Source: Bacteroidota bacterium (GTDB lineage: Bacteria > Bacteroidota > Bacteroidia > Bacteroidales > VadinHA17). Taken from it: 64,000 nucleotides of DNA. Of the stretch, positions 1 to 64,000 are shown piece after piece. Position 1 is the stretch's first letter. Every line of letters begins with the position of its first letter. The notes below the pieces were generated by a model that ran no database searches, was not told the origin of the DNA, and saw only the letters and a list, made by a program, of their open reading frames with translations. Location of the stretch: positions 248,001 to 312,000 of the forward strand of contig JAKPOU010000041.1 in assembly GCA_029547705.1 (NCBI GenBank), in the 5' to 3' direction. The position numbers and the translations under genes are program-made.

Positions 1-494
1 TTTGGCCTGGCCGGTTTTTCCTCGATTGTTACAGCCCTTCCGCTGCTGTCGAATTCCACAACTCCATAACGTTCAGGGTCGGTAACATAATATCCGAATA
101 CACAGGCTCCGTCATCCAGCCTTGCCGTATTGCGGAGCACGTCCCCGAACCCGTGACCGTAAAAAATATTATCACCAAGTATCATGCAGACCGGATCATT
201 TCCTATGAATTCATCTCCCAGGATAAAGGCCTGGGCCAGACCGTCGGGTGAGGGCTGCTCGATATAGCTGAATTCAAGGCCTATTGATTTTCCGTCACCC
301 AGAAGGTTCCTGAACGAAGGCAGGTCACGGGGTGTTGAAATGACCAGTATTTCCCTGATACCTGCAAGCATCAGTACTGAAAGCGGGTAATAAATCATCG
401 GCTTGTCATAAACGGGTAACAACTGTTTCGATATCGTGTTGGTTATCGGATGCAGTCTGCTTCCCGACCCTCCTGCCAGAATAATTCCTTTCAT
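1..494 (-). CDS. rfbA: Glucose-1-phosphate thymidylyltransferase, N-terminal part
   Basis: The minus-strand frame from the ATG at 494 reads through the left edge, so only about 164 N-terminal residues are present. It opens with the nucleotidyltransferase signature [16 protein letters not shown], followed by [20 protein letters not shown] and [12 protein letters not shown], as in RfbA/RmlA enzymes, which join glucose-1-phosphate and dTTP to make dTDP-glucose for dTDP-rhamnose and related cell-surface sugars. It lies 35 bases downstream of ugd on the same strand, consistent with a surface-polysaccharide operon. The identification rests on these motifs; the C-terminus is outside the window. Confidence 0.93.
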
Positions 495-529
495 GTATTT
501 TCCCTTTTGCTGTTTATTCAGTGAATATA

Positions 530-1864
530 CTATTTAATTTCTTCCTGCGGCCTTCTTCCTATGCCATAGTATTTAAATCCCATTTTTACGAGCAAAGCCG
601 GATCGTAAATATTTCTTCCGTCGAATATCACCCTGTCTTTCATTATCCCTGCCATTTTTTTAAAATTGGGAAGCTGAAATTCCGGCCATTCCGTCATTAA
701 TGCCATTGCATCAGTATTTTCCAGTGCTTCATAGGGATTATCACAGTATTGTATTGAATCTCCGAGGAGCTTTTTTGTTTCCTTCATTGCGGCCGGGTCA
801 TACGCCCTGACGACTGCCCCCTTATCAAGAAGCTTTCTTATCAGGTGGAGGGATGATGATTCACGTACGTCATCAGTTTTGGGCTTGAAGGATAATCCCC
901 ATATTCCGATTGTCTTTTTTTCAAGCCTGCCGCTGAAGTGATACTTCATCTTGTTGAAAATGATATTTTTCTGAAACTCATTTGCTTTTTCAACTGCTTT
1001 GACGACATTGAGTTCATAGCCCAGTTCCTCTGCCGTTTTGATTATGGCCTTCACATCCTTGGGAAAGCAGGAACCTCCATAGCCCGGTCCGGGATAGAGA
1101 AACTTGCTGCCTATTCTTGAATCACTTCCTATTCCCCTTCTTACATGGTTTATATCGGCTCCGAGAAGGTCACAGAGGTTTGCCATTTCATTGATAAAGC
1201 TTATCCGGGTAGCCAGCATTGCATTGGCAGCATATTTTGTAATTTCGGCAGAAGGGATGTCCATGAATATTATCGGGTGGTTATTAAGCACAAAGGGTTT
1301 GTAGAGACGCTGCATCACTTCCCCTGCTTCCGGGTTATCCACTCCGACCACTATTCTTTCAGGTCTGAGAAAATCTTCAAGGGCGGCTCCTTCCTTAAGA
1401 AATTCCGGATTTGATGCCATGCTGAATCGGATTCCGGACTGTCTTTTTTCGAGTTGCCTCTGTATGGTTTCCCTTACCTTTTCGGATGTTCCCACGGGAA
1501 CTGTGCTTTTTGTAACGATCAGGGCGTAGTCTTTAAGGGAATCACCAATTTCCCGTGCAACCTCCAGCACATGTTTCAAATCCGCACTTCCGTCTTCTCC
1601 CGGGGGTGTTCCCACCGCAATGAAAATAACCTCTGAACCCTCTATGCCTTCTGATACTGAGGATGAAAAAAACAGCCTTCCCTTTTCCACATTTCTGCTG
1701 ATCATTGTTTCCAGTCCCGGCTCATAGATGGGGATGGTGCCTTTGTTAAGCCCCCTGATTTTATCCGTATCCCTGTCAATGCATGTCACCGTTACTCCGG
1801 TCTCGGCAAAGCAGGTACCGGTAACCAGTCCGACGTATCCTGTCCCAATTACACTGATTTTCAT
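530..1864 (-). CDS. ugd: UDP-glucose 6-dehydrogenase
   Basis: A 444-residue UDP-glucose/GDP-mannose dehydrogenase family protein. The N-terminus [20 protein letters not shown] is the NAD-binding Rossmann motif. The catalytic cysteine lies in [16 protein letters not shown] near residue 260, and the C-terminal domain contains [17 protein letters not shown]. It oxidises UDP-glucose to UDP-glucuronate with two NAD+, supplying acidic sugars for capsule, LPS or exopolysaccharide. The length is normal for the family and the ATG start is unambiguous. A consensus -7 box lies about 40 bases upstream, and rfbA follows on the same strand. A related GDP-mannose or UDP-ManNAc dehydrogenase is possible but less likely. 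Confidence 0.92.
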
Positions 1865-1901
1865 TAAAGCTGGTTCGTTGAGGATTGAATTAAAACATTT
1901 G

Positions 1902-1909
1902 CAAAGATA
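1902..1909 (-). promoter_or_regulatory. -7 promoter box for ugd-rfbA
   Basis: On the minus strand this reads TATCTTTG, a perfect match to the Bacteroidota TAnnTTTG -7 element, 38 bases before the ugd start codon. A TTTT run sits about 20 bases further upstream, where the weaker -33 element is expected. The transcript start is inferred. Confidence 0.6.
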
Positions 1910-2050
1910 ACAGAAGCCCTGAGATTTGAAAACAGATTCTGTTAATTGCCTAATCCCTTCAGTTTGAGAAGCCGGAACCCCGGAAACAATGTTTAGGGCA
2001 TAGCTGTTTATTCCGGCCTTGTATGCCCGGGATGCAGATGGTAAATTACT

Positions 2051-2090
2051 TGTATTTGCATGAATTAATCCTGTATTTGCAAGAATTAAT
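2051..2090. repeat. Two direct 19-bp repeats, 21-bp period, upstream of rpsA
   Basis: TGTATTTGCATGAATTAAT at 2051-2069 and TGTATTTGCAAGAATTAAT at 2072-2090 differ at one base. The 21-bp period places both on the same helix face. They lie directly upstream of the rpsA promoter and between two divergent genes, so they may bind a regulator; that role is inferred. The rest of the 331-base gap between ugd and rpsA shows only the two promoter boxes. Confidence 0.6.
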
Positions 2091-2101
2091 TGAACAAAAA
2101 A

Positions 2102-2132
2102 TCTGTCTTTTTAAATAAATATCCTATCTTTG
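2102..2132 (+). promoter_or_regulatory. Promoter of rpsA
   Basis: TATCTTTG at 2125-2132 is an exact Bacteroidota -7 box. TCTG at 2102-2105 is 19 bases upstream and near the -33 TTTG consensus. This leaves an AT-rich leader of about 60 bases before the rpsA ATG with no classical Shine-Dalgarno sequence, as is usual in this phylum. Confidence 0.65.
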
Positions 2133-2195
2133 CACACCATTTTTCAACAAGATAATGTCTAACCTATTAATTATTAGTATTTTTATTAACAAATT

Positions 2196-4322
2196 ATGAC
2201 AGATACCAGGAAGAAGAACCCGAAAAAAGATGATTTAGCTGACAGTGAGATCGTTAAATCCGCCAAGAAGCTGAAGATCAAGGAATCAAAGGATAAATTG
2301 CTTGAACAGGCCTTTGAAGAAGATATTATTCCGGGAAGCCAGTTTGACATTACTGATTCAGATGATGATCCGGTTAAATCTGAAACGGACGATCTGACAG
2401 AATTCATTCACGGTTCAGAAAGCGGAGGGGAAGAGGAGAATGCTGGTGATTTTCAGGAAACCGTGGAAACAGTGGCTGAATCCGGTGATTTGACAGCTGA
2501 TGAATCTGATATTCCTGAGATTGCAGAAATTTCTGCCGGCAAACCTTCAGTTGAGGATTTTGACTGGGAGAGCTTCGAGAGCGAGGAGGCGAAACTTTCA
2601 CCTAGACACAAGGAGTATGAGGCAATGTATGATAAAACCCTTTCAACAGTTGCAGTTGATGAGGTTATCTCTGGAACAGTAATACAGATGACCTCAAGGG
2701 AAGTTGTGATCAATATAGGATATAAATCGGAAGGTGTTGTAAGCCTGAATGAATTCCGCTACAATCCCGGCCTGAAGGTGGGCGATGAGGTGGAAGTGTA
2801 TGTTGAAAGTCAGGAAGATAAGAAAGGTCAGCTCATTTTGTCGCATAAGAAGGCCCGGGCGATTAAATCATGGGAGAGGGTGAATGCTTCTCTGGAAAAT
2901 GATGAAATAATTACCGGTTACATAAAGTGCCGTACCAAAGGCGGAATGATTGTTGATGTATTCGGGATTGAAGCATTTCTTCCGGGATCCCAGATAGATG
3001 TAAAACCAATCAGGGACTATGACATATATGTAGGGAAGACGATGGAATTCAAGGTTGTAAAGATTAATCAGGAATTCAAGAATGTTGTTGTTTCCCACAA
3101 GGCCCTCATTGAAGCTGAGCTTGAACAGCAGAAGAAGGAGATTATTGCAAAGCTTGAAAAGGGCCAGGTTCTTGAAGGGACAGTCAAAAATATCACATCT
3201 TATGGTGTATTCATCGATCTCGGGGGCGTTGACGGGCTCATTCACATTACCGATCTGTCCTGGGGCAGGGTTAATCATCCCGAAGAGATAGTTGAACTGG
3301 ATCAGAAACTGAATGTTGTCATTCTGGATTTTGATGATGACAAGAAAAGGATAGCCCTTGGCCTGAAACAGCTTACACCGCATCCGTGGGATTCTGTTGA
3401 TCCGGATCTCAAGGTCGGGGACAGGGTCACAGGCAAGGTTGTGGTAATGGCCGATTATGGTGCATTTGTTGAAATAGCACCCGGAGTGGAAGGCCTTATC
3501 CATGTTTCGGAAATGTCATGGTCACAGCATCTGCGCAGTGCCCAGGAATTTATGAAAGTGGGTGATGAGGTTGAAACCGTGATTCTGACTCTTGACAGGG
3601 CAGAGAGAAAAATGTCACTTGGCATCAAGCAGCTGAAGCCGGATCCCTGGCAGGATATTGAGCAAAAATATACAGTCGGTTCCAGGCATACCGCACGGGT
3701 CAGAAATTTTACAAACTTTGGAGTGTTTGTGGAAATTGAAGAGGGTGTTGACGGACTGATCCATATTTCTGATCTGAGCTGGACCAAGAAGATTAAGCAT
3801 CCCGCTGAATTTACTGCCATTGATGCTGAAATAGAGGTTGTTGTACTTGAAATAGACAAGGAAAACCGGAGGCTCAGCCTTGGGCACAAACAGCTTGAAG
3901 AGAATCCCTGGGATGTTTTCGAAGATCTGTTCGCAACCGATTCCATTCATGAAGGTACTGTGATGGAAGTGTTTGACAAAGGCGCTATCATAGCTCTTCC
4001 CTATGGAGTTGAGGGCTTTGCAACCCCTAAGCATCTGGTAAAGGAAGACGGCAGCGTTGCGAAAGTTGATGAAAGACTTATGTTCAAAGTTATTGAATTC
4101 AATAAGTCGGCAAAGAAAATCATTGTATCACACAGCAGGGTATATGAGGACGAGAAGAAGGCTGCTGAAGCTCCCGAAAAGAAGTCAGAACCCGAAACAC
4201 CAAGGAAATCTGCAAGGAAAGCCAAGACGAATATCGAAAGAACCACGCTGGGAGATATTACTCAGCTGGCGGCACTGAAGGAAGAAATGGAAGAAAAAGA
4301 GAATAAAGCTTCCAAGGAATAG
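2196..4322 (+). CDS. rpsA: 30S ribosomal protein S1
   Basis: A 708-residue protein with six S1 RNA-binding domains in a row, starting near residues 152, 236, 324, 409, 495 and 580; repeats such as GVDGLIHITDLSW and GVEGLIHVSEMSW are diagnostic. S1 helps the 30S subunit capture and unfold mRNA, which matters in Bacteroidota where Shine-Dalgarno pairing is weak. The first 130 or so residues form an extension rich in Asp, Glu and Ser that has no S1 domain. The C-terminus is a charged Lys/Glu tail. The ATG at 2196 follows a strong promoter. Six domains plus this extension make it longer than the roughly 600 residues I expect for the phylum. Confidence 0.93.
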   Translation: MTDTRKKNPKKDDLADSEIVKSAKKLKIKESKDKLLEQAFEEDIIPGSQFDITDSDDDPVKSETDDLTEFIHGSESGGEEENAGDFQETVETVAESGDLTADESDIPEIAEISAGKPSVEDFDWESFESEEAKLSPRHKEYEAMYDKTLSTVAVDEVISGTVIQMTSREVVINIGYKSEGVVSLNEFRYNPGLKVGDEVEVYVESQEDKKGQLILSHKKARAIKSWERVNASLENDEIITGYIKCRTKGGMIVDVFGIEAFLPGSQIDVKPIRDYDIYVGKTMEFKVVKINQEFKNVVVSHKALIEAELEQQKKEIIAKLEKGQVLEGTVKNITSYGVFIDLGGVDGLIHITDLSWGRVNHPEEIVELDQKLNVVILDFDDDKKRIALGLKQLTPHPWDSVDPDLKVGDRVTGKVVVMADYGAFVEIAPGVEGLIHVSEMSWSQHLRSAQEFMKVGDEVETVILTLDRAERKMSLGIKQLKPDPWQDIEQKYTVGSRHTARVRNFTNFGVFVEIEEGVDGLIHISDLSWTKKIKHPAEFTAIDAEIEVVVLEIDKENRRLSLGHKQLEENPWDVFEDLFATDSIHEGTVMEVFDKGAIIALPYGVEGFATPKHLVKEDGSVAKVDERLMFKVIEFNKSAKKIIVSHSRVYEDEKKAAEAPEKKSEPETPRKSARKAKTNIERTTLGDITQLAALKEEMEEKENKASKE

Positions 4323-4332
4323 AAATATTTGT

Positions 4333-4340
4333 TATTTTTG
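4333..4340 (+). promoter_or_regulatory. Candidate -7 box before STAS gene
   Basis: TATTTTTG matches TAnnTTTG and lies 21 bases before the ATG at 4362, just after the rpsA stop. It could give the STAS and RNase Z genes a promoter separate from rpsA read-through. No clear -33 element is visible. Confidence 0.4.
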
Positions 4341-4361
4341 AGCCAACAAAACAATACAATC

Positions 4362-4700
4362 ATGGATTTTAACATTGAAAGTCGTAATAACAGTACATTG
4401 ATTCGAATTCAGACGGAGAAGCTTGATACTCATATAGCTCCCGCATTGAAGTCTGAACTTGTTTTGATTTCAGGCAAGGGTGAAAAAAATATTATCCTTG
4501 ATCTGGAAAAAACCCAATACTGCGACTCTTCAGGTCTGAGTGCCATTCTTGTTGCAAACAGACTCTGCAAGAATGCCGGCGGTACCTTTGTGCTTTGCGG
4601 TCTCAATGAAGCTGTTGAAAGGCTCATTACCATTTCCCAGCTGGATACGGTCCTTACAATTACCGAAACGGTTGCTGATGCCGAAAAAATGATTTCCTGA
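4362..4700 (+). CDS. STAS-domain protein (anti-sigma factor antagonist-like)
   Basis: A 112-residue single-domain protein. The segment YCDSSGLSAILVANRLCK around residues 53-70 holds the DSSG motif whose second serine (Ser57 here) is phosphorylated in SpoIIAA/RsbV-type STAS proteins. Such proteins release a partner from a kinase or anti-sigma factor when dephosphorylated. An in-frame TTG lies 33 bases further upstream, but the ATG at 4362 fits the STAS domain and the promoter spacing. It is 24 bases upstream of the RNase Z gene and probably co-transcribed with it. Its partner kinase is not adjacent; the SiaB-like kinase at 9344 is one candidate within the window, but that link is inference. 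Confidence 0.85.
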   Translation: MDFNIESRNNSTLIRIQTEKLDTHIAPALKSELVLISGKGEKNIILDLEKTQYCDSSGLSAILVANRLCKNAGGTFVLCGLNEAVERLITISQLDTVLTITETVADAEKMIS

Positions 4701-4724
4701 AGCTGACAGGAATGCAGGGTACCG

Positions 4725-5648
4725 ATGAAATTGACAATACTTGGCAGTAGTTCCGCACTGCCAACTTCAGAAAGATATCCTTCCGCTCATGTACTCTCCG
4801 TGCATGAGCGGTTGTATTTGATAGACTGCGGTGAAGGTACCCAGATGCAGCTCCGGCGAAATAAAATCAGATTCGGAAAAATAAACCATATCTTCATCAG
4901 CCATATCCATGGCGATCATGTATTCGGGCTTTACGGGCTTCTGTCCACTATGAACCTGATGGGAAGAAGCACAACACTAAACATTTATGCTCCCTCAAAA
5001 TACAGGGAAATATTGTTTTCACACCTTCTGGACTTCGATATAATACTTGGTTTCAATATTGATTTCGTTGCTCTGGACAGCGGGGATCCGGTAAAAATAC
5101 TGGATGACAAACATCTTACCGTAACATCCTTTCCTCTCAGACACAGGATCCCGTCGTATGGTTTTTTGTTCAGGGAAAAGGCAGCTGACCGGAATATTGT
5201 AAAGGAGGCAATTGAGAAATTTAGTATCCCGGTAGCAAGAATCCCGGCAATAAAGAAGGGTGAGGATTTTATCCTGGAAAACGGGGAGGTAATCAGAAAT
5301 GATGAAATAACCGTAGCCGGACCTGTTCCGTCGTCTTATGCCTATTGCAGTGATACAATGTATTTTAAAAGACTTTCTTCCTTCGTCAGAAATGTTGATC
5401 TTCTGTATCATGAGGCTACTTTTGAAGCCGGCCTGGGAGAACTGGCCCGGATAACCGGGCATTCAACAAGTACTGATGCGGCCAGAACAGCCTTTGAGGC
5501 AGGAGCCGGGACACTCATAATAGGGCATTTCTCCTCACGGCATAAAGATGTACAGCCCCTTGTCAGAGAGGCCAGGAGTATATTTCCGAGAACAATTGCC
5601 GCCGTTGACGGAACAACATATGATGTGGGAAATATTGATGTCCCGTAA
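4725..5648 (+). CDS. rnz: Ribonuclease Z (tRNA 3' endonuclease)
   Basis: A 307-residue metallo-beta-lactamase-fold protein. It carries the zinc motif HIFISHIHGDHVFGLYGL near residues 59-76, the N-terminal LTILGSSSALPTSERYPSA, a later YHEATF and the final GHFSSRH. This set defines RNase Z, which cuts pre-tRNA 3' trailers. That activity is relevant because the tRNA-Pro gene in this window has no encoded CCA. Length is normal for bacterial RNase Z. It follows the STAS gene on the same strand. Confidence 0.93.
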   Translation: MKLTILGSSSALPTSERYPSAHVLSVHERLYLIDCGEGTQMQLRRNKIRFGKINHIFISHIHGDHVFGLYGLLSTMNLMGRSTTLNIYAPSKYREILFSHLLDFDIILGFNIDFVALDSGDPVKILDDKHLTVTSFPLRHRIPSYGFLFREKAADRNIVKEAIEKFSIPVARIPAIKKGEDFILENGEVIRNDEITVAGPVPSSYAYCSDTMYFKRLSSFVRNVDLLYHEATFEAGLGELARITGHSTSTDAARTAFEAGAGTLIIGHFSSRHKDVQPLVREARSIFPRTIAAVDGTTYDVGNIDVP

Positions 5649-5660
5649 GGAAAGAATTTC

Positions 5661-5668
5661 TATCTTTG
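5661..5668 (+). promoter_or_regulatory. -7 box in the rnz to S41 peptidase gap
   Basis: TATCTTTG is an exact -7 consensus, 12 bases after the rnz stop and about 190 bases before the S41 peptidase. A leader of that length could hold a short gene: an ATG at 5744 opens 24 codons ending at 5818, which I do not call. No recognised riboswitch structure was seen. Confidence 0.45.
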
Positions 5669-5856
5669 TCATCTCCCTGACTAAAATGTTCAGGTTGCTT
5701 GTTTTCCCGGAACCGACGACACAGACAAAAGCAGTATTTAGAAATGGCAATACTGACTAAAGTGCCTGAAGTAAAAGGAGTTGATGTAATCAATGGGATC
5801 AGAGGGGAGATGGTTTGATTTAAAATGATTTATAATTTCAGGTAATAGTTTGTTAA

Positions 5857-7458
5857 ATGAAAAGGACAGGAAAAGGAAGAGCATTGTTGTTGGGATTGTT
5901 CTTCCTGGCAGTTCAGAATGTTCCGGCACAAATACTTTCCGAGGAAATTATCAAGATAGGAAAGACACTGAATCTGATAGAGGAGTATTATGTTGACACT
6001 GCCAATATCAACAAAATAACGGAAAATGCCATCATCACAATGCTGAGGGAACTTGACCCTCATTCCACCTATATTTCCGCTAAGGATGTGAGGGAAATGA
6101 ACGAACCTCTGCTTGGAAATTTCGACGGAATAGGAATTCAGTTCAATATTCTGAGAGACACAATTATAGTTATTGAGCCAATTTCAGGAGGTCCTTCCGA
6201 AAAGGCAGGACTCCTTGCCGGAGACAGGATTGTGAGCATAAACGGGGAAGAAGTTGCAGGAAAAGGAATGTCGACCAACGGGGTCAGAAGCCGCCTGATG
6301 GGGCCAAAAGGAACGAAAGTCAGCATAAACGTTTTCCGCAGGGGCGAAAAAAACATACTGGATTTCACTATTATACGTGATAAAATTCCGATTAACAGCC
6401 TGGATGCCGCCTACATGCTCGACTCCGAAACAGGATATGTAAGGTTTAATAAATTTGCGGCCACAACTGACAAGGAGTTCAGGGATGCTTTAAGCAGACT
6501 CAGAAAGGCCAATATGAGGAATATCATTATTGACCTGCGCGGGAATGGTGGCGGGTTTATGGCTGCTTCCACCCAGCTGGCCGGTCATTTCTTCCCGGAT
6601 GGCAAACTGCTGGTTTACCTTATCGGAAGGAAAACCCCACGGCAGGAATATAAATCTTCAGGATCCGGTGATCTCACCTCGGCAAGGGTTGTTATTCTGA
6701 CTGATGACGGATCGGCATCGGCAAGCGAAATCGTGGCGGGAGCAATTCAGGACTGGGACAGGGGCATCATCATCGGAAGAAGAACATTTGGAAAGGGATT
6801 GGTGCAGAATGCCTTTACCCTGACGGACGGATCCATGATAAGGCTTTCAATAGCACGCTACTATACACCCGCGGGCAGATCTATTCAGAGCCCCTACAAT
6901 GAGGGATATGAAAAATACCTGGAAAATTATACCCGCAGATTTACAAACGGGGAAATGATGTCGGCCGACAGTGTCCACTTTCCCGATTCACTTAAATTCA
7001 GAACGCTTGTCAATCAGCGTGTTGTTTACGGAGGAGGGGGAATAATGCCCGATGTATTCGTTGCCGTGGACACTTCAAACTATTCCGATTATTACAGGAC
7101 ACTGGTGAGAAGGGGCATTTTCAATTCATTTATTCTTGAATATGCCGATAAGAACAGGGCAGCAATAACTTCAAGGTTCAAAACATTTGAGAACTTTAAA
7201 AACGCTTTCGGTTTTTCTCCGGATGAAATACAGGCTTTTGTGAAAAAAGGCGAAGATGCCGGAGTGAATTATGTTGAAGATCAGTTCAGAAAATCTGAAA
7301 AAGAAATCCTCCTGGTGCTTAAGGCATTGCTGGCCAATAATATATGGCAGACAAACGAATATTTCCGGATAATCAATGAACAGGATAATATAATTGCTGA
7401 AGCACTGAAGGTTATTTCTGATGAGAAGCTTTATAACCGGATACTGGGAAACAAGTAA
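5857..7458 (+). CDS. S41 family C-terminal processing peptidase (CtpA/Prc type)
   Basis: A 533-residue exported serine protease. The signal peptide covers residues 1-24 (hydrophobic ALLLGLFFLAVQ, cleavage near VPAQ). A PDZ domain spans about residues 85-170 with GIGIQFNI and GLLAGDRIVSINGEEV. The S41 catalytic core holds GSASASE near residues 285-291 and a catalytic lysine in GRRTFGKGLVQ near residue 313. CtpA/Prc enzymes trim or degrade periplasmic and envelope proteins after PDZ recognition of their C-termini. The C-terminal 150 residues form a helical extension often seen in Bacteroidota copies. It appears to be a single-gene unit ending at a hairpin at 7464-7481. Confidence 0.9.
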   Translation: MKRTGKGRALLLGLFFLAVQNVPAQILSEEIIKIGKTLNLIEEYYVDTANINKITENAIITMLRELDPHSTYISAKDVREMNEPLLGNFDGIGIQFNILRDTIIVIEPISGGPSEKAGLLAGDRIVSINGEEVAGKGMSTNGVRSRLMGPKGTKVSINVFRRGEKNILDFTIIRDKIPINSLDAAYMLDSETGYVRFNKFAATTDKEFRDALSRLRKANMRNIIIDLRGNGGGFMAASTQLAGHFFPDGKLLVYLIGRKTPRQEYKSSGSGDLTSARVVILTDDGSASASEIVAGAIQDWDRGIIIGRRTFGKGLVQNAFTLTDGSMIRLSIARYYTPAGRSIQSPYNEGYEKYLENYTRRFTNGEMMSADSVHFPDSLKFRTLVNQRVVYGGGGIMPDVFVAVDTSNYSDYYRTLVRRGIFNSFILEYADKNRAAITSRFKTFENFKNAFGFSPDEIQAFVKKGEDAGVNYVEDQFRKSEKEILLVLKALLANNIWQTNEYFRIINEQDNIIAEALKVISDEKLYNRILGNK

Positions 7459-7463
7459 CAGTA

Positions 7464-7481
7464 TCCTGATGCCTATCAGGA
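7464..7481. terminator. Hairpin between convergent genes
   Basis: TCCTGAT, GCCT, ATCAGGA form a perfect 7-bp stem with a 4-base loop in the 24-base gap between the convergent S41 peptidase and lipoprotein genes. The plus-strand flank ATTATTTTA is T-rich but not a clean run. Terminator function is inferred. Confidence 0.5.
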
Positions 7482-7482
7482 A

Positions 7483-7914
7483 TTATTTTATCCTTTTAGC
7501 GGTCATTATGAATTCATAGCTTATTCCAGGTGTTTCATCGTCGTTTTTCCTGTATGTCCAGCTCAGATTACTGTCTTCAATCGTGATTTCCGCCACCAGA
7601 TCCTCCGTATAGAGCTTGCTTATAATAATCTTGCCTCCTGACAGTGTCCAGGAAAAGAGATGGTCGTTCTCCTCTTCATATAGAATGCCAACCCCCCCGT
7701 CAATGAACTGGTAATGCATTTCTCCCGGGTTGAAGTAAACTATTAATTCGGCTCTTTTTACATTATTTTCATATGTAACCATGGTAAGGGAAATGACTTC
7801 CCATTTTCCCAATATGATTTCGCTCAGGGCTTTATCCTTTTTGCAGGATGCCATCGACAGCAAGAGAGTAATTATCAATACTCCTGTCAACCCCGTCTTT
7901 TTTCGCATTTTCAT
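7483..7914 (-). CDS. Lipocalin-like lipoprotein, unknown function
   Basis: A 143-residue protein starting with a lipoprotein signal; the lipobox is LSMASC, with Cys24 as the likely lipidated residue. The mature part reads KALSEIILGKWEVISLT and ends with alternating beta-strand patterns (LSWTYRK, YEFIMTAKRIK). This is the pattern of small lipocalin-like Bacteroidota lipoproteins, whose opening GKW motif is typical. The ligand is unknown. It converges on the S41 peptidase gene. Envelope location is well supported; the fold is a family-level guess. Confidence 0.75.
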   Translation of the reverse strand: MKMRKKTGLTGVLIITLLLSMASCKKDKALSEIILGKWEVISLTMVTYENNVKRAELIVYFNPGEMHYQFIDGGVGILYEEENDHLFSWTLSGGKIIISKLYTEDLVAEITIEDSNLSWTYRKNDDETPGISYEFIMTAKRIK

Positions 7915-8034
7915 TAATTTGAATTTTATGTGGTAAAACTATTTCAACATATTTTTGGAAAGGACAAAAATAAGGAAACTATTTTTATTGCGGGATAAAA
8001 GAGATTGGCATATATATTGCAAATTGCAAATGTT

Positions 8035-8042
8035 TATTTTTG
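8035..8042 (+). promoter_or_regulatory. -7 box before THUMP methyltransferase
   Basis: TATTTTTG matches TAnnTTTG 38 bases before the ATG at 8081. No -33 element at standard spacing is clear. Confidence 0.45.
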
Positions 8043-8080
8043 CCGGATTTATTTAACCGAATTTACCGGATGGAACATAA

Positions 8081-9232
8081 ATGAAACTTATGAAGTTGAT
8101 TGCCAAAACCCTTTTTGGTCTGGAGGCTGTCCTGGCTGCTGAACTTGCAGATCTCGGAGCTGCCGGTATTGAAACCATGAACCGTGCAGTATCATTCACC
8201 GGCAGTATTGAAACCATGTACCGGGTCAATTATTGTTCCCGCACAGCCCTGTCTGTTCTTATGCCGGTCGGGGAATTCATGATATCATCCGGAGAAGACC
8301 TTTACAGGAATGCCTTGAAAATCAACTGGCCGGAATTTATGGACAGTGATTCTGCTTTTTCAGTTGTTCCGGTTGTAAACTCAAAATTATTCAGACACAG
8401 TGCCTATCCCGGCCTTTTGCTGAAGGATGCGGTTGCTGATTATTTCAGGAACAAATCCGGCAGGAGGCCTTCGGTTAATACTGCCGATCCGGTGGTTCTC
8501 ATCAATCTTCATATCAGTAACGACAGGGTGACTGTTTCCCTGGATTCATCGGGTTATCCCCTGTATAAACGTGGTTACCGGTCGGGTCAGGGACCTGCAC
8601 CCCTGAACGAGATCCTTGCTGCCGGCATAATATTGATGTCGGGCTGGAACGGTCTCGACCCTCTGCTCGATCCCATGTGCGGGTCAGGTACCATTCCGGT
8701 TGAGGCAGGACTGATCGCCTGCAAAATACCACCGGGTAAGTTCAGAAAGAAATTTGGTTTTACCGGATGGAAAAATTATGATGCTGAACTGTTCGGCAGG
8801 ATAAGGCATGAGGCCGGAGCAGCTGTCAGGAAGCCGGATACACTGATCAGGGCGGAGGATGTTTCAGCAAAAGCAATTGCCATATGCAGGGCCAATATTG
8901 AAAATGCCGGCCTTTCCGGACTGATTCAGACTGAAGTGGCGGATTTCAGAAATGCAAAACCCGGTTTCAGCCGGGGCTTCATTTTTATGAATCCGCCCTA
9001 CGGGAAAAGATTGCATGCCCAGGGTGATGACAATCTGTACAGTCTGATAGGAACTACCCTGAAACATAATTATTCCGGAAATAAGGCATGGGTTATTGTT
9101 CCTGACAGGGAAAGCCTGAACAGCATCGGCCTGAAACCCGGAGAGAAGCACAAACTTTTTAACGGGGCTATTGAATGTATACTTGCAGCATATGAGCTGT
9201 ATGAGGGTTCAGGTAAAAGACGGACCGGATAA
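8081..9232 (+). CDS. THUMP-domain class I RNA methyltransferase (RlmL/YpsC-like)
   Basis: A 383-residue protein with an N-terminal THUMP RNA-binding domain (KLIAKTLFGLEAVLAAELAD at the start) and a C-terminal methyltransferase. The SAM-binding segment is LLDPMCGSGTIPVEAGLIA near residues 203-221; the catalytic NPPYGKRL is near residues 305-312, the N6-adenine/N2-guanine methylase motif. It most likely makes m2G in 23S rRNA, as in RlmL's N-terminal half; it lacks the second methyltransferase of E. coli RlmKL. A second ATG at 8090 gives the more usual MKLIAKT start, so the first three residues are uncertain. tRNA as substrate cannot be excluded. Confidence 0.88.
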   Translation: MKLMKLIAKTLFGLEAVLAAELADLGAAGIETMNRAVSFTGSIETMYRVNYCSRTALSVLMPVGEFMISSGEDLYRNALKINWPEFMDSDSAFSVVPVVNSKLFRHSAYPGLLLKDAVADYFRNKSGRRPSVNTADPVVLINLHISNDRVTVSLDSSGYPLYKRGYRSGQGPAPLNEILAAGIILMSGWNGLDPLLDPMCGSGTIPVEAGLIACKIPPGKFRKKFGFTGWKNYDAELFGRIRHEAGAAVRKPDTLIRAEDVSAKAIAICRANIENAGLSGLIQTEVADFRNAKPGFSRGFIFMNPPYGKRLHAQGDDNLYSLIGTTLKHNYSGNKAWVIVPDRESLNSIGLKPGEKHKLFNGAIECILAAYELYEGSGKRRTG

Positions 9233-9297
9233 AATCATTGTTAATTTCAAAACGTGTAATGTGAACAAGTTATCCTGTGGATGCTTTTTATTTTTAT

Positions 9298-9305
9298 TAT
9301 ATTTG
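9298..9305 (+). promoter_or_regulatory. -7 box of the siaBC-like pair
   Basis: TATATTTG is an exact -7 match, 38 bases upstream of the SiaB-like ATG. A partial TGTG element lies about 18 bases upstream of it. It probably drives both genes up to the terminator at 10354. Confidence 0.55.
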
Positions 9306-9343
9306 TCAGGGTTTAAATTCCAACCTTTTCAAAGGAAGCTTAT

Positions 9344-9898
9344 ATGAGCTTTAATATTGAGACTTACCTGAGAAACCATCCGGAAAGTAATGTTATACTT
9401 TACTATAAGGGAAACGTTGATTCCGATCTGATCAATTATGTTCTTGATACAGTTGAGGAGAAACTGGCTAAAATGGATGAGCAGCCAAGACTCAGGAAGA
9501 AGGTTTACAATGTTCTTGTAGAGAGCCTTCAGAATCTCTACCATCATGTGGACAAAGTTCCTGAAGATTTTGAAGATCAGCATTCCGAGAAATTCGGCAT
9601 TCTCCGTATAGAAAAAATTCCCACGGGCTACAAGATTGTGACAGGTAATTTTATACAGACAGACAATGCGAAGGAGCTGAAAGAAAAAATAATGAGGATA
9701 AACCGCTCCACCCGGGAAGAAATCAAGGAACTTTACAAATTCATTCTTAATCACCAGAGGTTATCGGCAAAAGGGGGAGGAGGGCTCGGACTGGTTGACA
9801 TAGCCAGGAAAACAGGAAATAAGCTTGATTATACATTCAGGCGCTACAATGATGATTATTTCTTTTTTTACCTCGATATACTTGTAGCTGTTGAATAG
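9344..9898 (+). CDS. siaB: SiaB-family protein kinase (GHKL-like)
   Basis: A 184-residue protein with the features of the SiaB (DUF6272) kinases. An N-box-like helix NVLVESLQNLYHHV sits at residues 56-69, and the glycine-rich ATP lid KGGGGLGLVDIARKTG at about residues 148-163, as in anti-sigma kinases of the GHKL fold. In Pseudomonas SiaB phosphorylates SiaC and the phosphatase SiaA reverses this, setting c-di-GMP-linked aggregation. The SiaC-like gene follows after 35 bases on the same strand, which strongly supports the call. No SiaA-type PP2C phosphatase or SiaD-type GGDEF cyclase is present in the window, so the output here is unknown. Confidence 0.85.
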   Translation: MSFNIETYLRNHPESNVILYYKGNVDSDLINYVLDTVEEKLAKMDEQPRLRKKVYNVLVESLQNLYHHVDKVPEDFEDQHSEKFGILRIEKIPTGYKIVTGNFIQTDNAKELKEKIMRINRSTREEIKELYKFILNHQRLSAKGGGGLGLVDIARKTGNKLDYTFRRYNDDYFFFYLDILVAVE

Positions 9899-9933
9899 AA
9901 AATACAATTAATAAAATCATAAATTTTAGTGAA

Positions 9934-10314
9934 ATGGAACCGATAAAAATAGAAGGAACACCGAAAACACCAACTGTGAAATTTGACAAATCAGAAGGCG
10001 TATTTGAAATTAAAGGTCGTTCAATTCCTGAAAACTCGGTAGAATTCTACAAACCGCTCGTTGACTGGCTTGACAATTACAAGGAGGATCCCCTCCCGAA
10101 AACGGAAGTAAATATTCGCCTGGAGTATTTTAATACAAGTTCCTCAAAATGCATTCTGGATGTGTTTAAAAAGCTGGAGGCCATTCACAAGGCAAAGAAT
10201 GAGGTGGTGGTAAACTGGTATTATGAGGAAGATGATGAAGATATGCTCGAAGCCGGTGAAGATTATGAGTCAATCATCCGGGTGCCCTTCAAAATGATAG
10301 AAATAACAGAATGA
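9934..10314 (+). CDS. siaC: SiaC-family regulatory phosphoprotein (DUF1987)
   Basis: A 126-residue protein of the DUF1987/SiaC family. The segment LEYFNTSSSKCILDVFKKLE holds Thr68, the same position as the threonine phosphorylated by SiaB in the Pseudomonas protein. The fold is SpoIIAA/STAS-like. In the known system dephosphorylated SiaC binds and activates the diguanylate cyclase SiaD. It is last in a two-gene unit with the SiaB-like kinase and is followed by a strong hairpin terminator. Its partner here cannot be read from the window; it may be a protein other than a cyclase. Confidence 0.87.
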   Translation: MEPIKIEGTPKTPTVKFDKSEGVFEIKGRSIPENSVEFYKPLVDWLDNYKEDPLPKTEVNIRLEYFNTSSSKCILDVFKKLEAIHKAKNEVVVNWYYEEDDEDMLEAGEDYESIIRVPFKMIEITE

Positions 10315-10353
10315 GTTTCAAATAGTTGTTTTCTGACCTCTGTCGTACAGGAG

Positions 10354-10388
10354 CGGGCTGTGTCATATGTGATGATACAGCCCGTTTT
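10354..10388 (+). terminator. Rho-independent terminator after siaC
   Basis: CGGGCTGT at 10354-10361 pairs perfectly with ACAGCCCG at 10377-10384, followed by TTTT. TCA and TGA in the loop can extend the stem. The T-run is on the plus strand only, so it ends the siaBC transcript just before the convergent ABC transporter gene. Confidence 0.8.
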
Positions 10389-10390
10389 GC

Positions 10391-13300
10391 TTATGGTCCT
10401 GAACTGCTGTTTTTCCTTTCCATGGCTTTGTTTCCCGAGTCCAGTATTTTTTTCAGGATCCTGAAGTACAGAACGGAATAAATCATCAGGGTAATGCACC
10501 AGAGGACAATGACGTTGACCCAGTAGGTATCCGTTTCCCTGCCGAACAATTTCTTTACCGGAGCATAAAAATGTGCCTTTATGAAATTGTGTTCCGGATC
10601 CATGTACACAGGATCAAGTTTCTGGATTATTTCATCCCTGTATACAATTATTTTTTCAGTTTCATTCTTGTTTATGACAAATTCTTCCAGGGCTTCATTG
10701 GCATAGTTATCCCTCATTGCCAGAAAGGCTTTACTGTCTGCGGCCTGCAGCCTGGTGACAATGGCATCCTTTTTATCCTTTGCAAGGTTTGAACAGGCTA
10801 CATAGTATCTTCTGACTTCTTCGGTATAGTCCAGTGCCTCCCTGACAATTTCCGGGGTGACTCCCTCAGGTGTGAGATGCTCAAGATGCCTGAACTTCAG
10901 TTGTGGCGTCAGTACTGCCTGTTTTGTGAATTCATTGTAAACAAGTTTCAGTTTCCTGAAGGATTCTTCATTTAATGTACCCCTTTCCAGATCTGACTGA
11001 ATTCTCTCCAGCCTGCCCTTTATTTCCGGGTGCAGGTAGTCCTTCCTGTATTTGGCCTGGCTCATCGCCTTGTCATAGACATAAAACTGCCTTCCATATA
11101 GATTGTCCTTGAACTGTTTCACAGCCAGGGCCTCATAACCCCATCGTGCAGTTATCATTTCTCCGTAAAAGGGAATGGATACCGGGGAAGACATCTGCGG
11201 ATTAAGTTTCTCGAATTTCACCATTACACCGCTTAGCATGATCTGGGGAATTACAAGGAAGGGTATGAGTATATAAATTGTCACAACTGCCTTGAAACTG
11301 TCTGAAATGACCAGTCCCAGCATGTTGGCGCCTGCCCAGCAGCTGAAAAGAACAAGCCAGTACTCGAAGAGCATTCCCCTTATGCCGGTGATCCAGTTCC
11401 CTATAAGCACGAAGGAAAAGGCCTGTATTGCCGAAATACTGAACTGGACTATCACTTTCGACATAAGATAGCTGTTCCAGCTGAGATTGAGAAATGCTTC
11501 CCTCTTAAGTATCTTGCGGTCCTTGATTATTTCCTCGGCACTTACTGTAAGACCCATGAAAATGGCCACAATCACCGACATGAAGATATAAACCGGGAGA
11601 TTTGCATTTTCATACAGAATATACCGGGGAACTGCTGAGCTTTCATCAAAATACCTGATCAGATATGCAAGGAAGAGTGCCAGAACCGGAGCCTCAAGCA
11701 GGGTGATAAGCAAATACTGGATATCAGATACCTTTGAGAGGATATCGCGTTTTACGAATACAATCATCTGTCTGACCTTATTCGGTATGTTGAAGTTGAT
11801 ATCCGGAATGGAGTTTCCGCGTTCCAGCTCTTCTTCCTTTTTGTCAGCCAGATAGAATTCATACCAGTCTGCAGGGGATATTCTTCTCGTATCAGTTGCC
11901 TGACCGCTCTCGGAATATACCCTGGTCTCAAGAATATTGAATATCTGATCGGGATTTACATTTCCGCAGACATAGCATTCGCTTTCGTTGTAGTTGGTCT
12001 GTTCAATCTTTTTCTTGAAATAATCTATCGATTCCACAGGATTTCCGTTGTAGACGGGATATCCTCCGGTATCAAGAATAATCAGCTTGTCAAACATTTT
12101 GAAAATATCCGACGAAGGCTGGTGAATGACGATGAAAAGCAATTTGCCCTTGCGGGTCAGATCTTTCAGCAGGTCAAGTATGTTTTCCGAATCACGTGAT
12201 GACAGTCCTGAAGTGGGTTCATCCAGAAAGAGTATCGATGGCTCGCGGATCAGTTCAAGTGAAATATTCAGCCTTTTCCTCTGTCCGCCGCTGATCTTTT
12301 TGTTCAGGGGACTTCCCACTTTCATGTTCCGTATATCATAGAGACCGAGATTCTTCAGCACGTTGTCAACTTTTTCAATTATTTCAACGTTGCTTAGATT
12401 TCCGAAGCAGAGCCTTGCGTTATAATACAGATTCTGAAACACGGTAAGGTCCTCGATCAGCAGGTCATCCTGGGATACAAAACCTATCAGTCCCTTGATC
12501 TTTTCCCTTTCCCTGTGAATATTTATGCCATTTATCAGAACTTCACCATCGGAGGGCTGATCTGATCCGTTCAGCACATGAAGAAGGGTGGACTTACCTG
12601 CACCGCTCGCCCCCATTATACCAACCATCCTTCCAGATTCGGTCTTAAAACTCATATGATGAAGGCCGATCTCACCGCTCCTGAACCTGTACTGCAGGTT
12701 ATTCACTTCATAGACGACTCTGGATGACTGGAAATCCTCCATGAGAAACTGCATTGTGACATCCCAGTAATAGACCGGTTTCACCTTGGAGAAGCGCAGG
12801 GATGATCCTTCACTGAAAGGATATACCTTGTCCTCCTGAAGAAGCTGCACACTCATTGACAATTCACCCGAGCCCCTGTAGCGGAGGAAATACATGTTTA
12901 CCGAGGGTATGAAAAGGATCCAGATCTGACCCTTCAGCAGTTCCCTGTGGATATGCCTGGTCTCCCGGAGGCTGCTTGAGGGATTGCCGTCTATAAGAAG
13001 GAGGTTCTGTGAATCAGGAATCTTTACAATCGGAGTCAGAATAAACAATTCAATCAGATCGAATTCTTCCTTTTTTATATTCAGCCCCTCCGACAGGGTT
13101 CTGATGAAACCAAGCTCCATCGCACTCACTGTCCTGTTTCCTGACCTGCAGAATTCAAGCGCCTGAATGACAACGAATATTCTTTGTTCATGATCTAGTC
13201 TTCCCTGTTCATTTATCTCGACACACAACCTCCATATCCTTACCGCAATGGCGCCTTCGCGCCGTTTGGAGCTCACTCTTTCAAGCCGTTTCCTGGCTTC

Positions 13301-13465
13301 TTCATAAGCTTCATCATACCTGGAAAGATATTTTTTTACAAGATCCTGACTTATAAGCCTGTACAGGAATGATTCAACCACCTCCCGTCTTTCGGTATCA
13401 TCAGCCTGAGGTTTGGCAATTATGGCAAATAACTGCATCAGGATTTCAAGTATCTTCTCACTCAT
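10391..13465 (-). CDS. ABCG-type transporter with N-terminal TerB-like domain
   Basis: A 1024-residue fusion. Residues 1-145 are helical and acidic, with a TerB-like pattern (ILMQLFAIIAKPQADDTERR). Residues 155-250 are beta-rich with no motif I can name. The ABC domain follows: Walker A GASGAGKST near 287, signature SGGQRKR near 393, Walker B LFLDEPTSGLSS near 413. Residues 580 onward have six or seven membrane helices of the ABC2 type, interrupted by a long soluble stretch at about 770-960 before the last helix. The nucleotide-binding-then-membrane order is that of the ABCG/White class. The substrate is unknown. It stands alone, convergent with siaBC and divergent from clpB. Confidence 0.85.
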   Translation of the reverse strand: MSEKILEILMQLFAIIAKPQADDTERREVVESFLYRLISQDLVKKYLSRYDEAYEEARKRLERVSSKRREGAIAVRIWRLCVEINEQGRLDHEQRIFVVIQALEFCRSGNRTVSAMELGFIRTLSEGLNIKKEEFDLIELFILTPIVKIPDSQNLLLIDGNPSSSLRETRHIHRELLKGQIWILFIPSVNMYFLRYRGSGELSMSVQLLQEDKVYPFSEGSSLRFSKVKPVYYWDVTMQFLMEDFQSSRVVYEVNNLQYRFRSGEIGLHHMSFKTESGRMVGIMGASGAGKSTLLHVLNGSDQPSDGEVLINGINIHREREKIKGLIGFVSQDDLLIEDLTVFQNLYYNARLCFGNLSNVEIIEKVDNVLKNLGLYDIRNMKVGSPLNKKISGGQRKRLNISLELIREPSILFLDEPTSGLSSRDSENILDLLKDLTRKGKLLFIVIHQPSSDIFKMFDKLIILDTGGYPVYNGNPVESIDYFKKKIEQTNYNESECYVCGNVNPDQIFNILETRVYSESGQATDTRRISPADWYEFYLADKKEEELERGNSIPDINFNIPNKVRQMIVFVKRDILSKVSDIQYLLITLLEAPVLALFLAYLIRYFDESSAVPRYILYENANLPVYIFMSVIVAIFMGLTVSAEEIIKDRKILKREAFLNLSWNSYLMSKVIVQFSISAIQAFSFVLIGNWITGIRGMLFEYWLVLFSCWAGANMLGLVISDSFKAVVTIYILIPFLVIPQIMLSGVMVKFEKLNPQMSSPVSIPFYGEMITARWGYEALAVKQFKDNLYGRQFYVYDKAMSQAKYRKDYLHPEIKGRLERIQSDLERGTLNEESFRKLKLVYNEFTKQAVLTPQLKFRHLEHLTPEGVTPEIVREALDYTEEVRRYYVACSNLAKDKKDAIVTRLQAADSKAFLAMRDNYANEALEEFVINKNETEKIIVYRDEIIQKLDPVYMDPEHNFIKAHFYAPVKKLFGRETDTYWVNVIVLWCITLMIYSVLYFRILKKILDSGNKAMERKNSSSGP

Positions 13466-13697
13466 TCAGACAAGGATGGTTAAATATACTTATGTTATGG
13501 ATTACATGACTTTTACCTGTTAAACGAAGAAATGAAAGCAGGGTTTCATCGGGGCCTGAACTATTACGCTGCGGAATATTCCCGTTTTCCGGAAATCCAG
13601 CGTCATTCTGACACAATAAACCGGTGGTTTAATGTCAAAAAGTCCCTTCGGGCTTTCTGGCAATTTTTTTGATGGAGGAAGCAGAAAAGGAGTATAC

Positions 13698-16328
13698 ATG
13701 AATTTAAATAATTTCACATTAAAGGCGCAGGAAGCGGTTCAGAAAGCCTTCAATATAACCAGGGGAAAAGGACAGCAGGCAGTTGAATGTGCCCATCTTC
13801 TCAAGGGTGTCATAAGCGAGGCCGAGAGTATTTCAGATTATCTTTTCGGCAAGGCTGGTATTGATACCCGGCTTTTAATACGGGATATTGACAGGCTGAT
13901 TGATTCCTATCCGAAAGTATCGGGAGCCGAAGCATATATTTCACCTAATCTGTCGGAGGCATTCCGCAAGGCGGGTGATCATGCCTCAGACATGAAGGAC
14001 AAGTTCATAACGCCGGAACATCTTATTCTGGGAGTGATGGGAACCGGTGACGAGAGCGCGGGAATACTCAGGGATCACGGAGCTACCATGAAGGGACTTG
14101 TTTCTGCAATCTCAGAACTGCGTAAAGGAGCAGTTGTCAACAGCCAGACATCGGATGACACCTTCAACTCACTTGAACGATATGCATTGAATCTCAATGA
14201 ACGGGCACGTTCCGGCAAGCTGGATCCGGTTGTCGGGCGCGATGACGAGATAAGACGGATATTACAGATCCTTGAACGGCGTACCAAGAACAATCCTCTT
14301 ATGATAGGGGAACCGGGTGTGGGAAAAACTGCCATAGCCGAAGGAATAGCCCACAGGATAATAAGGGGGGATGTTCCGGAAGATCTTAAATCGAAAGTTA
14401 TCTATTCTCTGGATATGGGAGCCCTGATAGCGGGTGCGAAATACAAGGGAGAGTTTGAAGAACGGCTGAAGTCGGTTGTGAACGAGGTGATAAGCTCGAA
14501 TGGAGGGATTGTTCTTTTTATCGATGAAATACACACCCTGGTGGGTGCAGGCAAATCGGAGGGTGCAATGGATGCAGCGAATATTCTGAAACCCGCATTG
14601 GCAAGAGGGGAGCTGAGGGCAATAGGGGCTACAACCTTCAATGAATACCAGAAATATTTTGAAAAGGACAAGGCGCTTGAACGCCGGTTTCAGGTGGTAA
14701 TGGTGGACGAACCCGGCAGGGAAGATTCAATATCAATCCTTCGCGGAATACGCGAAAAATATGAAGCACATCACAAGGTAATCATAAGGGATGAAGCGAT
14801 TATTGCTGCCGTTGATCTCTCAACCCGCTATATCAGCGACAGGTTTCTGCCCGACAAGGCAATTGATCTTATTGATGAGGCCGCATCCAGGCTGCGGCTG
14901 GAAATGAACTCCGTGCCGGATGAGATAGATGAGGCCAACAGGATTATTACCCGCCTGGAAATAGAAAAAGAAGCTGTCCGGAGGGACGGAGACAGGGAAA
15001 AAGAGGAAAAAATCGCAAAGGAACTTGCAGAAATGCAGGCGAGGAGGAATGAGCTGAATGCAGCCTGGAATTCTGAAAAGGAGATCATCAATAAGGTTCA
15101 GGCAAAAAAGGAAGAGATCGAATCGCTCAAGCATGAGGCAGGTCTGGCTGAGCGTGCAGGTGATTACGGAAAGGTGGCCGAAATAAGATATGGTAAGATT
15201 TCACGCCTTGAAAAGGAGATCGGGGAATTAAAAAACCAGATAGAGAACAAGCGGAAGAAAGGCTCCCTGGTCAGGGAAGAAGTGCGGTCGGAGGATATAG
15301 CGGAAGTAGTGTCACGGTGGACAGGAATCCCGGTTACAAGAATGATGGAGAGCGAAAAGGAGAAGCTTCTGCGGCTGGAGGATGAACTGCACAGGAGGGT
15401 TGTGGGCCAGGATGAGGCAATACGTGCGGTTTCGGATGCTGTGAGACGTTCCAGGGCAGGTCTTCAGGATCAGAAAAGACCTGTAGGATCATTTATTTTC
15501 ATAGGTACGACGGGAGTCGGTAAGACTGAACTGGCCAGGGCACTCGCCGAATTCTTGTTCAATGATGAGAACCTGATGACCCGTATCGACATGTCGGAAT
15601 ACCAGGAGAGGCATTCAGTGTCCAGACTGATCGGTGCGCCCCCCGGATATGTGGGATATGATGAGGGAGGCCAGCTTACGGAAGCTGTAAGACACAAACC
15701 CTATTCCGTTGTCCTTCTCGATGAAATTGAAAAAGCACATCCCGATTTGTTCAACCTCCTGCTGCAGGTGCTTGATGACGGAAGACTGACAGACAACAAG
15801 GGAAGAACGGTCAATTTCCGGAATGTTATCATTATTATGACTTCAAACATCGGATCAGACATTATCCGCGACAGGATGGAGCAATACGGCAACAACATGC
15901 CGGAAATGGAAGAGGAAAAACTCAGGAATGAAATTTTCGGACTTCTCAGAAGATCCATCAGGCCTGAATTTCTGAACAGGATTGATGAAATAGTCATGTT
16001 TCATCCTCTTAATCTTGAGCAGATCAATGAAATAGTTAAAATACAGATCGGGTATCTGAGAAAGCTTCTTTCAGGAAACAATATGGATCTTGAAATTACA
16101 GATGAGGCTGTCAGCTGGATTGCAGACCACGGATTTGATCCCCAGTCCGGAGCCCGGCCGGTAAAGCGCCTGATTCAAAAGGAGATAGTAAATGAGCTGT
16201 CGAAGCAGCTTATTGCGGGAAATATCAGGAGTGATTCCACGGTACAGATTTCTGTGGAAAACGGAAAGTTGAAATTTGGATCCCTGGCCAAGAAAATGCC
16301 TGTTTCTGAAGAGCCAGATAGAGCCTGA
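13698..16328 (+). CDS. clpB: ATP-dependent disaggregase ClpB
   Basis: An 876-residue Hsp100 chaperone that works with DnaK to pull apart aggregated proteins in the cytoplasm. Domains in order: double Clp-N repeat (residues 1-150), AAA1 with Walker [14 protein letters not shown] near 207, the coiled-coil middle domain of about 400-530 that distinguishes ClpB from ClpA/ClpC, AAA2 with [13 protein letters not shown] near 605, and a C-terminal D2 small domain. The frame extends upstream to 13632, but the ATG at 13698 is preceded by AAAAGGAG at 13685-13692 and begins the standard [15 protein letters not shown]. No heat-shock repeat (CIRCE) was seen upstream. Confidence 0.95.
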
Positions 16329-16489
16329 AGGAATCTCAGGGAACGGCATAGCCTTCCACTGGTGTAGTGCTTTCCAGGCATCTGCCACATTAAGTATTCT
16401 GAATTCCTGCCGTGGTTTTACTGCTTTTTGACCCCTTTCATGCACTGCACAAGAGCATTGCTCAGGTTTTAAAGCGGTCTGTAACCCTA

Positions 16490-16529
16490 AATTATACCGG
16501 CTGTCAGCCCAATTATGCCGGCTGTCAGC
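16490..16529. repeat. Two direct 19-bp repeats, 21-bp period
   Basis: AATTATACCGGCTGTCAGC at 16490-16508 and AATTATGCCGGCTGTCAGC at 16511-16529 differ at one base. They lie between clpB and the convergent STAS gene and overlap the last codons of the latter. The rest of the roughly 200-base gap after clpB shows no gene. Function unknown. Confidence 0.6.
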
Positions 16530-16863
16530 TGTTGAATGAACGGATGCAGTCGTCGAGGCTTTCAAATATTTCGAATACAGTATTGAGATTCAGAATGTGC
16601 AGGGATTCTGATACCTTTTTTTCGGGAGAGGCGAATTTGAGAACTCCGTAATTGTCTTTTGCCGCCTTGTGAACGGCCAGGAGGCACCCGAATCCGGTAC
16701 TGTCGATATAATCAACTCCCTGCAGGTTCAGGACCGCCATGGGGTGTGCCTTGTCAAGAACCCTTGCTATCTCCCTTTTCAGATTTTCAGCTGTAAGCGC
16801 ATCAATCCTGTCACTGTTGATGTTTATAATATCAATCCTGTCCTGTTTTCCGGTGCTGATCAT
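16525..16863 (-). CDS. STAS-domain protein
   Basis: A 112-residue single STAS domain. VDYIDSTGFGCLLAVHKAA around residues 50-68 contains the DSTG motif, with Thr56 or Ser55 at the phosphorylation site of SpoIIAA/RsbV homologues. Its ATG directly follows the TGA of the HPt gene (TGAATG), so the two are translated together. Such STAS proteins switch partners in response to kinases and phosphatases. The pairing with HPt suggests it relays a histidine-kinase signal, but the receiver protein is not in the window. Confidence 0.85.
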   Translation of the reverse strand: MISTGKQDRIDIININSDRIDALTAENLKREIARVLDKAHPMAVLNLQGVDYIDSTGFGCLLAVHKAAKDNYGVLKFASPEKKVSESLHILNLNTVFEIFESLDDCIRSFNS

Positions 16864-17238
16864 TCATTCCCTAATTAGCCTTTTACTGACTAGGTCTTCA
16901 AGCTCTTTAACGGCTTCACTGGTTTCTCGGGAAAACTGATCAATATAGGATTCATATTTGTGGGGTTCAATCCCCTCCCTGGCCTGGATTTCAAAAGTTT
17001 TCAGAAGTGACCCGAGATCTGCCATTCCCATTATAAGTACGGATGATTTGGCTTTGTGTGCCAGCAGGCCGAGTGAGTTATAATCTTTTTTGTCCAGAAG
17101 AGTCCTCATTTCATTCTGAGTTTCTTCAATCTGGGATCTGAACATGTCAACCAGTTCCCTGACGATTTCCGTGTCTCCTGCAGATACCGAATCCAGGTAT
17201 TCCGGATTAATGTATTGATAAGCCATAGGATCAGACAA
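16864..17238 (-). CDS. HPt-domain phosphotransfer protein
   Basis: A 124-residue helical protein. LGLLAHKAKSSVLIMGM near residues 56-72 contains the HPt signature HxxKxS, with His61 as the phosphate-accepting histidine. HPt proteins pass phosphate between hybrid histidine kinases and response regulators. It is first in a two-gene unit with the STAS gene. A second ATG four codons in (MAYQYINPEYL) is also a plausible start. No sensor kinase is adjacent. Confidence 0.88.
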   Translation of the reverse strand: MSDPMAYQYINPEYLDSVSAGDTEIVRELVDMFRSQIEETQNEMRTLLDKKDYNSLGLLAHKAKSSVLIMGMADLGSLLKTFEIQAREGIEPHKYESYIDQFSRETSEAVKELEDLVSKRLIRE

Positions 17239-17267
17239 TATTATTAATTTACAGATTTCGACTCATG

Positions 17268-17275
17268 CAAATATA
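17268..17275 (-). promoter_or_regulatory. -7 box of the HPt-STAS pair
   Basis: Minus-strand TATATTTG is an exact -7 match, 29 bases upstream of the HPt start codon. No standard -33 element was seen. Confidence 0.55.
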
Positions 17276-17378
17276 GTATATTTTTCTGCTAAACTGAATG
17301 ACAGTCTGCAATAATACAGGTCAAATTTTTGTGAACGGCAAATAAATACTAATTTTAGGGTGTGAAAAACTGCAATTT

Positions 17379-19505
17379 ATGAGACGCATTTTATTTTCCT
17401 GTTTTGCTCTGCTGTTACTGAATATCCTGCCTGCAGATGCACAAACCAATGTCAGGATCCGGAAGAAAGATTACAGGACTGTCAGAGAAGGCTTTAAGGA
17501 GGCATGGGCTCATGTATCCGAAGGCAACAACTATTTCAGGGAGCGCTCTGTATGGTATGGAAGCGCTTATGAAGAATATCGTAAAGCCATGGTATACAAT
17601 GGCAATAATGCTGAACTGAATTACAAGGCCGGTATCGCAGCCCTTTTTTCAGACAATAAGGATGCCGCTGCTCCTTTCCTGCTGAAGGCACTGGAACTGA
17701 AAAATGATATTAGCGATGATATTTTGCTGATGACAGGAAGAGCGCTTCAGTATTCGGGAAACTACCCGGAAGCAATAAAAATGCTTAATGATTACCTTAA
17801 TTCCCCGGTTAAAAAGACCCGGCGGAATATTGCAGATGCGTCAAAATACCTTGATGAGTGCAATTCCGCATTGAAGCTGGTAAAGGACACACTGAATGTT
17901 GAAATCCGGAATGCTGGAACAAATATTAATTCATTTGCAGATGATTACTCACCTGTTTTTTCCGCTGATTTCAATACTCTTTATTTTGCCAGCCGGAGAG
18001 AAGTAAAACGTTCCGGAATTCCACTGACAGACGGTAAATTCGACGAGAATATATTTTATTCCTCACGTATTCAAAATGAATGGAATGTTGCATCACCCCT
18101 AACTGGTTCTGTCAACACTTCCTATTGCGAATCACCACTTTACCTGAATCCTTCAGGGGATGAATTATATATTTATACCGGATACATGAACGGAGGTGAC
18201 ATAAAGATGTCAAAAAAGAAAAATGGTATATGGACAAAGCCCTCTTCGATTCCTTTCAGCATAAATTCGAGGGGAGCTGAAACCTCATTTACATTTTCCC
18301 CTTCGGGTGATGAAATCTGGTTTGTCACGGATAAGGGAAAAAATTCCCTTGGCGGAAAAGATATCTATATCATAAGGAAGAAGCCCGACAGCAAATGGTC
18401 GAAGCCTGAAAATGCCGGTCCAAACATCAACACCCCTCATGACGAGGAGTCTGTCAGCTTTTCTGAAACCGGTGATACCTTGTGGTTTGCTTCAAAAGGC
18501 CATAATTCAATGGGAGGATTTGACATTTTCTATTCTGTCAGGGATAAGAATGGCAACTGGACCAGGGCCGTCAATTGCGGCTATCCTGTAAATACACCGT
18601 GGAATGACCTTTTTTATATTCCGGATAAAAGTGCAAAAAATGCCTTTTACCTTGTTTCAGACAGGAAGGGAAGCCTTGGAGGTCTGGATATTTTCCACGG
18701 GCGGAAAATAGCACCCCTGCCGGCCGAAGAGCCTGAACCTGTACCGGTGGCAGCTCCCGATACGATAGTTCAGAAGATTATTGTGGAAGTCCAGCCGGTC
18801 AGACCGGATACAGTCGTTGTCAGGGACACCCTTGTGGTGATAAAGGAAGTTACTGCTCCGCCTCCAGAAGTACCGGAAGAAACATTTTTCTATCTTAGCG
18901 GCACGGTAAGAGATTCTGAATCCGGAGATCCGGTTCTGGCAAAAATTGACGTGATTGATATTTCATCGGATATGGTGATTGCCACTACGGCCAGTTCAGA
19001 TATAGACGGATCCTACAGGGTCAGAATTTCCGGAAAAAAATCCTACATGGTGGATTTCAGGGGTAGCGGATTCCTTTCAGATATGAAAAGAATAGATATT
19101 CCGGAAAGTTTCACCGGTGATGTTTATAAACTGAATATGGATCTTGTGAAGGTGAAGGTAGGCAGGAAGGTTGTTCTTAACAATATTCTCTTTCAGACAG
19201 GTAAGGCAATTCTGACAGGGGAATCATATGCCGAACTGAACCGTTTGTACGGAATACTGGAGGAGAATCCGCATATGCGTATAGAGATTTCCGGTCATAC
19301 CGACAATACCGGAAGTCTTGCCCTGAACACAAAGTTATCTCAAGACAGAGCCAGGGCAGTTGTTGAGTATCTGATTCAGAAAGGCACAGATCCGGAGCGG
19401 CTTGAATTCAGGGGATACGGTCCCCAGCAGCCCGTTGACGACAACACGACTGCCGAAGGAAGAGCAAGGAACCGAAGAGTAGAATTTAAAATACTGGAAT
19501 TTTAA
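17379..19505 (+). CDS. PorE-like OmpA-family protein with TPR and beta-propeller
   Basis: A 708-residue exported protein. Order: signal peptide (residues 1-22, cleavage near ADAQ), TPR repeats (about 30-160), PD40/WD40-like propeller repeats (about 180-440, with motifs such as SPSGDEIWFVTDKG), a carboxypeptidase-regulatory-like domain (about 505-590) and an OmpA peptidoglycan-binding domain (about 595-708, with ISGHTDNTGS and NRRVEFKI). This exact order is that of PorE of the type IX secretion system in Porphyromonas. PorE there is a lipoprotein, whereas this protein has no lipobox. Several Bacteroidota paralogues share the layout, so PorE itself is not certain. Confidence 0.82.
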   Translation: MRRILFSCFALLLLNILPADAQTNVRIRKKDYRTVREGFKEAWAHVSEGNNYFRERSVWYGSAYEEYRKAMVYNGNNAELNYKAGIAALFSDNKDAAAPFLLKALELKNDISDDILLMTGRALQYSGNYPEAIKMLNDYLNSPVKKTRRNIADASKYLDECNSALKLVKDTLNVEIRNAGTNINSFADDYSPVFSADFNTLYFASRREVKRSGIPLTDGKFDENIFYSSRIQNEWNVASPLTGSVNTSYCESPLYLNPSGDELYIYTGYMNGGDIKMSKKKNGIWTKPSSIPFSINSRGAETSFTFSPSGDEIWFVTDKGKNSLGGKDIYIIRKKPDSKWSKPENAGPNINTPHDEESVSFSETGDTLWFASKGHNSMGGFDIFYSVRDKNGNWTRAVNCGYPVNTPWNDLFYIPDKSAKNAFYLVSDRKGSLGGLDIFHGRKIAPLPAEEPEPVPVAAPDTIVQKIIVEVQPVRPDTVVVRDTLVVIKEVTAPPPEVPEETFFYLSGTVRDSESGDPVLAKIDVIDISSDMVIATTASSDIDGSYRVRISGKKSYMVDFRGSGFLSDMKRIDIPESFTGDVYKLNMDLVKVKVGRKVVLNNILFQTGKAILTGESYAELNRLYGILEENPHMRIEISGHTDNTGSLALNTKLSQDRARAVVEYLIQKGTDPERLEFRGYGPQQPVDDNTTAEGRARNRRVEFKILEF

Positions 19506-19508
19506 GAA

Positions 19509-20609
19509 ATGAAAAAAACCCCCTTTACCGCGATTCACCAGGCAGCAGGAGCCAGAATGGTTGCCTTTGCCGGTTACAACATGCCGATGGAATATTCCGG
19601 CATCACAGACGAACATTTAACTGTGAGAGAGAAAGCCGGAGTCTTTGATGTGTCCCATATGGGTGAGTTTTATGTCACCGGTCCGGATGCGACAGATTAT
19701 CTTCAGTTCATAACTTCAAACGACATTACGGCTCTTTCGGATGGCAGGATACAGTATTCATGCTTTCCCAACGGAAGAGGAGGCATTGTTGACGATCTGC
19801 TTGTTTATCGTTTCAGCCCTGAGAAATACCTGCTGGTGGTCAATGCGGCCAATACCGCAAAAGACTGGGACTGGTGTGTGAGACATGCAGGAGAGTTCGG
19901 AATTGTACCGGGACGTGATCTGGTGAATGCCTCGGACGATATTGCCCAGCTTGCAATCCAGGGTCCGCTGGCCATGCAGATCGTTAGCAGGCTAACAGAA
20001 GAGCCGGTTAGGGATATGGAGTCATATACATTCCGCGAAATGAATATTGCCGGAATAAAAGATGCTCTGTTATCAACCACTGGCTATACGGGTGCGGGAG
20101 GATGCGAGATATATGTCAGGAATGAAGACGGCCTTGCTTTGTGGAATGCCCTGTTTGAAGCCGGAAAGGAATATGGGATCAAACCCGCCGGCCTCGGAGC
20201 CAGGGATACTTTAAGGCTGGAAATGGGATACTGCCTTTACGGAAATGATATAGACGATGAGACTTCACCAATTGAGGCCGGACTGGGCTGGATAACCAAA
20301 TTCACGGATTCAAAGAATTTCATTGACAGGGAATTTCTGCTTAAACAGAAAAACGAAGGCGTGGAAAGACGTCTGAAGGGCTTCATTATGATTGACAGGG
20401 GAATCCCGAGGCAGCATTATGAGATTGTGGATGATTCCGGAAACACGGTGGGAGAAGTCACCTCAGGAACCATGTCGCCCGTGCTTAAACAGGGAATCGG
20501 AATGGGCTATCTTGAAAAGGGATACTGGAAGCCTGACACTGAAATATTTATTCGTATAAGAAACAAGGATCTCAGGGCAAAAGTGTTTAATCCCCCCTTC
20601 GTGAAATAA
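19509..20609 (+). CDS. gcvT: Aminomethyltransferase (glycine cleavage T protein)
   Basis: A 366-residue GcvT. The N-terminus is [20 protein letters not shown], followed by [10 protein letters not shown] near residue 47, [12 protein letters not shown] near 90, and [18 protein letters not shown] near 230, all typical of the T protein. It transfers the methylene group from the lipoyl-H protein to tetrahydrofolate, releasing ammonia. No other gcv genes are in the window. It starts three bases after the PorE-like stop, so it is probably co-transcribed with it although functionally unrelated. It lies upstream of serine genes that feed the same one-carbon pool. Confidence 0.94.
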
Positions 20610-20668
20610 AAAAGCCCTGTTTTTATATTGTTTGATCCTTACTACATTAGCTATAAATCACCAGAAAC

Positions 20669-21397
20669 ATGGGGAAAAGGAAACTTGAAACATGTTTTTC
20701 TCCTCTGTTATTTGAACCTGAACTTCATAGGGATTCGATAGTTGTGATCATTGATATCCTCCGTGCCACTTCATCCATATGCACGGCATTTGAGAACGGG
20801 GTGCTTTCAATGATTCCGGTTGCCGGAGTTGAAGAAGCAAAGGAGTATAAAAGGAGAGGATTCCTGGTTGCCGCAGAACGTGACGGAATAATCCTGGATT
20901 TTGCTGACCTCGGTAATTCGCCCTTTAATTTTTCACGTGAAAACGTGGAGGGAAAAACAATTGTTTACAGTACCACAAACGGAACCGGAATAATAAAAAT
21001 GGCCTCTTCGGCAGCAGCCACCGTGATAGGCTCATTTCTCAACATCTCATCCCTTGCCGGATGGCTTCTTTCCCAGGACTATGATGTAATGCTCTTTTGT
21101 GCCGGATGGAAAAACAGATTCAACCTGGAGGACACTATCTGTGCCGGAGCCCTTGCGGAAAGGCTGCTTGACAGTTCCCTATATTCCACTATCTGTGATT
21201 CAACTCTTGCCGCACTTGACCTGTGGACGCTTGCAAAGCCGGATCTGCGCGGATACATAAATAAGGCTGCGCATCGCAGCAGGCTGAGAAAAAACGGACT
21301 GGATGACTGTATTGACTTTTGTCTCAGCAGTGATTTTACCAGAAAGATACCGGTGATTAAAAATGGCATACTTACAGGTGATATTTTTAATCTCTAA
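20669..21397 (+). CDS. comB: 2-phosphosulfolactate phosphatase family protein (ComB-like)
   Basis: A 242-residue ComB-family protein with the conserved VVIIDILRATSSICTAFENG near residues 25-44 and the KTIVYSTTNGTGII stretch near 96-110. In methanogens ComB removes phosphate from 2-phospho-3-sulfolactate during coenzyme M synthesis. Most Bacteroidota do not make coenzyme M, so here the enzyme may form sulfolactate or act on another phosphate ester. Family membership is clear; the reaction in this organism is inference. No comA or comC homologue is nearby. Confidence 0.85.
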   Translation: MGKRKLETCFSPLLFEPELHRDSIVVIIDILRATSSICTAFENGVLSMIPVAGVEEAKEYKRRGFLVAAERDGIILDFADLGNSPFNFSRENVEGKTIVYSTTNGTGIIKMASSAAATVIGSFLNISSLAGWLLSQDYDVMLFCAGWKNRFNLEDTICAGALAERLLDSSLYSTICDSTLAALDLWTLAKPDLRGYINKAAHRSRLRKNGLDDCIDFCLSSDFTRKIPVIKNGILTGDIFNL

Positions 21398-21478
21398 GTT
21401 TTACTGTCAATCTGTTTTCTTTTACAAGCCTTTTTCTAATTTTACAGCTTCGAATCAGCAAATTTTAAACACATACAG

Positions 21479-22549
21479 ATGAAGAAACACAACTTTTATG
21501 CAGGTCCTTCAATTCTGCCGCAATACACAATTGATAAAAGCATTGAAGGCATCAGGGATTTTGCCGGTACAGGATTATCAGTTCTTGAAATTTCCCACCG
21601 GAGCAAGGAATTTATAGCGTGCATGGATAACGCCATCGGACTGGTAAAGGAACTGCTTGATGTTCCTTCCGGCTACCAGGTGATTTTCCTGGGAGGGGGA
21701 GCAAGTCTGCAGTTTGCAATGGTGCCCATGAATCTTATGAATTCCCGGTCGGCTTATCTGATAACGGGTGAATGGGCAAGCAAGGCATTCCGGGAAGCTA
21801 AGATCTATGGTGAAGCCCTTGAGGTTGCATCATCAAAGGATAAAAACTTTTCCTATATTCCTAAAAACTATTCCCTGCCCTCAGATGTTGATTATTTTCA
21901 TATTACGACAAATAATACCATTTACGGAACCCAGCTCAGGGAAGATCCTTTGGTTCCTGTCCCCCTGGTTGCAGATATGTCATCAGACATTTTCAGCCGG
22001 CCGGTTGATGTTTCCAGGTATTCCATAATTTATGCAGGTGCCCAGAAGAACCTTGCACCGGCGGGAGTTGCCATGGTCATAATAAAGGAGGATGTTCTTG
22101 GGAAAGTTACGCGACCCATTCCGACCATGCTCGACTACAGAACCCACATCAAGGCCGGCTCAATGTTCAATACACCCCCGGTTTTTACGGTTTTTGCAGC
22201 CGAACAGACACTTAAATGGCTGAAGGAGCTTGGCGGAGTGAAGGCAATAGAAAAGAAAAATATCGAAAAGGCACAAATGCTCTATGATGAAATAGAAAGG
22301 AACAAACTATTCAAGCCGACAGTAGGTGATCATGAGGACCGTTCCCTTATGAATATCTGTTTTATAATGACTGATGAGTACAAGGAGCTCGAAAAAGATT
22401 TTCTTGAATTTGCCAAATCCCGGGGAATCATTGGAATAGCCGGTCACCGTTCTGTAGGCGGATTCAGGGCCTCAACATACAATGCCCTTCCGGCAGAGAG
22501 TGTTAAAGCCCTGGTTGATACCATGAAGGAATTTGAAAAAAACCGCTAA
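21479..22549 (+). CDS. serC: Phosphoserine aminotransferase
   Basis: A 356-residue class V aminotransferase. [15 protein letters not shown] at the start is the SerC signature, and the PLP lysine lies in [12 protein letters not shown] near residue 190. It converts 3-phosphohydroxypyruvate and glutamate to phosphoserine, the second step of serine synthesis. It also acts in pyridoxal phosphate synthesis (PdxC role). serA follows after 12 bases and the DUF1015 gene after that. Length and motifs are normal. Confidence 0.95.
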
Positions 22550-22561
22550 ATATTTCTGATA

Positions 22562-23482
22562 ATGAAAATACTGATTGCTACATCCAAACCTTTCGCTCCT
22601 GTTGCCGTTGAACAGATCAGAAAGGTTTTTGAAACGGAAGGATATGATCTTGCCCTGCTGGAGAATTACCAGGATACATCCGAACTTCTCACAGCTGTTG
22701 CCGATGCTGATGCACTGATTGTCCGGAGTGATCTGGTTAACGCATCCGTGATTGATGCCGCGAAACAACTCAGGATTGTGGTACGCGCCGGGGCAGGATA
22801 TGACAATATTGACCTGAATGCATGTTCGGAACGGAAGGTAGTGGCAATGAACACTCCCGGCCAGAATGCCAATGCTGTTGCCGAACTGGCATTCGAAATG
22901 ATGCTTTATCAGGCAAGAGGGGGATTTGCCGGAAAAACCGGTACTGAGCTGAGGGGAAAAACAATGGGACTGCATGGTTTCGGGAACGTTGCAAGGTGCA
23001 TGGCAAGGATAGCAGAAGGATTTGGTATGACCGTAAGTGCCTATGACCCCTTTATCAGCGATGAAGTGTTTTCAGAATATAATGTAAAAAAATGCGAGAG
23101 CATTGAAAAACTTTATACCTCCTCCCAGTATGTTTCACTGCATATGCCGGCCAATGAAAAAACAAAAGGATCTGTCGGATATAACTTGCTGAGCGGAATG
23201 CCGGAGGATGCTGTGCTTATCAATACTGCACGGAAAGAGGTAATAAATGAGGAAGCACTTTTAAAAATATTTGAGGACAGACCCGATTTTAAATATCTTT
23301 CAGATGTAGCACCTGATTGCTCATCCCAGATTGCAGGAAAATATCCGGGCAGATTCATCTTTACGCTGAAAAAAATGGGTGCACAGACAGAAGAAGCCAA
23401 TATAAATGCAGGTATTGCCGCGGCAAGACAGATAGTGGATTATTTTAAAACAGGGAACGAACAATTCAGACTGAACAAATAA
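22562..23482 (+). CDS. serA: D-3-phosphoglycerate dehydrogenase (short form)
   Basis: A 306-residue D-isomer-specific 2-hydroxyacid dehydrogenase. The NAD-binding loop is MGLHGFGNVARCMARIA near residues 138-154, and the substrate-binding and catalytic residues lie in VVRAGAGYDNID and VLINTARKEVINEEAL. It makes 3-phosphohydroxypyruvate, the substrate of SerC encoded just upstream. It lacks the C-terminal ACT regulatory domain of E. coli SerA, so serine feedback through that domain is not expected. Where a His-Glu pair is usual near the C-terminus, this copy has VAPDCSSQ, a notable change at the catalytic-histidine region. Confidence 0.9.
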   Translation: MKILIATSKPFAPVAVEQIRKVFETEGYDLALLENYQDTSELLTAVADADALIVRSDLVNASVIDAAKQLRIVVRAGAGYDNIDLNACSERKVVAMNTPGQNANAVAELAFEMMLYQARGGFAGKTGTELRGKTMGLHGFGNVARCMARIAEGFGMTVSAYDPFISDEVFSEYNVKKCESIEKLYTSSQYVSLHMPANEKTKGSVGYNLLSGMPEDAVLINTARKEVINEEALLKIFEDRPDFKYLSDVAPDCSSQIAGKYPGRFIFTLKKMGAQTEEANINAGIAAARQIVDYFKTGNEQFRLNK

Positions 23483-23490
23483 AGATTTTT

Positions 23491-23518
23491 ATACTGAATT
23501 ATACTGAATTATACTGAT
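23491..23518. repeat. 10-bp tandem repeat abutting the DUF1015 start
   Basis: ATACTGAATT is repeated twice (23491-23500, 23501-23510), followed by a third partial copy ATACTGAT that runs into the ATG at 23517. It occupies the ribosome-binding region between serA and the DUF1015 gene, so copy-number changes could alter spacing or translation. That role is inference. Confidence 0.6.
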
Positions 23519-24767
23519 GGCAATAGTAAAACCATTCAGGGGGCTGAGGCCGCCCCGGGAAATTGCAAAGGATCTGGCGTGCCTGCCGTATGATGTGATG
23601 AGTACGGAAGAAGCCGCAGCGATGGCTGAGGGGCGTGAATGCTCGCTCCTTCACATAACACGTGCTGAAATTGACCTTCCTCCCGGCACCGACATACATT
23701 CGGAAGAGGTTTACGGGAAATCTGTAAGCAATTTTGCCCTGTGGCAAAAGAAGGGGTGGCTCAGACAGGATGAGGAAGCTTCCTATTACATCTATGCCCA
23801 GACCATGGATGGGCGTACCCAGTACGGAATTGTTGGCTGTGCTTCCGTGGATGATTATCTTGAAGGAAAAATAAAGAAACACGAACTCACCCGTCCCGAC
23901 AAGGAGCAGGACAGAATGATTCACGTCCGGGTGAACAATGCCAACATTGAGCCGGTTTTTCTTACCCATCCCCCGGTAAAGGAACTGAATGCCATCGTAA
24001 AAAGGATAACAACGAAGGAGAAGGCGGAATATGATTTTGTGTCGGAAGACGGTTTCGGTCATCATTTCTGGGTTATCCGTGATCCTGAAATAACGTTGCA
24101 GATTGAAAAGATCTTTCTGGAGAAGGTTCCCTGTACCTACGTTGCCGACGGCCACCACAGAACGGCTGCTGCAGCACTTGTCGGCAGGGAGAGGAGAGAA
24201 AACAATCCAGGGCATACCGGCAATGAAGAATACAATTATTTTCTTGCAGTTCATTTTCCGGCTGATCAGTTGAGGATAATTGATTACAACCGGACGATAA
24301 AGGATCTTAATGGATTGTCGGTCAGGGAGTTTCTTGCAAAACTTGAAAGCGGTTTCGAAGTAGTTAAAAAAGGGACCGGAATATACAAGCCAAAACGCCT
24401 GCATAATTTTTCGATGTACCTTGATGGTTTTTGGTACAGTCTGACGGCCAGGGAAGGAACCTATGACGACAATGACCCGATAGGTGTGCTCGATGTCACC
24501 ATACTGACAAACCAGGTTCTTGCTCCAGTCCTGGATATTCAGGATCTGAGAAGGTCTAAACGGATTGACTTTGTTGGAGGTATAAGGGGACTGGAGGAGC
24601 TGAAAAAAAGAGTTGACAGCGGGGAAATGAAAGTGGCTTTTGCTCTTTATCCCGTATCAATGAAGCAATTGATAAATATAGCAGACTCAGGCAATATAAT
24701 GCCCCCCAAAACAACCTGGTTTGAGCCCAAGCTTCGCAGCGGCCTTGTAATACATCTGCTTGAATAG
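23517..24767 (+). CDS. DUF1015 family protein, linked to serine synthesis
   Basis: A 416-residue DUF1015 protein. FRGLRPPREIAKDLACLPYDVM at residues 6-27 and CTYVADGHHRTAAAALV at about 202-218 are hallmark motifs. The DGHHR segment resembles the phosphate-binding GxHR-type motif of the ParB/sulfiredoxin fold, which also includes a free-serine kinase. It is third in serC-serA-DUF1015, and no serB-type phosphoserine phosphatase is in the window, so it may act on serine or phosphoserine. This is inference from context; no enzymatic activity is shown by the sequence. Confidence 0.85.
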   Translation: MAIVKPFRGLRPPREIAKDLACLPYDVMSTEEAAAMAEGRECSLLHITRAEIDLPPGTDIHSEEVYGKSVSNFALWQKKGWLRQDEEASYYIYAQTMDGRTQYGIVGCASVDDYLEGKIKKHELTRPDKEQDRMIHVRVNNANIEPVFLTHPPVKELNAIVKRITTKEKAEYDFVSEDGFGHHFWVIRDPEITLQIEKIFLEKVPCTYVADGHHRTAAAALVGRERRENNPGHTGNEEYNYFLAVHFPADQLRIIDYNRTIKDLNGLSVREFLAKLESGFEVVKKGTGIYKPKRLHNFSMYLDGFWYSLTAREGTYDDNDPIGVLDVTILTNQVLAPVLDIQDLRRSKRIDFVGGIRGLEELKKRVDSGEMKVAFALYPVSMKQLINIADSGNIMPPKTTWFEPKLRSGLVIHLLE

Positions 24768-24879
24768 CTCTCCGCAGTTTTGCCTTTTATTAAAAGCAAA
24801 ACCCCGGGATATTCATTCAGATAAAGTAATTTTGCTTCTGATAAGCCCGGCCTGTTATTATTTTAGTCTGTGATTCAAA

Positions 24880-25545
24880 ATGTCATTTATTTCAGATAAT
24901 ATCAGTTCGCTGAAACGGCAGATACCGTCATATGTCAAGCTGGTTGCCGTATCAAAAGGCCGGCCCGTTTCCGACATTCTTGAAGCCTATAACGGGGGAC
25001 ACAGAATTTTTGGCGAGAACAGGGTGCAGGAGCTGTTGTCAAAGAAAGACCTGCTCCCCGGTGATATTGAATGGCACCTGATCGGACATTTGCAGACCAA
25101 CAAGGTAAAGTATGTGGTTCCCTTTGTCAGCATGATACAGTCAGTGGATTCATTTAAACTTCTGAGAGCCGTTAACACTGCAGCCTTAAAAATCAACAGG
25201 AGAATTGATTGTCTTCTGCAGTTCCACATAGCCGAGGAAGAAACAAAATATGGTTTTGCTTTGAAAGAAGTCAGGGAGCTGGCAGGCTCTGATGAAGTCA
25301 GACGGATGGAAGCAGTAAGGATCTGCGGAGTGATGGGGATGGCCACGTTTACAAGTGATATGGAACAGGTGAGGGATGAATTCAGATATCTGGCAGCTTG
25401 TTTCAGGGAGCTGAAGCAGGATTTCTTTGCAGACAAGGATCATTTCAGAGAAATTTCCATGGGAATGTCAGGTGATTACACAGTTGCGATTGAGGAAGGA
25501 AGCACGGTAATAAGAATTGGAAGTATTATATTTGGAGGGCGATAG
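24880..25545 (+). CDS. YggS/PLPBP family PLP-homeostasis protein
   Basis: A 221-residue single-domain alanine-racemase-like barrel. YVKLVAVSKGRPVSDILEAY holds the PLP lysine near residue 25, followed by IFGENRVQELLSK and WHLIGHLQTNKVKYV, the YggS signature. It binds PLP without known catalysis and keeps the vitamin B6 pool and amino-acid metabolism balanced. It lies near PLP-dependent serC and is followed after 20 bases by a dihydroorotate dehydrogenase-like gene. Length is normal. Confidence 0.93.
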   Translation: MSFISDNISSLKRQIPSYVKLVAVSKGRPVSDILEAYNGGHRIFGENRVQELLSKKDLLPGDIEWHLIGHLQTNKVKYVVPFVSMIQSVDSFKLLRAVNTAALKINRRIDCLLQFHIAEEETKYGFALKEVRELAGSDEVRRMEAVRICGVMGMATFTSDMEQVRDEFRYLAACFRELKQDFFADKDHFREISMGMSGDYTVAIEEGSTVIRIGSIIFGGR

Positions 25546-25565
25546 AAAATTAAAAGATTCAATAA

Positions 25566-26543
25566 ATGGGTAAATTGTCAGTAAAATATCTGGGGCTTGA
25601 TCTTAAAAGTCCTCTTATAGTGAGCAGCAGCAGATTAACCTCCAGTCTGGATCATCTGAAGGAAGCCGAGGATAATGGTGCAGGTGCCGTGGTCCTGAAA
25701 TCCCTTTTCGAGGAACAGATTGACCATTATATTCATACCATTCCGGTTAGTGCTGACTATCCGGAGGCAGGTGACTATGTGTCATATTATATGAGGTCAA
25801 ACAGGGTTGATGAATACCTCAGTCTCATTAAAAGCGCAAAGGAAAGTCTTTCAATACCGGTGATACCCAGTATAAACTGTTATTCCTCGGGTGGCTGGAC
25901 AGGCTTTGCCGGGAATATCGCGGAAGCCGGTGCCGATGCAATTGAAATAAACGTGTTTTTCCTTCCGGATGACAGGAAAAAAAGCGCTACCGATTCCGAA
26001 AAAGTCTACCTGGAACTAGTGGAGAAGCTGAAGAAAACCATTAAAATACCGATTGCGCTGAAAATCGGATTCCGCTTTTCAAACATCCTGAATATTATTG
26101 ATCAGTTCTATATGAGAGGCGTTGAAGGGATAGTGATGTTCAACAGGTTTTATGAACCGGATATTGATGTTGACAAAATGGATATTGTACCGGCTCCGGT
26201 CTTCAGCAGGGAGGAAGAGATGAGATATGTTCTCAGGTGGATAGGCATGGCCAGTGCACAGGATATTAAGATTGATATTTCAGCCTCAACAGGTGTTCAC
26301 AGCGGCCATCATGCAATAAAATACATACTGGCAGGCGCAAACTCGGTACAGGTTTGCTCGGTTCTTTACAACAAGGGGCTGCAGTTTCTGAAGGTTATGA
26401 ATACACAGATCGAAGAATGGATGGAAAGGAAGGAATTCAGATCAGTGGATGAATTCAGAGGCAGGCTTAATTACCGGAACTATGGCAGGCCTGTTGTTTA
26501 TGAGCGGACCCAGTTCATGAAATATTTTGCTGCGGAAGACTGA
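25566..26543 (+). CDS. Dihydroorotate dehydrogenase-like protein
   Basis: A 325-residue FMN-type TIM barrel related to PyrD. KYLGLDLKSPLIVSSSRLTSSLDHL is at the start and a GADAIEINVFFLPDD strand near residue 124 matches the DHODH-like family annotated in many Bacteroidota. The usual catalytic Cys/Ser loop of true PyrD is not evident, and such proteins often accompany a separate pyrD. The flavin-dependent reaction is therefore uncertain. It probably shares an operon with the YggS gene. Confidence 0.78.
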   Translation: MGKLSVKYLGLDLKSPLIVSSSRLTSSLDHLKEAEDNGAGAVVLKSLFEEQIDHYIHTIPVSADYPEAGDYVSYYMRSNRVDEYLSLIKSAKESLSIPVIPSINCYSSGGWTGFAGNIAEAGADAIEINVFFLPDDRKKSATDSEKVYLELVEKLKKTIKIPIALKIGFRFSNILNIIDQFYMRGVEGIVMFNRFYEPDIDVDKMDIVPAPVFSREEEMRYVLRWIGMASAQDIKIDISASTGVHSGHHAIKYILAGANSVQVCSVLYNKGLQFLKVMNTQIEEWMERKEFRSVDEFRGRLNYRNYGRPVVYERTQFMKYFAAED

Positions 26544-26630
26544 TGCAGGAATCTTAGGATTTTTAGAATTCTTCAGCCTTTTAAACTCCGGCGGTTCAGA
26601 GGGTCAGATGTAAAAGACAGATGAAGAGGC

Positions 26631-27149
26631 TCAGCGTGCCAGTATGGAAATAAGCTCCCTGGAAAGCGGGTCTTTTTCATGCGTAAAAGCCTCCGGGCTT
26701 CTTTCCACCAGGTGTATGGCCTTATCCTTATCTTCCCTTGTATTGTAGCGTAATGACTCTTCAATCAGTGTCATGCATTCAATGGCTGTAGTGTAATCCC
26801 CTTCGAGAAATACCCTGACTATGTCCTGAACATACTCCGAATAATCCAGTCCTGACTGCCAGCATGATGAAACCAGCATGCTTATGGTTTTCTGCTTGTA
26901 CGAAGGCTTGCGTATTTCTGCCATGATTTCGGAACGGGCTGAAAGGTATTTGATGTCGTTGAAAAATTCTTCAATCGCAATGATATTCATTTTATCATCA
27001 GTGACATTGTAATGTTCTGCAAGCAGTTCTATTGCTCCCTCAAAGGGCTCCTCCTCACGGAGCGACCGGATTGCCTCGCTTATCAGCGATACCCTGCCCT
27101 TCTTGAGAATGCCTTCAAGTTCCCTGTATCTTTTCTCCGATTTTTTCAC
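26631..27149 (-). CDS. Helical repeat protein, unknown function
   Basis: A 172-residue all-helical protein beginning at a GTG at 27149 (KKSEKRYRELEGILKKGR). Its repeating helix pairs (LISEAIRSLREEEPF, AIELLAEHYNV, ISMLVSSCWQSGLDYSEYV, AIECMTLIEESL) look like a small HEAT-like scaffold. I do not recognise a named family. A consensus TACCTTTG promoter box 30 bases upstream supports the GTG start. It is divergent from a lipoprotein gene. Cytoplasmic, since no signal peptide or membrane segment is visible. Confidence 0.7.
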   Translation of the reverse strand: MKKSEKRYRELEGILKKGRVSLISEAIRSLREEEPFEGAIELLAEHYNVTDDKMNIIAIEEFFNDIKYLSARSEIMAEIRKPSYKQKTISMLVSSCWQSGLDYSEYVQDIVRVFLEGDYTTAIECMTLIEESLRYNTREDKDKAIHLVERSPEAFTHEKDPLSRELISILAR

Positions 27150-27179
27150 CCCGGTAAAGTCTGTATTTTAATTTCAGTT

Positions 27180-27187
27180 CAAAGGTA
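27180..27187 (-). promoter_or_regulatory. -7 box of the helical repeat gene
   Basis: Minus-strand TACCTTTG matches TAnnTTTG, 31 bases before the GTG start codon. It supports that start over any internal ATG. Confidence 0.5.
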
Positions 27188-27283
27188 GAAATACCATCAA
27201 TATCATTAAGGCCTTTTTGATAAATAAAAATAAAATGCTAATTTAGTCCTGTTTTAATGTTTGCAATTTAATTGATAAAAATC

Positions 27284-28204
27284 ATGACTAGACAGTTCAG
27301 AATTAGTTCCGGAATCGGAATTGGTATTGTATTTATACTGGGCATAATTCTGTTTACCTGCTGTAAGGGTGGCAGAAAAGCTCCCGAAGTGAATCTGGAG
27401 CTCGATATCAGGGATAAGGAAGCTGTAATACAGGACATTAAACAGGCAGAAAAGATTTTTCAGGCGCTGCCATCTCCTCTTGAATCGGCGATGCTTATAA
27501 AATCGGCAGGTGCAAGATTTGAGGAGAAATTGCTGAATCCCGTATCCAATGTCAATAAATATGTTACAAACAAGTCCATGGCACTGAACCTTGGAATTTA
27601 TACCTGCGATCTTAGCTTTGCAAGCCTTTACGAACAGACACAATTACTGATCGATTACATGAATGCGGCCAAGAAAATGGCAGACGGACTGGGTATTTTA
27701 AAGGCTATTGAACAGAAAGATATTGACAGGCTTGAGGAAAATATCAACAACAGTGAAGTAATAATGGATATAGTATCCCAGACATTCATGAACTCCAATT
27801 CCTATCTGGAGGATAACGGCCAGCCTGCAACAGCAGCTATGGTTCTTACCGGGGGATGGATTGAGGGACTCTATATCTCCACCCAGCTGGTTGACATGAA
27901 TGATTTCGACGGAAACAAACTGGTTGGCAGGATAATTGACCAGAAGCTCTCTGTAGATATTCTTCTCAGGCTTCTAAGCGGTAGTAAGGGCACTGCTGCG
28001 GTTGATGAACTGATGGTGGAAGTTGAAAAACTTAAGAACGTATTTGATAAAATCAGGCTTGACACTTCGCCTGTAAGGCCGGAATATGACCCGGACTCCA
28101 GATCAACCGTATTGAAATCGGAAACCCGGACGGACATGACACCTGCTGTTTTTTTGGAATTGTCAGCGGTTGTTAAAGAGATCAGGAATTCATTTGTAAT
28201 CTAA
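27284..28204 (+). CDS. Lipoprotein, unknown function
   Basis: A 306-residue protein. The ATG at 27284 begins MTRQFRISSGIGIG, a positively charged then hydrophobic signal ending in a lipobox-like LFTCCKGG, so it is likely anchored by Cys near residue 28. An upstream in-frame TTG at 27272 is less likely. The mature part is helical with long amphipathic stretches (LLIDYMNAAKKMADGLGILKAI). I do not recognise a family. It is followed after six bases by an exported 147-residue protein, so the two probably form one unit. Confidence 0.72.
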   Translation: MTRQFRISSGIGIGIVFILGIILFTCCKGGRKAPEVNLELDIRDKEAVIQDIKQAEKIFQALPSPLESAMLIKSAGARFEEKLLNPVSNVNKYVTNKSMALNLGIYTCDLSFASLYEQTQLLIDYMNAAKKMADGLGILKAIEQKDIDRLEENINNSEVIMDIVSQTFMNSNSYLEDNGQPATAAMVLTGGWIEGLYISTQLVDMNDFDGNKLVGRIIDQKLSVDILLRLLSGSKGTAAVDELMVEVEKLKNVFDKIRLDTSPVRPEYDPDSRSTVLKSETRTDMTPAVFLELSAVVKEIRNSFVI

Positions 28205-28210
28205 AAGAAC

Positions 28211-28654
28211 ATGAAAACACTTAAAAATATTCTTCTTCCGGTCATCCTGCTCCTTTTTTCCGGGGGATTTGCGGGTGCACAGTGCAAGGCATTTGCCAAA
28301 AAAGAATGTCTCCCGAACCTTGCCGGCTATACACATGACGGCAATTATCACGCTGCCGTCCTGGTTGAAGGCGAAGAGGCCGAATTGTATAAGACCTTCT
28401 ATTCCGATATGAATTACAGGGTTTCCATTGTGGGCGACTCAAAACTTCCGGATATTGAATTCAGGGTTCTGGATTCAAATAAAAATGTACTTTATACCAA
28501 CAAGGATAAAAACTATTCCAGTACCTGGGATTTTAAACTTGAATCGAGCCAGCAGCTCAAGTTCCTTATCAAGGTGCCCTCTGCAACCCGTTCCGGGCAG
28601 CAGCCGTCAAGCGGATGCGTTGCAATTATGTTCGGGTTCAGGCTGAAGAAATAA
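28211..28654 (+). CDS. Exported protein, unknown function
   Basis: A 147-residue protein with a signal peptide (ILLPVILLLFSGGFAGAQC; cleavage near GAQ or lipidation at Cys24). The mature region is beta-rich (AAVLVEGEEAELYKTFYSDMN; FKLESSQQLKFLIKVP) and ends GCVAIMFGFRLKK. Two further Cys residues near 34 and 138 could pair. No family is recognised; a periplasmic or surface beta-sandwich is a guess. It is six bases downstream of a lipoprotein gene and convergent with uvrA. Confidence 0.7.
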   Translation: MKTLKNILLPVILLLFSGGFAGAQCKAFAKKECLPNLAGYTHDGNYHAAVLVEGEEAELYKTFYSDMNYRVSIVGDSKLPDIEFRVLDSNKNVLYTNKDKNYSSTWDFKLESSQQLKFLIKVPSATRSGQQPSSGCVAIMFGFRLKK

Positions 28655-28674
28655 AATCAGGGTGTTTATTGTTG

Positions 28675-31497
28675 TCAGCGGTGACCCGTTTTCAGCGGAG
28701 CCTTGCTGTTCTTTTCCAGATTGTGCAGGAGATATTTTCCAGTGTATGATTTGGCACAGTTCACCAGGTCTTCCGGTTTCCCTTCAAATACCACATAACC
28801 ACCCTCATTCCCGCCTTCGGGTCCAAGATCAATAATCCAGTCGCAGCTTTTGATTATCTCCGGGTTATGTTCAATTACAACAACGGAATGGCCGTGTTCA
28901 ACAAGGGCGTTTATGGATTTAAGAAGCTTGTTTATGTCATGGAAATGAAGACCTGTTGTTGGTTCATCAAAAATAAAAAGGATATGTCCGGAAGCTTTTT
29001 CCTGGCTGAGGAAATAAGCCAGCTTGACTCTCTGGCTTTCTCCGCCTGAAAGGGTACTGGACGACTGACCCATTTTAATATATCCCAGTCCGACTTCCGA
29101 AAGCGGCTTCAGTTTTTCAACAATTTTACTTTCAGTTTTACCCGGGTGTCCGGAAAAAAATTCTATCGCCTCATCAATTGTCATTTCAAGAAGGTCGTGA
29201 ATATTTTTTCCGTGGTATTTCACTTCCAGGATGTCTCTTTTGAAACGCATTCCCCTGCATTCCTCGCAGGTGAGTTCAACCGGAGCCATAAACTGCATTT
29301 CTACTCTTATTATGCCCTCACCCTGGCATTCCTCGCATCTTCCACCCTTAATATTGAAGGAGAAATGAGAAGGCTTGTAATTATTCTGTACCGAAGCCTG
29401 TTGTCCGGCAAACAGCTTTCTTATTTCATCATATGCCTTCAGATAGGTTACCGGATTTGATCTGCTTGATTTGCCTATCGGGTTCTGGTCTATCAGTTCA
29501 ATGCCGGTCAGACCGGTTATGTCGCCTCTGATTTCCCTGAACTGACCTGGCTGCAGATTGCTTCCTGTGATCCTGTTGGACAGGTATTTGTGAAGGATTT
29601 CAGTTACAAGGCTTGATTTGCCGGATCCGCTGACTCCGGTCACGGCCGTGATAGTGTGCAGGGGAAACTTTACATCAATATTTTTAAGATTATTTTCCCT
29701 TGCCCCGACGATTTCTATAAAACTGTTCCACTTCCTTCTTGAAGAGGGGACGGCAATCTTCATTGTTCCGGCCAGGTATCCTGCAGTCAGAGATCCGCCG
29801 GAAGCCGCCATGGCCGGACTTCCCTGAAATACAATTTCTCCGCCGAGCCTTCCGGCTTCGGGACCAAGATCAATTATATGATCTGCTGCCTTTATTATTT
29901 CCTCCTCATGTTCAACCACGATTACCGTGTTGCCCAGGTCTCTCAGTTCCCTGAGAACCCTTACCAGGAGAGCGGTGTCGCGGGGATGAAGTCCTATGCT
30001 GGGTTCATCCAGAATATACATTGAGCCGACAAGGTTGCTGCCAAGTGAGGATGACAGGTTTATTCTCTGGGATTCACCGCCGGAGAGAGTGGAGGAAAGC
30101 CTGTTGAGGGTAAGGTAGGAAAGTCCGACGTCAAGAATGAAACGAAGCCTCGTGTTTATTTCCGTCAGTAATCTTCCGGCAACCATTTCTTCGCCGGGTG
30201 AATCGAGTTTTATTTCCGAAAAATGATCATACAGCCTGTTTGCCGGCATATCTGCCAGCTCCTGAATGGTTTTTCCGGCGATTTTAACGTATCCGGCTTC
30301 CTTTCGCAGTCTTGATCCCCTGCATTCAGGACAGACAGTCTTGCCCCTGTAGCGGCTCAGCATTACACGATACTGAATCTTGTATTTCTTTTCTTCAAGA
30401 TATCTGAAAAATCTGTCGAGGCCGTAAAAATACCTGTTGCCCTTCCATAAAAGCGCCTTCTGTTCATCAGAAAGCTGAAAATAAGGCTTGTGTACCGGAA
30501 AATCAAAGAGATGGGCGCTGGAGATCAGCCTTTCCTTCCATCTCCTCATTGATTCTCCCTTCCAGCAGGCAATGGCATCATCATAAACCGAAAGATTCCG
30601 GTCGGGTATTACAAGATCTTCATCAATTCCTATTATCCTTCCGTAACCTTCACACAGAGGGCAGGCCCCCAGGGGGTTATTGAAACTGAACAGGTATTCG
30701 GACGGTTCCTCGAAAACAATGCCGTCAGCCTCGAATCTGGTCGAGAAACCTTCCCTGTCAGGCGGACCGTCATCATTCAGGATAAGAACTTCACAATAGC
30801 CCTGGCCGGTATGAAATGCAGTCTGCGCAGAATCTGCCGCCCTGCTGAAATTGTCAGGTGAATGATCAATGATCAGCCTGTCAATCACAATATTGATTTT
30901 CTGGCCGTTTTTGAAATCATCTTCATTTATTTCTGATATCCTGATTATTTTGCCCCCGGTTTCTATGCGGTCAAATCCCTGTTTGCGTAGAAAGGAAAAA
31001 TAATCCCCGATATTGATGTTCTCAGGGATTTGCCCTGCAGCGGTAATTATAACCCTGCTGTCTTCCTGAAGTGATGCCAGGAATTCAACAATATCGTCAA
31101 CACTGTGCTTTTTGACTTCCTTGCCGGAAACCGGTGAAACAGTGCGGCCTATCCTTCCGTATAAGAGTCTCAGGTAGTCATAAATTTCAGTTGAAGTGCC
31201 AACAGTTGACCTTGGGTTCCGGGATTTGATCTTCTGTTCTATGGCAATTGCAGGAGGAATTCCGCTGATGAAATCAACTTCGGGTTTGTTCATCCTCCCA
31301 AGAAACTGGCGGGCATAGGAAGAGAGACTCTCGACATATCTTCTCTGGCCTTCAGCATAGATGGTGTCAAAGGCAAGTGATGACTTTCCTGATCCTGAAA
31401 CACCGGTTATGACAACCAGTTTGTTCCTTGGTATTTTTAAGCTTATATTCTTGAGATTATGAACCCTTGCCCCCCTGATTTCAATGCAACCGTTCAT
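28675..31497 (-). CDS. uvrA: Excinuclease ABC subunit A
   Basis: A 940-residue UvrA with two ABC ATPase halves. The first Walker A is [20 protein letters not shown] near residue 32 and the second [15 protein letters not shown] near 637. ABC signatures are [11 protein letters not shown] and [11 protein letters not shown]. Zinc modules appear as [16 protein letters not shown] and CEECQGEG with CEECRGM. UvrA2 scans DNA for bulky lesions and loads UvrB in nucleotide excision repair. Full length and intact. It is transcribed alone from a promoter box 43 bases upstream. Confidence 0.96.
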
Positions 31498-31539
31498 TAA
31501 TGGATTCAGCAGTTATAAGTAAAAGTTTTTATTAAAATG

Positions 31540-31547
31540 CAAAAATA
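31540..31547 (-). promoter_or_regulatory. -7 box of uvrA
   Basis: Minus-strand TATTTTTG matches the -7 consensus, 43 bases before the uvrA start. The gap shared with the divergent sigma-factor gene is very AT-rich; no LexA-like palindrome was recognised. Confidence 0.45.
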
Positions 31548-31653
31548 ATACTTTCAGATTAAAAAAATTTGATTTAATTTGCAATAAATAATTTAAAAAA
31601 ACAGGAGGACTGCCTATAAAACAACTCTACTCTTGATTCTAAAAGAGTGAGCT

Positions 31654-32241
31654 ATGAGTAAAACAATTTCCGATTACGAACTTATTCAGAGATTCGTAAA
31701 GGGGGAGCAGTCCTGTTTCAATCAGATAATCCACCGCCATAAAAACAAGGTCTTTGCATATATAAGTCTTTATATACGCGATCAGGCACTTGCCGAAGAT
31801 ATTTTCCAGGATACTTTCATGAAGGTGATACAGTCTGTTAAAAAGGGCAGGTACCAGGATAACGGCAAATTCGTATCATGGGTAATGCGGATTGCCCATA
31901 ATCTGATAATTGACCACTTCAGGAGGGCAAAACAAATGAATACAATATCAAATAATGAATATGAATCCGACCTTTTTAATTCCAGAAAACTGTCCGATTC
32001 AACCATTGAGGATAATCTCATCAGACGGCAGATCCAGAAGGATGTGAGGAAAATGATCAGCTGCCTTCCGGATGACCAGAGAGAGGTGGTGATATTGCGG
32101 CATTACGCCGGACTGAGCTTTAAGGAGATTGCGGATATAACAAATGTGAGCATTAATACCGCACTTGGCAGGATGAGGTATGCCCTGATCAATATGCGGA
32201 AAATTATGGAGGAAAAGAAGATCAGCCTCACCTTAAATTAA
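31654..32241 (+). CDS. ECF-type sigma-70 factor
   Basis: A 195-residue sigma factor with only regions 2 and 4. Region 2 includes QALAEDIFQDTFMKVIQ near residues 46-62 and the -10-binding FVSWVMRIAHNLIIDHFR near 73-90. Region 4 is REVVILRHYAGLSFKEIADITNVSINTALGRMRYAL near residues 147-182, a clear helix-turn-helix. ECF factors steer RNA polymerase to stress or envelope genes and usually have a membrane anti-sigma partner. None is seen here; a 64-residue soluble protein follows instead. A GGAG at 31604-31607 lies too far upstream of the ATG to be its RBS. Confidence 0.92.
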   Translation: MSKTISDYELIQRFVKGEQSCFNQIIHRHKNKVFAYISLYIRDQALAEDIFQDTFMKVIQSVKKGRYQDNGKFVSWVMRIAHNLIIDHFRRAKQMNTISNNEYESDLFNSRKLSDSTIEDNLIRRQIQKDVRKMISCLPDDQREVVILRHYAGLSFKEIADITNVSINTALGRMRYALINMRKIMEEKKISLTLN

Positions 32242-32321
32242 GGTGTCACAAGCTTTTAAAATATATTTCCCACATACTGCAATATTGTTATCCATACGGC
32301 GTTTTCAGAAAAACGGAAAAC

Positions 32322-32516
32322 ATGAAGCCTATGGATTTAATTTCTACTCAATTTGTTAAATATCAGGAAATCAAAACCCGGGATATTGACCTGCATGAGG
32401 ATGCTTTTGGTCTGTATCAGCAGTTTGATGATGTGATCGGATATCTTAACATGCTTAAGCCTGAGCCTCCAAAAAATCTTACACGCCGGCTGATTACAAG
32501 GATCAGGAAACACTGA
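32322..32516 (+). CDS. Small basic protein downstream of the sigma factor
   Basis: A 64-residue soluble protein. The N-terminal half is acidic/neutral (FVKYQEIKTRDIDLHEDAFGLYQQFDD) and the end is strongly basic (NLTRRLITRIRKH). No membrane segment, signal or known motif. It lies 80 bases after the ECF sigma gene and is closed by a perfect terminator, so the two likely form one transcript. It could be a small regulator of the sigma factor, but this is a guess from position. Confidence 0.65.
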   Translation: MKPMDLISTQFVKYQEIKTRDIDLHEDAFGLYQQFDDVIGYLNMLKPEPPKNLTRRLITRIRKH

Positions 32517-32528
32517 AAAAAACATGAA

Positions 32529-32559
32529 GACACAGAAATTTTTCTGTGTCTTTTTTTTT
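32529..32559 (+). terminator. Strong intrinsic terminator after the 64-residue gene
   Basis: GACACAGAAA at 32529-32538 pairs perfectly with TTTCTGTGTC at 32541-32550, followed by nine T. It ends the sigma-factor transcript. Confidence 0.88.
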
Positions 32560-32616
32560 ATTATTTAAAATCAAAATGATATATTTATAATATTATTTTA
32601 ATATCATATCCAAGAG

Positions 32617-33471
32617 ATGAAACATGAATATTCAGTCAAACCTGTTTCCGGCTATGTATCTCTGCCCTTTGCGGCAATATTTCTGGCCGGTGCAATTGTC
32701 GGATTTGCCTTTGAAATAATCTGGCTTGGCTCAATTCTGGCAATTCTTTTCGTTCTTGCAGTGTTTGGATACACCATTGTTTATCCGAACGGATCCTGTG
32801 TTATGGTTCTATTCGGTGCCTATAAGGGTACGATAAGGGAGAATGGATTTTTCTGGGTCAATCCCTTTTACACGAAGCGTAAAATCTCTTTGCGAGCCCG
32901 TAATTTTGACAGTGAACCAATCAAGGTCAATGATAAGAGGGGGAATCCTATAAAGATTGGCTTTGTTCTCGTATGGAGGGTCCTGGATACCTACAAGGCT
33001 GTTTTTGATGTAGATGACTTTAAGAATTTTGTTCTGGTACAAAGTGATGCAGCACTCAGGAAACTGGCCGGTCTATACCCCTATGACAATTTTGATGATA
33101 ATGTTGAGGAGATTGCTCTTCGCAGCGGGGGTGAAGAGATCAATGATGAGCTTGAGAATGAGATACGCGATAGATTGAAGATTGCCGGGGTTGAGGTTAT
33201 TGAAGCCAGAATAAATTATATTGCCTATTCGGAGGAAATAGCCAATGCAATGCTCAGGCGGCAGCAGGCTGCGGCGGTGGTATCTGCCAGGCACAAGATA
33301 GTGGAGGGTGCGGTTTCAATGGTTCAGATGGCTCTTGAGCAGCTTTCCGACAAAATGATTGTTGATCTGGATGAGGAAAGAAAAGCTGCTATGGTAAGCA
33401 ATCTGATGGTGGTTCTCTGCAGTGATAAGGATACCACCCCGGTGGTAAATACAGGAACCTTGTATAACTGA
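32617..33471 (+). CDS. SPFH/stomatin-domain membrane protein
   Basis: A 284-residue protein. Two hydrophobic segments at residues 12-32 and 36-56 anchor it, followed by a SPFH/Band 7 domain ([42 protein letters not shown]) and a helical region ([20 protein letters not shown]) typical of oligomerising SPFH proteins. SPFH proteins organise membrane microdomains and protease or transporter complexes. Its stop TGA overlaps the ATG of a small Arc-like DNA-binding gene, a linkage common in Bacteroidota. Confidence 0.88.
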
Positions 33472-33659
33472 TGATGAGTGGGAAAAAGGCATTTGTCCTG
33501 AGGCTTGATCCGGGAAAACTGAAGGCAGTTGAAAAATGGGCTGCTGATGAATTCCGCAGTACAAACGGTCAGATAGAATATCTGCTTGATCAGGCTTTGC
33601 GCAAGGCTGGAAGATGGAAGCCGGCAGATCACTCTCCTCCCGCCGGGGAGAAGAAGTAA
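33471..33659 (+). CDS. Arc-like ribbon-helix-helix protein
   Basis: A 62-residue basic protein. [42 protein letters not shown] is a ribbon-helix-helix motif as in Arc and MetJ: a beta strand (AFVLRL), then two helices. The ATG at 33471 overlaps the SPFH stop by one base; a second ATG follows directly. It may regulate its own operon, but its DNA target is unknown. The C-terminal tail is disordered ([12 protein letters not shown]). Confidence 0.85.
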
Positions 33660-33676
33660 CCCTAGGATCCGGCTTT

Positions 33677-34381
33677 TTACTGGTTGATAAGATATACTGA
33701 ATGGCAGGCAGCAATACCTGCCGTTTCCGTCCTCAGCCTGGAAGGACCCAGGTGAACAGGACAATAATCTCTTTCTGTTGCTGCAAGAATCTCTTCCTCA
33801 GAAAAATCACCCTCCGGACCAATCAGGATAACAGCATCTTCACCCTTTCCGTAAACATCTTTTATGGAATCACGGCTGAATCTGCTGTTGCAGTGAGCTA
33901 TTATAAGCTTCCCCTTCCTTTTCATGCTGATGAAGTCATTAAACCCGGAAGGATCATTGAGCTTTGTCAGCTTTGCCTTGAGAGACTGCTTCATGGCTGA
34001 TATGATCAGATTCTGCAGCCTGTCCTTCTTTATACTGTGCTTTTCGGTGTTCGTGCAAATCAGGGGAGTGATCTCGTCGGTTCCTATTTCGACACATTTT
34101 TCTGTAAACCATTCCAGCCGGCCGGGATTCCTGAGAGGTGAAATGGCAATATGAAGCGAATAATTCCTTTTTTCATAGTTCTCTATTTTATTCAGTATCC
34201 TTACTGAACAATGTTTTACATCCGGATCAATGATTGTTCCCTGGTACAGATTGCCCTTTCCGTCAATGATTCCTGCAGGGTCGCCTTTCTTCAATCTGAG
34301 TACCCTGACGGAATGCCGGGATTCCTTTTCGTCGAGTATGTAGATATCATCACTGATATCAGGTGCATAAAAGATCTGCAT
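33677..34381 (-). CDS. rsmE: 16S rRNA m3U1498 methyltransferase
   Basis: The ATG at 34381 gives a 234-residue RsmE (SPOUT/SpoU fold) that begins MQIFYAPDISDDIYILDE. A frame extends to 34477, but that extension overlaps the upstream gene and has no family match. AILIGPEGDFSEEEI-type sequence (VILIGPEGDFSEEEILA) near residue 187 and LGPSRLRTETAG near 212 are the SAM-binding knot motifs. It methylates U1498 at the decoding centre. It ends a minus-strand run with the 1506-residue protein. Confidence 0.93.
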   Translation of the reverse strand: MQIFYAPDISDDIYILDEKESRHSVRVLRLKKGDPAGIIDGKGNLYQGTIIDPDVKHCSVRILNKIENYEKRNYSLHIAISPLRNPGRLEWFTEKCVEIGTDEITPLICTNTEKHSIKKDRLQNLIISAMKQSLKAKLTKLNDPSGFNDFISMKRKGKLIIAHCNSRFSRDSIKDVYGKGEDAVILIGPEGDFSEEEILAATERDYCPVHLGPSRLRTETAGIAACHSVYLINQ

Positions 34382-34421
34382 TTTATGCCTGCTGTTTATC
34401 CAAAAAATAATCCATGAATTA

Positions 34422-37400
34422 TCATCTGACAAGATTCCTGAGAGGATCATCCTGGGCAGGAGAGCGTTCCTCTTCATCGCTGCTCTCCATTCTGCGCAGA
34501 AATCTGATCATCCTGTCCCTTACTGCAATCATATATGAATAAGGTTCCCTGGATACCTTTTTGGGAATCCTGCGCAGTCTCTGCCTGGTGTTTTCTATTA
34601 CCGAATTGTAAGCCGAATTGGATGAAAGGGTCATCATATTCCCCTTGATATAGGAAAAATAATACCAGGTTGATTCATTGGCTTTCAGGTAGATATCAAA
34701 CATGTCCCCGGCTCTCCGGCGCTGTATCTCAATCATTCCGTCAACATATACATTCACCGGATCTGTACCGATGAATCCAAGTCCTATTCTGCCCTTCGAC
34801 CTGAAAGATGCAGATGCCTCATGCCAGTACAGGGTCACATCATTTAAAAAGAGTCTGAAGGTGAATTCAGGGGGCAGTTCACCTGAAACCCCGAAGAGAT
34901 CAAGGTCCTCTTTCATCCTGTTCGCCGTTTCCACTCCAAACAGGTCCCTCATTCCCTTTGTGTAGAGCTCGGAGTTCAGGTTAACAGGTTTTAAAGTCGG
35001 AATGAATTTCAATTCCTGACTCATTATTCTGAGGGCTTCCGGTGAAAAATGAAAATCAAATCCCAGCAGTGCCTGTATTTCAACATAACCCGTGTCGATA
35101 TTATGTTTTATTTGTCCGGCTCCGGTCATTTTTACCGGGTCAAACCTGGCTCCGAGATTGATCCGGCCTTCACCCGACAGTATGCAGCTGTTTCTGTCGA
35201 GTGCTATCAGATCTCCGTGAAGTGTCCGGTCAGCAATTTTTTCAAGCGAAGTCAGAAGGTAACTGCTTTTTGCCTTGTCGTAATAGAGATATCCTCTTGA
35301 ACTGACCAGTCCCACGTCGATCCAGGATCTCTGTTCCGACAGGAAAGCCGGATAGATGGTCATTGCATCAATATTTAAAAGAGAACCTGTCATGACGGGA
35401 TTACCGTTTATGTCACGCGGCTTGTCACTTGCCGGAATCATTACGTTTCTCGGGTCGATGAAGGATTTGAACTGTACCGGAGCTGATTTCACTGACGGGC
35501 ATGTGTTGACGATACCCGCTGCTCCCGTGAACAGTAAAAATTCCTGACCGGAATACAGGTTCACATCGCCCGTGAAGGTAAATGCAGGGCTCAGCATGAA
35601 GTTCTCACCGCTGGTGATGAAGCCCCTTGCACTTGTGGCCATGGTATCAACAGTCACCTCGGAAAAACTGATGTTTCTGACTTCCCCGCTGTCGTCAGTG
35701 TAATCATATATTCCCCGGCCTGAGTATTTTCTTGCCGATTCAATATTTATTCCTGCAGAATGAAGGAGGTGGCGGTTGTTAATCGCCACAACAGCGTTCT
35801 GCAGCGGATCAATCATTGCCCTGCGGCCGATTTTTATCCTGCCTTTTTCAGGCTGGATAAGCGCATCCGCAATCCTGATGTAGTTTATATTTTCTGCTTC
35901 AATATATTCGCCGTCAAGATTATAACTTGCCTTCTGTGCATTGAAACTGATAGTGTCCCTTATAGTGCTGGTGGCAAAGAAATTGGGTTTTTCCGGATTT
36001 TTCAAATCCGTTCTTAACAGCCTGTCAGGAGTAACCAGTTCCTTTTCCGCCTTTCTCTTTTCCTGCATTCTCAGTATTCTGTCCTGCATATCATATTCAA
36101 AATCACTCAGTTTACTTATGTACTGGATTTCAGGAAATTTTATGAATGAATCATCTGTATTCAGCCGTAGAGCGGTGGTTTTAAGTGTGAAATCAACATT
36201 TACGGCCGCATTTTCAGCAATGAAAGCATAACCTCCCGTGGACGGCGATTTAAGAAAGAAATCCGACGTATCCGTTTTTACGCTGGTGGATGTGAAGCTG
36301 AAACCGTCTGATGTTATTCTTGAATCGCTGGTATTAAATATTCCGGTACCTGTCATTGATTTTGGCGTATATGCAATGTTCCCGTCAAAATCACTGCTGT
36401 TGTCAAACATCCTGAAGCTGTTACCCCTGCTGCTGACTGCCTGCATTTCATTTTCCCCTGTAAGCCATCTCATTGCAACATTATGGCTTTCTAGGCTCGG
36501 AAACCTTCCCGACACATCTCCGCCCATGCTGAATGAAGTAGCCCGGGTAATGGTTGAATCGGGATAGAGATAAAATTGTTCCGAAACAATGGTGGATGCA
36601 AGATGTTTGATGGTTCCTTTCCCCCGCAGTCCCTTGCTGCCCATGCTTATGCTGTCGTACAGGACAGCCTTGCCTCCGTACAGTTCAATGCCTTCGGGGG
36701 GTATTATCATGTCAAAGCCCAGAAGACTGCTGTCTTTCACAATCAGATTCTGCCGCATGGGTTTGAGGATATTTCCTCCCGCAAATTCACCCGGAAGATT
36801 GATGGTTTCAATCTTGAAATGATCAATGTTCTCATAGACAAAGGGGAAGATCCTGAAATAAAAATCCTCCCTCGGATACACATTCTCGAGCCCGGGTATG
36901 TTGTCATAAAATATGTAGGAGTCTTTCTTCACCCCTACCATCGGGTACTGTGTAAGGTTTTTCAGTCCTGACTTATTATCCGGATCATCTATGAAAAGAT
37001 CTGCATTTGTCAGTTCCAGGAGATTATCCATTGCCTTTACCAGGGGATTTCCGTAAGCATCCACTTCATCAATCTCAACAGCAATTCTTATCGAATCAAT
37101 ATTTGCCAGGTTTATTTTGAAGGTATCATAGCTGAATCTGAAATTGTGTCCGAAGATTGTAAAGAGTCCCGCTTCGACAACACCGTCAAAATCCATATCC
37201 CGGTTCCTGCCGATTCTGATTTGCTGGTTGTAGGGAAATATTGCCACCTTTTGAGAATCGCTCAGGTGAACATTTGATACTCCGTTGACTGTCATCTGAT
37301 TATTTTTGGTATCCAGTACCGCATTATCAAGCGGCGCCTTTGTCTCGCTGTTGAAACGAAGAATATCGTAATCCTTTTTCTTTGCAAAGGCGGTTAGAAA

Positions 37401-38942
37401 ATCATTCACTTTCTTCTTGAGGGTAACCTCATTGTATGTCCGGTCGTAGAACAGAAATCCCCTGTTGGCAAGGTCAATGCATAAACCTGTCACGGCTTCG
37501 GCAGGCCTGTTCAGCCATGCGGCAAATTCCGCAACGGGAAAGGTTTCGGAGTAATACCATTCCGAGAATTTCTTTAACTGCATCAGCGGATGATATTCAT
37601 CTATCCCGGCCAGATCCATGAACAATCTGGAATCAAAGAATGAAGCAGATTCAAAGTGTGCTTTACCTATCGAGCTTCCCCTTGAGCGTGAAAAGACGAT
37701 TTTTGAATCGTCCAGATTCCAGGAGAGGTATTCAAAATACATGTCGAGCATGTGAAATGAATTGAATGACGGACTTCTGGAGATAGGATTGTTTCCCCTG
37801 AAAAAGTTAACCTGATGCTGTTCCGCGTTGTAAGAAAATGACAGGTTGGAATGATAAATGGAATCCTTGCCGATATAAATGGCCATTGAGGTTTCCGGGC
37901 CTGTCAATCCGGCTTTGGTGAATATGAATTCAGGTGTTTTTACGGTGATTCTGAGGGTATCGTCCTTGTACACAGTTATTCGTGCCGGCATATTATTGCC
38001 TCCCCGGCCCTTGACTGTCGCTCCTTCGAAGGCGAGTCCTCCCTGATAGTCAACACCACGGTACAGGTTTTCAAGTTTAAACTCCTTTGTATATGTCTCA
38101 AATCTCGGGAAGTCAGCTTTTTCTTTCTGACTGAACGCAATCGCCTTATCATAAAGCACTCCGTAGACAGGTTCCCTGAAATATGTCTTGTGATGAAGCC
38201 TGGCAGAATCGATGGTGAAATTGTCCTTTGCCGTACTGATAATGAAATCGCTTATTTCTGCATAGACTTCTTCACGTGAATAACCTGCCTTTTCCCATGT
38301 TATTATTCCTTTCTTCCCGTGAAACTCCTGGATTTCCGGATAATAGGACCCGTAAACGTTATAGATTTCAGTACTGTCCTTCTGATAATAACAGGTAAGG
38401 GTGGCATTTTCCACAACTGCCTTGAAAACTGTGTCATGACGGAATTGAAGAGCTTTCTCCTTGACCTTCCATCTGATTGTGGTACTTTCGGAAAGAACAT
38501 TTACCGTCAGCATCAGCTCAGTGTCCCTTATGTACCTGTTTATTTTGTCAACGGATATCCTGGGATCAAAGACAATTTCGCTGAGTCCTTTGAGCCAGTT
38601 GCTCAGGAATTCCCTGTCATTGCCGGCCCTGATATAGGTATTGAGAGTGACAAGAAAGTTGTACATATGCGGGACAGGCCTCATTGATCTTCCGTAAAAC
38701 TGGCTGGAAACGTCGATTATCCTGGTCATATCCTCAGTGTCAAATTTCTGGCTTTCCCAGTTTTGCAGAAAGAGGTTCAGTTCCTCCTTGTGATTCTCCT
38801 TCAGGTTAGGGCCCATGAAAGATATGAGCTGTTCCCTGTATTTTGAGGGATCGACTGAAAAGGGTGAAGTGAGCTGTGCATGCAACTCCCCGGGTAAAAC
38901 AATCAGGAGTATCAGGGTTGTGATGACCAGTAATCTTGACAT
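34422..38942 (-). CDS. Large exported protein of unknown function
   Basis: A 1506-residue protein with a signal peptide (LLVITTLILLIVLPGELHAQ). No lipobox, no obvious membrane anchor and no motif I can name. The N-terminal 130 residues are helical. The remainder is a long beta-rich chain with repeated patterns (MTVNGVSNVHLSDSQKVAIFP; KGLRGKGTIKHLAS), and the segment SADDIHL-like strand repeats suggest a beta-solenoid or adhesion-like fold, though this is inference. The C-terminus is basic and rich in Arg/Glu. It sits between tpiA and rsmE in a minus-strand run that includes tmk. Large size and intact frame argue for selection. Confidence 0.8.
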   Translation of the reverse strand: MSRLLVITTLILLIVLPGELHAQLTSPFSVDPSKYREQLISFMGPNLKENHKEELNLFLQNWESQKFDTEDMTRIIDVSSQFYGRSMRPVPHMYNFLVTLNTYIRAGNDREFLSNWLKGLSEIVFDPRISVDKINRYIRDTELMLTVNVLSESTTIRWKVKEKALQFRHDTVFKAVVENATLTCYYQKDSTEIYNVYGSYYPEIQEFHGKKGIITWEKAGYSREEVYAEISDFIISTAKDNFTIDSARLHHKTYFREPVYGVLYDKAIAFSQKEKADFPRFETYTKEFKLENLYRGVDYQGGLAFEGATVKGRGGNNMPARITVYKDDTLRITVKTPEFIFTKAGLTGPETSMAIYIGKDSIYHSNLSFSYNAEQHQVNFFRGNNPISRSPSFNSFHMLDMYFEYLSWNLDDSKIVFSRSRGSSIGKAHFESASFFDSRLFMDLAGIDEYHPLMQLKKFSEWYYSETFPVAEFAAWLNRPAEAVTGLCIDLANRGFLFYDRTYNEVTLKKKVNDFLTAFAKKKDYDILRFNSETKAPLDNAVLDTKNNQMTVNGVSNVHLSDSQKVAIFPYNQQIRIGRNRDMDFDGVVEAGLFTIFGHNFRFSYDTFKINLANIDSIRIAVEIDEVDAYGNPLVKAMDNLLELTNADLFIDDPDNKSGLKNLTQYPMVGVKKDSYIFYDNIPGLENVYPREDFYFRIFPFVYENIDHFKIETINLPGEFAGGNILKPMRQNLIVKDSSLLGFDMIIPPEGIELYGGKAVLYDSISMGSKGLRGKGTIKHLASTIVSEQFYLYPDSTITRATSFSMGGDVSGRFPSLESHNVAMRWLTGENEMQAVSSRGNSFRMFDNSSDFDGNIAYTPKSMTGTGIFNTSDSRITSDGFSFTSTSVKTDTSDFFLKSPSTGGYAFIAENAAVNVDFTLKTTALRLNTDDSFIKFPEIQYISKLSDFEYDMQDRILRMQEKRKAEKELVTPDRLLRTDLKNPEKPNFFATSTIRDTISFNAQKASYNLDGEYIEAENINYIRIADALIQPEKGRIKIGRRAMIDPLQNAVVAINNRHLLHSAGINIESARKYSGRGIYDYTDDSGEVRNISFSEVTVDTMATSARGFITSGENFMLSPAFTFTGDVNLYSGQEFLLFTGAAGIVNTCPSVKSAPVQFKSFIDPRNVMIPASDKPRDINGNPVMTGSLLNIDAMTIYPAFLSEQRSWIDVGLVSSRGYLYYDKAKSSYLLTSLEKIADRTLHGDLIALDRNSCILSGEGRINLGARFDPVKMTGAGQIKHNIDTGYVEIQALLGFDFHFSPEALRIMSQELKFIPTLKPVNLNSELYTKGMRDLFGVETANRMKEDLDLFGVSGELPPEFTFRLFLNDVTLYWHEASASFRSKGRIGLGFIGTDPVNVYVDGMIEIQRRRAGDMFDIYLKANESTWYYFSYIKGNMMTLSSNSAYNSVIENTRQRLRRIPKKVSREPYSYMIAVRDRMIRFLRRMESSDEEERSPAQDDPLRNLVR

Positions 38943-38994
38943 GATTGCAGAATTCTCTTTCCTGTTATCTCATGCAACAATCTTCACAATTGAA

Positions 38995-39762
38995 TTATGT
39001 CTGTTTCATTGCTTCAACTATTGCTGTAAAATCGTCTTTCTTGAGAGATGCACCGCCTATCAGTCCGCCATCGACATCAGGCCGGGAAAAAATGTCTGAG
39101 GCATTTGACGGTTTGCAGCTTCCTCCATACAGAATCGTGAGTTTATCTGCAATTTCCGTACCGTATTTTTCCCTGACCAGTTCCCGGATATGCAGGTGCA
39201 TTTCCTGTGCCTGATCCGGCGTGGCGGTCAGACCGGTACCGATAGCCCATACAGGTTCGTAGGCGATTATTATGTTTTTCATTTCTTTTGCTGCGAGCGG
39301 AAACAATCCCTTTTCAATCTGCCTTTTCACAACTTCGAAATAAGATCCATCCTCTCTCTCTTCCTTTATTTCACCACAGCAGAAAATCACCTTAAGTCCG
39401 CTGTTAAGCGCAAGGACGGTTTTTTTATTCAGCAGGCTGTCATCCTCATTATAATAGCTCCTTCTTTCCGAATGGCCGATAATTACATATTCAGCCCCGG
39501 TGCTCCTGATCATATCTGCAGATACTTCACCCGTAAATGCTCCTGAGGCCTCCGATGCACAATTCTGGGCACCCAGTGCCACATTCCCGCTTTTCAGATT
39601 CTGTGAGATGCCTGCCAGGTGGATAAAAGGCGGGCATATTATCACCTCAGCCCCGGAAGGAGCTTTTTCAGAGAAATACTGATCGAGGGATGCGGCTAAT
39701 TCCAGTCCCTCGTCATAGTTCATGTTCATTTTCCAGTTTCCGGCAACAATTTTCTTTCTCAT
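38995..39762 (-). CDS. tpiA: Triosephosphate isomerase
   Basis: A 255-residue TIM. RKKIVAGNWKMNMNYDEGL is the N-terminal substrate lysine motif, GHSERRSYYNEDDSL holds the catalytic His, and AYEPVWAIGTGLTATPDQAQE contains the catalytic glutamate near residue 169, followed by YGGSCKPSNA. It interconverts dihydroxyacetone phosphate and glyceraldehyde-3-phosphate in glycolysis. Motifs and length are standard. It follows a DoxX-family gene by 12 bases on the same strand. Confidence 0.97.
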   Translation of the reverse strand: MRKKIVAGNWKMNMNYDEGLELAASLDQYFSEKAPSGAEVIICPPFIHLAGISQNLKSGNVALGAQNCASEASGAFTGEVSADMIRSTGAEYVIIGHSERRSYYNEDDSLLNKKTVLALNSGLKVIFCCGEIKEEREDGSYFEVVKRQIEKGLFPLAAKEMKNIIIAYEPVWAIGTGLTATPDQAQEMHLHIRELVREKYGTEIADKLTILYGGSCKPSNASDIFSRPDVDGGLIGGASLKKDDFTAIVEAMKQT

Positions 39763-39774
39763 TTGAAATAGTGT

Positions 39775-40896
39775 TTAGTTTAAATTATCAGTTTTTAAAA
39801 ATTCTTTTTCAAGATATTCAAATGAAGGTATCCTGGCCCATGACCATTTGCCGAGGATTGTTCCTGCCCGCAGCAGCATATATCCCGGATCTGATCTTAC
39901 CATTGTCTTGAGGGTTATCTCGTCTACACTGCACACATCGTGGCTGCTGCCGTATCTCATGATCTCTGCGGCTCCGGATGCGGTAAGAACTAGAAACTGA
40001 ATATTTTCTTCTGACAGCCTGTTTCCAAGCGCGAACCCTTCATTCAGTCTTCCGGCTTTGATGTTTTCAATTTTCTGACAGATCATGAGGAAGGTGAAAT
40101 CCTCTGATGCAAGTATGTCTTCAGTAATGTCCGTATTGTCCTGTGTGGTAAGTACAAAATCGTGAATAGGAGGTTCATAGCCCTTCTCAGCCAGTACGGT
40201 TTTCTGATCCACAAATACCCAGGAGCTATCGTCTGCAGGGTAGTTTTCAAGTGAAAATTCCTTTGCAATACCATCTTTCTCATAGATAAAGGTTGTTTCA
40301 TACCTGTCCGCAGGTTTTCCTTCCGGAATTTTCATTTTATCAGGAATGTAAGTGCCGGTTTTGTATGGAAGGAAATCAATTAGGGGAAGATATCTGAGAT
40401 TGAAAAGGGAAAAGGCAATGAAGAGGGCAAGTATTCCTGCCATTGCCATCCATTCCTTTATTGTTCCGCTTGCTGGTATAACCTTGTTTCTGTTTATAAA
40501 CAGAACTGTTACCGGAATGAGCAGAATTATGTTCTTAATGAATGTCTGCCAGTTGGTAAGATGTATAACATCGCCGAAGCATCCGCAGTCTGTTACAGGA
40601 TTTGTAAGGGCCAGGACAAGGGTTAGCGGTGTGAAAACAATCATCATGAGCATAAGGAGCCAGATTCCGGTTTTTTGACGGATATTGAACAAAACCGAAA
40701 AGCCGGTAAAAAATTCAGCTGCACACAGAAGTATGCCGAGCGGCAGACTTAAAGGAAGAAGGAAATCCATGTTAAATGCCAGGAAGTAATCCTGGAACTT
40801 GTATGCTGAACCCAGTGGATCAATGGCTTTTACCGTGCCTGAAAAAATGAAGACCAGGCCGGCCGTGATCCTGCATATCAGTAACAAGTATCTCAT
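39775..40896 (-). CDS. DoxX-family membrane protein (BT_3928 type)
   Basis: A 373-residue protein. Residues 1-165 hold four or five membrane helices with the DoxX-like GLVFIFSGTVKAIDPLG and TNPVTDCGCFGDVI, a conserved CGCFG. The C-terminal 190 residues are soluble and resemble a thioredoxin-like or redox-linked domain but lack CxxC. The family is known from Bacteroides (BT_3928) and often neighbours tpiA. It may carry quinone or thiol redox functions; no activity is proved by the sequence. It begins one base before the tmk stop ends (overlapping unit). Confidence 0.85.
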   Translation of the reverse strand: MRYLLLICRITAGLVFIFSGTVKAIDPLGSAYKFQDYFLAFNMDFLLPLSLPLGILLCAAEFFTGFSVLFNIRQKTGIWLLMLMMIVFTPLTLVLALTNPVTDCGCFGDVIHLTNWQTFIKNIILLIPVTVLFINRNKVIPASGTIKEWMAMAGILALFIAFSLFNLRYLPLIDFLPYKTGTYIPDKMKIPEGKPADRYETTFIYEKDGIAKEFSLENYPADDSSWVFVDQKTVLAEKGYEPPIHDFVLTTQDNTDITEDILASEDFTFLMICQKIENIKAGRLNEGFALGNRLSEENIQFLVLTASGAAEIMRYGSSHDVCSVDEITLKTMVRSDPGYMLLRAGTILGKWSWARIPSFEYLEKEFLKTDNLN

Positions 40897-40897
40897 A

Positions 40898-41584
40898 TCA
40901 TATTATTTTTTTGTCTGTTAGTAAGTCAATTATTAGTTCAGATATTTTTTGTGGAGGAAGCATTATACCCTGCCCATTACTGCAGTTTATAATCTGAAGC
41001 CGTTCATCCCTGCCGGCAAGCTGAAGGTATACTTCCCGTACCTTTTTCTGGAAAAGAAGTGATTCTTCGTGAATATCCCTGGTTCCGCCAAGATATTTCC
41101 TGTCGTCACCGGTCCTGGAAAGCAATAATTTTTTCTCGGTAAAGGCAAACGGCACATCGAGAAAAATGTTCAGATCAGGAACAGGTATTCCGAAATGCCT
41201 GAATTCCAGGTCCAGTATCCATTTCATCAGTTCTTCACGTTCCTTTTCGTCATTCAGTTTTGCGCACTGGTAGGCAATATTCGAAAAGGTGTACCTGTCA
41301 AGTATGACCATGCTGCCCGATCTCAGCCATTCATTTAATAATCCTGATGCATCCTTTCTGTCTCCTGCATAAAGTATTGCCACAAGCCAGGGACTGACCT
41401 GATTCAGACTGCCGAATTCCCCGCGCAGGAAGCGGGCAATAAGCTCCCCGAAAAATGGAGAATCAGTCCTGGGAAAATGAAGGTATTTGCATTCCTGACC
41501 TTTATTTTTGAACCAGTCATTCAGAAGTTTTATTTGTGTGGATTTTCCTGATCCATCAACTCCCTCAATAACAAGTAATTTCAT
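40898..41584 (-). CDS. tmk: Thymidylate kinase
   Basis: A 228-residue dTMP kinase. The start MKLLVIEGVDGSGKSTQIKLL at 41584 carries the Walker A loop GVDGSGKST; the open frame extends 15 codons further up with no family match. VILDRYTFSNIAYQ holds the DR(Y/T) nucleotide-binding motif near residue 104, and a LID-like FTEKKLLLSRTGDDRKY follows. It makes dTDP for DNA synthesis. It starts a minus-strand run to rsmE. A promoter box lies 22 bases upstream. Confidence 0.93.
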   Translation of the reverse strand: MKLLVIEGVDGSGKSTQIKLLNDWFKNKGQECKYLHFPRTDSPFFGELIARFLRGEFGSLNQVSPWLVAILYAGDRKDASGLLNEWLRSGSMVILDRYTFSNIAYQCAKLNDEKEREELMKWILDLEFRHFGIPVPDLNIFLDVPFAFTEKKLLLSRTGDDRKYLGGTRDIHEESLLFQKKVREVYLQLAGRDERLQIINCSNGQGIMLPPQKISELIIDLLTDKKII

Positions 41585-41606
41585 CTCACAGTCATTAGCA
41601 GTAGTG

Positions 41607-41614
41607 CAAATGTA
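41607..41614 (-). promoter_or_regulatory. -7 box of the tmk operon
   Basis: Minus-strand TACATTTG matches TAnnTTTG 22 bases before the tmk start, with a TTT about 21 bases further upstream at the -33 position. It lies in the gap divergent to folP. Confidence 0.5.
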
Positions 41615-41685
41615 GCAAGCGCACTTCAAAGATTAAAACGAAAGGCCGGTATAATTATGATTTGTTTTCATGAGTTATTAACCGG

Positions 41686-42594
41686 ATGCGTGCAGAGGTG
41701 TTTGCTTTTAATGAAAAATCACTAATTTCACAAAATAATCCTACAGTGTTGGCTGATAAACCGGGTTTTATTAATGCAGGCGGGAAACTCATTGATCTGA
41801 GCGTTCCTAAAGTGATGGGGATAATCAATGTCACTCCCGATTCATTCTATCCGGGTAGCAGGGTTACAGGAAACAGGGAGATTGTTGAATCAGCGGCTGA
41901 AATGATCAGTGAGGGTGCGGACATACTTGATGTCGGAGGCTATTCTTCACGGCCTTTAGCTGATGATGTGCCGGCGGAAGAGGAGAAAAAAAGGGTGCTG
42001 AACGCAATCAGAAGGATAAGGGAAAGGTTTCCGGATGCCATTATCTCAGTTGATACATTCCGGGCTGAGATTGCATATGAGGCCGTCACCGGTCATGGTG
42101 TACAGATTGTGAATGATATTTCCGGCGGAGATGCCGACGGGGAAATGTTCGGTTTAATAGCTGAACTCAATGTTCCCTATGTGATTATGCATATGAAGGG
42201 AAATCCGCGTAACATGCAGGACAATCCCGAGTATGAGGATGTGGTTGCAGAGATACTGAGATGGGCGGGTGAGAGGATAAATAAACTCAGGAGGGCAGGA
42301 GTAAGGGATATAATCCTGGATCCGGGTTTTGGTTTTGGTAAGACAATAAAGCATAACTTTGACATGCTTAGGCGCCTGGGTGATTTTTCCATTGCCGGCT
42401 TGCCGCTTATGGCGGGGATTTCACGGAAATCGATGATCTGGAAAACCCTTTCCGTATCTCCCGGTGAAGCACTTAACGGCACGTCTGTTCTTCATGCAGT
42501 TGCCCTCCTCAGAGGGGTTGACATACTCAGGGTGCATGATGTGAAAGAAGCTGTTCAGGCTGTCAGGCTGATTGAAATGTTAAAAGGAAGCTGA
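41686..42594 (+). CDS. folP: Dihydropteroate synthase
   Basis: A 302-residue TIM barrel. KVMGIINVTPDSFYPGSR near residue 42 and DILDVGGYSSRPLADDVP near 84 are the DHPS pterin- and phosphate-binding signatures, and DPGFGFGKTIKHNFDMLR follows. It joins pterin pyrophosphate and p-aminobenzoate in folate synthesis. The roughly 40 N-terminal residues have no family match and translation could begin later. It is followed after 29 bases by a diadenylate cyclase gene, a pairing common in Bacteroidota. Confidence 0.94.
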   Translation: MRAEVFAFNEKSLISQNNPTVLADKPGFINAGGKLIDLSVPKVMGIINVTPDSFYPGSRVTGNREIVESAAEMISEGADILDVGGYSSRPLADDVPAEEEKKRVLNAIRRIRERFPDAIISVDTFRAEIAYEAVTGHGVQIVNDISGGDADGEMFGLIAELNVPYVIMHMKGNPRNMQDNPEYEDVVAEILRWAGERINKLRRAGVRDIILDPGFGFGKTIKHNFDMLRRLGDFSIAGLPLMAGISRKSMIWKTLSVSPGEALNGTSVLHAVALLRGVDILRVHDVKEAVQAVRLIEMLKGS

Positions 42595-42623
42595 ACTGCG
42601 AAAGATAAACAAACAATGGTAAG

Positions 42624-43400
42624 ATGTTAGTACCGGTAACCGTTCTTGATATAATTGACATACTGCTTGTTGCTTTCATCATGTTCCAGTTTTACAGGAT
42701 CATCAAGGGAACTTCGGTATTCAGCATTGTAATCGGCGTATTCCTTATCTATATGTTTTGGCTTTTAGTCAAAGCACTTAATATGAGCCTTATAAGTTCT
42801 CTTCTTGGACAGGTGATAGGAGTCGGTGTGATTGCCCTGATAGTTGTATTCCAGCAGGAGGTAAAGCGATTTCTGCTGGTGATCGGGAACAGATATATCA
42901 AGAATTCAAAGATTTCATTTAAGAGGTTTTTCTCTTCAGAACAGGATGAGTCTGTCATACCTTCGGTTGTGGAGGAGATAGTTAAGGCTGCCCAGTCGAT
43001 GAGTTCGAAGAAGATCGGGGCACTGATAGTTATCGGGCGGCAGAGTATGCTGGGTTTGTATGCCGACCGCGGACAGAGGATAGAAGCTGACATAAGTGCT
43101 GATCTCCTTGAAACGATATTTTTCAAGAACACTCCTCTTCATGACGGAGCGGTACTGATAGAAAACAACCAGATACTGGCTGCCAGGTGTCCGCTGCCCG
43201 TGACGGACCAGTACGCCCTGTCATCTCATTTCGGAATGCGTCACAGAGCTGCTCTGGGAATATCAGAACAGACAGACGCGCTTGTTGTGGTAGTATCTGA
43301 GGAAACAGGGCGGATTTCCGTGGCTGATGCAGGTGAGATCCGGGAAAATATCAAGCCTGATGAACTGAGAAACATTCTCCTTATGGAGAAGGTATGGTAA
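42624..43400 (+). CDS. cdaA: Diadenylate cyclase CdaA
   Basis: A 258-residue DAC. Three hydrophobic segments fill residues 1-75 (IIDILLVAFIMFQFYRII; FSIVIGVFLIYMFWLLVKAL; VIGVGVIALIVVFQQEV). The cyclase domain follows with TPLHDGAVLI near residue 172 and FGMRHRAALGISE near 203; DGA and RHR are the two catalytic motifs for making c-di-AMP from two ATP. c-di-AMP sets potassium balance and osmotic and wall stress. Co-transcription with folP is likely. Confidence 0.95.
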   Translation: MLVPVTVLDIIDILLVAFIMFQFYRIIKGTSVFSIVIGVFLIYMFWLLVKALNMSLISSLLGQVIGVGVIALIVVFQQEVKRFLLVIGNRYIKNSKISFKRFFSSEQDESVIPSVVEEIVKAAQSMSSKKIGALIVIGRQSMLGLYADRGQRIEADISADLLETIFFKNTPLHDGAVLIENNQILAARCPLPVTDQYALSSHFGMRHRAALGISEQTDALVVVVSEETGRISVADAGEIRENIKPDELRNILLMEKVW

Positions 43401-43470
43401 AAATTTCCACATTTTCCCGGCTCAGACGGCCTTTTTATTATGTTTGTCCGTTAATTTTGGATGAACTCAT

Positions 43471-44283
43471 ATGGATGTGAAGGGCAGGGTGCTGATTACA
43501 GGCGGAACCTCAGGACTGGGTCTTGAACTTGTGAAATTGTTTCTCCGGAAAGGATTTATTGTTGTTACCACAGGGAGAAGGATGCTTGAGTTACCGGAAC
43601 ATGAGGGCAGATTCATCTTTTACCATGTTGATTTTGCGGATCTTTCCGCTACTTCGGAGCTGTTCGGAAAAATCTCCAAAACACATGAATTTGATTACAT
43701 AATTTATAATGCAGGGATTTTAAGCCCTCCTGACTTCACAACCACTAAGGACGGATTTGAATATACATTCCAGATTAACTTCCTGGCACATTTTCTTGTG
43801 AATGAAATCATTATCCGTCATCATGCCCCTGACAAACCGCTGAGGGTAGTTGCTGTTACTTCCATGGCATACCGGGTGGCAGAACCGGACTTTAATTATT
43901 TCGGGGATGCCGGGAATTACCGGGCATGGAAAGCTTATTCCGGTTCCAAGCTTTATCTTGTTCTTATGTGCCGGTATTTTGCCGGGAAACTTTCGGGAAC
44001 CCCGGTCCGGTTTTACAGTTATGATCCCGGAATTTTTGGCTCCGAGCTTTACCGGACACAAAAGGGGATTTTCAGGAGGATTTACCAGCTGGGGGTGAAA
44101 ATACTTAGACATCCGGCCGTGTCAGCAGAAGTTCTTGCTGAAATTCTGACGGATCCTGATTTAACTAACGGAGCTGTATATGATGTAAGAAAGAGAATCC
44201 GGAAAGTCAGCCTGCCCGGAACTGTTAACAGTGAGGCATTCTGGACCGCCATCCATGCCCTTGCCCGTAAGTATTTAAAATAA
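43471..44283 (+). CDS. Short-chain dehydrogenase/reductase
   Basis: A 270-residue SDR. The NAD(P)-binding TGGTSGLGLELVKLF near residues 10-24 and the catalytic YSGSKLYLVLM near 155 (Tyr and Lys in YxxxK) are clear, along with YNAGILSPP in place of the usual NNAG. Its order and length fit the retinol dehydrogenase-like or protochlorophyllide-reductase-like class, which reduce lipophilic carbonyls. The substrate is unknown. It stands between cdaA and a YhcH-like lipoprotein gene without tight linkage. Confidence 0.88.
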   Translation: MDVKGRVLITGGTSGLGLELVKLFLRKGFIVVTTGRRMLELPEHEGRFIFYHVDFADLSATSELFGKISKTHEFDYIIYNAGILSPPDFTTTKDGFEYTFQINFLAHFLVNEIIIRHHAPDKPLRVVAVTSMAYRVAEPDFNYFGDAGNYRAWKAYSGSKLYLVLMCRYFAGKLSGTPVRFYSYDPGIFGSELYRTQKGIFRRIYQLGVKILRHPAVSAEVLAEILTDPDLTNGAVYDVRKRIRKVSLPGTVNSEAFWTAIHALARKYLK

Positions 44284-44364
44284 AGAGGCAGAAATGGTTG
44301 TTTTTTTTTATAATTTGCCATTGGTATTTGTCAGAGAGTATTTTTTAAAAATTTTAAACAGGAA

Positions 44365-44976
44365 ATGAAAAACACATTAATCTCTATCATGGTACTATTA
44401 AGCTTTTCCGGTTTGCCCGGCTGCAGGGAAAAGGATCCTTCAGCCTGGAGCAGCAGCAAACTTGACAAATGGTTTGAAAAGGGTGAATGGCTGAACGGAT
44501 GGCATATAAAGCCCGATGCTTCTGTTAACCGCAGGGAACTGGCAGTCTCATATTTCAGGCACAGGGAAAGATGGGACAAGGCTTTTGCTTTTCTCAGGGA
44601 TAATGATCCCGCATCAATGGAACTGAAACGTTATGACCTTGACGGAAAAAATCTGTATGCTACTGTCAGTGAGTATGTCTCAAAAGATGATTCTGCCGCC
44701 CTCTATGAAGCACACAGGGAATACATCGACATTCAGTATGTTGTGAGCGGAAGGGAACTGATAGGAATTGCGCCCTTAAATGATGTCCGGGAAATTATTG
44801 TCCCTTATGACGAAGAAAACGATATTGAATTTATGACCGTTAATCAGATTAAAAACCTTACTGCCACACCTGGCAGGTTTTTCCTTTTCTTTCCGTCGGA
44901 TGTTCACCGGCCGGGACTGAAGGATGGTGAAAATGCAGCTGTCAGAAAAGTGGTAGTCAAGGTAAAAATCAATTAG
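44365..44976 (+). CDS. YhcH/YjgK/YiaL (DUF386) family lipoprotein
   Basis: A 203-residue protein. A signal with lipobox GLPGC (Cys21) is followed by a DUF386 cupin domain: LKRYDLDGKNLYATVSEYVSKD, AHREYIDIQYVVSGRELIGIAPL and RFFLFFPSDVHRPGLKDGE are the family signature, with metal-binding Glu and His residues. Cytoplasmic relatives such as YhcH act in sialic acid and other sugar pathways and probably help sugar anomerisation; this copy is exported, which is less common. Its sugar is unknown. Confidence 0.85.
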   Translation: MKNTLISIMVLLSFSGLPGCREKDPSAWSSSKLDKWFEKGEWLNGWHIKPDASVNRRELAVSYFRHRERWDKAFAFLRDNDPASMELKRYDLDGKNLYATVSEYVSKDDSAALYEAHREYIDIQYVVSGRELIGIAPLNDVREIIVPYDEENDIEFMTVNQIKNLTATPGRFFLFFPSDVHRPGLKDGENAAVRKVVVKVKIN

Positions 44977-45056
44977 ACGAAAAGGTCAGCCGGAACTCCC
45001 TGTCCTGCTTCCGCTATGTTGCATCCGCCAGGCCACGGCAGATATTCAGTATCAGA

Positions 45057-46490
45057 CTATTTCCCGTATTCTATACTTATCTCGTAGTCCCATTTGTCGA
45101 AATACAGATTCCCGCCTTTCCATTCAACTTCTCCTCTCTGAAAATCATAGGGTTCACTTCTGAGATGAATTTTTTCAGGATACAGTCTGCCGGAGATTCC
45201 ATTGTTCAGGATCAGTCTGTAGGAGTCGATTCCCGAGATGAAAAATTCCCTTACGGTCTTGTCTTTGCTTGCCTGGAGATCATATGTGATATCCGACGGT
45301 ATCCATCCTGTGCCCTCAAAATAGATTTCACTCCAGTCATGAAGATTTTCGTGGTCAGGAAAAACTGTCCAGCCGCTTTGCCATCTTGCAGGAATTCCCC
45401 TGTATCTGAGCATTGAAATATACAGCAGTGTCTGCATTCCGCAATCGCCTCTCATGTTTTCCAGAACATAGGCAGGCATGTCGGCCATTGTTGAATATTC
45501 CAGCGCACCCGTCCATGGGATGTTTTCCTTGAACCACATGTAAAACAGCCTTGCAGTTTCAAAAGGACCGGTATCAGGAGCTGCAAGACTGTCTGCAAGT
45601 TTCTTTACACCTTCCGAGAAACGGATCTGGGGCGGTTCTTCCCGGGTATATTTTCTGTAAAGCGAAGATTCTTTATTGTATGGTTCAGGTTTTAAGCGCT
45701 CGGGATTTATGAACTGACCTGATGACTCGTAGCGTAATGATACTGAAAAGACTGCAGGACTTCCCCTGCGGGCTTTTTGTTCCATGTAGACTGATTTGTG
45801 GATCATGGAGTCGGGAGAAAAAATAAAGTCCTTCCCGGAGGCTGACAGGAATTCGATTTTCTGCTGCCGCAGGTGATCTGTTCTGGGCCATGGCATCCAG
45901 CAGCGGATTGTCTCTCCCTCCGGTACAACATCCGGATTGACACGGATTGTATAATTTATTGTCATGCTGACCGGACAGACAGGATCCCGGGTTTTTTCCG
46001 ATGCTGCAATGATCCCCTCTGTATGTCTGAGCGTTGCAATATCTTCCGGATCAGGGCTTTTTTCTGCATCCCTGTTTTCATAAAACATCCTGAGCAGTCT
46101 TAAATTTGATGCTGCCCTTCTGTAATACCTCTTTTGCCCGTCAATAAGCCGCCATTCGGTCCATTTCTTACTGTCCCACACCCGGAGGATGCTGTCGTTG
46201 ACCGGAATCCTGTAAGCCTCAATTCTCTGAATGAACTGGTCTTCGGTAAGAGAAAAATCAAGTTTTATCCTTTCGGAAATCTGCATCAGGCTGTCTGCCA
46301 TCGAGATAAGACCTTCTTCATTGGGAAACCGGGTTCTCAGGGAATCAAGGAGAAGCGGTATCTCTTGAAAATTTCCGTTTTCATATTCATTTTCCAGAAT
46401 TCTGAATAAAGCTGCGGGTTCCGGTGTATTCCTGCAGGACTGAAACAACAGGATAATAATGATGAAAGCAAAAAGCCGGCCGGATTTCAT
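45057..46490 (-). CDS. Transglutaminase-like lipoprotein
   Basis: A 477-residue protein with lipoprotein signal (FIIIILLFQSC, Cys19). The C-terminal half contains a transglutaminase-like cysteine protease core: NMRGDCGMQTLLYISMLR near residue 348 (Cys), ENLHDWSEIYFEG near 387 (His) and WIPSDITYD near 402 (Asp). In bacteria these catalytic domains usually act as proteases or amidases rather than crosslinkers. The N-terminal 160 residues are helical. Likely outer or inner membrane-anchored, periplasmic. Convergent with the YhcH gene and divergent from cysK. Confidence 0.87.
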   Translation of the reverse strand: MKSGRLFAFIIIILLFQSCRNTPEPAALFRILENEYENGNFQEIPLLLDSLRTRFPNEEGLISMADSLMQISERIKLDFSLTEDQFIQRIEAYRIPVNDSILRVWDSKKWTEWRLIDGQKRYYRRAASNLRLLRMFYENRDAEKSPDPEDIATLRHTEGIIAASEKTRDPVCPVSMTINYTIRVNPDVVPEGETIRCWMPWPRTDHLRQQKIEFLSASGKDFIFSPDSMIHKSVYMEQKARRGSPAVFSVSLRYESSGQFINPERLKPEPYNKESSLYRKYTREEPPQIRFSEGVKKLADSLAAPDTGPFETARLFYMWFKENIPWTGALEYSTMADMPAYVLENMRGDCGMQTLLYISMLRYRGIPARWQSGWTVFPDHENLHDWSEIYFEGTGWIPSDITYDLQASKDKTVREFFISGIDSYRLILNNGISGRLYPEKIHLRSEPYDFQRGEVEWKGGNLYFDKWDYEISIEYGK

Positions 46491-46568
46491 AGAATTGGTA
46501 ATTATTATCTTATAAGGTAAAAATAGTTATATTTTTAAGGTATTGGAAAAGAAAAGTAATAATATTTT

Positions 46569-46576
46569 TAAATTTG
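46569..46576 (+). promoter_or_regulatory. -7 box of cysK
   Basis: TAAATTTG matches TAnnTTTG 28 bases before the cysK ATG. A TTG lies 23 bases upstream, slightly further than the usual -33 spacing. Confidence 0.5.
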
Positions 46577-46604
46577 CGCTGCTGATTTTAAAAATTAAAA
46601 AACA

Positions 46605-47510
46605 ATGATTTATAATAATATATTGCAAACGGTTGGCAATACGCCTCTTGTAAGGATAAACCGTCTTATTTCACCCGGAAGTGTCACGATCAGTGCAAAG
46701 GTTGAAGGATTCAATCCAACGGGCAGTATCAAGGACAGGATAGCCTTGCGGATGATTGAGCAGGCTGAGGCGGAAGGATGCCTCAGTAATGGCAGGATTA
46801 TTATTGAACCGACTTCCGGGAACACGGGTATTGGACTGGCCATGATAGGGTCTGTCAAGGGCTACAGGGTGGAAATAGTGATGAGCAATGCCGTTTCTGT
46901 AGAAAGGGTAAAAATGATCAGGTCATTCGGGGCCACTGTTACACTTACCGATTCAAAGGCAGGTACCGACGGAGCCATCCTTAAAGCAAGGGAACTTGTG
47001 GAACTTCATCCTGATAAATATTTCATGCCCGACCAGTTTTCAAACAGGTTCAACAAGCTGGTTCACTACAAAACAACCGGTGAGGAAATCTGGAAGCAGA
47101 CGAACGGTAATATAGATTACTTCGTTTCGGCGATTGGTACATCAGGAACAATAATGGGAGTGGGAAGCGCCCTGAAGGAGAATAATCCCGGTATAAAGAT
47201 CGTCTGCGCCCATCCGGTAAAGGGCCATTATATCCAGGGTCTGAAAAATATGGAAGAGGCCATCGTGCCATCCATTTATGACCCCTCACTGATTGATGAG
47301 ACCATTATGGTTGAAACTGAGGAAGCCTGCAGGATGGCCCGGAAGATTATAGAAAAGGAGGGAATATTTGTGGGGATGAGCAGTGGTGCCGCCATGTGTG
47401 CTGCCATGAGACTGGCAGAAAGAATTAAATCGGGAAATATTGTTGTAATATTTCCCGACAGGGGCGAAAAGTATCTCAGTACAGTTCTTTTTAACGGAGA
47501 AAATTTTTAA
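46605..47510 (+). CDS. cysK: Cysteine synthase A (O-acetylserine sulfhydrylase)
   Basis: A 301-residue fold type II PLP enzyme. GNTPLVRINRLI at the start and GFNPTGSIKDRIALRMI near residue 35, with the PLP lysine in SIKDR, define the family; IIEPTSGNTGIGLAM near 68 binds the substrate, and GTSGTIMGVGSAL the phosphate. It makes cysteine from O-acetylserine and sulfide, downstream of the serine synthesised by serA and serC. A transcription terminator follows at 47534. Confidence 0.95.
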   Translation: MIYNNILQTVGNTPLVRINRLISPGSVTISAKVEGFNPTGSIKDRIALRMIEQAEAEGCLSNGRIIIEPTSGNTGIGLAMIGSVKGYRVEIVMSNAVSVERVKMIRSFGATVTLTDSKAGTDGAILKARELVELHPDKYFMPDQFSNRFNKLVHYKTTGEEIWKQTNGNIDYFVSAIGTSGTIMGVGSALKENNPGIKIVCAHPVKGHYIQGLKNMEEAIVPSIYDPSLIDETIMVETEEACRMARKIIEKEGIFVGMSSGAAMCAAMRLAERIKSGNIVVIFPDRGEKYLSTVLFNGENF

Positions 47511-47533
47511 AACGGATAATCTGTTGTTTTTCC

Positions 47534-47587
47534 GGCTCCGGGTAATCCCTCCCCGTTCATTCTGTCGCATTAATCCGGAGCCTTTTT
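47534..47587 (+). terminator. Terminator after cysK
   Basis: GGCTCCGG at 47534-47541 pairs perfectly with CCGGAGCC at 47575-47582, followed by five T. The 33-base loop is long, so confidence is moderate. Confidence 0.6.
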
Positions 47588-47617
47588 ACAGCTGTACGGG
47601 GATGAGTGACTTATATC

Positions 47618-49027
47618 CTATACTTCAGCCGGGACAATGTAGGGGGATCTGTAATCCCTCGACAGCAATGTATCAGCTTCCGGGTCATTGGCAAATTTTT
47701 CGTATCCGTTTATAAATCTGAGACTGCGTCCAAGCTTGTAGCTTATGTTTGCCAGGTGCACCAGTGCAGCTGAATAAACCCCTTCAATTATTTCGCAGTT
47801 GAGCATCTCCGGTTTTCCGGCCCTAAGGGCCTCCAGAAAATTGGCAAAATGATTCCCGCCATCGCCTCCGGCAGACGGTTTTGATCCTGCAAATGGTTCT
47901 TTTTCATGTTTGCGGAAAGCACTCCATCTGTCTGCATTAATTTCGAGATATCCTTCCGTGCCGTAAAATATATTACCGATTTCAATTTCGCTTTTACCTT
48001 CCCGGTTTGTATAACGCCCTCTTGTTTCAAACTCGAGAATGGTTCCGTCATTATACATGAATGAGGCAGTCTGGATATTAGGTGTTTCCTGGGAAGTTTT
48101 GCTGTCGCCATATGTTTCAACATCACCATAAACCATTGTTCCCCTGATTTCTGTTCCCGGAGCGCTTTCATCCTTCCTGAATCCGTAAATCCCTCCTGTG
48201 GAATATACCGATACAGGATGCTCGTATTTGCTGAGTCCCCAGCGTGCTATGTCAAACTGGTGCGGTCCCTGATTGCCTGTATCTCCGTTGCCTGTATCCC
48301 AGTACCAGTGCCAGGAATAATGGCTTCGTTTTACATTGTACGGCCTCCACTGGGCCGGCCCCAGCCAGCGTTCATAATGGAATGAGGGAGGTGGTGTTGA
48401 ATCCTTTGCCCAGCCGTATGAATCGCGTGACTTGTAACAGAGTCCCCTGGCCATGTATATTTCGCCTATGCCTCCCTTGTGTAGGAACTCAATTGCTTCA
48501 ATCACATTCCTTGAAGAACGGTTGTTATGTCCGACCTGGACAAGAACATTGTATTTTCTAGCAGCTTCCACCATCTTCCTTCCTTCAAATATGTTATGAC
48601 TGGCAGGTTTTTCAACGTAGACATGCTTTCCTGCCTGACATGCCCAGATGGTAGCCAGCGCATGCCAGTGATTCGGGGTTACAATTGCGACAGCATCAAT
48701 TTCAGGGTCTTCGAGGACCTTGAGTATGTCCCATTCGGTTTTGGGTTTCCGGCCGGTTTTTTCGGTTACTGTCTTTGCTTTCGGCCCGAAAAGGCGTTCG
48801 TCAGCATCACATAATGTGGTCAGTTCAACATTGTGGCTCTTTCTGAGTGCACACCATTCGTTGATATGTTCGGAACCCTGATTCCGGATTCCGACAAGTG
48901 CCAGGTTTATACGGTCATTTGCGCCCTTTATGCCGGAGTATGTACGGGCATCAAGCCCCAGACCTCCGATGGTAATGCCCGCTGTGCCCAGTGCGGTAGT
49001 CCTGATAAATTCCCTTCTCTTTGTCAT
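47618..49027 (-). CDS. Tat-exported Gfo/Idh/MocA family oxidoreductase
   Basis: A 469-residue protein. The N-terminus KRREFIRTTALGTAGITIGG is a twin-arginine signal. The Rossmann NAD domain starts INLALVGIRNQG near residue 41, and EKPASHNIFEGRKMV near 139 includes the conserved EKP of Gfo/Idh/MocA enzymes. Such secreted or periplasmic copies in Bacteroidota act in glycan or sugar alcohol breakdown, often as retaining glycosidases or 3-keto sugar reactions. Its substrate is unknown. It lies next to a decayed TIM-barrel gene and SusCD, which suggests a joint carbohydrate role. Confidence 0.9.
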   Translation of the reverse strand: MTKRREFIRTTALGTAGITIGGLGLDARTYSGIKGANDRINLALVGIRNQGSEHINEWCALRKSHNVELTTLCDADERLFGPKAKTVTEKTGRKPKTEWDILKVLEDPEIDAVAIVTPNHWHALATIWACQAGKHVYVEKPASHNIFEGRKMVEAARKYNVLVQVGHNNRSSRNVIEAIEFLHKGGIGEIYMARGLCYKSRDSYGWAKDSTPPPSFHYERWLGPAQWRPYNVKRSHYSWHWYWDTGNGDTGNQGPHQFDIARWGLSKYEHPVSVYSTGGIYGFRKDESAPGTEIRGTMVYGDVETYGDSKTSQETPNIQTASFMYNDGTILEFETRGRYTNREGKSEIEIGNIFYGTEGYLEINADRWSAFRKHEKEPFAGSKPSAGGDGGNHFANFLEALRAGKPEMLNCEIIEGVYSAALVHLANISYKLGRSLRFINGYEKFANDPEADTLLSRDYRSPYIVPAEV

Positions 49028-49113
49028 AAAGCAGTAATTAATGATTTATTAGCAGTTAGTGTAAAATTAATTATTTATCATGAATTAGTCATAATAAAGG
49101 GCAGTGATACTGA

Positions 49114-49545
49114 AATGCACTTGCCGATCCTACGGAGTTGAAAAAAAATATTGAAGGAACCAGACAGTATCTTCAGCTGGCGGCAGATATCGGGGCCATT
49201 GGAATTCTTGTATTTCCCAACGCACTACCGCGGGAAGGAGATATGGAAAGGAAAAGAATTCTTGAACAGATCGGAAAATCTGTTTCTGAATTGGCAACAT
49301 TCGGTTATAATCTTGGAGTTCAGCTCCGCCTTGAAGAACAGTTTAATCTGGTTAAGGGCCGGATAGGCAATGTGCATCTGCGCGAATTATTCACCGGTGA
49401 TCCCTGGCGAAAACTTTTCAACCTCCTAAGTGAATCAGGATATGAAGGATATTGTGATATTGAACTCTCAGAACAAAGCTGTGAGCTTGTCAGGATGATG
49501 AAAAATTACCGCGTGGGTTTTCTTGCGCTGCAGAATGCATTATAG
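49114..49545 (+). pseudogene. Decayed sugar isomerase/epimerase-like TIM barrel
   Basis: An in-frame remnant of about 140 codons (DPTELKKNIEGTRQYLQLAADIG and later VKGRIGNVHLREL, GYEGYCDIELSE). These match the middle and C-terminal parts of xylose-isomerase-like sugar phosphate isomerase/epimerase proteins. A stop lies at 49111, so the N-terminal half is absent. In addition, LRLEEQFNLVKG joins two parts that are normally separated by roughly 40 residues, implying an internal deletion. There is no proper start codon; TTG at 49138 is the nearest. It is plus-strand between divergent oxidoreductase and SusD. A functional short protein is unlikely. Confidence 0.7.
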
Positions 49546-49551
49546 GAAAAC

Positions 49552-49596
49552 TGCATTAAAAAATGTCAGGAAGCTTCTTAGAACCTTCCTGACATT
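49552..49596 (-). terminator. Terminator of the susCD unit
   Basis: AATGTCAGGAAG at 49562-49573 pairs with CTTCCTGACATT at 49585-49596, a perfect 12-bp stem with an 11-base loop. Read on the minus strand the stem is followed by a run of T, so it ends the susC-susD transcript 43 bases after the susD stop. The plus strand has no T-run, so it is a poor terminator for the pseudogene. Confidence 0.82.
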
Positions 49597-49638
49597 CAGT
49601 AATAAAATAATTGTTTACGGATTGGATATCTGAATTCC

Positions 49639-51294
49639 CTAATAACCGGGATTATTTTTATCAATCTTTGAATTTCTGTCTATTTCATTTTGAGGTATTG
49701 GCAATAAGACAGTTTCCCCCGGATATTTTTCAAGTTTTGGCTGTGAAAACCGTGTAAATTCATCAGTCAGATAATCAGAAAAGAAATGTTTTTTGACTTT
49801 TTTATTATCTCCGAAAGTTTGTTTCATTATTCCCCACCTCAGCAGATCAAAAATCCGATGTCCTTCCATTGCAAGTTCAACACGCCGCTCTTTTCTGACA
49901 ATATCAATGAGGGTTCCGTCTGCCTGAGTTTTGGGTGGCAGATTAACAGACGGACGGGCCCGGACTTTATTTACCCATGTCAGGGCTTCTTCTTTTCCCT
50001 GTTCTGCAAGAGCTTCAGCAAGAATAATATATAATTCAGCCATTCGCATTATGGGAACATCCAGTCCGTCTGAATATTCGTCCTGGAGATGGGCAACATT
50101 ACGTGTTGACTTTTTTACATTCATTCCGGTCTCTGACCACCTGTAGTCATAATCAATCTTATCACCAACAGTATAATTTTTTTCATAGCTTATCAGGTTT
50201 CCTTCCGTATTATATGTTCTGTGTGAGTATGTGAATGGTTTATCCCCATTATATATTCCGTAAACAGATCCCGGATAATGAATAGTGGCTTCGCGGCGTG
50301 AATCACCCGGTTCATATGCATCAAACAGATCACGGGTTGGCAATGCATAACCCCAGCCGGCCATTCCGTACACATGAATGAATTCCGGAGGGCAATTGCG
50401 TGTTATCCTTTGAATCATATAATTATCTCCAAAACTTCTGTTGTTATCAATAAACTGAATATAAAACAGCAATTCCTTGTTTCTTTCATTTTCATGTTTG
50501 AATATTTCTTCATAAGAATCTTCAAGTCCGTATCCGGCTGCTTCCGCAATGTTTATTGCAGAACGTGCTGCTGCTTCTGCCGGGCCCCATTCCTTGTTGT
50601 ATAAGTAAGCCTTTGCCAGGAAAGCGGCTGCTGTAGCTTTTGTAGGAGCACCTGTGTATGAAGATGGTTGTTTCTCGGGGAGTTTTTCTTTAGCAAATGT
50701 AAAGTCAGCAATTATCTGATTATAGATATCAGCAACTGAAGTCCTGGGCTGTTCAAAATCCTCGAAAGAAGAACGGGGCCGGTCATGCAAAGGCACATCG
50801 CCAAAGAAGCTTGTCAGAAACATATAGGAAAAACCACGCATAAAACGGGCCTCCGCAATATAAGGATCTATCTTTTCCTGAGTCAGTCCCTTGTCGAGCA
50901 AAAGAGGTATGTTTTCAATTGCAAAATTAGCAGCATTGACACTTTGGAATGCTATTCCCCAGTAATCATTTGCTATGGGATCACTGGAATTGATTTGCCA
51001 TTGTGAAAAAGCGATTGCAGCAGCCCGTGAAGGTCTCCAGTAGGAATCATCTGAAAGTGCATCGTTCATTATTACCATATCCCGGTAATAACTGTACTGA
51101 CCTCTTCTCCAGGATTCGTATGCTGCCGTAACAGCCATTCTGGCTGAGGTTTCATTGACAAAAAATACATCAGGAGAGGGCGAATCGAGAGGATAGCGAT
51201 TTAAAAAACTGGATTCATCACAGGAGGAAATAAAAAGCGTTCCCCCAAAAATGAGGATCGCCAGCATGTATTGTAGATTTTTATTACTTTTCAT
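49639..51294 (-). CDS. susD: SusD/RagB family outer-membrane lipoprotein
   Basis: A 551-residue SusD-like protein. The signal has lipobox ISSC (Cys25). FLNRYPLDSPSPDVFFVNE follows, as does the TPR-rich SusD fold (ARFMRGFSYMFLTSFFGDVPL near residue 145), and a C-terminal RKERRVELAMEGHRIFDLLRWG, the family's best signature. SusD binds glycans or oligosaccharides at the surface and forms the lid on SusC. It lies 34 bases downstream of susC. The glycan cannot be read from the sequence. Confidence 0.94.
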   Translation of the reverse strand: MKSNKNLQYMLAILIFGGTLFISSCDESSFLNRYPLDSPSPDVFFVNETSARMAVTAAYESWRRGQYSYYRDMVIMNDALSDDSYWRPSRAAAIAFSQWQINSSDPIANDYWGIAFQSVNAANFAIENIPLLLDKGLTQEKIDPYIAEARFMRGFSYMFLTSFFGDVPLHDRPRSSFEDFEQPRTSVADIYNQIIADFTFAKEKLPEKQPSSYTGAPTKATAAAFLAKAYLYNKEWGPAEAAARSAINIAEAAGYGLEDSYEEIFKHENERNKELLFYIQFIDNNRSFGDNYMIQRITRNCPPEFIHVYGMAGWGYALPTRDLFDAYEPGDSRREATIHYPGSVYGIYNGDKPFTYSHRTYNTEGNLISYEKNYTVGDKIDYDYRWSETGMNVKKSTRNVAHLQDEYSDGLDVPIMRMAELYIILAEALAEQGKEEALTWVNKVRARPSVNLPPKTQADGTLIDIVRKERRVELAMEGHRIFDLLRWGIMKQTFGDNKKVKKHFFSDYLTDEFTRFSQPKLEKYPGETVLLPIPQNEIDRNSKIDKNNPGY

Positions 51295-51328
51295 TTTACT
51301 GTAATTATTGAATTATTGCATGAATTGT

Positions 51329-54300
51329 TTAGAAAGACAGCTGAAATCCCAGTGTCCATATCCTTGGTTGAGGGACACCTGTAAGTACATCAGCATTTGA
51401 ATCAACTTCAGGACCATAAAAACTGGTGAAAGTATACAAATTCTGTACACTGATGTAGGTTGACAGTTTTCCGGCCCTGATTTTTTGAACCAATGATTTA
51501 GGCATATCCCAGTTAATATTGATATTTCTTATTCTAAGATAAGAAGCATTCTTCAGCCAGAAATCCGATAACATGTTTACATTGTTGCCTGAATCAGCCT
51601 TGTCCACTCTGGGCCAGATTCCGTCAGGATTTTTTGTGGGATGGTAGCGGTCGAGCAAGAGTACATCATGATTCATTGCCCACATTGTAAAGTAATTTAA
51701 GACTCCCAGATTGGTTCCTCCCCTCAAATCCTTCAGTATACCCTGAACACCCTGAAGTTGTACCTGTAATGTCCAGTTTTTGTAACCTGCAGTTCCCATA
51801 AAACCATAGGTGAGATCAGGATATCTGCTGCCAATGAGGGTTCTGTCATTAGCGTTGACTACTCCATCAGGCTTACCGGTTAATTTTCCCTGAGTATCAG
51901 GGCCGTCTATATCCAGCAGCCATATATCTCCAATCTTTTTGCCAGGGAATTGAGGATTGTTTTTCAAATCATTTTCAGTTCTGATCAGGCCATTTGATTT
52001 ATAGCCAAAAAATGACCTCAGGGGATAACCTTCCACAATACCCTCGGTTCTTAGATCTCTTCCGGCAAGGTCGATAACCTTGTTCTTAAAATGAGTTGCG
52101 TTGGCACTCAGGCTGTAATACCACTTGCCAATAGTTTTCTGATAGCCTATCTCAAGTTCTATCCCCGTGTTCCGTATCTGTCCGGCGTTTATATATGGAC
52201 TTCCGGTAAGGCCTGTTGATCCGGGGATGGGTTGGGTAAATAAAAGATCATACGTGTCCTGGATGTAGAAATCAGATATAAGATATAAACTGTTTTTTAA
52301 GACAGTAATGTCAAGGCCAAGATTCTTTTTCTCAGTGTTTTCCCATTTAATATTTTTATTAACAGCGGTTGACATAGTATAACCCTGGGAAGGCTGGTCA
52401 TTCATCGGGTAATTACGCGCTATTAGTGAAGGAACAGTTCCATAAGGACCTACGCTTAAAACATTACCTGTCAGTCCCCAGCTGACTCTTAATTTTAATT
52501 CGTCAAGCCAGCTCACAGAATCCATGAACTTTTCCTGTCCGACACGCCATGCAAAGGAAACAGAAGGGAAGATACCGTATCTCTTTTCCTTGCTCAGCCG
52601 TGATGTTCCATCCCGTCTTACTGTTCCTGAAAAGATGTATTTATTACTGTATGTATATCCGATGCGGCCAAATAATGATGCAAATGCCCAGTCGGAGTAT
52701 GAATTTGTATTCAGTTGTGAGGCCGGATCTCCTGCATTAAGAAAACGGATTGCATTATTGGGAGTGCCCGTCCTGCTGGCAAATAAACTTTCATATGTCT
52801 GTTCTTCAAGTGAATATCCCAAAAGGGCGGAAACATCATGCACGGTACCAAAAGTCCTCTTGAAATCCAGTAAGTAATCAGTTATCCAATGAAGAGTTTC
52901 CCGGTTATCCTTACTTACAAAGTTAATGGTACTTCCTTCCCATTGCCATAATGGATCAACCCCTCCTGTAAAATCCGTCTGGTAATTATTATTCCACTCC
53001 AGATTTCCGCGTGTTGTAAAATCCAGGCCTTTTATAATGGAGATTGTCAGATATAAATTACCCATTATCCCTTTTTCGTCAAGTTTGCTGGAGTTTGTTT
53101 CTGCCATCCAGACTGCGTTCCCATGCATGTGTTCAAGTGAAGTATTACGAATTTTTCCCCAGCCTCCGTCATCTTCATAAATCCTTGTTATGGGTACTTT
53201 TTGCAAAGCCCGTGTATACTGCCCGACACTCCCGTTACGTTTTCCTGAATAGACGCTGACGGAATTGCCAAATTTTATTAGTTGTCCTATTTTATAATCA
53301 CCATTGAATCTCAGATTGAATCTGCTGTAGTCCATTCCGAGCACCATACCCTTATTGTTAAGATGAGCTGCAGAAACAAAATAATTTGATCTTTCCGTTC
53401 CTCCAGACACTGAAAGATTGTAATTTGCCAGGTAGCCTGTACGCATCACCGCTCCGAGCCAGTCTTCGTCCACGCCTTTATACTTTATAAGTTCTTCTTC
53501 ACCCCAAGGTTTGGAAATACCGGCATTATCATATGCTTCTGTCCATAGTTCCAGAAACTGCTCAGCATTCAATAATTTTAGTCTGAGGTTACTTGTTTGC
53601 TGGAGACCATGGTAAGTGTGAAAAGTAATTGAAGGTGTGTGACCGGCCATTCCCCGTTTGGTAGTTATGAGGATCACGCCATTTGCTGCCCTGGCACCAT
53701 ATATTGCAACTACGGATGCATCTTTGAGAATTGAAATGGATTCTATGTCTTCACTGTTCAGGTTATTTATGTTATCGGTTATTACTCCGTCAACGACGAA
53801 AATCGGACTGTTGGTACCGCTTATGGACTGATCCCCGCGAATGCGGATACTCGCAGAAGAACCTGGTTCTCCTGAATTTGGAACAATACTTAAACCAGGC
53901 GACCGGCCTTGAATGGAAATTAAGGGAGAAGTGGTTGGAACCCGTTCAAAATCACCTGTTCTGACCTGGGAAACAGCACCTGTCAGATTGCTTCTTCTGA
54001 CAGTACCGTAACCAATGACAAGTACTTCATCCAAAGCCTGGGTAATAGGTGTAAGACTCACATTAATTGTTGACCGACCTGAAATTTCTTGTTCCAGACT
54101 GCTGTAACCGACAAAAGAAAATACAAGCACAGCATTTGGGTCTGGAACAGTTAAAGAATATTTCCCGTCAATATCCGATGTGGTCCCGATAGTTGTTCCT
54201 TTTACCATGACGTTAACCCCCGGTATCGTTTCTCCGGTCTGATAATCCGTAATAATACCGGTTACCGGTATTTGTTGTGCCATCGAATTTAAATGAAGGA

Positions 54301-54385
54301 ATAAAATAATACCGGTATATGCAATTTTACAGGTATTCCTCCATAAATTCTTAGTAAAATTCAATTTTTGCATCTCGTTTTTCAT
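51329..54385 (-). CDS. susC: SusC/RagA family TonB-linked outer-membrane protein
   Basis: A 1018-residue transporter. Signal peptide (about residues 20-37), then a carboxypeptidase-regulatory-like domain (IPVTGIITDYQTGETIPGVNVMV and SDIDGKYSLTVPD), a TonB-box region and plug (LDEVLVIGYGTVRRSNLTGAV; near residue 115) and a 22-strand barrel ending in an aromatic YTFTSFYGPEVDSN and FQLSF. It imports oligosaccharides with SusD using TonB-ExbBD energy. Two in-frame starts (54385, 54373) are possible. No anti-sigma factor, hybrid two-component or SusR-type regulator is adjacent. Confidence 0.94.
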   Translation of the reverse strand: MKNEMQKLNFTKNLWRNTCKIAYTGIILFLHLNSMAQQIPVTGIITDYQTGETIPGVNVMVKGTTIGTTSDIDGKYSLTVPDPNAVLVFSFVGYSSLEQEISGRSTINVSLTPITQALDEVLVIGYGTVRRSNLTGAVSQVRTGDFERVPTTSPLISIQGRSPGLSIVPNSGEPGSSASIRIRGDQSISGTNSPIFVVDGVITDNINNLNSEDIESISILKDASVVAIYGARAANGVILITTKRGMAGHTPSITFHTYHGLQQTSNLRLKLLNAEQFLELWTEAYDNAGISKPWGEEELIKYKGVDEDWLGAVMRTGYLANYNLSVSGGTERSNYFVSAAHLNNKGMVLGMDYSRFNLRFNGDYKIGQLIKFGNSVSVYSGKRNGSVGQYTRALQKVPITRIYEDDGGWGKIRNTSLEHMHGNAVWMAETNSSKLDEKGIMGNLYLTISIIKGLDFTTRGNLEWNNNYQTDFTGGVDPLWQWEGSTINFVSKDNRETLHWITDYLLDFKRTFGTVHDVSALLGYSLEEQTYESLFASRTGTPNNAIRFLNAGDPASQLNTNSYSDWAFASLFGRIGYTYSNKYIFSGTVRRDGTSRLSKEKRYGIFPSVSFAWRVGQEKFMDSVSWLDELKLRVSWGLTGNVLSVGPYGTVPSLIARNYPMNDQPSQGYTMSTAVNKNIKWENTEKKNLGLDITVLKNSLYLISDFYIQDTYDLLFTQPIPGSTGLTGSPYINAGQIRNTGIELEIGYQKTIGKWYYSLSANATHFKNKVIDLAGRDLRTEGIVEGYPLRSFFGYKSNGLIRTENDLKNNPQFPGKKIGDIWLLDIDGPDTQGKLTGKPDGVVNANDRTLIGSRYPDLTYGFMGTAGYKNWTLQVQLQGVQGILKDLRGGTNLGVLNYFTMWAMNHDVLLLDRYHPTKNPDGIWPRVDKADSGNNVNMLSDFWLKNASYLRIRNININWDMPKSLVQKIRAGKLSTYISVQNLYTFTSFYGPEVDSNADVLTGVPQPRIWTLGFQLSF

Positions 54386-55208
54386 AGGAATTGTTTTTGA
54401 TTAGTAATAGATGTTTGGGTCGTATCGTATGTATATACAGGAGAGAAGTGGACAGAAGTTCAGTCCTGTCAGGTTTTCAAAGAAAATCAATATCCGATTC
54501 AATTTATCATATCCGTTTTAAAACAAGCATCAGAACAAAAGCCTTTTTTCTTCAACGGTTTACAGTGAAAATTCAAGAACAGGTATATTAATGGTTTTTC
54601 TACTATCAGTCTGGAGAAAATACAAAATAATTCAATCAGGTAAGAAATCGTGATTTTATTCCCGTAAAACAAATCCTCCCCAAACTCATTTTTCTGAAAA
54701 AGATTTTATCGGTAACTCTTATGTGAATATAATTTTTTTCGATGTTTAATACAAATTTTTTATGCCTTTTCTTTCAGAAATATTCCCGCTTAAATCCGTA
54801 CTCCCCCTACTAAGAACACTGGTTTTGAATTTAATCTGTTAAAATGTAATTAATGAAGTGATTATGAATTACTTTTATACTTTTTACAGTTGGAAAATTC
54901 TGGAGAAAATACTAAATTTGATTTGAATTACTGAGGGTAAAAACGGATGACAGTATCGCCTGAGTACCCGGAATATTTATTTAACCAGTCAGTCCTGGAA
55001 ATCATTCATACTCTTGATATTTAACAGTATATGCTAAAAATGTGATTTATTATTCTGCAGCTTTTTTGCCAGATTTGTTAAAAAGCCTGCAGAAATGACG
55101 TAAGCAACTGCAAACTAGCCGCATTGTGGTATCCCGGGCAGTGAAGAAGCTCTGGCTTCTGCTTCTGCTAGTGAGAAATAACAGAGGTAACTTCCTGCAA
55201 ATTTAATT

Positions 55209-55233
55209 TGATCTGATCTGATCTGATCTGATC
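55209..55233. repeat. Pentanucleotide tandem repeat (TGATC)5
   Basis: Five perfect copies of TGATC. Each contains GATC, the Dam methylation sequence. Such tracts can slip and vary in length; no open frame or promoter here makes phase variation clear. Confidence 0.85.
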
Positions 55234-55326
55234 CTTGGATTTCCATATCCTGATTGTATCCCTCTTTCAATTGACAGATAAGGTAAGAAATTAAGGTTTG
55301 ACTAATTGCTTTCAAAAATCAATTAA

Positions 55327-55604
55327 ATGAAAAGAGTTATTGGATTTTTATTTTGTTGGTAATTATGTTAGTGACATACATGTCATGCAATTACAAGGCA
55401 CCTGATCCAAATGCTCCGAAAGCATGCTTTACAGCACCAAAGGAAATATTTATCGGGATTGCTGCCGCGTTTAACTCGTCATGTCCTGAGAACGCTGTCT
55501 GGCTTAAACATGCTATTCCATATATAATAACGGTAAACATTAGTGTAACGAACCCGACCGGAGCAAAACTGACGATACAGGCAGGGAAATACATTCAGCA
55601 ATAA
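55327..55604 (+). pseudogene. Decayed lipoprotein-like gene
   Basis: An ATG at 55327 begins MKRVIGFLFCW and stops. In another frame the signal-like ILLVIMLVTYMSCNYKAPD (lipobox near Cys) continues to 55604 with ACFTAPKEIFIGIAAAFNSSC, reminiscent of the start of PKD-domain lipoproteins, then diverges. A short indel in the AAAA or TTTTT runs near 55330-55350 would restore the joined reading. No true PKD domain remains. Low to moderate confidence. Confidence 0.4.
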
Positions 55605-55821
55605 CGCCATGGGCGGCATTCACAATGAGTAATGCCTGATAATCTGGTAGAAGGGACTGTCTGAAAATGTTCCGGACAGCCACTTTCTTTTCTGCTTTCA
55701 CCCCGATTGGTACAGAAGTAATTGTTCCCGGTTTCGGCATAGACAAGAATGCTTTTTTGCAGCCGGAATGAATTTTTGAAAACTGAATATTCATTACACA
55801 GGATTCTAAGGAAAAACTGAT

Positions 55822-55829
55822 TATATTTG
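55822..55829 (+). promoter_or_regulatory. -7 box of tRNA-Pro
   Basis: TATATTTG matches TAnnTTTG 46 bases before the mature tRNA start. The leader includes an imperfect hairpin (CTGCCGTCAG, TAATG, CTGACGGGCAG, one bulged G) at about 55845-55870 that may aid processing. Confidence 0.55.
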
Positions 55830-55875
55830 CGGCACTTTTAAAACCTGCCGTCAGTAATGCTGACGGGCAGCCTTG

Positions 55876-55950
55876 CGGGATGTAGCGCAGCCCGGTTAGC
55901 GCATCTGGTTTGGGACCAGAGGGTCGTCAGTTCGAATCTGACCATCCCGA
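55876..55950 (+). tRNA. tRNA-Pro (anticodon TGG)
   Basis: The acceptor arm CGGGATG pairs with CATCCCG, the discriminator is A and no CCA is encoded. The anticodon loop TTTGGGA in stem TCTGG/CCAGA gives TGG (55911-55913), which reads CCN proline codons. The T loop is GTTCGAATC. Its 3' part (55904 on) is duplicated at 63785, so it hosts an integrated element. The gene is intact after integration. Confidence 0.96.
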
Positions 55951-55952
55951 CA
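55904..55952 (+). repeat. attL: 49-bp att repeat inside tRNA-Pro
   Basis: Covers the anticodon arm to just beyond the discriminator base of tRNA-Pro and matches 63785-63833 base for base. Bases beyond either end differ, which fixes the repeat limits. This is the crossover zone of the integrase. Confidence 0.95.
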
Positions 55953-55962
55953 AAAGAAAATC

Positions 55963-55993
55963 AGGGAGTTAGCACGTGTTTAACTCCCTTTTT
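55963..55993 (+). terminator. Element-borne terminator after tRNA-Pro
   Basis: AGGGAGTTA at 55963-55971 pairs perfectly with TAACTCCCT at 55981-55989 and is followed by a T run. It lies just inside attL and can end tRNA-Pro transcription. The tRNA's original 3' flank, with its own T run, now lies beyond attR at about 63852. Confidence 0.85.
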
Positions 55994-56080
55994 ATTTATG
56001 GCATTTTCAAAGAATTTGCAAACTCATCAAAATTGTATTTTATTCTGAAATATTTTAATGCTGGGATAAGAACACATTAT

Positions 56081-56206
56081 TCAATTCAGATAACTTGCCC
56101 GATCTGGAACAACTAAATTATATCTATTATCTTCATCAGTTGCCAGTTTCCCACGTTTCCCGTTTTCCTGAATAAGCCTTTTAACAAAGCCAGACAAACA
56201 GTTCAT
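56081..56206 (-). CDS. Possible 41-residue protein
   Basis: ATG at 56206 to TGA gives 41 residues: MNCLSGFVKRLIQENGKRGKL and onward to VVPDRASYLN. The in-frame codons upstream (SHDLTQGNIKVSPGM) also read like protein but have no start, hinting at a lost N-terminus. A GKRGKLA motif recurs in the 67-residue protein at 57149. It ends the minus-strand run of small genes. Too short for firm support. Confidence 0.35.
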   Translation of the reverse strand: MNCLSGFVKRLIQENGKRGKLATDEDNRYNLVVPDRASYLN

Positions 56207-56392
56207 CCCGGGTGATACTTTGATATTGCCCTGTGTGAGATCGTGGCTTAAAACTCATTAAAATGCGTCAGTTTTATATATGTAACTTTCTGCATATAAA
56301 AAAAGCAGCGGGAACAGGATTGCCCGCTGCCGAATTCAACCACAAACGTGTTGAGCATTATACGGTGTCGTGCCGGTATGGTAGCCGGAAGA

Positions 56393-56587
56393 TCACGACG
56401 TTATTGCCCCGAGAATGGCCCCCGGAACAATTTCATCATCCTGCCGGACCTGATCAGCAGAATTTATTACTTCAATCTGAATACGTTTTAATTCTGTTGC
56501 AAGTTCAGGGAAGTCTTCCCCTCGGAAGATCCCTTCTTTAATAGCTTTTAATAGCCGTATTTTTAAATCTTTATCCAGGACAATCAT
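56393..56587 (-). CDS. Small protein, unknown function
   Basis: A 64-residue acidic helical protein (IVLDKDLKIRLLKAIKEGIF, then FPELATELKRIQIEVINSADQ). Its ATG overlaps the stop of the DUF5681-like gene by four bases, so the two are translated together. No recognised family. Element cargo. Confidence 0.6.
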   Translation of the reverse strand: MIVLDKDLKIRLLKAIKEGIFRGEDFPELATELKRIQIEVINSADQVRQDDEIVPGAILGAITS

Positions 56588-56889
56588 TTTCTTATACTTT
56601 GCAATAGTTCATTAACAATCTGTTCAATAGTTTCTTCATTAAGTTGTTCAAACTGAACGCTGGCATCAATGGTTGATAACTTCGGAAGGCAGTATTGAAG
56701 CAATTTCTCAATAATGTTCCACCGGTCCCGGGGATCCAGCCGCATCAAATCAACTTCCAGTTGCTGACGGTTATCATTCACAATTTTCTGAAGCCAGGCC
56801 CTCGTTTCGGTAGTGACTTTATTTTTTACTCCCTTCGGCCTGCCCTTCGGATTCCCGGACTGTCCGGGTTTAAATCGTGAATGAACCAT
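56584..56889 (-). CDS. DUF5681-type protein
   Basis: A 101-residue protein. FKPGQSGNPKGRPKGVKNK at residues 6-24 is the DUF5681 signature seen in proteins of prophages and other mobile elements. The remainder is helical, with an acidic C-terminal third. The function is unknown; the lysine/glycine-rich start suggests nucleic-acid contact. It is fourth in the run of small genes and overlaps the next gene by four bases. Confidence 0.72.
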   Translation of the reverse strand: MVHSRFKPGQSGNPKGRPKGVKNKVTTETRAWLQKIVNDNRQQLEVDLMRLDPRDRWNIIEKLLQYCLPKLSTIDASVQFEQLNEETIEQIVNELLQSIRK

Positions 56890-56915
56890 GACTATCTGTT
56901 TTTATCCTGTTCTTT

Positions 56916-57131
56916 TCAGATCTTTTTCCCGCCTATTCCCCTGTCTCTCGCGTTTAACAGTTCTGCAGCTGCTTTTCCATAAGCTTGCTGCGCTGCAATG
57001 TATGATGAATCCGGGATCCCGATTTCTGATAAAAGAGATTGAAATATATTGAACATCTCATCAATATTTTTGATTGCATAAGCTGCCCGAAATGCTGCTA
57101 CGTAATCTCTCGAAAGTTTAATTTCATCCAT
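56916..57131 (-). CDS. Small helical protein, unknown function
   Basis: A 71-residue protein: KLSRDYVAAFRAAYAIKNIDE, then FNIFQSLLSEIGIP and AQQAYGKAAAELLNAR, ending in GIGGKKI. Alanine-rich helices suggest a small helical bundle. No known family. Same minus-strand run, 17 bases after the 67-residue gene. Confidence 0.6.
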   Translation of the reverse strand: MDEIKLSRDYVAAFRAAYAIKNIDEMFNIFQSLLSEIGIPDSSYIAAQQAYGKAAAELLNARDRGIGGKKI

Positions 57132-57148
57132 GTTATTAATTATTAAAT

Positions 57149-57352
57149 TTATTCCTCTTCGGGTGAAACAAAATATACTTTTGTCGCGTCTAAATGATTT
57201 GACATAAAAGCTTTTTGCATCGTGATTGCAAAAGGTTCCTTTGGAAAGGGGTTCATTCCTTCCAGGACTGCCAGTTTGCCCCGCTTCCCCTTCGCCTTCT
57301 CATCGAATGTTTTCATCCTGGGCCAAATTGTTGATTTACTTTTTTTCTTCAT
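57149..57352 (-). CDS. Small basic protein, unknown function
   Basis: A 67-residue protein opening KKKSKSTIWPRMKTFDEKAKG, strongly basic, with a GKRGKLAV motif shared with the 41-codon frame at 56081. Its start overlaps the RHH-protein stop by four bases (ATGA). The basic N-terminus suggests nucleic-acid binding, but no family is recognised. Confidence 0.6.
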   Translation of the reverse strand: MKKKSKSTIWPRMKTFDEKAKGKRGKLAVLEGMNPFPKEPFAITMQKAFMSNHLDATKVYFVSPEEE

Positions 57353-58146
57353 GATTCATCAATTTTGATAATGTCGTGCGGATTGACTGAAAATTTAATC
57401 CAGCCGCCTGTCGGCTCAAAACGTGCTGCAATAGCATCGTAGTAAAATAGACGGCTGATCCCGTCAGGGTTCACTTCCCCGGTTGCCAGAATGTCGTTTA
57501 ATGCCTGGCATAATTTTTTCACCTTTGCCAGCTTCTTTTTTTCTTCTGGGGTAGTTGCATAATGCCGATAACTATTTTTCAGCTTTTCAACTTCTGCGGA
57601 CAGGATATTGATTTTTCCTTCTTTCAGTTCAATGGTGTTCCAATAGATGACAGGCTTTGCCCCTGGTACGAAAGTCGGCATATCCTCAAATTTTTCTGCC
57701 AGCCTTAAAAGTTCTGACGTTTCCAGATCCGGGATATTGTCAAAGGTTACAATCAAATCCGGATATTTGGCCTGCATTCTTGCAAGCTGCCCGGCCCGGA
57801 TCATATTATTTATTTCATTCTGGAGCTTAGCTTTTGATCCGAGGGTTCCGGTATGTTTAAAGATCTGTTTCAGCTGTGTCATTGTAATATCCCAGCCTGT
57901 TACTTTGCGGAATTCATCAATGAAGGCCTGAAAATGTTTTTTGCTGAATTCTGACATTTCATCCAGGACCCGGATTCTTTCCCTGTCAATTAAAAACAAT
58001 TCCGGTTCATCTGTGGCAACTGTTTCAACGGCCTGGAATATTGTGTCAGTAATTGTTTTCGTTCCGAGTTTCTCCGCAACTGCCTGCAGGTTTTTCTCAT
58101 CCTTCTGGCTGGCCCTCAAATCAATACGTTTATTTCTGCCCGTCAT
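57349..58146 (-). CDS. Ribbon-helix-helix-like protein with unknown C-terminal domain
   Basis: A 265-residue protein. ATG at 58146 starts TGRNKRIDLRASQKDEKNLQ, then KTITDTIFQAVETV, which follows the ribbon-helix-helix pattern of a beta strand (RIDLRAS) and two helices. The remaining 220 residues are helical then beta-rich, with no recognised fold. RHH starts are found in plasmid-type regulators, mobilisation accessory proteins and partition proteins. An open frame reaches 58200, but its extra residues overlap the AT-rich promoter zone. It leads a run of five or six small genes. Confidence 0.7.
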   Translation of the reverse strand: MTGRNKRIDLRASQKDEKNLQAVAEKLGTKTITDTIFQAVETVATDEPELFLIDRERIRVLDEMSEFSKKHFQAFIDEFRKVTGWDITMTQLKQIFKHTGTLGSKAKLQNEINNMIRAGQLARMQAKYPDLIVTFDNIPDLETSELLRLAEKFEDMPTFVPGAKPVIYWNTIELKEGKINILSAEVEKLKNSYRHYATTPEEKKKLAKVKKLCQALNDILATGEVNPDGISRLFYYDAIAARFEPTGGWIKFSVNPHDIIKIDES

Positions 58147-58286
58147 AATGAACTGTTTTGTAATTATTTTCGAATGTACGTAATTTCTATCTGTTTGCAA
58201 ATAGTTTGAAAATTAGTTATTAACAATAAAATAATATTTTTATAAAAAACATTGAATCAATAATGTAAACAAAGAATATAAGAATA

Positions 58287-58414
58287 AAGCCCTCTGTTGA
58301 TAAGCCAGAAGATATATTTATAAGGGGCTTGTAAGGACCTTTAAAAAACTTATAAGGACCTTCAAAGAAAAGGGCCCTGTTGACCTGGGTAATGCAAATC
58401 CCGCCACAGGGCCC
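58287..58414. other. Intergenic region with 21-bp repeats and GC-rich hairpin
   Basis: The 304-base gap 58147-58450 holds: AAGCCCTCTGTT at 58287-58298 (also at 61108-61119); two direct 18-bp repeats, 21-bp period, CTTGTAAGGACCTTTAAA at 58328-58345 and CTTATAAGGACCTTCAAA at 58349-58366 (two mismatches); and a 9-bp perfect stem GGGCCCTGT at 58372-58380 with ACAGGGCCC at 58406-58414. Iteron-like repeats next to a hairpin could form a replication origin or a regulator site. This is inference; the hairpin may also be a terminator of the upstream gene. Confidence 0.5.
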
Positions 58415-58450
58415 CGGTACACTGTTTTATAGGTGTACACTTGATGTACA

Positions 58451-59029
58451 TTAAAAAAATGGTAATGAATCTGATATTTCAAATTCTCTCTTGTAACAAT
58501 CCATAACTTCAAGCCGGCTGCCATGTTTTAATACAGTCATTATAATATTACTATCTTCAACCGTGATTTGTATCTTTTCTTGTACAAAGTCAACGCCATT
58601 ATCTGTAACAATATCAAGCCGCTTGCATATCTCAATCACTCTGTTGAAAAGTTTATCATAATAATATTCCCCTATAATACCTCGGTATCTGAATTCAGGA
58701 TCACCGTCACGCTCAGAGTAACAAATATTATAATTAGGTTCTGTTTTCACATGAGCACATTCACCATTCTTAAAATTATAAGTGTAAATAATTTCAAACT
58801 CTTCAATTTCAAAGGAAAGTTCAGCCGTGAATATTAAATCCGGGTTATCCGCGCTTAATTGACAAATTATCTCTTTTGGTGTATGAAGACAACTTTCGAT
58901 ATAGACGGATCCATCTTCATCAATTACACTCATAAGATACAGTTCTTCGTCAAAAGGTTCTTTGGCAATAATATCCCTGAATCTTTCAGGATCACTGCAC
59001 CATAGTTTTGTTAAATAATTACTCATCAT
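58451..59029 (-). CDS. Hypothetical acidic protein of the element
   Basis: A 192-residue soluble protein, acidic and beta-rich (EEFEIIYTYNFKNGECAHVKT; EKIQITVEDSNIIMTVLKHG). ATG at 59029, with a second at 59026. No recognised family, signal or catalytic motif. It stands alone between two intergenic zones of the element and could be cargo such as an anti-host or host-defence gene, but nothing in the sequence proves this. Confidence 0.65.
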   Translation of the reverse strand: MMSNYLTKLWCSDPERFRDIIAKEPFDEELYLMSVIDEDGSVYIESCLHTPKEIICQLSADNPDLIFTAELSFEIEEFEIIYTYNFKNGECAHVKTEPNYNICYSERDGDPEFRYRGIIGEYYYDKLFNRVIEICKRLDIVTDNGVDFVQEKIQITVEDSNIIMTVLKHGSRLEVMDCYKREFEISDSLPFF

Positions 59030-59114
59030 GATTTTTTTAATTAATTTATTAATAAACAGTTATTTATAAAGCTTGCAGCATCATAGCAGCGGCATTGTTT
59101 TTTATTCATAAAAG

Positions 59115-59157
59115 AGCCCCGGAAGTGGCAGTTATGCAAGACTGTATTTCCGGGGCT
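59115..59157 (-). terminator. Terminator of the PolA-like gene
   Basis: AGCCCCGGAA at 59115-59124 pairs perfectly with TTCCGGGGCT at 59148-59157; an inner CAGT/ACTG pair extends it. On the minus strand the stem is followed by CTTTTATG, so it probably ends the polymerase transcript. The gap around it shows no gene. Confidence 0.7.
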
Positions 59158-59320
59158 TATGCAGTCAGCACACACTACTAAAACTGACCGCATTTTCCAG
59201 AGATAGACGTTTTTACCTTTAATGAATATCAATGAGTTACAGAGATTCTGACAACATAAGGGTAAGAGATATGTAATAATACAGTAAAATTGAAAAATGA
59301 TTAGTATTTCTATGCCGAGG

Positions 59321-60604
59321 TCAATTTTCATGATTTTTGATTCTGATTTTTGGACAATAGCCTGTTACTTCTTTAATGACTTCAGCCATTATTTTTTTTA
59401 CTTTTCCAGCTTCCCTTACAATGAGTATATCCGAGGGCAAAATAGAATCATGTTTTGTTATGAATGGCACACCTGGAAGATCCTGCACAATTCGTGGTGC
59501 TACTCTTTGAAGGATCACAAAAGATTCTATTTTCTGCAATAGGATTGCAAGTTTTCTGTAATCTTCTTTTTTTATCGTTTTGAACAGCTGCCATACATTC
59601 GGGAAGCATTTAGAAAACAGACGGGCCGCTTTACTATATCTTTCCGCTCCATTGCGGCCAAAGAAAACAATGAACAACTGTTCTTTCAGGTCCTTCCGGT
59701 CAATAAATGAAATGTCATTCTCTTTGAATTTATTCATCATGTATTGATAAAATTTCCCGCTTGTTACGAGAGAAGTATATAGTTTAACATCCTTATAATG
59801 TGTTAATTGCAGAGATTTTGACAACATTATATAAGATTGTCCCAGGTATCCGGCAATTATTTTCTTTATTTCCGGTGTCGGGTTAAAGAGTGATGCGGCA
59901 AAAAACGGCTGACTGCAGGATATATCAACTTCTTTTAAATGTTTACCGTCAATTGTGAGGTGTGGGATCATTTCACCGGGCAAACGTGTAAAATTGCTGT
60001 CGAGTCTGCCGTTTGTGGAATTGCATTTGATGAAAATTTGTCCCTGGTGGATCTTTTCAATTTCTGCAAGTGAAAAGGTTCTTCGCCTCTCGGCTTTTTC
60101 AGGATCAATAAGGGATCTTTTCCGATATTCATTTTCAACTGCATTTAATGCAGCTTCTTTGTTTATTTTTACTCGGTGTATGAAAGAATTCAGGACTGGA
60201 TATTTTTTGCTGTTTCGCCTTAGAATTGCAATCCTGTTTTTTTCAATGCGGTAAATTAGTTTCTTATCTGTTAATGTCCGGTATTCTGTTTTTCCCTCTT
60301 CTTTGAGACGGTATAGCCGGGAGTTACGGCCTGCAAAGTGATTAATCCATTCAATTATGCCTTCATCCTTTAAGTAGTTCAGATATTTGCCGGAGTGAGG
60401 AACAACATTTCTGAGATATTCAGAATTGAGCAAAGAATAAGATCCAGGGTGATGCTTTTGTTTATGCGAAAGAATTAAATGAATGAGGTACTCCATCCGG
60501 GAAATTGTGAATCCCGGTATCGGTGGCGGGTGCTGCTCAATCATTTTCATTTTGTCAATCAAATTAGATGCAATTAGTATTTTATACTGTTTGTTTTTTC
60601 GCAT
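59321..60604 (-). CDS. Divergent family A DNA polymerase-like protein
   Basis: A 427-residue protein (ATG at 60604; the frame continues 15 codons up to a TTG). Residues 55-105 look like a winged helix (YLRNVVPHSGKYLNYLKDEGIIE). The C-terminal half carries the palm motifs of family A polymerases in order: TNGRLDSNFTRLP near 197-209 (like the GRLSSxxPNLQNIP segment of PolA), motif A with Asp227 in EVDISCSQP, motif B R303-x3-K307-x3-F311-x3-F315-G316, and motif C KHDS at 384-387 (like the HDE of PolA). No 5' or 3' exonuclease domain is visible. This is motif-based inference; catalysis is unproved. Confidence 0.6.
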   Translation of the reverse strand: MRKNKQYKILIASNLIDKMKMIEQHPPPIPGFTISRMEYLIHLILSHKQKHHPGSYSLLNSEYLRNVVPHSGKYLNYLKDEGIIEWINHFAGRNSRLYRLKEEGKTEYRTLTDKKLIYRIEKNRIAILRRNSKKYPVLNSFIHRVKINKEAALNAVENEYRKRSLIDPEKAERRRTFSLAEIEKIHQGQIFIKCNSTNGRLDSNFTRLPGEMIPHLTIDGKHLKEVDISCSQPFFAASLFNPTPEIKKIIAGYLGQSYIMLSKSLQLTHYKDVKLYTSLVTSGKFYQYMMNKFKENDISFIDRKDLKEQLFIVFFGRNGAERYSKAARLFSKCFPNVWQLFKTIKKEDYRKLAILLQKIESFVILQRVAPRIVQDLPGVPFITKHDSILPSDILIVREAGKVKKIMAEVIKEVTGYCPKIRIKNHEN

Positions 60605-60656
60605 TGTGTGTAGTGTGTGCTCAATTCTCTTATTATGTATGACCGCCAAAAAATCA

Positions 60657-60974
60657 TCATCCGGTTTTTAAATGCTGAATAATTATATCTCCATGACAGG
60701 GATCTGCCGGAGTGCAATAGCACATAATAATTTTGCCCCTCAATGTTTCAGTTTCATATTCCCCTCTCTGGATTGCCCCCGGTAGCCATTCAGCAAACTT
60801 TTGTTGAGCCTCTTTTTTGCCCCCTGGAAGATCCTTCCATTTGAAGGGATTGCCGTATTTTGTTCCGTAGCCGATATAAACAGCCCCTTCCGGTTTACGC
60901 CAGCCCTTTACTCTTTTGCGCTGTATTCTTACCGCCTGCATTGAACGTATTTTCTTATTTTTTGGCTGATTCAT
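60657..60974 (-). CDS. DUF4326 family protein
   Basis: A 105-residue protein beginning MNQPKNKKIRSMQAVRIQ at 60974; an upstream frame starting at 61001 has no better support. VYIGYGTKYGNPFKWKDLPGG and IIMCYCTPADPCHGDIIIQHL are the DUF4326 signatures, a domain of phages and mobile elements. The Cys/His cluster CYCTPADPCHGD could bind a metal or a nucleotide. It is encoded directly upstream of the polymerase-like gene, so the two may work together. Confidence 0.82.
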   Translation of the reverse strand: MNQPKNKKIRSMQAVRIQRKRVKGWRKPEGAVYIGYGTKYGNPFKWKDLPGGKKEAQQKFAEWLPGAIQRGEYETETLRGKIIMCYCTPADPCHGDIIIQHLKTG

Positions 60975-60988
60975 TGAAATTCCTCTGA

Positions 60989-61004
60989 AATTTGCAAACA
61001 ACTT
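60989..61004. repeat. 16-bp repeat shared with the integrase leader
   Basis: AATTTGCAAACAACTT occurs here, 15 bases upstream of the DUF4326 start, and again at 63639-63654, 27 bases upstream of the integrase start. The palindromic core TTTGCAAA also lies at 56015, 58194, 60991, 61024 and 63641. It may be an element-wide regulator or integrase site. Confidence 0.6.
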
Positions 61005-61133
61005 CCGATAACTTTGAAAATACTTTGCAAATATGGTTATACAACACAGCTAAATAAATAGATATAATATTGAATAACATTATAATAAAGCTATTAAATA
61101 AGCAAGTAAGCCCTCTGTTATTATACCAGATAT

Positions 61134-61478
61134 TCACCTTTTAAGATATTTTTCTGCAGACCTTTTTAGACTTTTATCAATTGTATCAGAGGCAGATACA
61201 GAGATTGTCCGTTCCTGTATCCAGGCAGATAACTGTTTCCTGGAAAAAAACAGTCTTTTCCCAAATTTAGAAAAAGGAATTTCATTGCTCATTGTGAGTT
61301 TATAAATGCTGCTTTTGCCCAATCCTGTTATTTCGCAAGCCTCGGCCAGGGTGATCTCATCGGGTTCTGGTTCCGGAACGGGAAGGGCCTTCAGTTCCTC
61401 CATTGCTTCGAATAGGACAGACTTAATTTCCTCCCGCAATTCGTTTCTGTTAATTTGCAATATTGTGTTCATAATCAT
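61134..61478 (-). CDS. AlpA/MerR-type HTH protein (excisionase-like)
   Basis: A 114-residue protein. ITLAEACEITGLGKSSIYKL near residues 43-62, followed by IPFSKFGKRLFFSRKQLSAWI, is the helix-turn-helix of AlpA/excisionase proteins (HTH_17). Such proteins bend att DNA and steer excision or regulate the integrase. The acidic N-terminal part (ELREEIKSVLFEAMEELKAL) may oligomerise. Promoter box TAAGTTTG (minus strand, 61499-61492) lies 14 bases upstream, and AGTAAC repeats lie in its -33 region. Confidence 0.82.
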   Translation of the reverse strand: MIMNTILQINRNELREEIKSVLFEAMEELKALPVPEPEPDEITLAEACEITGLGKSSIYKLTMSNEIPFSKFGKRLFFSRKQLSAWIQERTISVSASDTIDKSLKRSAEKYLKR

Positions 61479-61491
61479 GATGTTTATATTG

Positions 61492-61499
61492 CAAACTTA
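61492..61499 (-). promoter_or_regulatory. -7 box of the HTH gene
   Basis: Minus-strand TAAGTTTG matches TAnnTTTG, 14 bases upstream of the start codon, so the leader is very short. AGTAAC repeats begin 12 bases upstream of it and cover the -33 position. Confidence 0.6.
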
Positions 61500-61506
61500 G
61501 GCCCGG

Positions 61507-61600
61507 TTGCAGTAACGTTGTAGTAACTTTTCAGCAAAAAGAAAAAACCATCTATTTGATTTATAGATGGTTTAGAAATATTGCAGTAACGTTCAGTAAC
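61507..61600. repeat. Operator-like AGTAAC repeat cluster
   Basis: AGTAAC occurs at 61511, 61522, 61585 and 61595, in two pairs about one helical turn apart. A 13-bp unit TTGCAGTAACGTT occurs at 61507-61519 and 61581-61593. The cluster flanks the terminator at 61545 and overlaps the HTH gene's -33 region. Probably the binding site of an element regulator. Confidence 0.65.
61542..61573 (-). terminator. Terminator of the integrase unit
   Basis: AAACCATCTAT at 61545-61555 pairs perfectly with ATAGATGGTTT at 61563-61573, 7-base loop; on the minus strand the stem runs into T6. It closes the integrase plus 61618 unit and insulates the HTH gene. Confidence 0.85.
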
Positions 61601-61617
61601 GTCTTACTGAAATTATG

Positions 61618-62319
61618 TCATTTCTTCATGATTGCGCGGCATTTACTTAATGTTTCTCTGAACGTCTGTTTTTCTTTATGTATAGATTTCGTCTTTTCAA
61701 AATCCTGAATGCCAAACCTATTTAAAACAAAATCTTCAAAGTCAAAGGCTGCCCCGGTAGTTTCCTGAATAGCTGCCAGTATTGCTATTAAAATAAGTTT
61801 GTTACTCCCTTCCGTTGCCTTCGCATCTATTGCAATAGGTGGGACCGGGGCACCATTACGGTTGAATCTTTGAGACCATACAGACAAATCCTCTGAAAAA
61901 TACTCTTTATACTTATCATAAATTAAATTGATGTATTCAATTCTAATTACAAGCTGAAATAAATCATTATCAGATAAGTTTTGAACAAAATTCTCATAGC
62001 TTTTTAAGTTGAAATATTGCCGCATGAATTTTTCAAACTGTTCAAAAACTACAGGTTCAGGCAGATTACTTTCTAACTCTATTTGAATATATTTATTTAT
62101 CCAATCAGTTGTTAAAGTGTTGAAATAGTTTTGTGCCCAAACATGACCGATCATTGTATCATGAGCAATTTCATGCTTTAATTCATGGATTCTATTTTTA
62201 AAATATGCTTGTATTCCTTCAGGATATGATTGTGAAAGTGAATGATCAAGCTGTAATTTATGATTTACCAGGCTGTTTTTTTCAGCATTCCTGATAATGG
62301 CTGTTATTTTATCTTTCAT
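61618..62319 (-). CDS. Element protein of unknown function, coupled to integrase
   Basis: A 233-residue helical, acidic protein. No known family, but HELKHEIAHDTMIGHVWAQNYF near residues 47-68 is histidine-rich and the later NKYIQIELESNLPEPVVFEQFEKF is helical. Its ATG is three bases after the integrase stop, so it is almost surely co-transcribed and may help integration or immunity. No membrane segment or signal. Nothing proves catalysis. Confidence 0.65.
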   Translation of the reverse strand: MKDKITAIIRNAEKNSLVNHKLQLDHSLSQSYPEGIQAYFKNRIHELKHEIAHDTMIGHVWAQNYFNTLTTDWINKYIQIELESNLPEPVVFEQFEKFMRQYFNLKSYENFVQNLSDNDLFQLVIRIEYINLIYDKYKEYFSEDLSVWSQRFNRNGAPVPPIAIDAKATEGSNKLILIAILAAIQETTGAAFDFEDFVLNRFGIQDFEKTKSIHKEKQTFRETLSKCRAIMKK

Positions 62320-62322
62320 GGC

Positions 62323-63612
62323 TTAAAATGCAATTAAATTCTGGGCTGCTCTTGCTCTCTGTTCCTGTTCAAATCCTGCCAGGTAGTTCTCCGTTGTCTT
62401 TGCGTCTGAATGCCCCAGGGCTTCAGAAATAAACGCAATGCTGGCCCCGGATCTTTTCAAGACAGTTGCGTATGAGTGCCGGGCTGTATAGGTTGAAATT
62501 TTATCAATGCCCAGGGCCTCGCTGATCATTGCCATTTTTTTATTTGTAAGCCTGATAACATTCTGAATAATGCGTTTTTCATCCTTTGGCTTCAGGCCGG
62601 GAGACAGGAACGGGAAGATATAACTCTCCGGCTTCCTTGATGGATTGCCCCAGCGTTTAATAATCTCTTCCATCTGGGGAAGCAATGTTGCTGCAATCTC
62701 CTTTTGATTCCTGACTGTTCGTTTTGTTTTTTGCCGTATAAAATAGATTTCACCACCTGCAATATTTTTATACTTCAGCTTCAGCATATCATTAAAATTA
62801 ATTCCATTACACAGATAGGAGAAATACCACAGGTCCCGGCTTCTTTTTTCAGTTTCGGTATGTAGTGGATAATCCAAAACAGCTTTAATCTGTTGAAGGG
62901 TAAGGGCCATTTTCCGGCCGGTTGCTGTCTTTATTTCAAACTTGTCTCTGCCGAACGGATACTGCCCTGCATTGATAATGCCGTTCTTCCTGGCCTCGTT
63001 CATTATTGCCCTGATGCAGCCAATATAAAATTTGGCCGTTGTTATGGATCTTTGTCTTGTTTCTCCTTTTGTCGTGACTTCCTTCAATAGATCACTTTCA
63101 TATTTTTCAAGCCAGTGTACTGTCACGTCTGCAAACTTCAGATCTTTCCTTCCTGTATAATTCATAATGCTGTTTAAAGCACATTGATAGCTTGAGGCAG
63201 TTCCTATCTGTCCGGCTGCTGTTAATGCTTCAATCTTGTTTAAAAACGCTGTTATAACGCTGTTATCGTTGCCTCGGCTTAATCTGCGGTTGAAGGCATC
63301 AGGAGAAAATCCTTCACCTTTGGTCAGTTCCTTAATGAGTGCTTTGATCTTTTCAAAGCCTGACTGAATAAGGGCCCTGGTTTCAATTAACTCCCGCTTC
63401 CTGGTATTTGGCATTTCCTGCCATTCCTCCATTGTCAGGTCAATGCCTGAAGAGTGAAAGTAGTAACGGCCATTAAAAAAGATCCGATACTTAACCGGAT
63501 AACGCAATTCATGAAAAACAATGTCCTTTTCATCGGAAACGGGTATGTTTTTTGCTCTTCGGGTATCAAAATAAATTGATGCAATTACACCATCTAAAGA
63601 ATATTTTTCCAT
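62323..63612 (-). CDS. int: Tyrosine-type site-specific integrase
   Basis: A 429-residue phage/CTn-type integrase. ATG at 63612 begins MEKYSLDGVIASIYFDTRRA; the frame extends 40 codons up but without family match. An arm-binding/SAM-like N-domain precedes the catalytic domain: LCNGINFNDMLKLKYKNI at residues 268-285 (the usual first arginine is Asn272), Lys295, TARHSYATVL with Arg378 and His379, LGHSDAKTTENYLAG with His401 and nucleophile Tyr410. It recombines the 49-bp att repeats in tRNA-Pro. Loss of the first arginine is also known in some Bacteroides CTn integrases. Confidence 0.93.
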   Translation of the reverse strand: MEKYSLDGVIASIYFDTRRAKNIPVSDEKDIVFHELRYPVKYRIFFNGRYYFHSSGIDLTMEEWQEMPNTRKRELIETRALIQSGFEKIKALIKELTKGEGFSPDAFNRRLSRGNDNSVITAFLNKIEALTAAGQIGTASSYQCALNSIMNYTGRKDLKFADVTVHWLEKYESDLLKEVTTKGETRQRSITTAKFYIGCIRAIMNEARKNGIINAGQYPFGRDKFEIKTATGRKMALTLQQIKAVLDYPLHTETEKRSRDLWYFSYLCNGINFNDMLKLKYKNIAGGEIYFIRQKTKRTVRNQKEIAATLLPQMEEIIKRWGNPSRKPESYIFPFLSPGLKPKDEKRIIQNVIRLTNKKMAMISEALGIDKISTYTARHSYATVLKRSGASIAFISEALGHSDAKTTENYLAGFEQEQRARAAQNLIAF

Positions 63613-63633
63613 GTTTAGAACGTTTTTAGTGTG

Positions 63634-63666
63634 CAAAGAATTTGCAAACAACTTTCTCCAAAGATA
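63634..63666 (-). promoter_or_regulatory. Integrase promoter and arm-site-like repeat
   Basis: Minus-strand TATCTTTG (63666-63659) is an exact -7 box, 47 bases before the integrase ATG. CAAAGAATTTGCAAAC at 63634-63649 also lies at 56008-56023, just inside attL, so the pair sits near both ends of the element as integrase arm sites do. Arm-site function is inferred. Confidence 0.6.
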
Positions 63667-63760
63667 TAAAAAACATGAAACAATATGAAAATAAATATAA
63701 AGATAATTATTAACAATAATTCTGAATATCAATATTTAAACTAACAAAATGAATGATGCT

Positions 63761-63780
63761 GAAAAGTGGTGAAAAGTGGT
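63761..63780. repeat. Two tandem 10-bp repeats beside attR
   Basis: GAAAAGTGGT is repeated perfectly at 63761-63770 and 63771-63780, four bases before the attR repeat. Candidate integrase or excisionase contact sites. Confidence 0.7.
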
Positions 63781-63784
63781 TGTT

Positions 63785-63833
63785 TCTGGTTTGGGACCAG
63801 AGGGTCGTCAGTTCGAATCTGACCATCCCGACA
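63785..63833 (+). repeat. attR: 49-bp copy of the tRNA-Pro 3' end
   Basis: Identical to 55904-55952. It lacks the 5' half of the tRNA, so it is not a second tRNA gene. Minus-strand reading gives DGQIRTDDPLVPNQ, a well-known false protein from antisense tRNA. Confidence 0.95.
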
Positions 63834-63871
63834 CAGACCTTCAGATCCGGTTTTTTCTCCTGATTCCCGTT

Positions 63872-64000
63872 TTACATCTTTCTCCTGTCGAACAGGAGAA
63901 AATTTGCAATTTTCATATATTCCAGCAATACCTGCTGAATGCCTTCCTTGTCTTTCCACCATCCGGCAGGATTGAATTTCGTAAAACTGCTCGGACTGCA
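63872..64000 (-). CDS. C-terminal part of an unidentified protein
   Basis: A minus-strand frame enters at the right edge and ends with TAA at 63874-63872. The 42 visible residues include FNPAGWWKDKEGIQQVLLEY and end in ANFLLFDRRKM. The tail codons overlap a perfect 10-bp hairpin (63879-63888 with 63892-63901). Product not recognised. It lies just outside the element and is the first host gene beyond attR. Confidence 0.55.
   Translation of the reverse strand, partial: CSPSSFTKFNPAGWWKDKEGIQQVLLEYMKIANFLLFDRRKM

Follow-up and report, generated by a model that had tools for sequence, protein, structure and literature searches.

A small integrative element in the genome of a Bacteroidota bacterium, probably one of the Bacteroidales (3.78-Mb assembly in 70 contigs), raises the question of what work is done by a single 427-residue protein that carries polymerase motifs. 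The window, by which we mean the whole stretch of 64,000 nucleotides that was analysed, lies on contig 27 of that assembly. A preliminary description, made from the sequence, had proposed a miniature PolA-like polymerase with a winged-helix start and no exonuclease, belonging to no named family. We found that the open reading frame is real, in frame and begins at an ATG, and that all the motif positions given for it are correct: the GR hairpin TNGRLDSNFTRLP (residues 197-209), D227 in EVDISCSQP, the O-helix R303-x3-K307-x3-F311-x3-F315-G316, and KHDS at 384-387. The features of the protein and of the element around it are collected in Table 1.

Table 1. Features of the polymerase and of its integrated element, in window coordinates
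Feature	Position	Strand	Evidence
att copy 1 (3' portion of the tRNA-Pro(TGG) gene and one further base)	55904..55952	+	49 nt, 100% identical
DUF5681 protein, 101 aa	56584..56889	-	Pfam DUF5681 1.3e-12; phrog_26239
265-aa protein	57349..58146	-	Pfam DUF7928 2.9e-5, under family cut-off
192-aa protein	58451..59029	-	best Pfam match E 0.052; no PADLOC match
TV-Pol-like / PolA-superfamily minimal polymerase	59321..60604	-	427 aa; motifs, alignment, model, divPolA2 match
Motif C KHDS, residues 384-387	59444..59455	-	H385, D386 56/56 where covered
Motif B / O-helix, residues 303-316 (R-x3-K-x3-F-x3-F-G)	59657..59698	-	K307 58/58; R303 R 37/58, K 15
Motif A Asp227	59924..59926	-	D in 58/58
GR hairpin, residues 197-209, R200 invariant	59978..60016	-	R in 58/58
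N-terminal winged-helix-like domain, residues 34-111	60272..60505	-	secondary structure in two models; weak fold matches
DUF4326 protein, 105 aa	60657..60974	-	Pfam DUF4326 5.2e-19
HTH_17 / excisionase-type protein, 114 aa	61134..61478	-	Pfam HTH_17 8.5e-13; NCBIfam excise 1.6e-9
233-aa protein, function unassigned, adjoins integrase	61618..62319	-	no Pfam match up to E 5
Integrase of the tyrosine recombinase type, 429 aa from its ATG	62323..63612	-	Pfam Phage_int_SAM_5 7.5e-16, Phage_integrase 1.3e-12
att repeat copy 2, far element end	63785..63833	+	49 nt, 100% identical to copy 1

Conservation was read from an alignment (A5) of 58 rows, in which the window protein stands with 20 cellular and 37 viral sequences. 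It was drawn from 105 ORF rows of 103 loci, thinned at 70% identity to 54 with three rows restored; the two halves of a split gene (L125), a remnant (L113) and a mis-started row (L117) were excluded as fragments. A further alignment, A8, used 51 of the 58 rows. Residues R200, D227, K307, P335 and E360 are invariant in A5, as are H385 and D386 in the 56 rows that cover them; E360 sits in an LQ-x2-E motif overlooked by the preliminary description. Conservation had been expected at D227, R303, K307, H385 and D386, and four of the five fall within the 16 of 427 positions conserved in at least 95% of rows (hypergeometric p = 6.5e-6), but position 303 is Arg in 37 rows, Lys in 15 and another residue in 6. 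F311, which had been counted as a motif residue, varies (Y 29, F 19, L 9, gap 1). In the same helix K307 held, but the Tyr typical of family A is Phe in 55/58 rows and Tyr in only 3 at position 315; position 316 is Gly in 42. The candidate fingers Asp, D272, is Glu in 30/58 rows and Asp in 26/58.

A full-length AlphaFold2 model built on A5 reached a pLDDT of 94.1 and a pTM of 0.91, and a Foldseek search of the PDB with this model returned 28 matches at E <= 0.001 (best E 5.7e-6). Going by title, a 'T7 replisome' is one of these and family A DNA polymerases are the other 27, among them apicoplast polymerase, Klenow, Taq variants, T7 and pol theta. The best 50 of the 630 matches at E <= 10 comprise, again by title, family A DNA polymerases, T7 replisome chains and mitochondrial RNA polymerases, the last appearing in lower-ranked rows beyond the first 28. 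TM-scores by query length are low (0.30-0.43 for the 28 matches), so the likeness is one of the core and not of the whole chain. Among viral structures (BFVD), the best match is an unnamed protein of 409 aa (TM 0.72), followed by a 403-aa protein that is titled 'putative DNA polymerase I' and comes from an uncultured marine phage (TM 0.69) and, lower, by a Rheinheimera phage protein (E 5.6e-7) that is of the divPolA2 kind judging by its phage. The GR hairpin is modelled with strands at 192-194 and 201-203, and helices 149-164 and 168-186 stand at the place of a candidate two-helix thumb. No exonuclease domain is apparent in the 427 residues, as had been claimed. Model and structural matches thus agree on the PolA/T7-RNAP-like right-hand fold proposed earlier, and a palm fold carrying the residues of motifs A, B and C is confidently predicted. 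Of the two outcomes named beforehand as speaking against the proposal, a model without such a palm and free variation of the listed residues across the family, neither was seen, although position 303 is Lys in 15 rows and another residue in 6.

The model also bears on the N-terminus, where residues 34-111 form helix-strand-helix-helix-strand-strand-strand, as modelled within the whole chain and again when residues 1-112 were modelled by themselves (pLDDT 91.2). By title, its best fold matches are largely regulators (MarR, CodY, FabT, Fur and others; best E 0.053), which presumably carry the winged-helix fold; MAGE-A11, ScpAB and some unrelated rows are also among them, and no match reached E 0.001. 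The N-terminus therefore looks like a winged helix in its secondary structure and its best matches, but the domain spans 34-111 and not 55-105 as first drawn, and the matches stay short of significance.

Sequence comparison places the protein near a family described from phages. Because phmmer searches of the PDB and of viral_contigs with the window protein alone found nothing, alignments were needed. The polymerase has no match in NCBIfam, none in Pfam up to E 5 and none below 0.1 in PHROGs, and two phage homologues gave no PHROGs match up to 0.01. Across the 58 A5 members Pfam returned weak matches to three families, none of them in more than two members; one was Rep_1, in a single member (0.0078), and PF00476 was not among the families matched (E <= 0.01) by any of them. 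Searching PDB sequences with the A5 profile (hmmsearch) yielded 4 matches, the best at E 0.22. On profile comparison (hhalign) the polymerase is significantly related to phage divPolA2, with a probability of 97 and an E of 1.1e-10 over a region spanning the GR hairpin and motifs A to C (E 5.1e-11 with the palm region alone). Bacterial PolA, T7 RNAP and the one Ma-LMM01 protein tried (MAP_030, presumed to be a TV-Pol by position and motifs only) gave no significant profile link to the family. When an alignment was forced against 15 Bacteroidota PolA sequences (probability 4, score not significant), D227, R303, K307, F311, F315, G316, H385 and D386 fell in register with PolA motif residues. The GR hairpin fell on the GRxHTSF segment that precedes GRLSS in PolA, which makes the earlier equation of GRLDSNF with GRLSS uncertain.

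We found relatives of the polymerase in 17/196 related genomes (E <= 0.01) and in 14/395 genomes of the phylum (E <= 1e-5), the source genome being counted in both, in 23 of 90 pattern-matching stretches of genome_contigs, and in 140 of 168 from viral_contigs, of which 80 were taken further. Homologues occur in 6/50,697 phage records, all 595-735 kb long, and in 1/72,556 plasmid records, from Hymenobacter. Named cellular hosts include Bacteroidales, Prolixibacteraceae, Chitinophaga, Lutibacter, Algoriella, Hymenobacter and one planctomycete; the Lutibacter homologue (L125:9977-11421) is split in two ORFs and is broken or frameshifted. In an unrooted tree of 64 rows, the Bacteroidales elements and one viral contig form a group of 16 rows (support 100/97), and most of the large-phage rows form a group of 35 (support 100/98); several rows have long branches and are unsure in place. 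The plasmid already has an annotated replication initiation protein and ParA, and a plasmid Rep role for the homologue was dropped for that reason.

The element itself is well delimited. The tRNA-Pro(TGG) gene at 55876-55951 contributes a 49-bp repeat that recurs perfectly at the far end, 7.93 kb away between outer repeat ends, which bears out the description of a small integrative element. The 233-aa protein next to the integrase shares BLAST cluster F11 with proteins of loci L118 and L122. None of the 12 ORFs called in the element contains a Walker A motif. Neither a helicase candidate (COG3378 and DUF927 types included), nor a gene for a capsid or a terminase large subunit, nor an iteron-like cluster (three exact 10-mers within 250 bp) was found there. 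Among the 8 elements or regions scanned, one iteron-type triplet was seen, in L115. Pfam, NCBIfam and PHROGs named no other replication gene among the window-element proteins scanned. PADLOC gave no match for the polymerase or for six other window proteins, and a defence function was set aside. Between the 192-aa and 265-aa genes, at 58328-58369, lie two tandem 21-bp copies (86% identical) that are possibly operator or origin sequences.

Part of this architecture recurs in related loci of other genomes. Integrase, HTH and polymerase follow one another on one strand in 16/23 cellular loci; an integrase of the same cluster lies elsewhere in L124, L126 and L128, and none of that cluster is present in L106, L121, L123 and L127. 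PICIs keep their primase and rep genes after the integrase and HTH. Direct repeats at a tRNA gene were found in 4/17 other loci searched, namely 48 bp at tRNA-Ala (L115), 42 bp at tRNA-Arg (L118), 20 bp at tRNA-Val (L120) and 17 bp at tRNA-Met (L117); 13 had none, several of these being cut by contig ends. The elements at tRNA genes measure about 7-12 kb. Walker A motifs in these four bounded elements were absent from L115 and L118, present in the polymerase itself in L120, and present in the terminase and a 94-aa HTH-cluster ORF in L117. No terminal overlap indicating circularity was found in five short contigs, and the second-gene proteins of ten related elements had no Pfam match above cut-off. 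Directly before the polymerase stand a VRR-NUC gene in L108 and a weakly matched HNH nuclease gene in L109.

Some relatives carry genes that point towards phage packaging. In L117 a protein matching phrog_26239 (12331-12633), as the DUF5681 protein of the window does, directly precedes a terminase large subunit (12620-13933; PHROGs 2.4e-23, with a Pfam match under cut-off), and by this position the window DUF5681 protein may be small-terminase-like. In L118 a prohead protease (E 5.8e-31) occurs together with a defence protein, bSEFIR (PADLOC, 1.3e-72). The terminase gene of L117 and the protease and defence genes of L118 suggest that the elements are phage satellites. The window element, in which we found neither a capsid gene nor a terminase large subunit, is called a 'satellite' on the strength of DUF5681 and of the relatives.

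Several loci are of interest in their own right. L106:5183-12278 holds the closest relative (57% identity), in which two serine recombinases replace the tyrosine integrase, so that the recombinase is exchanged and the polymerase kept; a topoisomerase-like gene (PHROGs) lies nearby. At tRNA-Arg, L118:13427-15978 places a SIR2-like protein (weak, 0.0024) and bSEFIR as cargo beside the prohead protease. L114:12716-16865, in the locus of a related element of Maribellus sediminis, encodes a 979-aa protein with a DpdB match (5.5e-23) next to what is by eye an adenine-methylase-like gene. Upstream of a full-length element, L113:2978-4188 appears to be the remnant of a second one, with an HNH-cluster ORF, a polymerase fragment and a DUF5681-cluster ORF.

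We scanned ten phage records, out of 85 viral loci retrieved as homologues, for replication genes at E <= 0.001, and another DNA polymerase family was matched in all ten: partial PolB matches in 8, and PolIII alpha with a PF00476 protein in 2. The homologue therefore looks like an accessory replication protein of these phages and not their sole polymerase. DnaB_C was matched in 9 records (8 over cut-off), DNAG_N in 1, and Toprim_2 in 6 (5 over cut-off, three strong). Several of the phages may thus have a DnaG-type primase and not need the homologue, which weakened the idea that it is their only primase. In L020:1332-5369 and L031:6355-10393 the homologue overlaps by 4 nt the start of the PF00476 gene, a second small gene of the PolA superfamily that follows it, and an aspartate carbamoyltransferase-like gene is seen nearby by eye.

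Two positions of the active site may bear on the choice of sugar. Five residues past the motif A Asp, 57/58 rows have Gln (Q232 in the window protein); Glu stands there in PolA (A6 consensus DYSQIE), as it does in divPolA2 (consensus DYxAxE). The steric-gate and O-helix positions reportedly govern rNTP/dNTP choice, as studied in Klenow Glu710 and T7 RNAP Tyr639. With both the steric-gate Glu and the O-helix Tyr absent (Q232, F315), the polymerase may use NTPs as well as dNTPs, and a relaxed choice is our prediction. CcPol-MP, a cousin in kind, prefers dNTPs according to the available part of its description (PMC7581432).

We consider it somewhat probable that the polymerase acts as replication protein for its tRNA-integrated host element, itself most likely a phage satellite, and that it primes and/or starts the DNA synthesis of that element. 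It would be a catalytically competent enzyme of the PolA/T7-RNAP superfamily and of the TV-Pol kind, without exonuclease. The integrase and the HTH_17 excisionase-type protein would release the element, the polymerase would then make primers and/or the first DNA on it, and the winged-helix-like domain would assist docking on DNA; as no helicase candidate was found in the element, unwinding would be left to the host or a helper phage. A PolA-type primase of a mobile element has been demonstrated biochemically in CcPol-MP (available text of PMC7581432). The preliminary description had suggested that the one protein could combine origin recognition with synthesis: the conserved catalytic residues agree with synthesis, but the element has no iteron-like cluster and origin recognition is conjectural. 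We infer that priming together with an origin role is the likeliest mechanism.

A rival role is one in repair, gap-filling or second-strand synthesis after excision or transfer, in which the polymerase would not initiate replication of the element. That it follows integrase and HTH in 16/23 cellular loci, the place of PICI primase and rep genes, and that no other replication gene was named in the element argue against a repair function, which we regard as unlikely even though the phage homologues coexist with another polymerase in 10/10 records, the window element is free of iteron-like clusters and repair is one possibility listed for divPolA2 (Yutin 2024, PMC11348598, in the part available). 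It is very improbable that the protein is a single-subunit RNA polymerase transcribing genes of the element or of a phage. The large N-terminal promoter-binding domain is absent, the T7 RNAP profile comparison is not significant and 0/28 PDB matches at E <= 0.001 are titled RNA polymerase, although motif C reads HDS as in T7 RNAP in the alignment, Gln and Phe stand at the steric-gate and O-helix positions (57/58 and 55/58), mitochondrial RNA polymerases are among the fold matches listed and the available text of Yutin 2024 raises this possibility for divPolA2 (PMC11348598).

A further alternative differs from the replication-protein reading in the lifestyle of the element alone: a non-satellite integrative element, mobilisable or a replicative transposon of TV-Pol type, whose own replicative spread the polymerase drives. 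We take this to be possible rather than probable. Iyer 2008 proposed it for TV-Pol elements with integrases or resolvases (PMC2579912), and the serine recombinases of L106 are in keeping with it, as is the window element, where neither a terminase large subunit nor a capsid gene was found; the terminase large subunit of L117, the prohead protease of L118, DUF5681 or its PHROG in the window and L117, and the sizes of about 7-12 kb at tRNA genes speak for satellites. In its boldest form, the replication-protein reading would make the element a single-protein replicon, in which winged-helix docking and an NTP/dNTP primase-polymerase replace the pair of primase and Rep helicase, define a new helicase-free class of Bacteroidota satellites, and recur in jumbo phages, where an enzyme of this kind would work alongside the phage's own replicase; this we hold to be decidedly unlikely.

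Apart from CcPol-MP and piPolB, nearly all known primases are said to belong to one of two families (PMC10061031, in the part available). If our reading is true, a PolA-superfamily primase unrecognised by Pfam and NCBIfam, at the core of Bacteroidota elements in which no helicase is visible, would lengthen this short list, and the polymerase could give a marker gene for such integrative elements. It lends itself directly to tests in vitro, being small, with an active site that is invariant and with changed residues at the sugar gate. The jumbo phages that carry a homologue beside other polymerases raise the question of which job needs two. Among the open-access papers listed, none described a Bacteroidota satellite family with such a polymerase in its title or the start of its abstract, which is weak evidence, as the subscription literature lies mostly outside them.

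Contrary to the claim that no named family has this form, published relatives in kind exist: TV-Pol, the CcPol-MP / PolA-SSB primases and divPolA2. TV-Pols were described by Iyer, Abhiman and Aravind in 2008 as PolA-superfamily cores of 400-600 aa in mobile elements with lambda-type integrases or resolvases, with members in Bacteroidetes and planctomycetes; they have an invariant Arg in the hairpin, two palm Asp, RxxxK and a conserved Asp in the fingers, and a two-helix antiparallel thumb, and only a subset is fused to or neighbours a D5 helicase (PMC2579912). The window polymerase is like these in its 427 aa, R200 in the hairpin of 58/58 rows, D227 and D386, the lack of an apparent exonuclease and an integrase neighbour. 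K307 is constant where R303 and D272 vary, helices 149-164 and 168-186 are a candidate for the thumb, and the one presumed TV-Pol tried gave no significant profile match. Unlike the all-helical N-terminus of TV-Pol, its own is winged-helix-like; no helicase was found in its element, and the R303 position is Lys in 15/58 rows. We regard it as a TV-Pol-type variant, set apart by its N-terminus and by surroundings in which no helicase is visible.

The divPolA2 proteins of barba-, Vibrio and Aeromonas phages are, in the available text of Yutin 2024 (PMC11348598), about 430 aa long, with an active-looking palm, no exonuclease and, like the window protein, an N-terminal globular domain of their own; the alignment between the two families starts just before the GR hairpin. 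They keep Glu at the steric gate where the window family has Gln, and are reported there from phages, whereas the window family also occurs in integrated elements. The CcPol-MP / PolA-SSB primases likewise have a PolA-type catalytic subunit on an integrated mobile element, but pair with an OB-fold protein and adjoin a helicase (Bebel 2020, PMC7581432; Rice 2023, PMC10061031; both in the parts available), and no helicase was found in the window element. With bacterial DNA polymerase I and T7 DNA polymerase the window protein shares the core fold, the catalytic residues and the R-x3-K-x3-F-x3-aromatic-G spacing, but it is far shorter and lacks their exonuclease domains. The element as a whole resembles PICIs and other phage satellites in being small and tRNA-integrated, with an integrase, an excisionase-type HTH, a replication-type gene and, in some relatives, packaging-related genes. 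Such satellites measure about 7-20 kb (PMC13376191, in the part available), and the window element, at 7.93 kb with an integrase, att repeats and no virion gene set, is of this form; SaPIs carry a primase and a Rep helicase where it has a TV-Pol-like polymerase.
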